Made by a program: the position numbers and the translations under genes
Notes under the pieces: model-generated
What the model saw: only the letters and a program-made list of their open reading frames with translations
The model's database searches: none
What the model was told of the DNA's origin: nothing
DNA from: Brevundimonas sp.
Lineage (GTDB): Bacteria > Pseudomonadota > Alphaproteobacteria > Caulobacterales > Caulobacteraceae
Assembly (NCBI RefSeq): GCF_013912065.1
Contig: NZ_JACESA010000021.1
Span: 1-42,135, forward strand
Length of the DNA: 42,135 nt
Reading direction: 5' to 3'
Shown: positions 1 to 42,135 of the stretch, piece after piece
Layout: the number at the start of each line of letters is the position of its first letter
How positions within the stretch are numbered: position 1 is the first letter of the stretch

Positions 1-2133
1 CGTCGCCGGGATCAGGGGGGCGGCGACGAAGGCCTGGGCGAAATGGCGGGCGCGGGGTTTCTGTAGGCCGGGCAGCCAGACGGAATGGACCCCGACGCGG
101 ATGGCGAAACTCTTCAGGGTGCGGCGCTCGACCTGGCTGAGGGCCGCCAGGTCGCGTTCGACGTCGCGGCGGTCGATCAGGCCGCCGGCCTCGATCAGGC
201 GGAAGGCGATCCCGCGCGGCAGGCCCTTCAGGGTCCCGGACTCCACCGCCTGTCGCAGGCGGCGAAGATCGCGCAGGGCGCGGCCGGCCTCGGACGCCAG
301 CCAGGCCTCGATCCGGCGGCGGGCGCGCTCGCGGGCGGGCGTGGGGCCCAGCTCGCCCAGCAGCCGGACGGAGGGCGAGAAGGGATCGACCCCGGCGGGC
401 GTCGCCTGGATCTGGGCGGTCAGGACGCCGCGCCACAGCACCGCCCCGTCCGGCGTGACGGAGAAGGCCTCGTCGGTCTCGGCGGCGAGACGGCCCAGGC
501 GGCGATTGATCTCGGGGGTGACGGCGCGCACGGCGGCCTGGCGCAGGGTGCGGTCTTCCAGCGCCGAGGCGCCCTTCTCCATCTGGAAGCGAACCCCCTC
601 CAGCTGACCCACCACCTGGCCCTCGACCGTGACCTCGCCGTCGTCGGCGACGCCGGCGAACGTGTCGTCCCGGACGTTCAGGGCGCGCATCAGGGCGGTG
701 GTGCGACGATCGACGAAGCGGGCGGTCAGCCGCTCGTGCAGCACGTCCGACAGCCGATCCTCCAGCGCACGGGTCCTGTCGCGCCAGCCCTGGGCGTCAT
801 GGACCCAGTCAGGGCGGTTGGCGATATAGGACAGGGTGCGGACGGCCGACAGACGGGCCGACAGCTGGTCGATCTGGCCGTCGTCGCGATCGACGAAGGC
901 GAAGCGCGGCCCCATCCAGTCGTCGGTCAGCCGACCCCGCTTGCCGGTCAGGGCGTGGAAGACGTCCTTGGACAGTCGCGCGTGCTCGTCCAGAGTGGTC
1001 TTCTGGAAGTCGGGCAGCTGGCAGGCTTCCCATAGTCGCATGACGGCGCCGCGCGACCGGCCGATGCGGGCCACCTCCTCGTCCTTGATCAGGCGACGCA
1101 GCAGGGTCTCGTCCAGGGCCTCGGCGGTCAGGCCAAGGCCCGAGCGCTGGGGCGTGACGGTCAGAGAGCGCAGCAGGTCGGGCAGGGTGTCGAAATCCAG
1201 CCGGGCGTTGCGCCATTCCGCCGCCTCGACCGGATCGAAACGATGTTCGACCACCTGTTCGACCAGATCGGCGTCCAGATCCTCGGCCTCGGCCGTTACG
1301 CCGAAGGTGCCGTCGCGCAGGTGGCGGCCGGCGCGGCCGGCGATCTGACCGATTTCGTGGGCGTGGAGCCAACGGGTGCGGCGGCCGTCGAACTTGCGCA
1401 GACCGGCGAAGGCGACATGGTCGACGTCCATGTTCAGCCCCATGCCGATGGCGTCGGTGGCGACCAGAAAATCGACCTCGCCTGACTGGTACAGGGCCAC
1501 CTGGGCGTTGCGGGTGCGGGGGCTGAGCGAACCCATGACCACGGCCGCACCGCCGCGCTGACGCCGGATCAGTTCGGCGATGGCGTAGACCCGCTCGGTG
1601 CTGAACGCGACGATGGCGCTGCGGCGGGGCAGGCGGGTCAGCTTCTTGGACCCGGCGTAGGACAGGGTGGACAGCCGGTCGCGCGTGACGATCTCCACCT
1701 CCGGGACCAGGCGGCGGATCAGGGGCTCCATGGTCCCAGCGCCCAGGAACATGGTCTCGAACCGGCCCCGCGCATGCAGCAGGCGCTGGGTGAAGACATG
1801 GCCGCGCTCGGGGTCGGCCACCAGCTGGATCTCGTCGACGGCCAGGAATTCGACAGACCGTTCCAGCGGCATGGCCTCGACGGTGCAGACGAAATAGTGC
1901 GGGCGCGGCGGGACGATCTTTTCCTCGCCCGTGATCAGGGCGACGGCGGCCGCGCCGCGCTGCTTGACGATGCGTTCGTAGATTTCGCGGGCCAGCAGCC
2001 GCAGGGGCAGGCCGATCATGCCCGAGGCGTGCCCCAGCATCCGCTCGACCGCCAGATGGGTCTTGCCGGTGTTGGTGGGCCCCAGGACCGCGGTGACGCG
2101 GGAAGGGGCGAGGCCTGCGGACCGGTCGCTCAT
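1..2133 (-). CDS. SUV3-like superfamily 2 RNA helicase, 3' end cut by the window edge
   Basis: The frame is open from an ATG at 2133 to the left edge (711 codons, no stop), so the C-terminus is missing. Translation shows a Walker A motif GPTNTGKT at residues 18-25, a DEIQ box near residues 100-103 in place of DEAD/DEAH, SLSPRTRNAQ in the second RecA domain, and motif VI QIAGRAGR. DEIQ together with this layout is typical of the SUV3 (mitochondrial degradosome) helicases, which are common in alphaproteobacteria. The role inferred is ATP-dependent RNA unwinding in RNA turnover. It lies 46 bases after fixJ on the same strand and may be read through from it. The helicase family is sure; the specific function is not known. 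Confidence 0.88.
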   Translation of the reverse strand, partial: MSDRSAGLAPSRVTAVLGPTNTGKTHLAVERMLGHASGMIGLPLRLLAREIYERIVKQRGAAAVALITGEEKIVPPRPHYFVCTVEAMPLERSVEFLAVDEIQLVADPERGHVFTQRLLHARGRFETMFLGAGTMEPLIRRLVPEVEIVTRDRLSTLSYAGSKKLTRLPRRSAIVAFSTERVYAIAELIRRQRGGAAVVMGSLSPRTRNAQVALYQSGEVDFLVATDAIGMGLNMDVDHVAFAGLRKFDGRRTRWLHAHEIGQIAGRAGRHLRDGTFGVTAEAEDLDADLVEQVVEHRFDPVEAAEWRNARLDFDTLPDLLRSLTVTPQRSGLGLTAEALDETLLRRLIKDEEVARIGRSRGAVMRLWEACQLPDFQKTTLDEHARLSKDVFHALTGKRGRLTDDWMGPRFAFVDRDDGQIDQLSARLSAVRTLSYIANRPDWVHDAQGWRDRTRALEDRLSDVLHERLTARFVDRRTTALMRALNVRDDTFAGVADDGEVTVEGQVVGQLEGVRFQMEKGASALEDRTLRQAAVRAVTPEINRRLGRLAAETDEAFSVTPDGAVLWRGVLTAQIQATPAGVDPFSPSVRLLGELGPTPARERARRRIEAWLASEAGRALRDLRRLRQAVESGTLKGLPRGIAFRLIEAGGLIDRRDVERDLAALSQVERRTLKSFAIRVGVHSVWLPGLQKPRARHFAQAFVAAPLIPAT

Positions 2134-2179
2134 GACCCCAGCAAGGTGGCGACGATTTCCGCCGGGCTCAAGGGGGCGT

Positions 2180-2791
2180 TCAGACTTCTCCGACGCTCAG
2201 TCCCAGGCGGACCAGCATGGACAGGCTCTGGGCCTGCATCTTCTGCATGACCTTGGCCCGGAAGATCTCGACGGTGCGAGGACTGATGTCGAGCATCAGG
2301 GCGATCTCCTTGTTCGACTTGCCGTCGATCAGGGCGTCGAAGACCTGTCGTTCGCGCGGCGTCAGGGTGGCCAGGCGGGACGCCGCCTCCTCTCGCGCCT
2401 CGCTTTCGGCCCCTTGTCGTTCCAAGGTCGAGAGACAGCCCCGCACCGCCTCCAGAATCCGGTTCGGATCGAAGGGCTTTTCGATGAAGTCGACGACGCC
2501 GGCCTTCATCAACTGCACCGCCAGGGGGACGTCGGCGTGACCGGTGATGACGATCACCGGCCAGCCGGGGCCGCGCAGGGCCGTCAGCTGACGAATGAGC
2601 TCGGTCCCCTCCATCTGGGGCATGCGCAGGTCGGTGATCACGCAGGCTGTCTTTTCTTCGGGCACGGCGTCGAGGAACTGGATGGCGCTGGCGAAGCCCC
2701 GCGCGCGGATGCCTTCGCCGCGCAACAGCATCAGCAGGGAATCCCGCATGGCCGGATCGTCGTCGATGATGAAGACGGAAGATTGGGTCAT
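2180..2791 (-). CDS. fixJ: FixJ-type response regulator
   Basis: A 203-residue regulator with an N-terminal receiver domain and a C-terminal LuxR/GerE helix-turn-helix. Visible receiver residues are the acidic pocket DDD at 10-12, phosphoacceptor Asp54 in ITDLRMP, Thr83 and Lys105 in EKPF. The DNA-binding half has LTPRERQV and SNKEIALMLDISPRTVE, the FixJ/NarL recognition pattern. Its ATG overlaps the stop of the kinase gene by 4 bases (ATGA), so the two are translationally coupled and form a cognate pair. FixJ proteins normally activate low-oxygen genes; whether that holds here depends on what the partner kinase senses. Confidence 0.9.
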   Translation of the reverse strand: MTQSSVFIIDDDPAMRDSLLMLLRGEGIRARGFASAIQFLDAVPEEKTACVITDLRMPQMEGTELIRQLTALRGPGWPVIVITGHADVPLAVQLMKAGVVDFIEKPFDPNRILEAVRGCLSTLERQGAESEAREEAASRLATLTPRERQVFDALIDGKSNKEIALMLDISPRTVEIFRAKVMQKMQAQSLSMLVRLGLSVGEV

Positions 2792-4323
2792 GCGACTTCG
2801 AGCTCCGAAACGGGGGAGAGGCGGAAGGAGAAGGCGGCGCCGCCCAGAGAACTGCGGCCAACCACCAGGATTGCGTCGTGGCTCTCGACGATCGAGCGGG
2901 TGACGGACAGGCCCAGGCCCATGCCGCCGGCCTTGGTGGTCATCATCGGCTGGAGGATGCGGTCCATCTGGTCTTCCGGAATGCCCGGGCCGTTGTCTTC
3001 GACCAGAATCTCATAACCCATGTCGGGCAGACTATGGCCGGCGAGACGGACAAGTCCGCTATCACGGCCTGTTACTGCGTCGACGGCGTTGCGGACCAGA
3101 TTGGCGATCGCCTGCTGAACCTGGATGCGATCCGCCAAGACGTGATCCTCGAAGCTCTGCACGTCGATGCTTATCGTCACTCCGGTGTCCTGATGGATCA
3201 GGTCGAAGAGCGGGCGCAGATCCTCGATCATCGACGACACCCGCTCTTCAGCCATTTCCGGGGCGCCGGTCGCGATCAGTTCGCGCATGCGGCGGATGAT
3301 GTCTCCGGCGCGAAGCAATTGGGTCTTGGCCAGGTCCAGCGCGCGTCCGGCGCTGTCGCCGATCGGTCCCGCCCGGGCGATGTCGGTCTGACCGGCGTGC
3401 AGATAGACGGTGGCGGCGGTCAGCGGCTGGTTCAGTTCGTGCGCCAGGGTCGCCGCCATCTCGCCCATGGAATTCAGCCGCCACCTTCTGCTGAGCTGGT
3501 CCATCAGGTCCCGCATACGATCGTGGGCCGCCAGAGCCTGTCGCTGGTCGCCCAGGGACAGCACGACTCGTTCCGGGTCCACGCTGCGGGACAGAAGACT
3601 GGCGTGGATCGTCAGCGGAATCATCTCGCCGTCCGGGCGGCGCACGAGCCAATAGCCAGGAGCCGGAAGGGTCAGGACGCCGCCGGAGGTCACGACCGAG
3701 AGCGTCGCCTTGTCGAAATCGGGAGCGAAGAGGCTGAAGGGGCGGGCAAGCGCGTCTTCGGGAGCGACACCGATGAGGTCGGCTGCAGGGGCCGTGATCC
3801 GAAGGATGCGGCCTTCGCCGTCGAGCGTCACGACGGGAACAGACGTCAGTATGCTGTGCAATAGGGCGGTGCGGCTGGTCAGTCGATGACAGACCTCGGC
3901 CATGACGGAAGCCACCACGACGAAAAGGATTGTGTCGGCGGCCAGGGCCATGACGCTGGATCGCGTCGTCATGAAAAGGTCGGTGACGACCGCGAGGCCG
4001 ATGGCCAGGAAAGTCGCGGGACGGTTCGCCAAAAGAGCGGTCGCCATAACCGCCCCCAGCAGGGGCATGTAGTGGACATGCTCGATATTCTGAAGTGCGG
4101 ATCTAACTAGGGCTGCAACTAACACGCAGGCGCACGCAAGAAAAACGCCGTTCCGCAAGGTCCTTGGGAAACGTCTCGGGGGCCAGTTCAGGCGAAATCC
4201 AGTAAAATCGTCTGTTCGCATCCGCATCATATTCGATCTCGCCGCCGCGAAATCATCTGGGTTATACCGCTGCCGCTTTTCTGACCCATTCTCTATAGCC
4301 GTCTTCGCTCTTTGGAAAAGCAC
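2788..4323 (-). CDS. fixL: FixL-like membrane sensor histidine kinase
   Basis: Up to 511 residues. Four hydrophobic segments lie between about residues 57 and 148, resembling a DUF4118 (KdpD-type) membrane region. A PAS-like domain spans about 155-260, followed by a FixL-class transmitter: H-box TLAHELNQP with His295, N-box QQAIANLVRNAVDAV, G1 box VEDNGPGIP and G2 box GMGLGLSV. The PAS region lacks the Arg/His-rich helix that carries the heme-ligand His in rhizobial FixL, so oxygen sensing by heme is doubtful. The start is uncertain: Met32, Met33 or Met35 (4230-4221) could serve instead, and no clear ribosome site decides. It is coupled to fixJ. Confidence 0.82.
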   Translation of the reverse strand: MLFQRAKTAIENGSEKRQRYNPDDFAAARSNMMRMRTDDFTGFRLNWPPRRFPRTLRNGVFLACACVLVAALVRSALQNIEHVHYMPLLGAVMATALLANRPATFLAIGLAVVTDLFMTTRSSVMALAADTILFVVVASVMAEVCHRLTSRTALLHSILTSVPVVTLDGEGRILRITAPAADLIGVAPEDALARPFSLFAPDFDKATLSVVTSGGVLTLPAPGYWLVRRPDGEMIPLTIHASLLSRSVDPERVVLSLGDQRQALAAHDRMRDLMDQLSRRWRLNSMGEMAATLAHELNQPLTAATVYLHAGQTDIARAGPIGDSAGRALDLAKTQLLRAGDIIRRMRELIATGAPEMAEERVSSMIEDLRPLFDLIHQDTGVTISIDVQSFEDHVLADRIQVQQAIANLVRNAVDAVTGRDSGLVRLAGHSLPDMGYEILVEDNGPGIPEDQMDRILQPMMTTKAGGMGLGLSVTRSIVESHDAILVVGRSSLGGAAFSFRLSPVSELEVA

Positions 4324-4583
4324 CTTATTGTCGTTGTGCGTGAGTCTGCGTCAAAATGGACTCTCGGTTGACGGAGCGTATCGGCGGGGGTGTGGCGTGC
4401 AGATTGTACGCATTTGTACTGAATCCGTGGTTTAGGGTTCGTATTCATCAACCCCACATTGTGTTCATGCAGGATTCTGGTTCTTACTGGTCGTCGACAA
4501 GATTGGGCGCCAGGAGGCCATGGTTCAGGGAGGGGCCGCCTTTGCAGCTTCATTCCGATGTCCACGGGTCAGGGAGAATATGC
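4324..4583. other. divergent intergenic region between fixL and the first chemoreceptor copy
   Basis: About 260 bases, notably more AT-rich than the surroundings, holding the promoters of the kinase (minus) and the truncated receptor (plus). The stretch 4438-4453 reads TTCGTATTCATCAACC and recurs with two changes at 5429-5444 upstream of the second receptor; CTGGTCG also recurs downstream of both (4487 and 5470). I found no credible coding sequence in it. Confidence 0.5.
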
Positions 4584-5285
4584 GTGAAGTTCGCTGAAAG
4601 TCCGCCTGCTGCCCGCCAACTGGCCCTGGCCTATGGGGCCATGCTCGCGGCGCTCACCGTTATGGGCGTCCTCGTCGTGATCAACCTGATGGCCCTGCAA
4701 AGCGCCAACGAAGTCAGAAATCGCGAAAACAGGCTCGATCGCATCCTGGCTGAAGCCGAGTTCCGCCTCGCCCGACAGGAAAACTCCTATCGCGGGTTTT
4801 TGCTGTCGACGGAGCCCTATTACACCGCCCGGCTTGAAACCCACCGCGCCGAGTTCAGGAAAGCCATGGCGCAGGCGCGCGCCTATGTCCCCGCGACCTA
4901 CCAAGCGACGATAGACGGGGCGCTGCAGGCGGCCGACGGCTGGTATCGGAACGTCGCTGTCGCCGGCCAGGCTCTGGCCGCCCAGGGGCGTCTGGCCGAC
5001 GCCGAACGGCTGGTCGGCCAGACCGGGGTGTCCGAACGCTATCTTGATCCCGTTGAGACGGCGATCGACGACCTGAGAGCGGTCAATGCGGTCGCGCTGG
5101 AGTCTTCGCGTCACGCTCAGGTCGCCGCGTCGCGCAACGCCCTGATCGCGGTGACCGCCGGCCTGGCCAGCACCATACTGATGTTCCTCCTCGCCGGCCT
5201 GGCCACGAGCCGCGCCATCGCGGGATCAACCTTCAGCATGACCGACTACCTGCAGAAGCTCAGGACCGGCGGCGCGGCCATCTAG
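4584..5285 (+). CDS. truncated chemoreceptor paralog: sensory domain and two membrane segments only
   Basis: GTG start at 4584, chosen because AGGGAGA lies 7 bases upstream and because the alignment to the next gene begins here; 233 residues. It has a first membrane helix (about residues 11-35), a periplasmic four-helix sensor domain with the strongly conserved LARQENSYRG and EPYYTARLETH region, and a second helix near 185-210. It stops where the HAMP domain should begin (LRTGGAAI then TAG). The downstream receptor at 5519 is its full-length sister, nearly collinear over this whole stretch. It lacks HAMP and signalling tip, so it cannot signal to CheA alone; it could be decaying or act as a ligand-binding or heterodimer partner. 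Confidence 0.75.
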   Translation: MKFAESPPAARQLALAYGAMLAALTVMGVLVVINLMALQSANEVRNRENRLDRILAEAEFRLARQENSYRGFLLSTEPYYTARLETHRAEFRKAMAQARAYVPATYQATIDGALQAADGWYRNVAVAGQALAAQGRLADAERLVGQTGVSERYLDPVETAIDDLRAVNAVALESSRHAQVAASRNALIAVTAGLASTILMFLLAGLATSRAIAGSTFSMTDYLQKLRTGGAAI

Positions 5286-5518
5286 GTCGAGCAGGTTCGT
5301 GGAGGGGAACGAGCGGCTCGGCCCGTGCGTCCCAGATCCCCTTGCTAGAGGCAGGTCGCGGGCTGTTTCGTCGGGCCGACCCCGAGCGCGGATGGGATAC
5401 GGGTTCCTACCTACGCCTTAATTCAGAATTCGTATTAATCATCCTTCCATTCTTGCTCGGCAGAGGTGGCTGGTCGCTGAAGTCCTATTGCGACCGCCGC
5501 AGGGGTCGGGAGATAGCG
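5286..5518 (+). other. non-coding gap with a possible remnant of the lost receptor C-terminus
   Basis: Reading on past the TAG in the same frame gives VEQVRGGERA, which resembles VEKIRVEQQA of the intact receptor (codons near 6291). This suggests an internal deletion of the HAMP coding region followed by decay. The right part holds the promoter/leader of the intact receptor, including TTCGTATTAATCATCC at 5429-5444. Confidence 0.4.
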
Positions 5519-7459
5519 TTGAATTTTCTTGAAAACATGCCGGTGGGACGCAAGCTCGCCGTCGCCTTCGGGGTTGTTCTGGCGGCGATCGGCGTCATGG
5601 GCGCGGTCGTCACGATGAACCTGTTGGCTCTGGATCGCGCCGATGGGATGCGAAGCCAGGAGCACAATATCAACCAAGCCTTGGCCGTGGCCGAGTTCCG
5701 TCTGTCCAAGCAGGAAAACTCCTATCGCGGCTATCTGTTGTCGCACGACCCCTATTATGCGGAGCGGCTCGATTTCCACCGCACCAAGTTCAAGGAAGCC
5801 TTGGAGCAGGCGCGCGTCGATCTTCCCTCGGATCGTCAGGCGCCGATCGACAAGGCGATTCAGGCGGGCGACGGCTGGTACGAGAACATCGTCCAGGTCG
5901 GAAAGGGCTTGGTCGCCGAGGGGCGTTTCGCCGAGGCGGAACAGATGGTCGGTCAAACCGGAACCGCCGACAAATTCATCGAACCCGTCGAAGGGGCGAT
6001 GGACGAGTTGAAGGCCTCGAACGAGGCGGCCCTCGAAGCGTCGCGCAAGGCTCAGGCCGATGCGTCGCGCGGCGCCCTGCTCGCCGTGGTCGTGGGGCTT
6101 CTCGGAGCCCTGTTCGTGGCGCTCGCCGCCGGCCTGATCGCGACCCGCGCCATCGTCCGGCCGACCTTCAACATGATCGGCTATATGCAAAAACTGATGG
6201 CCGGCGACACCGCCATCCAGATCGCGGGCGCCGACCGCAAGGACGAGTTCGGCAAGATGGCCCAGGCTATCACCGCCTTCCGCGACGCGGCGGTCGAGAA
6301 GATTCGCGTGGAGCAGCAAGCCTTGTCGCAGCGTTCGATGTCGGAACAGGAGCGCGCCACCAGCGAAGCCGAGAAGGCGCGTATCGCCGAGGAGGATCGG
6401 GTGGCCCTGACGGCCCTGGCCGACGGTCTGGCGGCGATGTCGAACGGCGATCTGACCCACCGGTTCACCGTCGAGGTGGCGCCCCGGTCGGAACAGCTGA
6501 AAACCGATTTCAACACCGCCATCGCCCAGCTGCAGCAGGCCCTCGGCGTGGTTCTGGGCAATGTGGCGGGCATCCGGTCCGGCGCCGGCGAGATCAGCCA
6601 GGCCGCCGACGACCTGTCGCGCCGCACCGAACAGCAGGCCGCCTCGCTGGAAGAGACCGCCGCGGCCCTGGACGAGATCACCGCCACGGTGAACAAGACC
6701 GCCTCGGGCGCGCGTCAGGCCTCGGACGTGGTCCAGGCCGCCAAGGGCGACGCTGAGACCTCGGGCGTCATCGTCCGCGACGCCGTCTCGGCCATGCAGG
6801 CGATCGAAAGCTCGTCCAGCCAGATCAACCAGATCATCGGCGTCATCGACGAGATCGCCTTCCAGACCAACCTGCTGGCGTTGAACGCCGGGGTCGAGGC
6901 GGCGCGCGCCGGCGAGGCCGGTCGCGGCTTCGCGGTCGTGGCCTCCGAGGTCCGGGCCCTGGCCCAGCGTTCGGCGGATGCGGCCAAGGAAATCAAGACC
7001 CTGATCTCGGCCTCGACCACCCAGGTCGGCTCGGGCGTCAAACTGGTCGGTCAGACCGGCGAGGCCCTGCAGCGGATCGTCGACCGGGTCGCCGAGATCG
7101 ACGGACTGGTCAGCGAGATCGCGGCCTCGGCTCAGGAACAGGCCATCGGCCTGGCCGAGGTCAACACCGCCGTCAACCAGATGGACCAGGTCACCCAGCA
7201 GAACGCCGCGATGGTCGAGCAGTCGACCGCCGCCAGCCATTCGCTGTCGCAGGACGCCGAGGCCCTGCAGGCATCTGCGGCGCGGTTCAAGGTCTCCGAC
7301 GGGATCGCTGGGACGGCCGCACGGGTTTCGGCCCCCAGACGCGCATCCCCGCCCGCGCCCGTCCGCACGCCTCACATGGCGGCCGCGCTGAAGACCGTGG
7401 GTCGCGGCGGCGCGGCGCCCAAGGTCGAGGCGGACGCCGAAGGTTGGGAAGAGTTCTAG
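5519..7459 (+). CDS. methyl-accepting chemotaxis protein
   Basis: TTG start at 5519 fits GGGAGA 5-10 bases upstream and matches the start of the truncated sister; 646 residues. Order: membrane helix, periplasmic four-helix bundle sensor, second helix ending near residue 210, HAMP and a second HAMP-like segment (ALADGLAAMSNGDLTHRF), then the cytoplasmic hairpin with the invariant tip EIAFQTNLLALNAGVEAARAGE. Methylation-type sites are seen in RRTEQQAASLEETAAALDE and in the second helix bundle after the tip. The C-terminus GWEEF resembles the terminal pentapeptide that tethers CheR/CheB. It should signal through CheW/CheA; the ligand is unknown and no che genes lie nearby. Confidence 0.92.
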   Translation: MNFLENMPVGRKLAVAFGVVLAAIGVMGAVVTMNLLALDRADGMRSQEHNINQALAVAEFRLSKQENSYRGYLLSHDPYYAERLDFHRTKFKEALEQARVDLPSDRQAPIDKAIQAGDGWYENIVQVGKGLVAEGRFAEAEQMVGQTGTADKFIEPVEGAMDELKASNEAALEASRKAQADASRGALLAVVVGLLGALFVALAAGLIATRAIVRPTFNMIGYMQKLMAGDTAIQIAGADRKDEFGKMAQAITAFRDAAVEKIRVEQQALSQRSMSEQERATSEAEKARIAEEDRVALTALADGLAAMSNGDLTHRFTVEVAPRSEQLKTDFNTAIAQLQQALGVVLGNVAGIRSGAGEISQAADDLSRRTEQQAASLEETAAALDEITATVNKTASGARQASDVVQAAKGDAETSGVIVRDAVSAMQAIESSSSQINQIIGVIDEIAFQTNLLALNAGVEAARAGEAGRGFAVVASEVRALAQRSADAAKEIKTLISASTTQVGSGVKLVGQTGEALQRIVDRVAEIDGLVSEIAASAQEQAIGLAEVNTAVNQMDQVTQQNAAMVEQSTAASHSLSQDAEALQASAARFKVSDGIAGTAARVSAPRRASPPAPVRTPHMAAALKTVGRGGAAPKVEADAEGWEEF

Positions 7460-7565
7460 CCAAGGCGGCCCTCACGAAGACCGATCACGGTTCGCTGAGT
7501 CGACTTCGCCTGTAAGGTGAGTATCCTTAACGGCGCCTCGAAGGAGGCGTCGTCGGAGGGGCGCC

Positions 7566-8099
7566 GTGTTCGGCATCGGTCATCTGAAACAGCGATTCAG
7601 CCAGTACGCGGCCCTTTGGGTGGCGGGCTTTCTGATCAGCGGCGCGGCCATCCTGGTCGGCATGATCTTCATGGACATGATGGCGGCGGCGGACATCGTC
7701 CTGCCCGTCTTGCTCGCGCTGGTCGCCCTGACGCTGGGCGCGGGCGTGGTCGCATCATTTCTGTCGAGCGAAACCCTGGGGACGAAGCTGACGGTGCTGA
7801 CGGCGGCGGCGCTTCTGGTCCTGCCCCTGCTGTGGGCGCCGGTTTCCGCGGCGGTGGCCGTGGCCTTCTTCGCGGGCCGGTCGATCGAATATTCGATCGC
7901 CTATGCGGATTTCCAGATCGCGGTCGCGTCGGTCCTTTACCCGTTGTCGGAGTTGTTCCTGGGCGGGGCGGTGTTCAGCGCCGTCTGGGCGGGCTTCCAG
8001 TTCTTCGCCAGCCTGGTCGGGGTGATCTCGGCCTTCGCTAGGGCCTGGCCCTATATCCGGCGCGTCCTCGGTCCCGAGCCGGCGGCGACCGACAGTTAG
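7566..8099 (+). CDS. hypothetical multi-spanning membrane protein
   Basis: GTG start at 7566 preceded by GGAGGG at 7555-7560; 177 residues. Four to five hydrophobic segments can be seen (about residues 17-37, 43-65, 74-96 and 115-165), with a basic stretch before the C-terminus (RAWPYIRRVLG). I recognise no family. A short stem (GCGCCTC/GAGGCGT) at about 7534-7550 lies just before the ribosome site. Its stop codon overlaps the stop of the convergent small gene by 3-4 bases, so the two genes meet tail to tail with no terminator between. Confidence 0.65.
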   Translation: MFGIGHLKQRFSQYAALWVAGFLISGAAILVGMIFMDMMAAADIVLPVLLALVALTLGAGVVASFLSSETLGTKLTVLTAAALLVLPLLWAPVSAAVAVAFFAGRSIEYSIAYADFQIAVASVLYPLSELFLGGAVFSAVWAGFQFFASLVGVISAFARAWPYIRRVLGPEPAATDS

Positions 8100-8305
8100 G
8101 CCAGCATGTCCAGCAGGGTCCCGCTCATCTCGTCGGCGGTGCGGACCACGGCGGCGTTGGCGGAGAAGGCGGTCTTGGCCTGAATACGTTCCACGGTTTC
8201 TTCCGCCAGATTATCCAGCGGCGCGGCGGCCGTTCGACGGGCGCTGTTTTCGAAGCGCGACTGGGCGTTCATCATTCCGGCGGCGGCGATGGGCAAGAGT
8301 TGCAT
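8096..8305 (-). CDS. 69-residue flagellar rod/hook-like mini protein
   Basis: The ATG at 8305 has an ideal ribosome site (GAAGGAG, 6-7 bases upstream). The N-terminus LPIAAAGMMNAQSRFENSARR resembles the amphipathic N-terminal helix of flagellar rod/hook proteins (the AASGM...Q...N pattern). The C-terminus TAFSANAAVVRTADEMSGTLLDML resembles their C-terminal helix (consensus ...FQANAKVIQTADEML..LL.L). Only these two helices are present; the central domain that FlgB, FlgC, FlgG and FlgE carry is absent. Known short proteins of this kind are annotated as flagellar basal body proteins, but their role is unclear. No other flagellar gene is in the window. Confidence 0.7.
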   Translation of the reverse strand: MQLLPIAAAGMMNAQSRFENSARRTAAAPLDNLAEETVERIQAKTAFSANAAVVRTADEMSGTLLDMLA

Positions 8306-8425
8306 GACGGTCTCCTTCAGGCGTCAGATTGCGCCTGCCGGGGTCAATCCCGTCTGAAGGAACAGGGTGAACGGCGTTTTCTGCCCCGCTTGCGCCTTTA
8401 TCCGTGTATAGAGCGACCCTCATTC

Positions 8426-8476
8426 GCCCGGCCTGAGGTCTGTTCCTCGGCCGGGCGCGGTCGTTTCGGCGACCGC
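8426..8476 (+). promoter_or_regulatory. two tandem hairpins in the leader of the DEAD-box helicase gene
   Basis: The first stem pairs GCCCGGCC (8426-8433) with GGCCGGGC (8449-8456), extended by GAGG/CCTC across a one-base bulge. The second pairs GCGGTCG (8457-8463) with CGACCGC (8470-8476) around a six-base loop. They abut each other and end about 25 bases before the start codon. Neither is followed by a T run, so I favour a structured 5' leader over a terminator. Confidence 0.55.
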
Positions 8477-8501
8477 CTCGTCCGTTTGTCCCAGGTAGCC
8501 G

Positions 8502-10406
8502 ATGCCCTTTCCCGCCGTCCATCCCGCGCTCGACCGCGCTCTGATCAACAAGGGCTATGCCGAGCCGACTCCGGTGCAAGCCGCCGTCCTGGAAGGCGAG
8601 CATGCGGATCGCGACCTGCTGGTCTCGGCCCAGACCGGTTCGGGCAAGACGGTCGCCTTCGGCCTGGCCGCGGCCCCGACCCTGCTGGGCGACAAGCCGA
8701 TCTTCGGTCCGGGCGGCGCGCCCCTGTGCCTGGCCATCGCCCCCACGCGGGAACTGGCCATGCAGGTCGCGGCCGAGCTGCAGTGGCTGTACGCCGACTC
8801 CGGCGCCAAGATCGCCACCTGCGTCGGCGGCATGGATGCGCGGCGTGAAGCCCGCGCCCTGAGCTTCGGCGTCCATATCGTCGTCGGCACGCCCGGCCGC
8901 CTGAAGGATCACATCGACCGGGGCAATCTGGACCTGTCCGAGCTGAAGGTCGCCGTCCTCGACGAGGCCGACGAGATGCTGGACATGGGCTTCCGCGAGG
9001 ACCTGGAGTTCATTCTGGACCACGCGCCGGCCGAACGCCGCACCCTGCTGTTCTCGGCCACCATCGCGCGCGAGATCGCGACCCTGGCCAAGCGCTATCA
9101 GAAGGACGCGGTGCGGATCGACGCCACCGACAAGACGCGCCAGCACGCCGACATCGAATACCGCGCCTATCGTATCGCCCCGAACGAGATCGAACACGCA
9201 GTGGTCAACACCCTGCGCTGGTACGAGGCGCCGCGCGCCATGGTCTTCTGCTCGACGCGGGATTCCGTGCGCCACCTGCAGGCTTCGCTGCTTGAGCGGG
9301 GCTTCTCGACCGTCAGCCTGTCGGGCGAAATGGGTCAGCGCGAACGCACCGACGCCTTGCAGGCCCTGCGTGACGGCCGCGCCCGCGTCTGCGTCGCCAC
9401 CGATGTGGCCGCGCGCGGTCTGGACCTGCCCGATCTGGGCCTGGTCATCCACGCCGAACTGCCGATGAACCGCGCCGGGCTGCTGCACCGTTCGGGCCGG
9501 ACCGGCCGGGCGGGCAAGAAGGGCGTCTCCGTCATGCTGGTGCCGCACTCGCGCCGCCGCAAGGCCGAGCGCCTGATGGACGACGCCGGCGTCGACGCCG
9601 TCTGGTCCGGCGCCCCCACGTTCGACGAGATCCGCAAGGCCGATGAAGGCCGTCTGCTGTCGCCCGAATTCTTCGAGGCCGAGGTGTCCGACGAGGACAT
9701 GATCGTCGCCAAGCGGATGATCGCCGAGCGCACGCCCGACGAGATCGCCGCCGCCCTGGTGCGCCTGTTGCGCAAGGAGCAACCGGCGCCGGAAGAACTG
9801 TCCGATCCCGGTTCGGATCGTGGTCCCGCCAAGCGCGAACGCACCGTGCGCAACGACGACGGCACGGCGGCTCAGCCCTGGCCCGGCGACCGTCTTGGCG
9901 CCGACGACGTGGTCTGGTTCCGCCTGGACGTGGGCCGCAACAAGAACGCCGACCCCAAATGGCTGATCCCGCTGATCTGCCGCATCGGCGGCATCGCCAA
10001 GCCCCAGATCGGCGCCATCCGCACCTTCCCGGAAGAGACCCGGTTCGAGATCGCCAAGTCCCATGAACAGGCCTTCCGCGAGGCGGTCGCCGCGTCCAAG
10101 GACGAGGTCAAGATCACGCCGTCGGAAGCCCCGACGCCGGGCTCGATGAAGGCCGGCCGCTTCGCGGGAAAGCCGAACCGCGAGGACGGCGACCGTCCGT
10201 TCAAGAAGACCCCCTACAAGCGCGCCGACGGCGGCGAGGGCGACGCCCGCCCGCCGTTCAAGAAGAAGCCCTGGGCGCCCCGGTCCGACGCAGGCGGCGA
10301 CAATCCGCGCTCGAACGCAGCCGGCGACAAGCCGTTCGCCAAGAAGGCCTTCAAGCCCAAGCCGGGCTTCAAGAAGGACGGGTTCAAGGGCAAGCCGAAG
10401 GGCTGA
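8502..10406 (+). CDS. deaD: DEAD-box ATP-dependent RNA helicase (DeaD/CsdA-like)
   Basis: 634 residues. Q motif at EPTPVQAAVL (21-30), Walker A AQTGSGKT (43-50), PTRELA (81-86), DEAD at 154-157, SAT in the linker, and in the second domain VATDVAARGLDLP and HRSGRTGRAG. After the helicase core, about residues 450-525 match a DbpA/CsdA-type RNA-binding fold (VWFRLDVGRNKNADPKWLI). The last 90 residues are a low-complexity tail rich in Lys, Pro, Phe and Gly, as in CsdA-type helicases that bind structured RNA and ribosomal precursors. The start is preceded by AGG at 8492. It probably acts in ribosome assembly or mRNA decay, perhaps in the cold; the leader hairpins fit that. Confidence 0.93.
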   Translation: MPFPAVHPALDRALINKGYAEPTPVQAAVLEGEHADRDLLVSAQTGSGKTVAFGLAAAPTLLGDKPIFGPGGAPLCLAIAPTRELAMQVAAELQWLYADSGAKIATCVGGMDARREARALSFGVHIVVGTPGRLKDHIDRGNLDLSELKVAVLDEADEMLDMGFREDLEFILDHAPAERRTLLFSATIAREIATLAKRYQKDAVRIDATDKTRQHADIEYRAYRIAPNEIEHAVVNTLRWYEAPRAMVFCSTRDSVRHLQASLLERGFSTVSLSGEMGQRERTDALQALRDGRARVCVATDVAARGLDLPDLGLVIHAELPMNRAGLLHRSGRTGRAGKKGVSVMLVPHSRRRKAERLMDDAGVDAVWSGAPTFDEIRKADEGRLLSPEFFEAEVSDEDMIVAKRMIAERTPDEIAAALVRLLRKEQPAPEELSDPGSDRGPAKRERTVRNDDGTAAQPWPGDRLGADDVVWFRLDVGRNKNADPKWLIPLICRIGGIAKPQIGAIRTFPEETRFEIAKSHEQAFREAVAASKDEVKITPSEAPTPGSMKAGRFAGKPNREDGDRPFKKTPYKRADGGEGDARPPFKKKPWAPRSDAGGDNPRSNAAGDKPFAKKAFKPKPGFKKDGFKGKPKG

Positions 10407-10444
10407 GACTTGCCTGATCGTGGGCGGAGGCGCACCCTCCGTCC

Positions 10445-10768
10445 ATGAACACGCCATCGACCCCCGAGGGACGATACGCCTCGTTCGAGGCCTTCTATCC
10501 CTATTACATCCATGAGCATTCCAACCGGACCTGTCGGCGGATCCACGTCGTGGGCACCGGCCTGGTGATCCTGGCCTTCGTCGCCTTCCTTGTGACGCTG
10601 AACCCCTGGTGGCTGCTGGCCATGCCGCTGGTGGGCTACGGCTTCGCCTGGGTCGGGCATTTCTTCTTCGAGAAGAACCGTCCCGCGACATTCAAATATC
10701 CGCTGTGGAGCCTGATGGGCGACTTCCGCCTGTTCTTCGAGACGGCGACCGGCAAGCGACGCTTCTGA
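10445..10768 (+). CDS. Mpo1-like (DUF962) membrane protein
   Basis: 107 residues. It has the family pattern FYPYYIHEHSNRTCRRIHVVGT near the N-terminus, two central hydrophobic segments (about 39-70), and a conserved GHFFFEKNRPATFKYPLWSLMGDFRL block. Yeast Mpo1, of the same family, is an iron-dependent dioxygenase in fatty acid alpha-oxidation; the His residues of the two HXH-like motifs are present here. The bacterial function is unproven. It starts 38 bases after the helicase stop and could share its transcript. Confidence 0.85.
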   Translation: MNTPSTPEGRYASFEAFYPYYIHEHSNRTCRRIHVVGTGLVILAFVAFLVTLNPWWLLAMPLVGYGFAWVGHFFFEKNRPATFKYPLWSLMGDFRLFFETATGKRRF

Positions 10769-10815
10769 ACCCGCCGTTATTTGAAGCTGTACGGTAAGCG
10801 TGAAGCGGATATGGT

Positions 10816-10844
10816 CCCAGGTGCGGCGGGACGCCGCACCTGGG
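10816..10844 (+). promoter_or_regulatory. perfect 12-bp hairpin abutting the ribosome site of the repeat protein gene
   Basis: CCCAGGTGCGGC (10816-10827) pairs perfectly with GCCGCACCTGGG (10833-10844) around loop GGGAC. The ribosome site GGGAGGA starts inside the right arm (10842), and the ATG is at 10857. The stem could limit ribosome access or protect the mRNA 5' end. Confidence 0.6.
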
Positions 10845-10856
10845 AGGACGTCGACC

Positions 10857-11747
10857 ATGAAGATAATCGCCGTCGCGGCGAGCGCCGCGCTGTTGCTGGC
10901 CCCGACGACCAGCCTGGCGCAGAAAAACGGGGCCAAGCCTGACTTCACCCTCGAGCCCAACTATGGCTCGGTGCGGCTGGAGACCGGCTTCACGCCCGAC
11001 CCCTGGACCAAGTCGATCCTGGCCGGCGGATCAATTCCCGCCTCGGCCGCACGATCGGGCTGCGAGGGCTCGGTCAGCGCCGCGCCGGACCTGCAGCTGG
11101 ATTTCGAAGCCGGGACCCTGGACCTGACCATCAAGGCGATGGCGTCCGAGGACACCACCCTGCTGGTCAAAACGCCCGGCGGGCAGTGGCTGTGCGACGA
11201 CGACAGCGGCGGCGGCCTGAACCCGATGGTGACGATTTCGGCCCCCTCAGACGGGCGGTACGACATCTGGGTCGGCACCTATAACGACGACATGGTGCAG
11301 TCGACGCTGCAGATCAGCGAACTGGGCGGCTCGGATTCGTCGGACGCCGGCGCGCCGAACACGGACCTGGAGCCCAACTTCGGTTCGGTGCGGCTGCGCT
11401 CCGGCTTCACGCCCGATCCGCATGTAAAGTCGATCCTGGCCGGCGGCTCCATTCCGGCGTCGAGCGCCAAGTCCGGCTGCGAAGGCAAGGTCAGCGCCGC
11501 GGCCGACTATCAGGTCTTCTTCGAACCCGGCAGCATGGACCTGACCTTCCTGGTCGAGGCGTCCGAGGACACCACCCTGCTGATCAATACGCCGAACGGG
11601 CGCTGGTATTGCGACGACGACAGCGGCGGCGGCGTGAACCCCAAGGTTCTGATCACCAATCCCCAGAGCGGGCGTTACGACGTCTGGGTCGGAACCTATG
11701 GCGACGACATGGTGCAGTCGACGCTGAAGGTCAGCGAACTGGAATAG
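10857..11747 (+). CDS. secreted protein of two tandem repeats, function unknown
   Basis: The ATG at 10857 is chosen for its GGGAGGA site and because a signal peptide starts there (MKIIAVAASAALLLAP...LAQ). 296 residues. The mature part is two copies of one domain with a period of 139 residues: LEPNYGSVRLETGFTPDP at 32-49 recurs at 171-188 as LEPNFGSVRLRSGFTPDP. Each copy has two Cys (69/113 and 208/252), likely a disulphide, and an acidic DDDSGGG loop (114-120, 253-259) before a beta-rich SGRYDVWVGTY segment. The fold resembles pre-peptidase C-terminal (PPC-like) beta-sandwich domains, but with no protease attached. It likely acts in the periplasm or outside the cell. Confidence 0.75.
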   Translation: MKIIAVAASAALLLAPTTSLAQKNGAKPDFTLEPNYGSVRLETGFTPDPWTKSILAGGSIPASAARSGCEGSVSAAPDLQLDFEAGTLDLTIKAMASEDTTLLVKTPGGQWLCDDDSGGGLNPMVTISAPSDGRYDIWVGTYNDDMVQSTLQISELGGSDSSDAGAPNTDLEPNFGSVRLRSGFTPDPHVKSILAGGSIPASSAKSGCEGKVSAAADYQVFFEPGSMDLTFLVEASEDTTLLINTPNGRWYCDDDSGGGVNPKVLITNPQSGRYDVWVGTYGDDMVQSTLKVSELE

Positions 11748-11774
11748 GAACGCCGCCTCCAGGCCGACATGAAG

Positions 11775-11807
11775 ACGCCGGCGACCCGAAGGTTCGCCGG
11801 CGTTTTT
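11775..11807 (+). terminator. intrinsic terminator of the repeat protein gene
   Basis: ACGCCGGCGA (11775-11784) pairs with TCGCCGGCGT (11794-11803) and is followed by a T run. It lies 28 bases after the stop at 11747, in the gap to the convergent 3D-domain gene. Confidence 0.8.
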
Positions 11808-11823
11808 CGTTTTCGCGGTCGGT

Positions 11824-12393
11824 CTAGTTGGCCGCGTTTTCCCAGGCCGGGGGGCAGCCGTCGAAACGGCCGGCGTCGGCGATGGTCAGGGTCCGCATGT
11901 TCAGACGACGCGCCTGGGCCATCGAGCCGCGGCCGTTGCCGGTATAGAGGTCGATCTTCTGACCCTTGATCGCGCCGCCGGTGTCCGAGGCGTACCAGTA
12001 GCCGTCGTGAATCGAGCCGTCGGCCATCCGCAGACCCACGGTCTCGCGGATGAAAAGTTTGGTGCGGCGGGGAATGACGCGCGGATCGACCGCGACGGTG
12101 CGCATGGCGATGGGGCGGCAACCCAGGGAATCATTGCCCGTCGCCCCGCCGCCGCCTGCGTGATAGAGGCGGGCCGAGGCGCGCCAGTCCGGGTCGCCGG
12201 CCATCAGCTCGACCTGGTCGGCGCTCAAGGCCAGCGGGATTTCGGAGAGGGCGTCGGTGGAACCGATCTCGGCCGCCGGGGTTTCAACCCTGGCTTCATC
12301 CGCCGCGACAGCGACATTGTAAGGGACCGGTCCGCTCGAAAGCGAGGACAGGGCAGCCCAAAACATGGCGAAGGCAGCGGAGGCGCCGATCAT
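11824..12393 (-). CDS. 3D-domain protein (MltA/RpfB-type 3D fold), exported
   Basis: 189 residues. A short hydrophobic N-terminus (about residues 3-19) suggests export. The C-terminal half carries the three Asp signatures of the 3D domain: DPRVIP at 103, DTGGAIKG at 137, and IDLY with Asp148. In MltA and Rpf/YabE proteins this domain belongs to peptidoglycan-cleaving enzymes. Here it stands alone without a catalytic transglycosylase domain, so it may be a cell-wall-binding or lytic accessory protein. No strong ribosome site decides the start at 12393. Cys92 and Cys180 could pair. Confidence 0.8.
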   Translation of the reverse strand: MIGASAAFAMFWAALSSLSSGPVPYNVAVAADEARVETPAAEIGSTDALSEIPLALSADQVELMAGDPDWRASARLYHAGGGGATGNDSLGCRPIAMRTVAVDPRVIPRRTKLFIRETVGLRMADGSIHDGYWYASDTGGAIKGQKIDLYTGNGRGSMAQARRLNMRTLTIADAGRFDGCPPAWENAAN

Positions 12394-12561
12394 CCGATTT
12401 GCTCATAGAAACGCCGGCTCCCAACGCCGCCGGCGCGGGGTTTGTCGCGTTAACTTGTGGCCAGAAAGGGGCGCAGCGGTCGTCGTGGACCAGGCGTGTT
12501 CCCGATGAAGACCATAACATACGGATAACTTTGGATATTTCAGACGCTCATGTCGCCTGTG

Positions 12562-13578
12562 TCAGGCCGCGTCCTCGCGGCGCGCCTCGGCCTCGCGCAC
12601 GGCGTCGGCGGCGCGGTCCAGCACCTCCAGGCCCGCGTCGGGTCGGATGGCCTCGACGGTCAGGATACGGCGGAAGGCCCGTGCGCCGGGGCGGCCGTGC
12701 ATCAGGCCCAGCATGTGGCGGGTCATGGCCGGCAGGCGCACCCCTTCGTCCAGGCGCGCGGCCATATAGGGACGATAGCGGTCCAGCGCCGTAAAGGCGT
12801 CCACGTCCGCCGTGTCGGCCCCGTACAGGCGGCGGTCGGCCTGGCCCAGGATCGCCGGCTCATGATAGGCGGCGCGGCCCAGCATGACCCCGTCCAGCCG
12901 CACGCCGTCGCTGTCGTCCAGCAGGGCCTCGGCCTGGTCCAGGTCGGCGATCCCGCCGTTGATCGAGATGTTCAACTGGGGCCGTTCGCGCTTCAGACGG
13001 CGCACCAGTCCATAGTCCAGCGGCGGCACGTCGCGATTCTCCTTGGGCGACAGGCCCTGGAGCCAGGCCTTGCGGGCATGGACGATGAAGACCTCGATCC
13101 CGACGGCGGCGCAGGCGTCCACCGTGGCGAACAGGCTGACCTCGGGATCCTGATCATCGACGCCGATACGGCATTTCACCGTGGCGGGGATGGAGACGGC
13201 GGCCTTGATCGCGGCCATACAGTCGGCCACCAGCTCCGGCTCGCGCATCAGACAGGCGCCGAACCGCCCCGACTGGACCCGGTCGGACGGGCAGCCGACG
13301 TTCAGGTTGATCTCGTCATAGCCATAGGCGGCGCCGATCCGGGCGGCCTCGGCCAGTTCGGCGGGATTCGACCCGCCCAGTTGCAGGGCGACCGGGTGTT
13401 CGACGGCGTCCAGACCCAGCAGGTGATCGCGATCCCCGTGCAGCACGGCCGGCGCCGTCACCATCTCCGTATAGAGGAGGGCCCGCGACGTCAGGGCGCG
13501 ATGGAAGGCCCGGCAGTGCCGGTCCGTCCAGTCCATCATCGGGGCCACGGACAATCTACGGGATTGGTTTATCGACAT
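12562..13578 (-). CDS. dusA: tRNA-dihydrouridine synthase A
   Basis: 338 residues, the usual DusA length. It has the FMN barrel with N-terminal VAPMMDWTDRHCR, catalytic Cys96 in NLNVGCPSDRVQSG, the HARKAWLQGLSPKENR block that is diagnostic of DusA rather than DusB or DusC, and NGGI plus LGRAAY for FMN phosphate binding. It reduces uridines U20 and U20a in the D-loop of tRNA with NADPH. It follows dnaG by 96 bases on the same strand and could be co-transcribed. Confidence 0.95.
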   Translation of the reverse strand: MSINQSRRLSVAPMMDWTDRHCRAFHRALTSRALLYTEMVTAPAVLHGDRDHLLGLDAVEHPVALQLGGSNPAELAEAARIGAAYGYDEINLNVGCPSDRVQSGRFGACLMREPELVADCMAAIKAAVSIPATVKCRIGVDDQDPEVSLFATVDACAAVGIEVFIVHARKAWLQGLSPKENRDVPPLDYGLVRRLKRERPQLNISINGGIADLDQAEALLDDSDGVRLDGVMLGRAAYHEPAILGQADRRLYGADTADVDAFTALDRYRPYMAARLDEGVRLPAMTRHMLGLMHGRPGARAFRRILTVEAIRPDAGLEVLDRAADAVREAEARREDAA

Positions 13579-13674
13579 TTATAGGCGTTTCGGACTGCGG
13601 TCGGCGGCGGGCGTGGAGGCTTTTACGACCTTTTTCGTCGATTTTCGCCCCCTCCTGGTCCCGCCGGTCGTCGG

Positions 13675-15537
13675 TCAGACCAGGGTGGTCCAGAAGTCAG
13701 GCGCCGCGAACGAGCGGACGATGGCGTCGCGCTCGGCCTTCAGCCGGACCAGCGCCTCCATGCCGGTGCCCTCCCCCATGCCCTGTTTCGCGGCCTCGAT
13801 CGCGCGCGACAGGGCGGCGAGGTGGGTCATCAGGCCGAACACCTTCAGCCATTGGGTCCGCGCCTCGGACACGGGCAGCTCCGACGACAGGAAGGCGGCG
13901 CCGGACTTGGACGCGGCCCGCTCGATCTCCTTCAGCAGGGGATCGAAGCCGGCGTCGTGCAGACGATGGCGCACCACCGCCGCATCCGACCCCTGGCCCG
14001 ACAGCCGCAACCGGACCAGTTCCTGCGCCAGACCGTCCAGGGCCGGATCGCCGAACCCCTGGACGCCGACCTCCTCCAGATGATCGTCCAGTCGTTCGAT
14101 GTCGTCGATGGCGGCATAGGCCAGGGCGGCGGCCACCGGGCTGACGGCGCGAAACAGGGACTGCATCGCCTGCGCCCCCTCAAGGGTCTGGCCCAGTTTG
14201 GGCGGCGGGCCGAACCGGCCCCGCCCCTGCCCCGGCGTCCAGGGCGCGCGCTGGGGGCTGCGGGGAAACAGGGCGTCGAACCTGTCGAACAGGTCGCGGC
14301 GATATTGCTCCGCCAGATCCTTGTCCTGAATGGCCGAGGCCGTGTTCCTCAGCCGCGCCTTGAACCCGGCCTTGCGCTCGGGCGTGTCCAGCGGCTCGGC
14401 GTCCTGTTCGCGACGGAACAGGACCTCGGCGAAACCGTGGGTCTGGGCCAGGGCCTGGCGCAGGGCCGGCGCCCCCTTGTCGCGCAGGATGTCGTCGGGG
14501 TCCTGACCGCCGCTCAGCAGGGCGAAACGGAAAGACCGCCCCGGCTTCAGCAGCGGCAAAGACCGTTCGATGGCGCGATAGGCGGCGCGCAGTCCCGCCG
14601 CGTCGCCGTCGAAACACAGGACCGGCTCGGACGACACCCGCCACAGCCGCTCCATCTGTTCTTCGGTCAGGGCCGTGCCCATCGGCGCCACGGCCGGCAG
14701 GCCCGCGCGCTGGCAGGCGATGACGTCCATATAGCCTTCGACCACGATGATGGCCTGATCGTTCTTCGATTCCGCCCCCAGGATCCGCCGCGCCTCGGGC
14801 AGGCCGTACAGGGTCGCCCCCTTGTGAAACAGCGGGCTCTCGGGCCCGTTCAGATATTTGGCCCGGTCGTCGGGGTTCATCGCCCGGCCGCCGAAACTGA
14901 CGATCCGCCCGCGCGCGTCCAGGATCGGGAACATCAGCCGGTCGCGGAACCGGTCATAGGGCTGGCCCCCGCTTTCGGGCGCGATCAGCATCCCGGCCTC
15001 GACCAGTTCCGCGGGTTTGGCGCCGCGCTGGATCAGGGCCTGTTTCAGCCCCTCGCGGTCGTTGGGCGCATAGCCCAGGCCGAACCGCTCCCACTGATCC
15101 TCGGGCAGGCCGCGTTTTTCCAGATATTCGCGCGCCGCCTTGCCCGGCGTGCGGCGCAGATTGGCCGCGAACCATTTCTGGGCCAGGTCCATCCAGTCGG
15201 ACAGACCCTGACGCTTCTGCTCGCGCTCGGCCTCCTTGGGGTCTTCGGCCGGAAGCTGCATCCCGGCCTCGCCGGCCAGCCGCTGCACCGCCTCGACGAA
15301 GCTCAGCCGCTCGGTCTCCTGCAGGAAGGAGATGATGTCGCCGTGTTTCCCGGACGAGAAGTCGTGGAAGAACCCCTTGTCGTCATTGACGAAGAAGGAC
15401 GGCGACTTCTCCTTCGAGAAGGGCGACAGGCCGACATATTCCCGCCCCTGCCGCTTGAGCTTCACCGTCCGCCCGATCACGTCGGACGGCCGAAGGCGGG
15501 CCTTCAGTTCATCGATGAATCTTTCGTCGAAACGCAC
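13675..15537 (-). CDS. dnaG: DNA primase DnaG with a degenerate zinc ribbon
   Basis: 620 residues; GTG start at 15537 with AAGGA 6 bases upstream. The TOPRIM core (VVEGYMDVIACQRAG, CFDGDAAG) and the basic RNA-polymerase domain (FSFGGRAMNPDDRAKYLNGPESPLFHKG-type region) are intact, and the C-terminal helicase-binding domain follows. The N-terminal zinc-binding domain keeps its fold residues (GLSPFSKEKSPSFFVNDDKGFFHDF) but all four ligands are replaced: Ser38, Ser41, Asp59 and Ser62 stand where Cys, His, Cys and Cys are in E. coli. Related alphaproteobacteria are known to share such changes. rpoD, often next to dnaG, is not here. Confidence 0.96.
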   Translation of the reverse strand: MRFDERFIDELKARLRPSDVIGRTVKLKRQGREYVGLSPFSKEKSPSFFVNDDKGFFHDFSSGKHGDIISFLQETERLSFVEAVQRLAGEAGMQLPAEDPKEAEREQKRQGLSDWMDLAQKWFAANLRRTPGKAAREYLEKRGLPEDQWERFGLGYAPNDREGLKQALIQRGAKPAELVEAGMLIAPESGGQPYDRFRDRLMFPILDARGRIVSFGGRAMNPDDRAKYLNGPESPLFHKGATLYGLPEARRILGAESKNDQAIIVVEGYMDVIACQRAGLPAVAPMGTALTEEQMERLWRVSSEPVLCFDGDAAGLRAAYRAIERSLPLLKPGRSFRFALLSGGQDPDDILRDKGAPALRQALAQTHGFAEVLFRREQDAEPLDTPERKAGFKARLRNTASAIQDKDLAEQYRRDLFDRFDALFPRSPQRAPWTPGQGRGRFGPPPKLGQTLEGAQAMQSLFRAVSPVAAALAYAAIDDIERLDDHLEEVGVQGFGDPALDGLAQELVRLRLSGQGSDAAVVRHRLHDAGFDPLLKEIERAASKSGAAFLSSELPVSEARTQWLKVFGLMTHLAALSRAIEAAKQGMGEGTGMEALVRLKAERDAIVRSFAAPDFWTTLV

Positions 15538-15571
15538 GCGCGATCCTTAGCGTCCGTTCCGCTCACAAGCG

Positions 15572-15590
15572 AATCCCGTCGCACGGGATT
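15572..15590. promoter_or_regulatory. 8-bp inverted repeat in the dnaG upstream region
   Basis: AATCCCGT (15572-15579) and ACGGGATT (15583-15590) are exact complements around CGC. It lies 35-53 bases upstream of the dnaG GTG, in the divergent gap to the membrane-protein operon. It could be an operator or an mRNA hairpin. Confidence 0.4.
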
Positions 15591-15607
15591 GAAACCCTCT
15601 TGACTCG

Positions 15608-15630
15608 ACTAGTTTAAAATTCAAAGTAGT
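15608..15630. promoter_or_regulatory. 23-base palindrome, candidate operator of the membrane protein/regulator operon
   Basis: The half-sites ACTAGTTTAAA and TTCAAAGTAGT around a central A match in 9 of 11 pairs. It is the only AT-rich stretch here, lies directly after a -35-like TTGACT, and ends 11 bases before the ribosome site GGAGG. Its place suggests repression by the winged-helix regulator encoded second in the operon. Confidence 0.6.
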
Positions 15631-15651
15631 CACACACATTGGAGGTTGTTG

Positions 15652-16305
15652 ATGATCGATGTCCCTTCCCGCCAGGATGACGGCGATCTCGCCTATCTCA
15701 AGCGGCTTGCCCTTGCGGGTCGTGGCGAACCCGCGCCCTTCCTGCTGTTGATCGCCGTATTTGGTGGCGCCTATGGCTTCGCCCTGCTGTCGATCCTGAC
15801 GGCCTTCATGATCGAGGGATTGCCCAAACCCGGCTCGCCCGTAGAGGGGCCCATCTCCAACTTCGTGGGAAGATGGGCTATCATCACGTCCCACCTGGCA
15901 TTCTTCGGCGCCGTGTTGTGGACCGCATGGCGAACCATCGGGCCGAACCGTATCCGCCTCAGCCGAACAGCCTCCGCGACATGGTCAGCGAGCTTCGCCG
16001 CCTTAGTCGTGACCTATGTCGTCTTCCGCATGTTCACGCGGGACGAACCGTTGACCAACGTGATCCACACCAATCAGATCATGGTTTCAGTCGTGCTGAT
16101 CCTCTGGGGCGCCGCATGGTGGATCACCGCGCTGTCCGGCGACCGGCGATGGCTTATCCTTGTGGCGATCGGTAGCTTCGCGGCCGCTGTGGCCTTGGCG
16201 TGGCTCGGCCTGGGGTCGCTGACCGCCCTTTCGATCCTTTGCGCCAGTCTGATTTTCCTGGCCTTCGTTCCCGCCGTGATTCTGATGCGCGAGAAGCGGA
16301 GGTGA
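15652..16305 (+). CDS. hypothetical integral membrane protein, operon with a regulator
   Basis: The ATG at 15652 is preferred over in-frame TTG codons at 15646 and 15649 because GGAGG ends 6 bases before it; 217 residues. A hydrophilic N-terminus of about 26 residues is followed by about six membrane segments (27-50, 72-93, 105-122, 138-155, 163-183, 186-208). The GRGEPAPFLLLIAVFGGAYGFALL segment after the first tail is the best landmark. I do not recognise the family. The stop overlaps the start of the regulator gene by 4 bases. Confidence 0.75.
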   Translation: MIDVPSRQDDGDLAYLKRLALAGRGEPAPFLLLIAVFGGAYGFALLSILTAFMIEGLPKPGSPVEGPISNFVGRWAIITSHLAFFGAVLWTAWRTIGPNRIRLSRTASATWSASFAALVVTYVVFRMFTRDEPLTNVIHTNQIMVSVVLILWGAAWWITALSGDRRWLILVAIGSFAAAVALAWLGLGSLTALSILCASLIFLAFVPAVILMREKRR

Positions 16306-16586
16306 AGGCGTCGCCCACTGCAGACCCCGCCTTTTCTCATCGGATACGGACTGGGGTGATGGCCTATTTGTCGGCTGCGGAGACGGCCGACTTCACCGAA
16401 CTCGCTCAGGCCCTCGCCATCCCCAATAACAGCCTGTCCAGCCACCTGACCCGATTGGAGGGCGCGGGATACATCGAACTGCGGCGGGGTTTCTTGGGCC
16501 GCAGGCCACAGACCCGCATCGTGCCGACCGATGCCGGACGGGTGGCATGGACGTCGTATCTGGACGAACTGAGCAATACCGGCTGA
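16302..16586 (+). CDS. small winged-helix transcriptional regulator
   Basis: GTG start at 16302, overlapping the previous stop (GTGA); 94 residues. The protein is essentially one winged-helix domain: FSHRIRTGVMAYLSAAETADFTELAQAL, then recognition helix NNSLSSHLTRLEGAGYIELRRGF, and a wing with LGRRPQTRIVPTDAGRVAW. This fits the HTH_27 / ArsR-MarR-like group in which a single domain dimerises. A regulator as second gene of a membrane-protein operon with a palindrome at the promoter points to autoregulation. A later ATG at 16360 would remove the first helix, so I keep the GTG. Confidence 0.8.
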   Translation: MKASPTADPAFSHRIRTGVMAYLSAAETADFTELAQALAIPNNSLSSHLTRLEGAGYIELRRGFLGRRPQTRIVPTDAGRVAWTSYLDELSNTG

Positions 16587-16813
16587 ACCATGCAGTCGAT
16601 CAGGCGGTTCGTCCGGGCATCCCCCGAGGTCCGAACGAACCGCCGCATCGCATAAGGCGTAAACCGCAGCGTCCCCCAACGCCTTGGCTAACGAAGTCCT
16701 AACGCCTCGCGGACCTGCATCTGACGTTCACAGGCGCCGACTGTCGAGGGGCGCCGACCGTCGTGATGTGGATCAAGGCCGGACTGTGTCTTTCGCGCCG
16801 CGCCCGCTTTTTG
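16587..16813. other. convergent gap with a long inverted repeat and a short direct repeat
   Basis: GGCGGTTCGT (16603-16612) is exactly complementary to ACGAACCGCC (16635-16644), 16 bases after the regulator stop. It may fold as a Rho-independent-like or RNase-stabilising 3' end, though no T run follows. A 14-base direct repeat GGCGCCGACTGTCG / GGCGCCGACCGTCG is at 16733 and 16750. I see no convincing gene. Confidence 0.4.
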
Positions 16814-17650
16814 TCATCGACGCCCGAAAGGCACGACCTTGTTGGCATGGTCGTGCCCTATATCGGCCGAACCCAGGAACTCTATGCCTGATCTCAGGCA
16901 CCAATACCGAACGATCTCGTCGGGAGTCTGGCCGAAATCGGGATCGTTTGGCGTGACATCGGAAACACGTCCCAGGCGAATTCCGGCCACACGTCGAATG
17001 GAGTCCTGTCCCGTCAAGTGAAACATCATTCGGTCGATCCGGTAGGCCGCCTCCGACACCTCCTCCAGCATCAACACATGACCGGCCAGATCGGGCTCCA
17101 GATCGGTGCCGAGCAACTGGTCGATGATGGTCAGGTTGAAGGCGACGGCCGGCCGCGGATCCTGCGCCAGCGATGGTTCGAGCCAGTCGGTCCGCCCGGT
17201 CGTCAGCCAGTCCAGGGCGCCCCGCGCCGTCGCGTCGTCGCGCACCGAATCCGACGCCATCGGCCCATGGGCCAGATGTTCGAACCCGGCGCGGTACATC
17301 CCCGCCAACAGACTGCCCGCGTCGGAATAGCCCATGTAGCGTTTCTTGCGGGCCACGGCGTTCAGGCGCGGGATCACCGATTCCGCGATCCGGCACGAAC
17401 CATAGCCGCCGCGCGCGAACCAGACGGCGTCGATGCGCGGATCATTGGCGAACTCGACGAAGGCGTCGGCCCGCGCCCGGTCGTCCCCGGCGAAATGCCC
17501 GTGCTTCAGGAAACAGGCGGGGTGGAAGACCACCGCCACATCGCCGTCCGGGTGATGTTCGGCCATCCAGTGCTCAACCTGGTCGGCCCGCTCCCGGGAG
17601 AAGCGCGAACTGGCGCAGACCACGCCGATCTTGAAGCTGTTGCTGGTCAC
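16814..17650 (-). CDS. ldcA: LD-carboxypeptidase (S66 family)
   Basis: GTG start at 17650 with GAAGAAGACGG just upstream; 278 residues. The S66 catalytic residues are all visible: Ser109 in MGYSD, Glu196 or Glu197 in LMLEEVSEAAYRIDR, and His266 in IGHDHANKVVPFG; FARGGYG at 79-84 is also typical. The enzyme removes the terminal D-Ala from murein tetrapeptides in the cytosol. The divergent neighbour is a Mur ligase, and LdcA product (tripeptide) is the preferred substrate of recycling ligase Mpl, so the pair fits peptidoglycan recycling. Confidence 0.9.
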   Translation of the reverse strand: MTSNSFKIGVVCASSRFSRERADQVEHWMAEHHPDGDVAVVFHPACFLKHGHFAGDDRARADAFVEFANDPRIDAVWFARGGYGSCRIAESVIPRLNAVARKKRYMGYSDAGSLLAGMYRAGFEHLAHGPMASDSVRDDATARGALDWLTTGRTDWLEPSLAQDPRPAVAFNLTIIDQLLGTDLEPDLAGHVLMLEEVSEAAYRIDRMMFHLTGQDSIRRVAGIRLGRVSDVTPNDPDFGQTPDEIVRYWCLRSGIEFLGSADIGHDHANKVVPFGRR

Positions 17651-17719
17651 GCCCGTCTTCTTCGCCGAAATTGCGATCCGGCTCTGGCGGATCGGCCTAA
17701 TCCCCTGTTCTAAGGGGGC

Positions 17720-19132
17720 ATGAACCAAGACGCCTCCTATTTCTTCTGCGGCATCGGCGGGTCGGGCATGCTGCCCCTGGCCCTGATCGTCCAGGCCCAG
17801 GGTCACGCCATCGAGGGCTCCGACCGGGCGCTGGACCAGGGCCGCACGCCCGAGAAGTTCGACTGGCTGCGCGCCCACGGCGTGACCCTGCACCCCCAGG
17901 ACGGGTCCGGCGTCACCCGCCCGTCCCAGATCGTCGTCGCCACCGGGGCGGTCGAGGAGACGGTGCCCGACATCGGCGCCGCCCGCCGCGCCGGCGCGAC
18001 CATCAAGACCCGCCCCCAACTGCTCAGCGAACTGTTCAACGCGGCCCCGACCTCGATCGGGGTGGCCGGCACCAGCGGCAAGTCCACCATCACCGGCATG
18101 ATCGCCTGGATCCTGAGCCAGGCCGGCCGGACCCCCACCGTCATGAACGGGGCGGTGATGAAGAATTTCGTCGATGCCGACCATCCGTTCGCCAGCGCCC
18201 TGATCGGCGGCCCCGACCTGTTCGTGTCCGAGGTGGACGAATCCGACGGCTCCATCGCCGGCTACGACCCGACCGTCGCCGTCGTCTCCAACATCTCGCT
18301 GGACCACAAGTCGATGGAGGAGTTGCGCGACCTGTTCGGCGGCTTCACCGCGCGGGCGGCCACGGCCGTGCTGAACCTCGACAATCCCGAGACGGCGGCG
18401 CTCGCCCAGGAACTGGCCCAGACCGCCCCCGCCGCCAGGGTCATCACCTTCGCCCTGGGCGAGGAAAAGGCCGACCTGTCCGCCCATGATCTGCAGCCCC
18501 TGCCCGCCGGCATGAAGTTCCGCCTGATCGAGGGCTGGAGCGAATATGACGTCGTCCTGAACGTGCCGGGCGCCCATAATGTCGCCAACGCCCTGGCGGC
18601 CCTGGGGGCGGTCAAGGCCGTCGGCGTGCCTACTGGAGAGGCGGTCAAGGCGCTGGAGACCTTCGCCGGCATCCGTCGCCGGATGGAGGTGGTCGGGACC
18701 GCGAACGACATCACCGTCATCGACGACTTCGCCCACAACCCGGACAAGATCGCCGCCACGCTGAAGACCCTGCACGCCTTCGACGGTCGTCTGCTGATCC
18801 TGTTCCAGCCACACGGCTTCGGTCCGCTGAAACTGATGCGGCAGGAATTCATCGACGGCTTCGCCGGCCTGATGCGGCAGGACGACGTCCTGCTGATGCC
18901 CGAGCCGGTCTATTACGGCGGCACCACCGACCGCAGCGTCGGCTCGGAAGACATCGCCTCGGGCGTCCGCGCCGCCGGCCGTCAGGCAGAGGCTCTGCCG
19001 ACCCGCGCCGCCTGCGGCGACCGGATCGTGGAGATGGCGCAACCGGGCGACCGGATCATCGTCATGGGCGCCCGCGACGACACCCTGTCCAGCTTCGCGG
19101 CTGACCTGCTGGGCCGACTGGCGAGGCGATGA
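17720..19132 (+). CDS. Mur ligase family protein (Mpl/MurC-like)
   Basis: 470 residues with the three Mur ligase domains: the N-terminal Rossmann-like UDP-binding domain (FFCGIGGSGMLPLA at 8-21), central ATP domain with P-loop GTSGKST at 117-123, VSEVDESDGS and NISLDHKSMEE, and C-terminal domain with GAHNVANALAAL and DDFAHNP. These are MurC/Mpl-class features. Divergent ldcA makes Mpl (UDP-MurNAc:tripeptide ligase for murein recycling) the more attractive reading than a second MurC, but the sequence alone does not prove it. The 69-base divergent gap must hold both promoters. Confidence 0.85.
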   Translation: MNQDASYFFCGIGGSGMLPLALIVQAQGHAIEGSDRALDQGRTPEKFDWLRAHGVTLHPQDGSGVTRPSQIVVATGAVEETVPDIGAARRAGATIKTRPQLLSELFNAAPTSIGVAGTSGKSTITGMIAWILSQAGRTPTVMNGAVMKNFVDADHPFASALIGGPDLFVSEVDESDGSIAGYDPTVAVVSNISLDHKSMEELRDLFGGFTARAATAVLNLDNPETAALAQELAQTAPAARVITFALGEEKADLSAHDLQPLPAGMKFRLIEGWSEYDVVLNVPGAHNVANALAALGAVKAVGVPTGEAVKALETFAGIRRRMEVVGTANDITVIDDFAHNPDKIAATLKTLHAFDGRLLILFQPHGFGPLKLMRQEFIDGFAGLMRQDDVLLMPEPVYYGGTTDRSVGSEDIASGVRAAGRQAEALPTRAACGDRIVEMAQPGDRIIVMGARDDTLSSFAADLLGRLARR

Positions 19133-19147
19133 TCCGTCGACGGAAAG

Positions 19148-19717
19148 TCAGGCCGCGTTTCTCGGCTTTCTGAAGGTCAGCCAAAGGGCCGAGACCAGGA
19201 AGTAAAAGGCGCCGAAACCCGCATAGCCCGCAACGGTGGCGATGGAGAGCAGGGCCGGACCGGTCGCCATGAAGGCGAAGAAGCCGCCGGCCAGCACCGA
19301 CTGACCACCGCTCAGGATCATGGCCCATTGCGCGCCATAGGTCCGCCAGCGCCGCACACCTGTGATCAGTTGCAGAAGACCGGCCAGCACGGCCCATAGC
19401 CCGAAAACGCCGATCGCGGCGTTGATGCCGACCGCGAGACTGCCCAGCATGGCCAGGGCGGCGAGTGTGCTGACGGCGGCGTTCACGACCTGAGACCGAT
19501 TGGCCCGGTATCCGCCGGCGCCGCGTGCGTCGATCAGGTTCGCCAGGGCGTCCCACGCCGGATAGAGCACCAGCAGGACGGCGCCGATCACGGGATTGGA
19601 CACGCCGGCGGTGAAGGCGGCGACGACCCAGGCGGCGGCGACGCCCGCCCTTAGATAATAATAGTTTCGCAGCGCGACGGTGGAGGTGTGCGGATCGAGA
19701 GCGAGCGAGGCGGCCAT
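19148..19717 (-). CDS. DUF308-like membrane protein
   Basis: 189 residues; ATG at 19717 with AGGAA upstream. Six or so short hydrophobic helices occur in pairs with the characteristic pattern of HdeD/DUF308 proteins (GVFGLWAVLAGLLQLITGVRRWR; ILSGGQSVLAGGFFAF). HdeD in E. coli is linked to acid resistance; the function here is unknown. It is divergent from the MarR/OhrR-type regulator, and palindromes lie 23-43 bases upstream of its start, so repression by that regulator is likely. Confidence 0.72.
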   Translation of the reverse strand: MAASLALDPHTSTVALRNYYYLRAGVAAAWVVAAFTAGVSNPVIGAVLLVLYPAWDALANLIDARGAGGYRANRSQVVNAAVSTLAALAMLGSLAVGINAAIGVFGLWAVLAGLLQLITGVRRWRTYGAQWAMILSGGQSVLAGGFFAFMATGPALLSIATVAGYAGFGAFYFLVSALWLTFRKPRNAA

Positions 19718-19739
19718 GAGAATTTCCTAATGCATGATA

Positions 19740-19760
19740 CGACATTATATGTCGCGACAT
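19740..19760. promoter_or_regulatory. overlapping palindromic operators between DUF308 and marR-type genes
   Basis: CGACAT-TAT-ATGTCG (19740-19754) overlaps the perfect palindrome ATGTCGCGACAT (19749-19760), so three copies of the half-site CGACAT/ATGTCG lie in 21 bases. Confidence 0.65.
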
Positions 19761-19801
19761 GTTTCTCGTATCAGGGGCAGAGCCTGTTTGCCAGCAATAC
19801 T

Positions 19802-19811
19802 TGTCGTGACA
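19802..19811. promoter_or_regulatory. second palindromic operator, next to the regulator start
   Basis: TGTCGTGACA is a palindrome except for its central GT; it is a degenerate form of the ATGTCGCGACAT site 50 bases away. It ends 4 bases before the ATG at 19816, so the regulator would block its own transcription or translation start. Confidence 0.55.
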
Positions 19812-19815
19812 TAGA

Positions 19816-20307
19816 ATGGCGGAACCATTTTTGAGAGAGCCCGTCTTGTCCTCCGATCCCGCCTATGTTCCGACACTGGACGAGCAGCTCTGTTTCGCGC
19901 TCTACGGCGCCAGCCTGGCGATCAATCGGGCGTACAAGCCGCTGCTGGACGAGCTCGAGATCACCTACCCTCAATATCTGGTCCTGAGCGCCCTGTGGGA
20001 GCACGACGACCTGACCGTCGGCGCGATCGCTGAACGCCTCGGACTCGACTCCAGCAATGTCACGCCCCTGGTCAAACGGATGGAGGGCGCCGGTCTGGTT
20101 TCTCGACGCCGCAACCCGACGGACGAGCGCCAGGTCGTGATCAGCCTGACCGACGAGGGCGCGGCCATGCAGGCGCGCAGCGCCTGTCTGGGACAGCGGC
20201 TGTTCCAGTCCGCCGCGATGAGCGTGGACAAGCTGGTTCAGCTCAACAAGGACGTGCAGGCGTTCCGGGACGCCGTGTCGCGCTATATCGCACCCGAGGA
20301 CGCCTGA
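19816..20307 (+). CDS. MarR/OhrR family transcriptional regulator
   Basis: 163 residues from the ATG at 19816; the operator reaches almost to this ATG and no ribosome site is visible, so the mRNA may be leaderless, or the TTG at 19846 behind GAGAGAG may be used. The winged-helix domain reads LTVGAIAERLGLDSSNVTPLVKRMEGAGLVSRRRNPTDERQVVISLTDEG. The N-terminal LDEQLCFALYGAS with Cys26 matches the reactive-cysteine motif of OhrR peroxide sensors. The usual OhrR target ohr is not here; the divergent DUF308 gene is the apparent target. Confidence 0.88.
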   Translation: MAEPFLREPVLSSDPAYVPTLDEQLCFALYGASLAINRAYKPLLDELEITYPQYLVLSALWEHDDLTVGAIAERLGLDSSNVTPLVKRMEGAGLVSRRRNPTDERQVVISLTDEGAAMQARSACLGQRLFQSAAMSVDKLVQLNKDVQAFRDAVSRYIAPEDA

Positions 20308-20334
20308 GCCGCCGCGCCCTCTGCTCGGATCAAT

Positions 20335-21696
20335 CTAATAGACGTCCCGCCGATATCGGCCGTCCTCGAGCATCGCCAAGACGGCATCCGCGCCCAGCGC
20401 CGTTTCCAGCGCCGCATGGACGCCCTGTGACATCCCCTCCAGGCTGCCGCAGACGTAGATCGCCGCGCCGCGCGACACCCAGTCGCGCAGATCGTCCCCC
20501 GCCGCCGCGACCAGATCCTGCACATAGCGGCCATCCCCGGCGTCGCGGGAGAAGCAGCGGTCCAGCCGGCGCAACACCCCGGCCGTCCTCCAGGCCTGCA
20601 GGTCGTCGTCGAAGAAGGCGTCGTGCGCCCGCGTCCGCTCGCCGAACAGCAGCCAGGCCCCGCCGCCCGCCGCCGTCCGGGCCTTCAGATGCGCCCGCAA
20701 TCCCGCGATCCCCGTGCCGTTGCCGATCAGGATCATAGGCGTCGCGTCCGCCGGGCCGTGGAAGCTGCGGTTGGTCCTCAGCCGCATGCCGATCTGGTCG
20801 CCGATCTTCAAATCCTGCGTCAGCCAGCCCGAGGCCAGGCCCGGCGTCCCATCTGGATGACGCATCAGCCGGATCAGAAACTCGACCCGCCCGTCCGACG
20901 GAAGGGAGCCGATCGAATATTCGCGCGAGCCGGGCGTGACCCCGTCCCGCTCGGGCAGGCCTACCTCGGCGATGTCGCCCGCCGACCAGTCCGGCGCCGA
21001 TCCGACGGGCTCGAAGGCCAGAAGCCAGGCCTCGCCGCCGGGGCCGCCCGGATTGACCAGGGTCCGTTCGACCAGCCGCCATGGGTCATAGGCGGGCGGG
21101 GTCCAGTCCGGGACCGCGAGACTGCCGGTGATCTGGTTCAGCTGGTGCTGCCAGTGGCGGATGGCGCCGGCCTCGCCGTTGTCGACCTCGACCATGTCGA
21201 ACAGCGGCTCGGCGCCGGATCGTCTCAGCCAGGCGTCCACCGCATGGCCGAAGCCGCAGAACCGGTCATAGCTGCGGTCGCCCAGGGCCAGCAGGCCGAA
21301 CCTCAGCCCGTTCAGGTCGGCTGACGACGCCATCGCCTTGCGGACGAACCGGGCGGCGCTGTCGGGCGGATCGCCCTCGCCGGTCGTGGAGACGATCAGC
21401 AGCGCCCGTCCCGCCGCCTTCAGCGTCGCCACATCCAGATCGGCGAACGACAGGACCCGCGCGCCCACCCCGCCGTGGCGCAAGCCTTTTGCCGTCATCC
21501 AGGCCAGTTCCTCGGCGAAGCCCGTCTGGCTGGCGAAGGCGACCAGCAGGGTCTCCCCGTCTCCGACCAGGGCCTCGGACTTGGCCCGCGCCGCCGCCCT
21601 GGCCCGCCGCTCGCGCCAGACGACGAAGCCGGTCAGGAGCAGCCACAGGACCAGGGCCCCGGCGGCCCAGAACCAGCGCGCCGGCTCGTTCGTCAC
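20335..21696 (-). CDS. membrane-anchored sulfite-reductase-type flavoprotein (NADPH, FAD, FMN)
   Basis: 453 residues. One N-terminal membrane helix (about 8-26) is followed by a flavodoxin domain (FASQTGFAEELAW, STTGEGDPPDSAARF, LGDRSYDRFCGFG) and a ferredoxin-NADP reductase domain with REYSIGS for FAD and IGNGTGIAGLRAHL for NADPH. The architecture is that of sulfite reductase alpha or cytochrome P450 reductase. It is last in the operon 24836-20335, and its ATG overlaps the apbE stop by 4 bases. In this context I infer that it feeds NADPH electrons to the PepSY and flavinylated partners for iron reduction, not to sulfite reduction. Confidence 0.85.
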   Translation of the reverse strand: MTNEPARWFWAAGALVLWLLLTGFVVWRERRARAAARAKSEALVGDGETLLVAFASQTGFAEELAWMTAKGLRHGGVGARVLSFADLDVATLKAAGRALLIVSTTGEGDPPDSAARFVRKAMASSADLNGLRFGLLALGDRSYDRFCGFGHAVDAWLRRSGAEPLFDMVEVDNGEAGAIRHWQHQLNQITGSLAVPDWTPPAYDPWRLVERTLVNPGGPGGEAWLLAFEPVGSAPDWSAGDIAEVGLPERDGVTPGSREYSIGSLPSDGRVEFLIRLMRHPDGTPGLASGWLTQDLKIGDQIGMRLRTNRSFHGPADATPMILIGNGTGIAGLRAHLKARTAAGGGAWLLFGERTRAHDAFFDDDLQAWRTAGVLRRLDRCFSRDAGDGRYVQDLVAAAGDDLRDWVSRGAAIYVCGSLEGMSQGVHAALETALGADAVLAMLEDGRYRRDVY

Positions 21697-22787
21697 CAGG
21701 GCTCTTCCATCATGGCGACCAGGGCGGGCGTCAGCCGCTCGATCGGCCCGCGCTCGGTCCGTTCCACGAACAGGGCGGCCAGGCCCAGGGCCTCGGCGTA
21801 TTCCGGTCCCTCGAACGGTCCCATGACCGTCAGGGCCGTGGCATAGGCGTCGGCCTTCATCGCCGAGGCGTGGAAGACGGTGACAGAGGCCAGGGCGTTG
21901 GCCACGGGCCGCCCCGTCGAACCGTCGATCGTATGCGGATAGCGACGGCCCAGATGTTCGAAGACGCGGCGATAGTCGCCGCTGGTGGCCATGGCCTGGT
22001 CATACAGGGCCGCCACGGTCCGCGGCGTCGGCGAGCTCTCGATCCGCTCGATCTCGACCCACCAGGGCTGGGCGTCCGGCTTGACGCCGCGCCCCTTCAG
22101 TTCGCCCCCGATCTCGACCAGGTGCGAGGTCGCGCCGATGGCCGTCAGCCGGTCGGAGACGCGGTCTACCGCATGGCCCTTGGCGATACCGGAAAAATCC
22201 AGCCCCATCCCGCCCATTTGCATGACGCCGCGCGCCTCGCGGTTCAGCCTCAGCCGGCGCCAGCCCGACACCGCCAGCGCCGCCTCGACCTCCTCGTCGG
22301 ACGGAACGGGCAGAAGGGCGCCGCGCGGTCCGGGCGGCCCGAAACCCCACAGATCGACCAGGGCGCCCAGGGTCGGATCGACCGCCCCATTGGTCTCGTC
22401 GCCCAGCTCCATGGCGGCGTCCAGCAGATCCCAGAACAGCTCGGACACCGACCACAATCCGGCCGGGGCGGCGTTGAACCGGCTGATCTCGCTGGACGGG
22501 TCCCAGGGGCTGAAGGCGGCGATCACGGCCGCCAGCTCCTGTTCGACCGCGGCCCGGACCTCGAACTCGGCCAGGCCGTTCGGGCCGATGGCCCGCACGT
22601 TCCAGGTCGTTCCCATGGTCTGGCCACCGACGGAGACGATCTGGTCGCTCGGCGGACGGGGCGGAACCCCGCTCATCGGCGAGATCAGCACCCGGTTGTC
22701 GGCCCGATCCGCGATGGGGACCGGGTCGCCGAGCGTGACCGTGGGCGGGGCGGCGCGTGAACCGCGCGAGAAGGGCGTATCGGACAT
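21693..22787 (-). CDS. apbE: ApbE-type FAD:protein FMN transferase
   Basis: 364 residues. Family features: QTMGTTWNVRAIG at the domain start, DFSGIAKGHAVDRV (substrate region), EIGGELKGRG, PHTIDGSTGRP and SAMKADAYATAL with the Mg/FAD-binding Asp. The enzyme attaches FMN covalently to Thr of exported target domains. Unusually, no signal peptide or lipobox can be seen before residue 50; the N-terminus is polar. The likely substrate is the DUF2271 protein encoded two genes upstream. Overlaps the flavoprotein gene by 4 bases. Confidence 0.92.
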   Translation of the reverse strand: MSDTPFSRGSRAAPPTVTLGDPVPIADRADNRVLISPMSGVPPRPPSDQIVSVGGQTMGTTWNVRAIGPNGLAEFEVRAAVEQELAAVIAAFSPWDPSSEISRFNAAPAGLWSVSELFWDLLDAAMELGDETNGAVDPTLGALVDLWGFGPPGPRGALLPVPSDEEVEAALAVSGWRRLRLNREARGVMQMGGMGLDFSGIAKGHAVDRVSDRLTAIGATSHLVEIGGELKGRGVKPDAQPWWVEIERIESSPTPRTVAALYDQAMATSGDYRRVFEHLGRRYPHTIDGSTGRPVANALASVTVFHASAMKADAYATALTVMGPFEGPEYAEALGLAALFVERTERGPIERLTPALVAMMEEPW

Positions 22788-22796
22788 GGCCCAGGC

Positions 22797-23597
22797 TTAG
22801 GGCAGGACTTCCATCACCGCCACATAGCTGGCGTTCGAACCCGGCGCATCACCCTGGGCCGGCGCGCGGACCGAGGCGTTCAGCCAGTACATGCCGGCTT
22901 CCGGCCAGGTCACGGTGAAGCCGCCGTCGGCGCCGGTCCTGACCGTCATCTCCTCGGGATTGTCGCGATAGCGGACGCCCCCGCGCGCGACGGTGACCTC
23001 CAGGTCGGCGGCGGGCTGGCCGTCCTTCAGCAGTTTGAAACTGGCGGCCTCACCGGCGGCCAGGTCGTTCGGGTGGGTCACGGGGACCAGTTCAAGCCCC
23101 TCGCCCGTCGTCTTGAACACGGTCTCGGTCGCGTTGTTCAGGGTGACGAAGGTCTCGATCCGGCTGGCGGTGCGGGTCGCCTGCACGTCGGTCGCGCCCT
23201 CGGGCAGGGCGGCCGGAAACTCGGCGGCCGACCCGCGCCAGCGCTTCTGCTCGCCGTTCAGCTTGTAGCTGGCCATGACGCCGCCCATGACATTGGCGAT
23301 CTTGTAGGTGCCGTTCTGGGTCAGATGGACGTCGAAGGTCGTGCGGTACTGGCCCTGCATCAGGTGTTCGGGCTGGACGCTCGATCCGTCCGGCGCCGTG
23401 ACCACCAGGCCGTTCATCCGCATGGCGGCATGGTCAGGGATGAAGACCCCGTTCGACATGCCGGCGTCGAACCCGACCCAGGCGTCATTGCCCGACAGGC
23501 TGGTCGAGGTCGGCGCCATCCAGGCGCGGTGCGCCTGGGCGGCCATCGGTGCGGCCAGGGCGGCAGCCAAAGTAAGCAGGGCGATGGTCTTTTTCAT
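22797..23597 (-). CDS. exported DUF4198 protein
   Basis: ATG at 23597 with GAGGAA upstream; 266 residues. A clear signal peptide (MKKTIALLTLAAALAAPMAAQA) is followed by HRAWMAPTSTSLSG, the typical mature start of DUF4198, and a C-terminal beta-sandwich (VRTGADGGFTVTWPEAGMYWLNASVRA). Such proteins are periplasmic and often neighbour TonB systems, nickel or iron genes; some are thought to bind metal through the N-terminal His. It is 11 bases from the DUF2271 gene and 9 from apbE, in one operon. Confidence 0.85.
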   Translation of the reverse strand: MKKTIALLTLAAALAAPMAAQAHRAWMAPTSTSLSGNDAWVGFDAGMSNGVFIPDHAAMRMNGLVVTAPDGSSVQPEHLMQGQYRTTFDVHLTQNGTYKIANVMGGVMASYKLNGEQKRWRGSAAEFPAALPEGATDVQATRTASRIETFVTLNNATETVFKTTGEGLELVPVTHPNDLAAGEAASFKLLKDGQPAADLEVTVARGGVRYRDNPEEMTVRTGADGGFTVTWPEAGMYWLNASVRAPAQGDAPGSNASYVAVMEVLP

Positions 23598-23608
23598 GGG
23601 TCTGTTCC

Positions 23609-24118
23609 TCAGCGAGAGACGGTGACGCGCACGGCGCCCAGTTCGGTGGAGCCGGAGGCGTCTGCGGTGTTGGCGCCGCCCCAGCGGAAGGGCGCGCGCA
23701 CCACTTCGCGACCGCCCAGTTCGCGGGCCGCCTCGACCACGATATTGTATTGGCCCGGCTGCAGGCCGCGCAGGCGGGCGGCGGGCACGGTGATGGTCTG
23801 GCGTCCCGGCGCGCGGGTGGCGCCCGACACCCCGTCGGCCGGCAGGCTCATGGCCCGGCCGCCCTTGCGCCACCAGGTGCGCAGGTCCTTCAGCCAGTCC
23901 TTGCCGTCGCCCTCGTTGTTGCGCGTCTGCTGGTACCAGACCGCCAGGGTCTGGACCGCCGTCTGGTCCGGCCGCTCGATCCACACCGCCACATAGGGCC
24001 GGTGGTACGAGGCTGTGTTCAGCCGCGGCAGGTCGACCGTGACGGTCATGTCCGCCGCCAGGGCCGGGGCGGCCGCGGCCAGGCCGACAGTGGTGACGAC
24101 GATGGGAAGAAGACGCAT
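23609..24118 (-). CDS. exported DUF2271 protein, likely flavinylated
   Basis: 169 residues. A signal peptide (MRLLPIVVTTVGLAAAAPALAA) is followed by a small beta domain: YVAVWIERPD, DWLKDLRTWWRKGG, and DGVSGATRAPG at 95-105. DGVSGAT fits the ApbE target motif (D-x-x-[ST]-G-A-[TS]), so Thr101 is the predicted FMN attachment site; an apbE gene sits in the same operon. The protein would be a periplasmic one- or two-electron carrier between the PepSY membrane protein and external ferric iron. Confidence 0.85.
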   Translation of the reverse strand: MRLLPIVVTTVGLAAAAPALAADMTVTVDLPRLNTASYHRPYVAVWIERPDQTAVQTLAVWYQQTRNNEGDGKDWLKDLRTWWRKGGRAMSLPADGVSGATRAPGRQTITVPAARLRGLQPGQYNIVVEAARELGGREVVRAPFRWGGANTADASGSTELGAVRVTVSR

Positions 24119-24143
24119 CCGGAAACTCTCGGCGAAGATTGGC

Positions 24144-24836
24144 TTAGTGGATGAAGATCAGGGCGATGACGACGGGGATCAGCAGGCCCAGGGCCGCCAG
24201 AGGCCAGGTGGACGGCCGCCCCTTGGCGTGCAGCCACATCAGGGCCAGCCCCGTCAGGGCGAAGATCGTACAGGCCACGGCGAAGACGTCGATGAACCAG
24301 AACCAGACCGAGCCGGCGTTGCGGCCCTTGTGCAGGTCGTTGAGGTAGGCGATCCAGCCGCGCGTGGTCTTCTCGTGCACCGCCTCGCCGGTGGACCGGT
24401 CGATGGTCAGCCAGCCGTCGCCGCCGGGCGTGGGCAGGGCGACATAGATTTCTTCCGCCGTCGTCTCGGTCGGCTTGCCGGCGATCTGGACCTGCATGGC
24501 CTCGACCGACCAGCGCGCCACGGCGTCGGGGACCGGGTCCGTCGTCTCGTCCGCAAATCCGGCCAGCCGCTCCAGCAGGGGCGCCGGCAGGGTCGCGGTC
24601 CGTTCGACGGTCACCGGCTCGGCCGGAATCGCGGCGGCGTGGTTCAGGGTGATTCCTGTCACGGCGAACAGGATCAGCCCCGACAGGCTGACGGCCGCCG
24701 ATATCCAGTGCCAGGAATGCAGTTGTTTCAGCCAAAAGGCGCGCGCGGCGTTCAGGGCCGCCTTCGGCGGTTTCGTGGCCTGATGGGAGGCCTGGGCGGC
24801 CGGTTCGGCCTGACGCTGTGCGGCGATTTCGGTCAC
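24144..24836 (-). CDS. PepSY-associated transmembrane protein
   Basis: 230 residues. The first membrane helix has the family signature KQLHSWHWISAAVSLSGLILFAVTGITLNH; a periplasmic PepSY-like segment follows (ITIDRSTGEAVHEKTTRGWIAYLNDLHKGRN); two more helices end the protein. Conserved His residues (Trp-His-Trp near 41-43, NH at the end of helix 1, LHKGR) are those thought to bind heme in this family of iron-reductase-like proteins. It is first in the operon and directly follows the candidate Fur box. Confidence 0.85.
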   Translation of the reverse strand: MTEIAAQRQAEPAAQASHQATKPPKAALNAARAFWLKQLHSWHWISAAVSLSGLILFAVTGITLNHAAAIPAEPVTVERTATLPAPLLERLAGFADETTDPVPDAVARWSVEAMQVQIAGKPTETTAEEIYVALPTPGGDGWLTIDRSTGEAVHEKTTRGWIAYLNDLHKGRNAGSVWFWFIDVFAVACTIFALTGLALMWLHAKGRPSTWPLAALGLLIPVVIALIFIH

Positions 24837-24855
24837 GACGTGGCTGTGCCACTGT

Positions 24856-24870
24856 TGCGAACCATTTTCA
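24856..24870. promoter_or_regulatory. candidate Fur box upstream of the PepSY operon
   Basis: TGCGAACCATTTTCA fits a 7-1-7 pattern TGCGAAT-N-ATTCGCA at most positions, and lies 20 bases upstream of the operon's first ATG (24836) in the 70-base gap. The consensus used is recalled, not searched. Confidence 0.45.
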
Positions 24871-24906
24871 ATAGCAATCCGTGCGACGAAATCGCCGGCG
24901 GTCGCC

Positions 24907-26973
24907 TCAGTAGGTCAGGCGCAGTCCGGCGCTGACCGTGCGCGGCGGCGCATAGCCGGCGATGTCGGCGCCGGTCATCGACACCTCGACCTCTTCGTCC
25001 AGGGCGTTATCGACGGCGGCCCACAGCATCACCCGGCGGCTGGCCGCCCATTCGGCGCGGGCGTCCAGGGTCACGGCCGGGTCCAGAACGCGGCTGTTCA
25101 GATCGTCGTCGAACCGCGCCGATTCATACCGCGCCGCCACGGCCAGGGTCAGCCGGTCGCTGGCCCGCCAGTCGACGCCCGCCGTCGCGCTCCATTCGGG
25201 CGCCTGGGCCGGGCGCAGGCCGGTCAGCTGGGGCGCGGCCGTTCCCCCGTCCACCTCGGCGTCGGTCCACGACAGGGCGGCGTTCAGCGACACGGCCTCG
25301 GTCGCGCGGACCGATCCGTTCAGCTCGACGCCCCAGGCCTCGATGGTTCCCGCATTCTGGCGCTGGCGCAGGGCGCCCCCCGCCGGCACGAAGCCCGCGC
25401 GGGGGAAGGTCCCCGGTCCCTCGCCGATCGTCACATTGACGATGGCGTCCTCGATCTCGTTCCAGAAGACCGTCGCGCCCCAGGCGACGCCCCCCCGGTC
25501 AAAAGCCAGGCCGGTCTCGACGCCGCGCAGGGTCTCCGGCTCCAGCGCCGCATTGGCCTCGGTGATGTCGTTGCCGACGCGGAACGGCCGGTGCAGTTCG
25601 TTCAGGGTCGCGGGCCGGAAGCCGGAATAGGCCGCCGCCCGCCAGGCGTAGCCCTGGCCCAGCCAGGCGCCCAGATCGCGCCGCGCCGCCAGACGGGCGC
25701 TGAACACCTCGCCCGAACGGTCCGGGTCGGTCTCGTCCAGGATCGGCGCGCCGGTCGCCAGCGTATATTCGTAGCGGAAGCCGCCCTCGTTCTTCCAATG
25801 GTCGTACCTCAGCCCGCCCGCGACCAGCCAGTCGCCGCCGGTCCAGGAGCCGTCGACATAGGTTCCCGCCACCGAGGTCTCGCCGCCCGCGCGCCGGCCC
25901 CGGGTGAAGCCCGTCCCGTTCGGATTGCTGAAGAATTCGTTGGTCTCGCCCTCGTTGAACCGGGCGTCGGCCCCGACCTCCCACTCCAGCCGCCCGCCGG
26001 CGAAGTCGGACGCGCGTCGCCGCAGGGCCGCGTTCAGGCCCCAGCCGGTCGCCGGGGTCTTGTACTGGTCGTTCGCCGGGGTCGTGGTCGAACGATCCGC
26101 CGCCACGGCGGCCGAGCTGTTGGCGAAATTGCTCTCGATCCGCCAGGCCTGCAGCCGCCAGCCATAGCCGTCGACGGGCGGCGCCTTGGCTGCCGTGGCG
26201 CTGAGGCTGTGGCCGCTGGCGTTGGAGCGGGCGTTCAGCAGGCCCGAGCCGCGATCCTCCTCCCAGGTCGAGGCGCGCAACGACAGATTGGCCCCGTTCA
26301 GGCTCAGCCCGTCCAGCGGCGCGTCGACCCGCAGGGCCGCGCTGCGGCTGTCCAGATCCAGCGGCTGGTCCGCCGCCCCGGCCGCCGATCCGCGCACGGG
26401 CGTATAGCCGTCGCTGGTCTCGTACAGGCCCGACAGTGTCACGCCCACCGGCCCCATCCGGGTCGAGCCCGATCCCGCGACCCGCGCCCCGCCGCGTTCG
26501 ATCACCGAGGCGTCCAGCACCCCGCCACGGTCCCTCTCCGTCAGGCCGATGGTTCCCGTCAGGGCGCCCGCGCCATAGGGGCCGGCCCCCGCGCCGCGCA
26601 CCACATCGACCCGCTCCAGCGATTCCGGCGCGACCTGGGACCAGATCACCCAGCCCCCGAACGGATCGTTCAGCGGAACCCCGTCCAGCGTCACCAGGGT
26701 GCGTCCCGCCCCCGACGGCGCAATGGCCCGCAGTGAAATCCCCTGGGTGGTCGGATTGGCGGCCAGGCTCGACGTCCGCCGGAACAGGGACACCGCCGGC
26801 ACGGTCCGCAGCGCCTCGTCAAGACGAGCGGCCCGGTTCAGCACGGCCTGGTCCAGCCGCACCACCGAAAAGGCGGCGTCGGCGGCGGCGGGGGGAAGAC
26901 GCGCGGCGGTGACCACGATCTCGTCAAGCTGGGCGGGCGGAGCGGGGGGCGCGTCTTGGAACATCCCGGTCAC
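24907..26973 (-). CDS. TonB-dependent receptor lacking a visible signal peptide
   Basis: 688 residues from GTG 26973 (or ATG 26964). The TonB box LDEIVVTAARLP is at about residues 16-27, then the plug (SLFRRTSSLAANPTTQGISLRAIAPSG, VDVVRGAGAGPYGAGALTGTIGL) and a beta-barrel ending in LRLTY. The mature-like N-terminus FQDAPPAPPAQ comes at once; an in-frame TAA at 27010-27012 and the stop of the upstream gene at 27036 leave no room for a signal peptide. It is a BtuB/FepA-like barrel in the iron cluster; the substrate is unknown. Confidence 0.82.
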   Translation of the reverse strand: MTGMFQDAPPAPPAQLDEIVVTAARLPPAAADAAFSVVRLDQAVLNRAARLDEALRTVPAVSLFRRTSSLAANPTTQGISLRAIAPSGAGRTLVTLDGVPLNDPFGGWVIWSQVAPESLERVDVVRGAGAGPYGAGALTGTIGLTERDRGGVLDASVIERGGARVAGSGSTRMGPVGVTLSGLYETSDGYTPVRGSAAGAADQPLDLDSRSAALRVDAPLDGLSLNGANLSLRASTWEEDRGSGLLNARSNASGHSLSATAAKAPPVDGYGWRLQAWRIESNFANSSAAVAADRSTTTPANDQYKTPATGWGLNAALRRRASDFAGGRLEWEVGADARFNEGETNEFFSNPNGTGFTRGRRAGGETSVAGTYVDGSWTGGDWLVAGGLRYDHWKNEGGFRYEYTLATGAPILDETDPDRSGEVFSARLAARRDLGAWLGQGYAWRAAAYSGFRPATLNELHRPFRVGNDITEANAALEPETLRGVETGLAFDRGGVAWGATVFWNEIEDAIVNVTIGEGPGTFPRAGFVPAGGALRQRQNAGTIEAWGVELNGSVRATEAVSLNAALSWTDAEVDGGTAAPQLTGLRPAQAPEWSATAGVDWRASDRLTLAVAARYESARFDDDLNSRVLDPAVTLDARAEWAASRRVMLWAAVDNALDEEVEVSMTGADIAGYAPPRTVSAGLRLTY

Positions 26974-27035
26974 AATAGACCAGCTTCGCCTTGGTTCACC
27001 CCTGCGGCCTTATTACCCGCCCGGTGTCCGCCGGG

Positions 27036-27722
27036 TCACACCTCGGACCAGCGCCGCAGCAGGTTGTGATAGACCCCGGTCAGCTCGATCACCGCCTGAT
27101 CCTTGGGCCCCTTCTCCAGCGCCACCCTCTGGGTCGCGACGTCCAGGCGGAACAGCATTTCCCGGTCGCCGTCGTCGCGGATCAGGCTCTGCATCCACAT
27201 GAAGGACGACACCCGCGCCCCGCGCGTCACCGGCATGACCTTGTGAAGGCTCTTGGACGGATACAGCACCAGGTCCCCGGCCGGCAGCTTGACCGACTGG
27301 GGCCCGTACATCTCCTCGATGATCAGCTCGCCGCCGTCATAGTCCTCGGGTTCCGACAGGAACAGCGTCGCCGACAGGTCGCTCCGAATGCGGATCGCCC
27401 CACCGCCGCGCTGCTGGCGGATGGCGTTGTCGACATGCAGCCCGAACTCGCCCCCGCCCTCGTAGCGGTTGAACAGCGGGGGAAAGATGGTGTGCGGCAG
27501 GGCGGCGGTGACGAACATCGGATTGGCGTTCAACGCCTGGACGATCAGGGCCGAAACCTCCCGGGCCACGTCCGAGTCTTCCGGCAGCTGCTGGTTCCGC
27601 TTGGCCGTCGCCGACTGATGACCCGAGGTGATGTTGCCGTCGGCCCAGGGGCCGGCGTCCAGCCGCTCGCGCAGGGCCTTCACTTCGGCCTTGGAGAAGA
27701 CTTCGGGGATCTGCAGCAGCAC
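27036..27722 (-). CDS. piuC: PKHD-type 2-oxoglutarate/Fe(II) dioxygenase (PiuC/YbiX)
   Basis: 228 residues; GTG start at 27722. Iron ligands HxD at His96 and Asp98 (LHVDNAI) and distal His160 ([17 protein letters not shown]) with Arg170 for 2-oxoglutarate are present. The N-terminal [21 protein letters not shown] matches YbiX/PiuC. These genes habitually sit beside catecholate siderophore receptors (piuA/fiu), as here, and may modify or release the ferric chelate. A terminator for the receptor gene upstream lies between, so it probably has its own promoter or relies on readthrough. Confidence 0.93.
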
Positions 27723-27741
27723 GGTCGGTCTCGCTGGAAAA

Positions 27742-27775
27742 AGAAAGGCGGCCCCGCCGGAAGGACGGAGCCGCC
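27742..27775 (-). terminator. intrinsic terminator of the siderophore receptor gene
   Basis: On the minus strand GGCGGC (27775-27770) pairs with GCCGCC (27752-27747), with further CCG/CGG pairing inside, followed by TTTCTTTTT. It lies 26 bases after the receptor stop and 20 bases before the piuC start. Confidence 0.7.
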
Positions 27776-27800
27776 AGATATAGGCCGGGGATCGGGGCCT

Positions 27801-30059
27801 TTAGAAGCGCACGTTCAGCGTCAGGATCGCCTGGCTGGCCGGCGCGGGGTCGGCATGGTGCACGCCGTTGGTGCGCATGATGTAGTCCTCGTCCGTCGCG
27901 TTCTTGACGTTCAGCTGCAGGCTGGCGCGGTCGGTCACGTCATACGAGGCGAACAGGTCCAGCCGGGTGTAGCTGGGCGCATAGACTGCGCCCGTGCCGC
28001 CGCCGGCGCCGCCCTGGTTCCCGCCGAACCGGTCATCGACATAATAGACGCCGCCGCCCAGGCTCAGCTTCGTCATGACCTGATAGGTAGTGAACAGGCT
28101 GAAGCTGTTCTTCGGCGTATTGGCCAGCGGATCGCCGACATTGACGTTGTTATAGGCGCCGCGGACCAGTTCGGAGTCCATATAGGTGTAGCCGCCGAAC
28201 ACGGTCCAATCCGGCGTGACGCTGCCCGAGAAGCCGAGTTCCAACCCCTTGACCTCGGTCTCGCCCGCCTGTTCGTACACGCCGTCTTCGACCAGGATCG
28301 CGGCGTTCTTGCGGGTTGTCTGGAACAGGGCGCCGCTGAGGGTCAGCCGCCGAGCGAACAGTTCGGCCTTGGCGCCGACTTCGAAGTTTTCGGTGTCTTC
28401 GGGATCAAGCACCTCGGTCGCGAGATTGCCGGAGCCTGTTCCGCCCGAGTTGTTCTGGTCCCCCGCGGACACTGTGGGCGGCGTCGAAGAGGTCGCATAG
28501 GAAACGTACACGCTGGTGTTCGCCGTCGGCTTGTAGACGAGGCCGGCCTGATAGTTGACGAAGTCCCACGAGGTTTCCGCGACAGGGACGCCGGTGGAAG
28601 CCACGCCGTGAACCGCATAGTCGTCCCAGCGCAGACCCAGGTTCAGCACCCATTTGTCGCCCAGAGAGATCGAGTCATTGGCATAGACGCCCGTCGACTT
28701 GGTCGTGTTGCTGGTGACTGCGCCCCTGACGATCGAGCCCGTCCACGGGTCGCTTGGATTGGGATCATAGACCGGGGTGCAGTCGAAGCCGGTCAAGGGC
28801 GCAGGACAGGCCGAGCCGCTTGTCGTGGTCACTGTATAGCCGGCGTTGCGATTGCGCTCGCGTGAATATTCGACGCCCAGGTCGAAGCTGTGCTTCAGCG
28901 CGCCGGTCTGGAACGTCCCGAACAGGTCCGTGACATTGGCGAAGGTCTCGGCCGGGTTCCACCGCGACTTGGTCCCCCGCTTCATCCACCAGGTGTCGCC
29001 GACCAGGACCGCCGTGCCGCCGTCGCCCGGATTGGTGACGACATAGTCGTTCAGCGTCTCGGAATAGCGGGTCAGGTTGCGCAGGGTCAGGGTGTCGCTG
29101 AACTTATGCTCCAGCTTGACCGTGACGCTGTCGACTTCGTTGCGCATATAGTCCCGGGCCGTCAGACCATAGAAGCTGTCATAGGGCACGTTCAGGATAC
29201 GGCTGTCGCTCGTCGTGACGCCCCAGCTATTGTCCAGCTTGCGGTCCAGCGGAATCCCGTAGTCCGGCATCGAGTCGGCGGTCAGGTGGTAGTAGTTGAT
29301 CGTCGCCGAGGTGTCGGTCCCCAGGCCGAAGCCCAGGGCCATGGCCAGACCGTATTTCTCGAAATCGACCGCGTCGCGGCCCGGCACGTCGCCCTCGGTG
29401 GCCATCAGGTTCAGGCGGAAGGCGCTGGTGTCGTTCAGACGCCAGTTGCCGTCCACGGTGGCGCGATAATAGCTGTCCGTGCCCACGCCTGCGCTGGCGC
29501 TGACGGCGTCGGTCAGGCGCGGCTGTTTGGAGCTGAGGTTGATGCTGCCGCCGCCCGAGCCCCGGCCCGAATAGACGGAATCGGCGCCCTTGATGACCTC
29601 GACCTGTTCCAGATCGAAGACTTCGCGCTGCTGGCCGCCGGTGTCGCGCACGCCGTCGACGAAGATGTTGTTGCCCGACGACTGGCCCCGGATGAACGGA
29701 CGATCCGCCAGGGGCTGGCCGCCCTCGCCCGCGCCGAAGGTGATGCCGGGCGAGTTCCGCAGCAGGTCTTCCAGCGAAGTCGCCGCCGTCTGGATGATGA
29801 TCTGTTCCGGGATGATGGTCACCGAGCGGGGCGTGTCGATCAGCGGGGCGACGAATTCAGGGCCGGTCGGTTCGCGGCGGATACGACGGCCGGTGACATC
29901 GATGGAGTCCAGCCCCTCGGCCTGACTCTGGGGCGCCGTGACCACAGCGCCGTCCTCCGGCGCGACTTCAACGGCGAGGGCTGGGGCGGCGACCAGCATG
30001 CCGGCGGCGCTTGAAGCGAACAGGAGCGAGCGGAGCGCGGCGGCGCGGGATTCGGACAT
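27801..30059 (-). CDS. TonB-dependent siderophore receptor
   Basis: ATG at 30059 chosen because it begins a signal peptide (SLLFASSAAGMLVAAPALA); 752 residues. A linker and TonB box (GLDSIDVTGRRI) precede the plug with LLRNSPGITFGAGEGG, RGQSSGNNIFVDGVRDTGG, EVIKGADSVYSGRGSGGG; the barrel ends in a C-terminal Phe (LNVRF). RGSGGGSINLSSK and the plug pattern match catecholate receptors of the Fiu/FhuE class. Two candidate Fur boxes lie 26-89 bases upstream. It neighbours piuC, the typical partner. Confidence 0.93.
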   Translation of the reverse strand: MSESRAAALRSLLFASSAAGMLVAAPALAVEVAPEDGAVVTAPQSQAEGLDSIDVTGRRIRREPTGPEFVAPLIDTPRSVTIIPEQIIIQTAATSLEDLLRNSPGITFGAGEGGQPLADRPFIRGQSSGNNIFVDGVRDTGGQQREVFDLEQVEVIKGADSVYSGRGSGGGSINLSSKQPRLTDAVSASAGVGTDSYYRATVDGNWRLNDTSAFRLNLMATEGDVPGRDAVDFEKYGLAMALGFGLGTDTSATINYYHLTADSMPDYGIPLDRKLDNSWGVTTSDSRILNVPYDSFYGLTARDYMRNEVDSVTVKLEHKFSDTLTLRNLTRYSETLNDYVVTNPGDGGTAVLVGDTWWMKRGTKSRWNPAETFANVTDLFGTFQTGALKHSFDLGVEYSRERNRNAGYTVTTTSGSACPAPLTGFDCTPVYDPNPSDPWTGSIVRGAVTSNTTKSTGVYANDSISLGDKWVLNLGLRWDDYAVHGVASTGVPVAETSWDFVNYQAGLVYKPTANTSVYVSYATSSTPPTVSAGDQNNSGGTGSGNLATEVLDPEDTENFEVGAKAELFARRLTLSGALFQTTRKNAAILVEDGVYEQAGETEVKGLELGFSGSVTPDWTVFGGYTYMDSELVRGAYNNVNVGDPLANTPKNSFSLFTTYQVMTKLSLGGGVYYVDDRFGGNQGGAGGGTGAVYAPSYTRLDLFASYDVTDRASLQLNVKNATDEDYIMRTNGVHHADPAPASQAILTLNVRF

Positions 30060-30085
30060 ATTGAAGCGACCTTTTGGCCTGATTT

Positions 30086-30100
30086 TGCGATGCGGTCGCA
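30086..30100. promoter_or_regulatory. candidate Fur box, proximal
   Basis: TGCGATGCGGTCGCA: arms TTGCGA and TCGCAA (30085-30101) are exact complements. It is 27 bases upstream of the receptor ATG. Confidence 0.5.
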
Positions 30101-30133
30101 ATACACAGCTTCACAATGTCCCACAAGGGAAAT

Positions 30134-30148
30134 TGCGACTTAGTCGCA
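30134..30148. promoter_or_regulatory. candidate Fur box, distal
   Basis: TGCGACTTAGTCGCA is a perfect 7-1-7 inverted repeat of the same family as the proximal site, 48 bases (about 4.5 helical turns) away. It lies 15 bases from the Anbu stop and 75 upstream of the receptor ATG. Confidence 0.6.
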
Positions 30149-30162
30149 GAAACAGCCTCAGG

Positions 30163-30945
30163 TCAGCTTATGGCGGAAATCCGGGAGGGGGTGGGCGGCG
30201 TCAGGTCCAGCCAGGTCGGGTCGGGCATGGCCTTGTGCGCCGCCGCCAGGGCCTCGGACCAGCGACGCCCCAGGTCGCGGAAATAGTCGTCGTCGGCGTC
30301 GATCCGCCGCACCATTCCCGTCAATCGGTCACGCGGAATGACGATCAGGTCCAGCGGCGGCCCCACGGCGATGTTCGAGCGAATGGTCGAGTCGAACGAG
30401 ATCAGCCCCAGTTTCACCGCCTCGGACAGGGGCGTGAAATCATGCAGCGCCCGGTCCAGGATCGGCTTGCCGTATTTCAGCTCGCCGATCTGCAGATAGG
30501 GGGTGTCGGCCCCGCACTCGATGAAATTGCCCTGACCGTAGATCAGATACAGTCCCAGCTTGCCCCCGCCGATCTGGCCGCCCAGCAGCATGGAGGCGGT
30601 GACGTTCAGGGCGTCGGCCATCGGCGAGGCGGGCGTATTGATCGTGGCCCGCACCGTCGCCATCGCATGGCCCAGGATCTGGGCGGCGCGGAAAAGGGTG
30701 GGCGCGGTCTCGAGCGTCTCGGGGCCGGTCGAGTCGGGCAGTTTCACCCCCTCCGCCACCATGGCCAAAGCCGTCTGGGTGACCGAGAGATTCCCCGCCG
30801 TCGCCACCGCCAGCACCCGTTCGCCGCTGGTCTCGAAGACGTGCAGCTTTCGATAGGACGAGATGTTGTCCACGCCCGCATTGGTGCGGGTGTCGGCGAT
30901 CATCGCCAGACCCTCGTCCACCAGCATGCCTACGCAATAGGTCAC
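30163..30945 (-). CDS. anbu: Anbu, bacterial proteasome homologue (peptidase)
   Basis: 260 residues. The start MTYCVGMLVDEGLAMIADTRTNAGVDNISSYRKLHVF is the diagnostic Anbu N-terminus; Thr2 would become the nucleophile once Met1 is removed, and Asp17 and Lys33-type residues of the proteasome beta fold follow. ASMLLGGQIGGG and LGLISFDSTIRSNIAVGPPLD are family blocks. It is the last gene of the four-gene operon with ATP-grasp, alpha-E and transglutaminase-like proteins, the arrangement described for Anbu in many bacteria. The substrate is unknown. Confidence 0.95.
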   Translation of the reverse strand: MTYCVGMLVDEGLAMIADTRTNAGVDNISSYRKLHVFETSGERVLAVATAGNLSVTQTALAMVAEGVKLPDSTGPETLETAPTLFRAAQILGHAMATVRATINTPASPMADALNVTASMLLGGQIGGGKLGLYLIYGQGNFIECGADTPYLQIGELKYGKPILDRALHDFTPLSEAVKLGLISFDSTIRSNIAVGPPLDLIVIPRDRLTGMVRRIDADDDYFRDLGRRWSEALAAAHKAMPDPTWLDLTPPTPSRISAIS

Positions 30946-31009
30946 TTCGCTCTATTCGCTCCCCGGTTCGCGAATCGTCTGACGCTAACAGATTTCCGCA
31001 TGAAGGCGA

Positions 31010-31849
31010 TCAGGACCAGCCCTTGGTCTGATGTTGCTGCTGGCTCTGTTGCACCGGCCGCACATGCAGGGCCACCGTCAGGCTTCCCGTACCGCCGCCG
31101 TAGCTGGTCCCCCGGATCGGCGTCGCGCCCAGGGCGTCCAGCCCCGTGGCGATGCGGACATAGTTGTCGGTCGGGCAGATGCCGTTGGCCGCGTCGAACC
31201 CGACCCAGCCCAGTCCTTCGATCCAAGCCTCGGCCCAGGCGTGGGCGGCGTCCTGGTCGTGCTGGCCGTCCGACCGGTTCAGATGCCCCGAGACATAGCG
31301 CGCCGGCACGCCCAGGGTCCGGGCGCAGCCGATGAAGATCTGGGCATGGTCCTGGCAGACGCCCCGCCGCAGGGCGAAGGCCTCGGCCGCCGTATGGGTG
31401 GCGGACGTCGCCCCGACCTCGAAGGCCACTGCGCCGTGCACCGCCCCCATAAGCCGATGCATCCGGTCCAACGTCGAGCCGCCGTCCGTCCCTCGGGCGA
31501 AATCGACCAAGGCCGCATCGGCCTGGGTCAGGCGGGTGTCGCGCAGGTAGACCATCGGCTGCAGCCGATCAGTCTGCCCCCGGATCACTCCGCCGGTGTC
31601 CACGGTCGAGACCTCGCCCGTCACGCGGATGGTCAGGGCGTCGGTCGGCCGCTCGGTATAGAGGCTGTGGACGATATTGCCGAAGGCGTCCTCGCCGCGC
31701 CTCAACCGCGCATCGACGTCAGTCTCGATCCGCCATTCGCGCACCTGCTGGCTCTCGCACGACCTGGGCGTCAGCCGCAGCATCTGAACGATGAACCGCG
31801 CCGGTCGGGCATAGGCGTAGCGGGTGGAGTGATCGATCCTTATCCGCAT
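31010..31849 (-). CDS. transglutaminase-like peptidase/transferase of the Anbu operon
   Basis: ATG at 31849, two bases after the alpha-E stop; 279 residues. The N-terminal beta domain (MRIRIDHSTRYAYARPARF, LTPR) is followed by the papain-like core with Cys165 (RRGVCQDHAQIFIGCARTLGVPARYVSGHL), His203 (AHAWAEAWI) and Asp219 (VGFDAANG). This is the COG1305 type. The predicted activity is amide-bond cleavage or transfer, possibly releasing peptides made by the ATP-grasp partner. The C-terminal tail is Gln-rich. Confidence 0.93.
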   Translation of the reverse strand: MRIRIDHSTRYAYARPARFIVQMLRLTPRSCESQQVREWRIETDVDARLRRGEDAFGNIVHSLYTERPTDALTIRVTGEVSTVDTGGVIRGQTDRLQPMVYLRDTRLTQADAALVDFARGTDGGSTLDRMHRLMGAVHGAVAFEVGATSATHTAAEAFALRRGVCQDHAQIFIGCARTLGVPARYVSGHLNRSDGQHDQDAAHAWAEAWIEGLGWVGFDAANGICPTDNYVRIATGLDALGATPIRGTSYGGGTGSLTVALHVRPVQQSQQQHQTKGWS

Positions 31850-31851
31850 GG

Positions 31852-32790
31852 TCAGACCAGATATTGTTCGTGGACGGCGGCGGCCAGGGCGTTGTTCTCG
31901 TTCAGGAAGCCCTGGATGTATTCGTGCAGGCCGGACTGGAAGATGTCCTCGATCCGCGCCTCGTTGAACTGGGTCAGGCGGTTGGACGCCAGCCGCTGGG
32001 CCGGGCCGCGCCGACCATAGTCGGCGGCCAGCTTCTCCAGATAGCTGACGATCATCCCCTGACAGCTGGCCAGCGACCGGGGCATCTGGCGGTTCAGCAC
32101 CAGCAGGTCGGCCACCAGCCATGGTCGCACGGACTCGCGATAGACCCAGCGATAGGCGGTCAGGGCCGAGACCTCGCGCAACAGGGTGGTCCACTGGAAA
32201 TAGTCCAGCTGGCCGCCCACCCGTTCGCCGGGCGGCAGCAGCAGGTGATATTTAACATCCAGCAGGCGGGCGGTGTTGTCGGCCCGTTCGATCGCCATGC
32301 CCAGTCGCAGGAACCAGTAGGCGTCGTTACGCAACATGGTCCGCGACGAGGCGCCTTCGACCGCCAGCGAGGTCGACTTCACGAAGTCGAGGAAGTTGGT
32401 GAAATCGTCACGCCGGGTCGGTTCGCCCAGTTCGTTCAGCCCGTTCCAGGCGCCGTTGATCGCCTCCCAGAGCTCGATGGTCAGGGCGGTCCGCACCGAA
32501 CGCGCATTGGTCCGCGCGCGGGTGATACAGGCCTTGATCGAGGTCGAATTGTCGGACCCGAAGGCCAGGAACTCGCGCACCGACTTTTCCGACACCGTCC
32601 GGCCGGTCGCATCGAACGCCGACTTCACGCCCGACGATGAAATGGCGCCGGCCCAGGCGGTGACCGTGGCCTGATCCTTTGCGGGCAGGGCCGCCAGGCG
32701 GATCGCCGCCTCCAGGATCCGCGCGAGAAAATCCGCCCGCTCCATGTAGCGGCCGGTCCAGTACAGGCTGTCTGCGGTGCGAGAAAGCAT
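31852..32790 (-). CDS. alpha-E domain protein (COG2307) of the Anbu operon
   Basis: ATG at 32790 is chosen because GGAGGAGA lies 8 bases upstream and because MLSRTADSLYWTGRYMERADFLARIL is the canonical family start; 312 residues. It is all-alpha, with EAINGAWNGLNEL, MLRNDAYWFLRLGMAIERADNTARLLDVKYHLLL as conserved blocks. Proteins of this family accompany, or are fused to, circularly permuted ATP-grasp enzymes and are thought to act as their scaffold in ribosome-independent peptide synthesis. Its ribosome site is donated by the end of an intergenic repeat (32796-32945). Confidence 0.93.
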   Translation of the reverse strand: MLSRTADSLYWTGRYMERADFLARILEAAIRLAALPAKDQATVTAWAGAISSSGVKSAFDATGRTVSEKSVREFLAFGSDNSTSIKACITRARTNARSVRTALTIELWEAINGAWNGLNELGEPTRRDDFTNFLDFVKSTSLAVEGASSRTMLRNDAYWFLRLGMAIERADNTARLLDVKYHLLLPPGERVGGQLDYFQWTTLLREVSALTAYRWVYRESVRPWLVADLLVLNRQMPRSLASCQGMIVSYLEKLAADYGRRGPAQRLASNRLTQFNEARIEDIFQSGLHEYIQGFLNENNALAAAVHEQYLV

Positions 32791-32795
32791 CTCAG

Positions 32796-32945
32796 ATCTC
32801 CTCCCCATTCATGGGGAGGTGGCGCGACGCGCCTTTCGCGTCGTGACGGAGGGGCTCTTCGCCGCATCCCCGATGTCCGTGGGACGTCAAGAACCCCTCC
32901 ACCACGCTTCGCGCGGTCCCCCTCCCCGCAAGGCGGGGAGGAGAC
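32796..32945. repeat. palindromic intergenic repeat, copy A
   Basis: About 150 bases ending in complementary TCTCCTCCCC and GGGGAGGAGA. Inside are the hairpins CTCCCCA/TGGGGAG, CGACGCG (32825-32831)/CGCGTCG (32837-32843), and GGAGGGG against CCCCTCC. The same plan is seen in copy B at 35885-36043. It separates the ATP-grasp and alpha-E genes and provides the ribosome site of the latter. Confidence 0.8.
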
Positions 32946-32957
32946 AGTATGATCGCC

Positions 32958-34379
32958 TCAAACATCCAGCACCCAGGTGTCCTTGGTTCCGCCGCCCTGG
33001 CTGGAGTTGACCACCAGCGACCCCTCCTTCAGCGCCACCCGCGTCAAACCCCCGGGCGCGACCCGCACCCCTGCCGGACTGGACAGGACGAAGGGCCGCA
33101 AATCGACGTGGCGCGGCGACAGGTCGCCGCCGTTCAGGGTCGGCGCCGTCGACAGGCTCAGCGTCGGCTGGGCGATGAAGTCGTCGGGATCGGCGATCAG
33201 CTTGGCCCGGAACGCCTCGATCTCGGCCTTGGTCGAGGTCGGCCCGACCAGCATGCCGTAACCGCCCGATCCCCCGACCTCCTTGACCACCAGTTCGTCC
33301 AGCTTGCCCAGCACCTCCTTCAGCGCATCGGGCTCGCGACAGCGCCAGGTCGGCACATTCTTCAGGATCGCCTCCTCGCCGGTGAAGAAGCGGATGATCT
33401 CGGGCATGTAGGTATAGACGGCCTTGTCGTCGGCCACCCCTGTCCCGACCGCATTGGCCAGGGTCACCCGCCCGGCGAAATAGGCCGACATCAGCCCCGG
33501 CACCCCGACCGCCGAATCCGGCATGAAGGTCAGGGGATCGATGAAATCGTCGTCGATGCGGCGATAGATGACGTCGACCCGCTTGGGCCCTTCGGTCGTG
33601 CGCATATAGACGGTGTCGTCATTGACGAAGAGATCCCCGCCTTCGACCAGCTCGACCCCCAGTTTGTCGGCCAGGAAACTGTGCTCGTAATAGGCCGAGT
33701 TGAACGGCCCGGGCGTCAGCACCACGATGGTCGGATCCTCGCCCGCGCCGGACGGCGCCGAGGCCTGAAGCGAGCGCAGCAGCATGTCGGTATAGATCTC
33801 GACCGGCCGCACCGCATGTTCGGCGAACAGGTCCGGGAACAGCCGCATCATCATCTCGCGGTTCTCCAGCATATAGGAGACCCCCGACGGCGTGCGGACA
33901 TTGTCTTCGAGCACATAGAAGCCGTCCTCGCCCGTGCGGACCAGATCGACCCCGGCGATATGGCACCAGACGTCGCCCGGCGGCCGGCGGCCCTGCATCT
34001 CGGGCCGATAGTGCGGATTGGTCAGGATCAGGTCGGCGGGCACAATCCCGGCGCGGATACAGTTCTGGGCGCCGTAGATGTCTTTCAGGAAGGCGTTGAT
34101 GGCGGTGACCCGCTGTTTCAGCCCCTTTTCCAGCCCCGACCATTCGTCGGCGCCGATGATGCGCGGCACCACGTCGAACGGGATCAGCCGCTCGTTGGAC
34201 TCTTCGTCGCCATAGACGGCGAAGGTCACCCCCATCCGTCGGAAGAACAGCTCCGCCTGACGCGAGCGGGCCTGCAGCAGATCGGGCGGCGCATTTTCCA
34301 GCCACGCCGCCAGCGTCCTGTAGCTGTCGCGGATCGTCCCCGACCCGCCGCCGTTCATTTCGTCGAAAGCTCTCGTCAT
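32958..34379 (-). CDS. circularly permuted ATP-grasp protein (COG2308) of the Anbu operon
   Basis: ATG at 34379 with GAGGGCGA next to it; 473 residues. A longer open frame upstream runs into a repeat and is not coding. Family blocks: LFFRRMGVTFAVYGDEESNERLIPFDVVPRII, LKQRVTAINAFLKDIYG, HIAGVDLVRTGEDGFYVLEDNVRTPSGVSYMLENR, NAVGTGVADDKAVYTYMPEIIRFFTGEE, VVKEVGGSGGYGM. ATP-dependent carboxylate-amine ligation is predicted. It is first in the operon; an IR at 34430-34445 lies upstream. Confidence 0.95.
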   Translation of the reverse strand: MTRAFDEMNGGGSGTIRDSYRTLAAWLENAPPDLLQARSRQAELFFRRMGVTFAVYGDEESNERLIPFDVVPRIIGADEWSGLEKGLKQRVTAINAFLKDIYGAQNCIRAGIVPADLILTNPHYRPEMQGRRPPGDVWCHIAGVDLVRTGEDGFYVLEDNVRTPSGVSYMLENREMMMRLFPDLFAEHAVRPVEIYTDMLLRSLQASAPSGAGEDPTIVVLTPGPFNSAYYEHSFLADKLGVELVEGGDLFVNDDTVYMRTTEGPKRVDVIYRRIDDDFIDPLTFMPDSAVGVPGLMSAYFAGRVTLANAVGTGVADDKAVYTYMPEIIRFFTGEEAILKNVPTWRCREPDALKEVLGKLDELVVKEVGGSGGYGMLVGPTSTKAEIEAFRAKLIADPDDFIAQPTLSLSTAPTLNGGDLSPRHVDLRPFVLSSPAGVRVAPGGLTRVALKEGSLVVNSSQGGGTKDTWVLDV

Positions 34380-34429
34380 TCGCCCTCGCCGCGTTGAGAT
34401 CGCAGCTTGAAGGGTCTCCAACGAAAAGC

Positions 34430-34445
34430 GCAACAGTTTTGTTGC
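34430..34445. promoter_or_regulatory. 6-bp inverted repeat upstream of the Anbu operon
   Basis: GCAACA and TGTTGC are exact complements around GTTT, 51-66 bases upstream of the operon's first ATG, in the only AT-richer stretch there. Candidate operator. Confidence 0.35.
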
Positions 34446-34476
34446 ACTGCGGCGACGACGAAGCGGGGGAGCGCCT

Positions 34477-34637
34477 CTCCCTCCCCCTGCGGGGGAGGGG
34501 GGCTGAGCCGAAGGCGAAGCCGGGTGGGGGCGGCAGGGCGACACGGGACATATATCACGAGGCAGAACCCGAGCGACCCTGCCGGGCCGCCCCCACCCGG
34601 TCGCTACGCGACCGCCCTCCCCCGCAGGGGGAGGGAG
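34477..34637. repeat. large compound inverted repeat
   Basis: The outer arms are 23 bases and exactly complementary (34477-34499 and 34615-34637, core CCCTCCCCCTGCGGGGGAGG); each arm is itself nearly self-complementary. Inner arms contain CCGGGTGGGGGCGGC and GCCGCCCCCACCCGG-like blocks, and GGTCGC/GCGACC forms a small hairpin (near 34600). The middle is the short AT-rich CATATATCACG. It fills the gap between the Anbu operon and the reductase gene. Confidence 0.8.
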
Positions 34638-34647
34638 AACGCCTGCA

Positions 34648-35853
34648 TCAAACCCCCACCGCCTTCATCGACACGGCCTGATCCGCCAGCTTGGCCACAT
34701 CCACCGGCGTTCCCTTCCCGATCAGCAGCTTGCCCGCCATGAACTCCGGCGGCGCATTGACCGCCTCGACGCAGACCACCCGGTCGCCGTTCAGGTGAAA
34801 CACCGCGAACCCCGCCGCCGACGGATCGCCGCGCACCACCTGGCGGTCGGCCTCGAACGGCAGGCCGGCGATCTGCAGCTTGCAGTCGTACTGATCCGAC
34901 CAGAACCACGGAACCTCGTGCGCCGGCCCCGGTCGGCCGACGATGGCCGCCGCCGCCTGCTTCGCCTGTTCCAGCGCATTGGGCACGCTCTCCAGCCGGT
35001 GCGAGATCCCGCCGTGCACCGGAATGGGCCGCCGCGTCATGTCGCCCACGGCGAAGATGGCGGGATCGCTGGTCCGCGCCTGCTCGTCCACCACCACCCC
35101 GTCGTCGCAGCGCAGGCCCGCCGACCGCGCCAGGCTTTCGCAGGCCAGGGCGCCGACCCCGACCAGGACCGCATCGGCCTGCACCACCCCCCCGTCCGCC
35201 AGCGTCACCCCGTCGTGCGCGACAGCGACCACCTCGGCCCCGGTCAGGATCTCGACCCCGTGCGCCCGGTGCTGAGCCGTGAAGAAGTCGGACAGGGTCT
35301 GCGACGCCACCCGCGCCAGCACCCGATCCATCCGCTCGATCACCACCGCCTCGGCGCCCAGCGCCCGCGCCGAAGCCGCCGCCTCCAGTCCGACATAGCC
35401 GCCCCCGACCACCGCCAGCCGCTTGCCCGGCCCCAGCACCGCCTTCAGCCGCTCGGCGTCCTTCAGCGTGCGCAGCTCCAGCAGGTCCGGATGATCCCCG
35501 CCCGGCACGGGCAGCTTCCGCGCTGTCGATCCCGTCGCCAGCACCAGGACGTCATAGGTCTCGGACGACCCGTCGTGGAAGGCGACCGTCTTCGTCTCCG
35601 GATCCACCGACACGGCGACCGTCGACGGCCGGAACTCGATGCCCTGTTCCTCATAGAAGCTCAGCGGACGCAGCAGCAGCGCCTCCAGATCCGCCTCACC
35701 CTTCAGCCAGGCCTTGGACAGGGGCGGCCGCTGATACGGCGGGGCATCCTCCTCGCCTACCAGCACGATGGGGCCTTCATGCCCGTACTGCCGCAGAAAG
35801 GCCGCGACGGAGCCGCCGGCGTGCCCGGCGCCGATGATCAGGATCTTGGTCAT
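34648..35853 (-). CDS. FAD-dependent ferredoxin/rubredoxin reductase-type oxidoreductase
   Basis: ATG at 35853 preferred, as MTKILIIGAGHAGGSVAAFLRQYG begins the FAD-binding fold; 401 residues. Features: GAGHAGG (FAD), PPYQRPPLSKAWL, LVLATGS, LAVVGGGYVGLEAAASA (NADH), FAVGDMTRRP, and a C-terminal reductase domain (EVPWFWSDQYDCKLQIAG). This matches the reductases that serve P450 or dioxygenase ferredoxins (ThcD/CamA type). No ferredoxin or oxygenase gene is adjacent. It is isolated between two palindromic repeats. Confidence 0.9.
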   Translation of the reverse strand: MTKILIIGAGHAGGSVAAFLRQYGHEGPIVLVGEEDAPPYQRPPLSKAWLKGEADLEALLLRPLSFYEEQGIEFRPSTVAVSVDPETKTVAFHDGSSETYDVLVLATGSTARKLPVPGGDHPDLLELRTLKDAERLKAVLGPGKRLAVVGGGYVGLEAAASARALGAEAVVIERMDRVLARVASQTLSDFFTAQHRAHGVEILTGAEVVAVAHDGVTLADGGVVQADAVLVGVGALACESLARSAGLRCDDGVVVDEQARTSDPAIFAVGDMTRRPIPVHGGISHRLESVPNALEQAKQAAAAIVGRPGPAHEVPWFWSDQYDCKLQIAGLPFEADRQVVRGDPSAAGFAVFHLNGDRVVCVEAVNAPPEFMAGKLLIGKGTPVDVAKLADQAVSMKAVGV

Positions 35854-35884
35854 GAAGACGCAGATAGTGCCACGCACGCCTCAT

Positions 35885-36043
35885 GTCTCCTCCCCACCTC
35901 GTGGGGAGGTGGCGCGGCGCTTCTTCAGCGCCGTGACGGAGGGGTTCTTCACCGCATCGCAGGCGCCGGTGCGGCGTCCAGAACCCCTCCACCCCCGCGC
36001 AAGAGGCGCGGCGGTCCCCCTCCCCGCTTCGCAGGGAGGAGAC
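35885..36043. repeat. palindromic intergenic repeat, copy B
   Basis: About 159 bases with terminal GTCTCCTCCC (35885-35894) and GGGAGGAGAC (36034-36043). It shares the plan of copy A (32796-32945). The internal hairpin CGGCGCT (35915-35921)/AGCGCCG (35927-35933) corresponds to CGACGCG/CGCGTCG in copy A, with two base pairs changed on both sides. Confidence 0.8.
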
Positions 36044-36054
36044 ACCCCCTTGAC

Positions 36055-36082
36055 CGTTCCACTGTTACAGCATAGTGGAACG
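36055..36082. promoter_or_regulatory. candidate operator of the histidine operon
   Basis: CGTTCCACT (36055-36063) and AGTGGAACG (36074-36082) are exact complements around a 10-base spacer. A -35-like TTGACC at 36050 overlaps it. It ends 3 bases before the regulator's ATG (36086), so the site covers promoter and start region. Confidence 0.65.
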
Positions 36083-36085
36083 CGC

Positions 36086-36370
36086 ATGACGACCCCGCCC
36101 GCCCGCGACGCCCTCTATGACGCCCTGCTGTCGATGAAGACGCGCGCCGAGATCGACGCCTTCCTGGCCGATCTCTGCACCCCGGCGGAGCTGCGCGCCT
36201 TCGCCGAGCGCTGGCAGGTGGCGCGCCTGCTGGACGCCGGGGGCAAGTCCTATCGCGAGATCGCGGCCGAGGCCCACGCCAGCCCCACCACCGTCGTCCG
36301 CGTCGCCCGTTATCTGAAAGACATGCCGCACCAGGGATACCGCATCGCCCTGGACCGGCTGAAAGCCTGA
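36086..36370 (+). CDS. TrpR/YerC-family regulator heading the his operon
   Basis: 94 residues. It is all-helical with the TrpR-superfamily helix-turn-helix: LCTPAELRAFAERWQVARLLDAGGKSYREIAAEAHASPTTVVRVARYL. YerC/YecD proteins share this plan. It is followed by hisG after 10 bases, and is the first gene of the his operon, so I infer histidine-responsive repression of the operon and of itself through the palindrome at 36055-36082. There is no ribosome site visible between the palindrome and the ATG, so the mRNA may be leaderless. Confidence 0.85.
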   Translation: MTTPPARDALYDALLSMKTRAEIDAFLADLCTPAELRAFAERWQVARLLDAGGKSYREIAAEAHASPTTVVRVARYLKDMPHQGYRIALDRLKA

Positions 36371-36380
36371 GAGTTTCCGC

Positions 36381-37262
36381 ATGAGCACCGTCCAGGGCCG
36401 GCTTCGCATCGCCGTCCAGAAATCCGGCCGTTTGGCCGACCGCAGCCTCGACCTGATCCGCGACGCGGGTCTGAAATGGGTCAAGGGCCACAACGACCTG
36501 CTGTATCGGGTCGAGAACTACCCCATCGACCTGCTGCGCGTCCGCGACGACGACATCCCCACCTTCGTGGCCGACGGCGTCTGCGACCTGGGCATCGTCG
36601 GCGAGAATGTGCTGGAGGAGGGCCGAAACGGCGGGGCCAATGCGTCTGTCGTCATGCCGCTGGGCTTTGGCCGCTGCACGCTGAAGATCGCTGCGCCCCC
36701 GACCCTGGCCTATGACGGCCCGGCCTCGCTGGAGGGCCTGCGCATCGCCACCTCCTATCCCAAGATCCTGCGTCGCTTCCTGAACGAGCGGGGGGTCAAG
36801 GCCGAGATCGTCGTCATGCGCGGCGCCGTCGAGGTCGCGCCCCGGCTGAAGCTGGCCGCCGCCATCTGCGACCTGGTCTCGACCGGAGCGACGCTGGAGG
36901 CCAACGGCCTGGGCGCCAAGGATACGGTGCTGGAAAGCCAGGCCGTCCTGATCCAGTCGCCCGTCGCCCCCGAGCCCGGCCTGCAACACCTGCTGGACAG
37001 CGTCATTGAGCGGATGTCCGGCGTCGTCTCCTCGCAGGGCGCCAAATACGTCATGCTGAACGCCCCGCGTTCGGCGCTGGACCAGATCACGGCCATCCTG
37101 CCCGGCGCAGGTTCGCCCACCGTCATGCCGCTGATGGGTCGCGACGACGCGGTCGCCGTCCACGCCGTCTGTCAGGAGGCCGTCTTCTGGGAGACGCTCG
37201 AGAAGCTGAAGGCCGCCGGCGCATCCGCCATCCTGGTCCTGCCCATCGAGAAGATGATGTGA
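36381..37262 (+). CDS. hisG: ATP phosphoribosyltransferase, long form
   Basis: 293 residues, the long form with a C-terminal regulatory domain. Blocks: RIAVQKSGRLADRSLDLIRDAGL, VCDLGIVGENVLEE, IATSYPKILRRFL, ICDLVSTGATLEANGL (PRPP loop), and the C-terminal ACT-like domain GVVSSQGAKYVMLNAPRSALDQITAILPG. It catalyses the first step of histidine synthesis and is usually inhibited by histidine; the long form needs no HisZ. Its stop overlaps the hisD start by one base. Confidence 0.96.
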   Translation: MSTVQGRLRIAVQKSGRLADRSLDLIRDAGLKWVKGHNDLLYRVENYPIDLLRVRDDDIPTFVADGVCDLGIVGENVLEEGRNGGANASVVMPLGFGRCTLKIAAPPTLAYDGPASLEGLRIATSYPKILRRFLNERGVKAEIVVMRGAVEVAPRLKLAAAICDLVSTGATLEANGLGAKDTVLESQAVLIQSPVAPEPGLQHLLDSVIERMSGVVSSQGAKYVMLNAPRSALDQITAILPGAGSPTVMPLMGRDDAVAVHAVCQEAVFWETLEKLKAAGASAILVLPIEKMM

Positions 37263-38569
37263 TGAAACTCATCGACTGGTCCTCCCTCGACGCCGCCGGC
37301 AAGACATCGGCCCTCGCCCGCCCGGCCCAGCGCACCGCCGGCGACGTCACCGAGGTCGTGCGCACCATCCTGAACGACGTGCGCGAGCGCGGCGGCGCGG
37401 CGGTCACGGACTGGTGCGTCAAGCTGGACAAGGCCCCGCCCCGCCGCATCGCCATCACGCCCGAGGTCGTGGCTGAGGCCCGCAACGCCCTGCCCCCCGG
37501 CGACGTCCGCGCCCTGCGCATGGCGGCCGAGAATGTCCGCGTCTTCCACCAGGCGACCAAGCCGGAGGATACGCCCTTCGTCGAGACCACCCCCGGCGTG
37601 CGCTCGAAACTGGCCTGGCGTCCCATCGCCTCGGCCGGCCTCTACATCCCCGGCGGCACCGCCCCCCTCTTCTCGTCCCTGCTGATGCTGGCCATCCCGG
37701 CCGGCGTCGCGGGCGTGGGCCAGCGCGTCGCCGTCACGCCTCCATCGAAGGATGGCGGCGTCCACCCCGCCATGATCCTGGCCGCCGCCGAGGCCGAGCT
37801 GGACGCCATCTGGCTGATGGGCGGGGCCCAGGCCATCGCCGCCCTGACCTTCGGCGTCGCGCTGGAGGACGGGATCATCCCCGCCTGCGACAAGCTGTTC
37901 GGCCCCGGCAACGCCTATGTGGCCGAGGCCAAGAAACAGGCCTCCGCCCTTCCCGGCGGTCCCGCCGTCGACATGCCCGCCGGCCCGTCTGAACTGATGG
38001 TCATCGTCGACCGCGACGCCGCGCCCGAGATCGCCGCCGCCGACCTGCTCAGCCAGGCCGAACACGACGCCGACGCCCAGGTCATCCTGGTCTCCACCAG
38101 CCGCGCCACCATCGACTACATCCTGTCGGAGGTGGAGGTTCAGGTCGCCACCCTGCCGCGCGAAGCCATCGCCCGCGCCTCGCTGAACGAAGCCCGCGCC
38201 ATCCTGGTCCGCGACCTCGACGCCGCCGCGGAAGTGGCCAACCTGTATGGCCCCGAACACCTGGCGATCCAGATCGACGATCCCGAACCCCTGGTCGATT
38301 CGATCAAGGCCGCCGGCGCCGTCTTCGTCGGCCGGTTCGCCGCCGAGACTCTGGGCGATTACGCCGCCGGCCCCAGCCACGTCCTGCCCACCGACGGCGG
38401 CGCCCGCACCCTGGGCGGCGTCACCACGTCCAGCTTCATGACCACCATGTCGGTCCAGCTGGTGTCCGAGGCCGGCGCCCGCGCCCTCGCCCCCATCGCC
38501 GCCCGCCTGGCCCGAATGGAGGGCCTCGAAGCCCACGCCCGCGCCGCCGACCTGAGGGCCGAAGGATGA
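37262..38569 (+). CDS. hisD: histidinol dehydrogenase
   Basis: ATG at 37262 sharing a base with the hisG stop (TGATG); 435 residues, the usual length. Blocks: YIPGGTAPLFSSLLMLAIPAGVAGV, QAIAALTFG, KLFGPGNAYVAEAKK, GPSELMVIVD, LLSQAEHDADAQ (zinc Gln/His), GPEHLAI, GPSHVLPTDGGART. It oxidises histidinol to histidine in two NAD-dependent steps. It overlaps the next gene by 4 bases (ATGA). Confidence 0.97.
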   Translation: MKLIDWSSLDAAGKTSALARPAQRTAGDVTEVVRTILNDVRERGGAAVTDWCVKLDKAPPRRIAITPEVVAEARNALPPGDVRALRMAAENVRVFHQATKPEDTPFVETTPGVRSKLAWRPIASAGLYIPGGTAPLFSSLLMLAIPAGVAGVGQRVAVTPPSKDGGVHPAMILAAAEAELDAIWLMGGAQAIAALTFGVALEDGIIPACDKLFGPGNAYVAEAKKQASALPGGPAVDMPAGPSELMVIVDRDAAPEIAAADLLSQAEHDADAQVILVSTSRATIDYILSEVEVQVATLPREAIARASLNEARAILVRDLDAAAEVANLYGPEHLAIQIDDPEPLVDSIKAAGAVFVGRFAAETLGDYAAGPSHVLPTDGGARTLGGVTTSSFMTTMSVQLVSEAGARALAPIAARLARMEGLEAHARAADLRAEG

Positions 38570-39990
38570 CCCTGCCCGCCCCCTATCCTCCGCTGGTCTC
38601 CGGCGGCGAAGGCCTGGACCGCTATCCTGGCGACGCGTCTGCCCTGGCCGCTCGCATGGCCGCGATCTACGCCGTGCCTACCGACCAGGTCCTTCCGGTG
38701 CGCGGCCTGACCCACGGGCTGGAACTGGCCTATCGCCTCGCCGCCCGCGACGGCGGCTCGGTCGAGGCGCCCAAGGCCGAACCTTACGACAGTCTGGCCG
38801 CCATCTATCCGGCCAAGGGCGAACCCGCCGTCGTCGTCATCCGCGCCCTCGGCTCGCCCGAGGCCGTGGCCGAAATGGCCGCCCGCGTCGCCCCCGCCCT
38901 GCTGGTGGTGGACGAAGGCCTGATCGAGTTTTCCGACAGCGTCTCGGCCGCCACCGTCGTCGCCGACCAGCCGAACCTGGTCGTGCTGCGCAGCCTGTCC
39001 CTGGCCTATGGTCTGGCCGGCGCCCGCGTCGGCGCGGCCATCGCCCAGGCCCCGACCCTGGCCCGCCTCGCCTCGGTGCTGGAGCCCTACGCCCTGCCCG
39101 AACCCCTGGTGCGGCTGGCGCAACAGGCGCTCGACCCGTCGCGGATGATCGAGACCGCCGAGCGGATCGCCTCGGTCCGGCGCGAGCGCGAGCGGATCGC
39201 CCGCGAACTGGGCCGCGAAATGACGGTCGAGCCCGGCGTCGGCCCGATCCTCATGGTCCGGCCGCAAGACCCCGCCGCCGCCCTGGCCGGGCTTATGGCC
39301 TATGGCGTCGAGGCCGACCTGTCCGGCGACCGGCTGCGCCTGCCCGTCTCGATCAAGCCCGAGGTCAACGACCGGCTGCTGGCCGCCTTCGGCCTGACCC
39401 CCGCCAAGCGCCGCCCGTCCCGCGTCGGCCAGGCCGTCCGCGACACGAAAGAGACCCGCATCGTCTGCGCCGTCGATCTGGACGCGCCCGGTCCGATCAA
39501 GATCGAGACCGGCGTCGGCTTCTTCGATCACATGCTGGAGCAGATCGCGGCCCACGGCGGCTTCTCCCTGCGGCTCCAGTGCGAGGGCGACCTGCACACC
39601 GATCCGCACCACACGATCGAGGACAGCGCCATCGCCCTGGGCCAGGCGCTGAAACAGGCGCTGGGCGAACGTAGAGGCATCGCCCGCTACGGCTTCGTCC
39701 TGCCGATGGACGAGGCCAATGCGACCGTCTCCATCGACCTGTCCGGCCGCCCCTATCCGCTGTTCGAGGGCACGTTCGACACCCCCTATATCGGCGACTA
39801 TCGCACCGACCTGACGGCCCACGTCTTCCGTTCCCTGGCCGAGGCCATGGGCGCCGCCGTCCACATCTCGGTCACCGGCCAGGACGACCACCACAAGACC
39901 GAGGCCGTCTACAAGGGCTTCGGCCGCGCCCTGCGCCAGGCCATCCGGGTCGAGGGCGACGCCGTGCCGTCCACGAAGGGGGTGCTGTGA
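38566..39990 (+). CDS. hisB: fusion: degenerate HisC-like aminotransferase + HisB (IGP dehydratase)
   Basis: 474 residues in one frame. Residues about 1-278 align by eye with histidinol-phosphate aminotransferase (YPG, RGLTHGLELAYRL, VVDEGLIEF, VLRSLSLAYGLAGARVG, LRLPV). The PLP lysine (SLSK in HisC) is Leu146; the NPNNPTG block is missing and the DEAY Tyr is Leu. Residues about 290-474 are a complete imidazoleglycerol-phosphate dehydratase with GVGFFDHMLEQIAAHGG, HHTIED (348-353) and DDHHKTEAVYKGFGRAL (440-456), the Mn-binding motifs. No start codon lies in the linker; the nearest in-frame is Met244. A true hisC must be elsewhere. Confidence 0.9.
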   Translation: MTLPAPYPPLVSGGEGLDRYPGDASALAARMAAIYAVPTDQVLPVRGLTHGLELAYRLAARDGGSVEAPKAEPYDSLAAIYPAKGEPAVVVIRALGSPEAVAEMAARVAPALLVVDEGLIEFSDSVSAATVVADQPNLVVLRSLSLAYGLAGARVGAAIAQAPTLARLASVLEPYALPEPLVRLAQQALDPSRMIETAERIASVRRERERIARELGREMTVEPGVGPILMVRPQDPAAALAGLMAYGVEADLSGDRLRLPVSIKPEVNDRLLAAFGLTPAKRRPSRVGQAVRDTKETRIVCAVDLDAPGPIKIETGVGFFDHMLEQIAAHGGFSLRLQCEGDLHTDPHHTIEDSAIALGQALKQALGERRGIARYGFVLPMDEANATVSIDLSGRPYPLFEGTFDTPYIGDYRTDLTAHVFRSLAEAMGAAVHISVTGQDDHHKTEAVYKGFGRALRQAIRVEGDAVPSTKGVL

Positions 39991-39996
39991 TGAAAC

Positions 39997-40015
39997 CCTC
40001 CCCCCTTGGGGGAGG
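39997..40015 (+). promoter_or_regulatory. hairpin enclosing the hisH ribosome site
   Basis: CCTCCCCC (39997-40004) pairs with GGGGGAGG (40008-40015) around a three-base loop. The right arm is the hisH Shine-Dalgarno (GGGGGAGGA, 5 bases before the ATG). The sequence matches the tip of the intergenic repeats. Confidence 0.6.
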
Positions 40016-40020
40016 ATCGC

Positions 40021-40623
40021 ATGAGCGAAGTCGCCATCCTGTCCTATGGCGCCGGCAATGTCGCCTCGGTCCAGTTCGCGCTGGAGCGTCTGGGCGCCAC
40101 GGTCCGCCTGACCGACGATCCCGCCGTGATCGCCGAGGCCGAACGGGTCATCCTGCCCGGCGTGGGCGCCGCCGGCTACGCGATGAGCCGACTGTCGGAC
40201 CTGGGCCTGGTCGAGCCGATCCGCGCCTTTCCCCGCCCCCTGCTGGGCGTCTGCCTGGGCCAGCAGCTGCTGTTCGAGCGCAGCGAGGAGGGCGACGGGG
40301 TCGGCCTGCTGGGCTTCATCCCCGGCGCCGTGACCCGGCTCGAACCGGCCGAGGCCCTGCCCGTGCCCCACATGGGCTGGAGCCGGCTGACGCGCGACCG
40401 CGACGACCCGCTGCTGGAGGGGGTCGTGGACGGCGCCTACGCCTATTTCGTCCACGGCTTCGTCTGTCCCGACGGTCCCGCCACCCTGGCCCGCGCCGAC
40501 TACGGCGGCCCGGTCCCCGCCGTGGTGCGGTCGGGCAATCGTTGGGGCTGCCAGTTCCACCCCGAACGCTCGGCCGAGGCCGGGGCGACCATCCTCAAGA
40601 ACTTCCTGGATCTTCCATGCTGA
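40021..40623 (+). CDS. hisH: imidazole glycerol phosphate synthase, glutaminase subunit
   Basis: ATG at 40021 chosen for the adjacent GGGGGAGGA; 200 residues. Class I amidotransferase triad: Cys in LLGVCLGQQLLFE, His and Glu in FHPERSAEAG. VPHMGWSRL and YAYFVHGF are HisH features. It supplies ammonia from glutamine to HisF. Its stop overlaps hisA by 7 bases. Confidence 0.96.
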   Translation: MSEVAILSYGAGNVASVQFALERLGATVRLTDDPAVIAEAERVILPGVGAAGYAMSRLSDLGLVEPIRAFPRPLLGVCLGQQLLFERSEEGDGVGLLGFIPGAVTRLEPAEALPVPHMGWSRLTRDRDDPLLEGVVDGAYAYFVHGFVCPDGPATLARADYGGPVPAVVRSGNRWGCQFHPERSAEAGATILKNFLDLPC

Positions 40624-41348
40624 TCTACCCCGCCATCGACCTGAAGGACGGCGTCTGCGTGCGCCTGATGCACGGCCGGTTCGACCAGGTGACCCGTTAT
40701 GACGAACAGCCCGCGGCCCGCCTGACCGCCTTCGCGACCGAGGGCGCCGAATGGATTCACGTCGTCGATCTGGACGGCGCCGAGGCCGGCCAGGCCATGC
40801 AGCACGCCCTGATCGGCGACCTGACCCAGGCCCTCGACGTCAAGATCCAGTCCGGCGGCGGCGTCCGCGGCGCCAATGACGTGGCCAAACTGCTGGAGGC
40901 CGGTGTGTCCCGCGTCGTCGTCGGCTCCCTGGCCGTGACCCAGCCCAACGACGTGGCCGCCTGGCTCAAGGGTTTCGGCCCGGAACAGATCACCCTGGCC
41001 CTGGACGTCAAGATCGAGGACGGCGTCCCCGTCCCCGCCCTAAAGGGCTGGACCCAGTCGTCGGGCGTCACGCTGTGGGAGGCGCTGGATCGCTATCCGA
41101 AGGGAACGGCCAAACACCTACTGGTCACCGACGTCGGTCGCGACGGCGCCATGACCGGCCCCAATCTGGAACTGCTGGCCGAGATCCGCCGCCGCCGTCC
41201 CGACCTGGTGCTCCAGGCCTCGGGCGGGGTCTCGTCGCTGGACGACATCACGGCGGTCAAGTCGCTGGGCTGCAACGGCGCCATCGTCGGCCGCGCCCTG
41301 TACGAAAACCGCTTCACCCTGCCCGAAGCCATAGCGACGGCGGCATGA
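40617..41348 (+). CDS. hisA: phosphoribosylformimino-5-aminoimidazole carboxamide ribotide isomerase
   Basis: ATG at 40617; 243 residues, a TIM barrel with IYPAIDLKDGVCVRLMHG (catalytic Asp in the first strand), VVDLDGA, IQSGGGVR, VVGSLAV, LVTDVGRDGAMTGPN (second catalytic Asp) and ASGGVSS, GAIVGRALYE. It performs the Amadori isomerisation before HisF/HisH. It overlaps hisH by 7 bases and hisF by 4. Confidence 0.97.
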   Translation: MLIYPAIDLKDGVCVRLMHGRFDQVTRYDEQPAARLTAFATEGAEWIHVVDLDGAEAGQAMQHALIGDLTQALDVKIQSGGGVRGANDVAKLLEAGVSRVVVGSLAVTQPNDVAAWLKGFGPEQITLALDVKIEDGVPVPALKGWTQSSGVTLWEALDRYPKGTAKHLLVTDVGRDGAMTGPNLELLAEIRRRRPDLVLQASGGVSSLDDITAVKSLGCNGAIVGRALYENRFTLPEAIATAA

Positions 41349-42112
41349 CGGCGCGCCGTATAGTCCCCTGCCTGGACGTCAAGGACGGCCGGGTGGTCAA
41401 GGGCGTGAAGTTCGTCGGCCATACAGACATGGGCGACGCGGCGGACCTTGCCGCCCGTTATCGCGACGCGGGCGCCGACGAACTGGTCTTCTACGACATC
41501 GCGGCCAGCCCCGAGGGCCGGACCCTGGACTATGGCTGGATCAGGGACATCGCCCGCCTGCTCGACATCCCCTTCTGCGTGGCCGGCGGCATTCGCAGCG
41601 TCGATCAGGCCGCGCGCTGTCTCGACCACGGCGCGGACAAGGTGTCGATCAACTCCCCCGCCCTGGAACGCCCCGACCTGATCGCCGAAATGGCGGAACG
41701 CCTGGGCAGCCAGTGCGTCGTCGTCGGCGTCGACAGCCGGATGGAGGACGGCGAATGGGTCGTCCACAAATACACCGGCGACCCCGACGCGCGCCGCCGC
41801 GCGGGCAAACGCACACTGGATTGGCTGGACCAGGCCCAGGCCCTCGGCGCCGGCGAGATCGTGCTGAACTGCATCGACCAGGACGGCGTTCGACGCGGCT
41901 ACGACCTCGAACAACTGTCCGCCGCCCGCGCGCGCCTGACCATCCCCCTGATCGCGTCCGGCGGCGCCGGCGCGCCCGAGCATTTCCGAGACGTCTTCCA
42001 CCAGGCCGACGTCTCAGGCGCCCTGGCCGCCAGCGTCTTCCACACCGGCGCCATCGCCATTCCTGACCTGAAGGCCTATCTCGCGGGCGAAGGCCTGGAG
42101 ATGAGATTGTGA
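41345..42112 (+). CDS. hisF: imidazole glycerol phosphate synthase, cyclase subunit
   Basis: ATG at 41345 overlapping the hisA stop; 255 residues. TIM barrel with [16 protein letters not shown] (catalytic Asp), [40 protein letters not shown], and the second phosphate site [12 protein letters not shown]. The usual NCIDQDG Asp motif is present ([16 protein letters not shown]). It forms imidazole glycerol phosphate and AICAR using ammonia from HisH. It is complete; 23 bases follow to the edge. Confidence 0.97.
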
Positions 42113-42135
42113 CCCGCCCCTCGCAATCCTCCCCC
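42113..42135. other. start of a further gap, cut by the window edge
   Basis: The last bases CCTCCCCC resemble the tip of the repeats and of the hisH leader hairpin, so another repeat may begin here. I would expect hisE or hisI beyond; not seen. Confidence 0.3.

Follow-up and report, generated by a model that had tools for sequence, protein, structure and literature searches.

The N-terminal half of the fused HisB of Brevundimonas is a HisC-derived pseudoenzyme, probably the remnant of a bifunctional HisC-HisB protein

HisB (imidazoleglycerol-phosphate dehydratase, IGPD) and HisC catalyze consecutive steps of histidine synthesis, steps 6 and 7 (PMC10978614). HisB thus acts one step upstream of HisC, and not two as stated in the original prediction for the locus described here. 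In the E. coli hisNB product, a histidinol-phosphatase-IGPD protein, HisB forms the C-terminal half of the chain, as it does in the present fusion, but its partner is a phosphatase and not HisC (PMC1963479). No match to a HAD-type phosphatase was found in residues 1-285 of the present protein in searches of the Pfam and NCBIfam families. Searches of the open-licence PMC literature brought up no report of a protein in which HisC and HisB are fused. The string "hisC" does not occur in the main text of PMC1963479 or PMC10138114. In the relevant passages of PMC6432763 and PMC7696456 "hisC-hisB" denotes the gene order in Corynebacterium operons, and those of PMC6522883 mention HisC and a different pseudoenzyme separately.

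Intact HisC-HisB fusions are nevertheless encoded in genomes of Caulobacterales, Sphingomonadales and SAR116-type Alphaproteobacteria (for example L268, L080/L184, L186 and L216). They consist of the same halves in the same order as the fusion described here and, in L268 and in Peiella (L080), occupy the same place in the his operon, but unlike it they possess the catalytic residues of HisC. That such intact fusions exist and explain the origin of the protein is what this analysis adds to the claim that prompted it.

The window, the whole stretch of 42,135 nucleotides of Brevundimonas sp. contig NZ_JACESA010000021.1 that was analyzed, carries a his operon with the gene order hisG-hisD-[pseudo-hisC-hisB]-hisH-hisA-hisF. 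The contig ends at 42135, and the sequence past hisF lies outside the view.

36381..37262, + strand: hisG
37259..38569, + strand: hisD, the upstream partner of the ATGA overlap
38566..39990, + strand: fused pseudo-hisC-hisB gene of 474 codons and a stop, whose ATG start overlaps the end of hisD in the sequence ATGA
38566..39417, + strand: pseudo-HisC domain, residues 1-284
39418..39987, + strand: HisB half (predicted imidazoleglycerol-phosphate dehydratase), residues 285-474
40021..40623, + strand: hisH, named by motif only
40617..41348, + strand: hisA, named by motif only
41345..42112, + strand: hisF, named by motif only

Just 5' of hisG, a gene of the YerC/YecD TrpR family (36086-36370, + strand; TIGR02531, 65 bits) matches HisR. 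HisR has been reported in some Caulobacterales, and in most Proteobacteria possessing it the gene for HisR comes first in the his operon (PMC9413887).

The HisB half has the conserved features of its family. Residues 315-456 match the Pfam family IGPD (PF00475) with an E-value of 2.7e-58 and a score of 196.6 bits against a cut-off of 27, and the best NCBIfam HisB score of the fusion is that of the HisB part of the hisNB model. The His and Glu metal motifs, which the original prediction had described as complete, are indeed so: H348, H349, E352, H442, H443 and E446 occupy invariant columns in 22 aligned fusions. A second hisB gene was looked for in the genome and was not found, in agreement with the proposal that HisB exists here only as a fusion. 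The HisB half of 38566-39990 is the only HisB of the genome, and its dehydratase activity is predicted. As had also been noted, it lacks a start codon of its own: from Met244 to Met323 the window contains neither ATG nor GTG nor TTG in frame.

The N-terminal half resembles HisC along its whole length. The original prediction had aligned about 280 residues with HisC by eye, and a search of residues 1-285 against the aminotransferase class I/II family bears this out, with Aminotran_1_2 matched at 3.5e-14 (residues 99-236, at 1e-13 when the whole protein is used). The HisC model TIGR01141 matches residues 99-232 of the same segment (9.5e-28, 97.1 bits), below its cut-off of 276.55. When profiles were compared, the degenerate domains, here called dead, aligned with the intact fused HisC over 276 columns (probability 100, E 1.1e-54), showing that residues ~1-280 are HisC-derived and collinear with HisC, which speaks against an unrelated fold. 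The best sequence matches in the PDB, 1fg3 (E. coli HisC) and 7szp, are both HisC. Judged by these alignments, the N-terminal half of the fusion is a descendant of HisC.

The residues that distinguish this half from HisC were located using the E. coli HisC numbering, which was checked on the 1fg3 sequence.

38713..38715, + strand: His50 codon (CAC), replacing E. coli Glu86; His in 92/97 dead domains, Glu or Asp in 40/40 intact
38860..39273, + strand: best kept HisC core, residues 99-236, with the lowest omega of the domain stretches measured
38920..38922, + strand: Leu119 codon, replacing the DEAY tyrosine (E. coli Tyr187)
39001..39003, + strand: Leu146 codon, replacing the PLP lysine (E. coli Lys214)
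39082..39084, + strand: Glu173 codon, at the position of E. coli Pro241; Glu in 94/97 dead domains, Pro (30) or Ala (10) in 40 intact
39244..39246, + strand: Pro227 codon, replacing HisC Asn298; Pro in 96/97 dead domains, Asn in 40/40 intact
39337..39339, + strand: Arg258 codon (E. coli Arg335); kept in 56/57 sequences of the genus and in 0/24 of the sister genus g14

In E. coli HisC, Lys214 is taken by us to bind PLP, and the roles of Asn157, Tyr187 and the other residues considered here are likewise assumed. In the window protein Lys214 is replaced by Leu146 and Tyr187 by Leu119, Asn157 is deleted, Asp85-Glu86 has become Thr49-His50, and Tyr20 and Arg322 have no counterpart. The alignment therefore agrees with the earlier reading that the lysine is Leu146, that the NNPTG block is gone and that the DEAY tyrosine is a leucine. 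Asp184 (D116), Arg222 (R154), Arg335 (R258) and Tyr55 (Y20) are retained. The combined loss of the PLP lysine, Asn157 and the phosphate cup makes ordinary PLP aminotransferase activity impossible, as had been predicted. No lysine elsewhere is conserved at a level of at least 85% among 97 dead domains, which argues against a substitute in the active site.

The counts for dead and intact domains should be read with the knowledge that the two sets were sorted partly by such catalytic features, with the in-between L122 set aside. Lys214 and Arg322 are present in 40/40 intact and 0/97 dead domains, and Asn157 in 39/40 (L117 lacks it) and 0/97. All nine checked residues are found in 39 of the 40 intact domains. 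The dead domains retain Asp184 in 96/97, Arg222 in 81/97, Arg335 in 70/97 and Tyr187 in 24/97 cases. The loss of Tyr20 is weak evidence, because this residue is a tyrosine in just 25 of the 40 intact fusions. The dead domains also have a signature of their own, counted without L122 (Lys to Ser), L126 (truncated by a contig end) and L079 (frameshift): it comprises His50, which adjoins the old phosphate cup, Glu173 and Pro227, and residues Arg200, Arg210 and Asn268 are invariant across the set of 97.

The dead domain evolves under relaxed, yet clearly purifying, selection. Among 57 sequences of the genus, the median omega over the 1094 of 1596 pairs that passed a dS filter is 0.32 for residues 1-284 and 0.16 for HisB; within the domain it is 0.25 for residues 99-236, 0.47 for residues 61-98 and 0.44 for residues 237-284. 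Taking 27 disjoint pairs gives medians of 0.23 for residues 1-284, 0.185 for residues 99-236 and 0.075 for HisB. Every one of these 27 pairs has an omega of less than 0.5 for residues 1-284, and in 26 this value exceeds that of HisB. The ratio of N-half to HisB divergence is 3.2-3.4 in dead fusions compared with 1.8-2.1 in intact ones. With its catalytic residues lost and purifying selection persisting, the N-terminal half is, as far as its sequence can tell, a pseudoenzyme with a putative non-catalytic function.

The survey of Caulobacterales hisB genes showed the fusion to be widespread. The genus of the window accounts for 73 of the 299 genomes of the family, and 65 of the 73 have the full-length fusion; in the 57 of these 65 fusions that were read, the Lys214 position is occupied by Leu (54) or Met (3). 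The remaining eight genomes comprise one with a frameshifted fusion (G252), one with an intact HisC-HisB (G092, Peiella sedimenti) and six without HisB. The frameshift of G252 (L079, ~3025-3045) lies near a run of G in a single-contig genome and is either a sequencing error or a fresh lesion. Five near-complete genomes of the genus (G083, G174, G210, G270 and G294) keep HisC and have no match to HisB, HisD or HisG in the family search; these are probable natural histidine auxotrophs. In G135 the missing HisB may reflect an assembly gap, because hisD is at a contig end.

The fusion is present in 24 of the 25 genomes of the sister genus g14; all 24 have Phe or Tyr at the Lys214 position, and 23 of them keep the DEAY tyrosine. 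G009 (g9) has a shorter fusion. The free HisBs of other genera of the family (six read, five in the tree) are of a different type, situated across a long branch. The dead fusion occurs in two more families of the order. When 398 genomes of the order were surveyed with the Peiella fusion as the query, the matches listed included full-length fusions from families f4 and f5, whereas dead fusions came from f1, f3 and f5. In part of f4 only ~200 residues are left, which match the C-terminal part of HisC at a probability of 93-95. Some members of f3 and f4 have HisD-HisB fusions in which no HisC half was found (L266, L157, L160, L165, L170 and L171); in L266 (3237-5141) Pfam Histidinol_dh matches residues 29-431 and IGPD residues 475-616. 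The HisD-HisB fusions apparently arose separately, as the two host families are apart in the HisB tree. L122 (G377) is a full-length HisC-HisB in which Lys214 is replaced by Ser and several other sites are lost, with a standalone hisC 2.7 kb away; it looks like an early stage of loss.

Outside the order, the best 12 matches from a survey of 385 genomes of the class were fetched. Eight are full-length fusions, each with the lysine in place; of the other four, L276 is cut, L278 has a small remnant and two have no visible HisC half. Named intact fusions belong to Sphingomonas, Sphingomicrobium, Sphingosinicella, Sphingorhabdus and SAR116-type records. L278 (G688, of another order) places a small-remnant fusion, judged by eye, beyond the order of the window.

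A degenerate HisC half is almost always accompanied by a standalone HisC. The genome of the window has one HisC over the cut-off, at G000:C18:4505-5551 on a different contig from the fusion, so that the separate intact hisC asked for by the original prediction is present. Of the 98 genomes whose HisC half is dead, eroded or deleted (91 fetched; G424, G333, G341, G380, G596, G584 and G352 assigned by match extent alone), 96 possess a standalone HisC that scores over the cut-off. The two exceptions are G530, which is 65% complete, and G373, with 275.6 bits against 276.55. The standalone hisC is located 2.7 kb past the fusion in 21/23 genomes of f3, in 3/3 of f5 (including G373) and in G009, and on another contig in G411 and G478. 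In the 43 Caulobacterales genomes with an intact fusion, the fusion is the sole HisC over the cut-off in 33 and both are present in 10; 20 of the 43 were read residue by residue, and 23 were assigned by a full-length match and a score over the cut-off. Because the genomes are related, the association represents far fewer independent events than these counts suggest. For the genus of the window, the HisC search covered 17 of the 66 genomes having a dead fusion. L122 was counted as degenerate in this census, the frames of L142, L148 and L153 are truncated or interrupted by contig ends or Ns, and G157 was left out (fusion unassembled, HisC below the cut-off).

The N-half tree unites the 29 dead rows in a single clade (100/99, stem 0.96), which lies within the intact fused HisC and has the in-between L122 as its sister (92/76). 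In the HisB tree of 92 rows the dead fusions are not all together, g14 being placed with intact f5 fusions (95/82). However, constraining this tree to a single dead clade is not rejected (AU p 0.373). A single loss for the dead clade is therefore favored but not proven, and there may have been more than one. Some dead rows are long branches. The intact fusion of Peiella sedimenti (G092) was considered as a missing link of vertical descent and rejected: its HisC half groups with Sphingomonadales (97/90) and the genome also has a standalone HisC, so that its operon was more likely replaced than ancestral.

The homology, the catalytic loss, the nesting in the N-half tree, the association with a standalone HisC and the purifying selection are best explained, with a probability of about 0.6, if the dead half is the remnant of a bifunctional HisC-HisB protein that has been kept as the structural and translational front of HisB. 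The ancestral his operon would have carried a working fusion performing steps 7 and 6. With step 7 taken over by a standalone HisC, the PLP lysine and the greater part of the active site of the fused half would have disappeared, probably in a single event common to all of the dead clade. Two reasons would account for the retention of this half: HisB, as the C-terminal part of the chain, would depend on it for translation, being coupled to hisD by the ATGA overlap and lacking a separate start in the window, and the domain, presumably still folded, would now be a structural part, most likely one for folding or oligomer building. Such a structural need is not universal, since the HisD-HisB fusions show that HisB can do without the HisC remnant. 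The conservation of His50, Glu173 and Pro227 exceeds what a passive scaffold strictly requires and counts against this explanation, as do the 10 of 43 intact-fusion genomes that have a second HisC without visible loss.

Retention would also follow if the domain were useless and were held by a ratchet, HisB having neither a start nor a ribosome site and deletions having to keep the frame. Besides the ATGA overlap with hisD, this fits the lack of an in-frame ATG at residues 250-317 in 51 of 57 sequences of the genus, the trimming of the domain elsewhere to ~200 residues or its in-frame deletion to give HisD-HisB, and the finding of no free HisB of ~200 amino acids among the read frames of the fused clade that are uncut by a contig end. 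However, a GTG codon at residue 291 in 39 of the 57 could be a start, and omega below 0.5 in 27/27 pairs, together with His50 in 92/97 and Pro227 in 96/97, is more than an open frame needs; a useless domain is conceivable but doubtful. The same conservation might indicate that the old PLP site has been rebuilt around His50, with Pro227 and Glu173, to control or assemble HisB, the pocket binding a new ligand such as a pathway metabolite or the domain pairing with the standalone HisC to join steps 6 and 7. The clade-wide replacement of Glu86 by His50, Asn298 by Pro227 and Pro241 by Glu173, the purifying selection, the nearly constant presence of a standalone HisC and the retention of Asp116 (96/97), Arg222 (81/97) and Arg335 (70/97) would agree with such a regulatory or docking role. 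Nevertheless it appears unlikely: Lys214, Asn157 and Arg322 are lost in 97/97, the contacts that are kept differ between lineages, some lineages have deleted the domain, and both ligand and docking partner are hypothetical. PLP catalysis by another lysine, or a misassembly or sequencing artifact, has nothing in its favor beyond the retained Asp116 and Arg154 and is scarcely credible, given that the dead set has no conserved lysine, that the phosphate cup and Asn157 are gone and Tyr187 is gone in 73/97, and that the same state is seen in 57/57 sequences of the genus read from separate genomes.

The original prediction further proposed that the arginine binding phosphate near the C-terminus is retained, that the domain may bind a histidinol-phosphate-like ligand, and that it serves feedback sensing or assembly. 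The arginine is kept as Arg258 in all but one of the sequences of the window genus, but is Leu or Ile in 24/24 of g14. Such a ligand may conceivably still be bound in the window genus, where Tyr55, Arg222 and Arg335 are kept, but binding is not supported across the family, Arg222 being Pro in 12/12 of f3 and Arg322 absent in 97/97 dead domains. Sensing of histidinol phosphate is not favored and seems poorly supported, given that the dead clade as a whole does not retain the contact residues; the dead half is excluded as a PLP catalyst and is probably not a sensor. The other part of the proposal, a possible assembly or structural role, is favored by the purifying selection and the clade-wide signature.

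A single order thus holds the working fusion, the dead but conserved half, the small remnant and the full loss with HisD-HisB. Such stages allow a direct test of why a dead enzyme domain is kept, and of whether loss of the separate start of the second enzyme can make a fusion irreversible.
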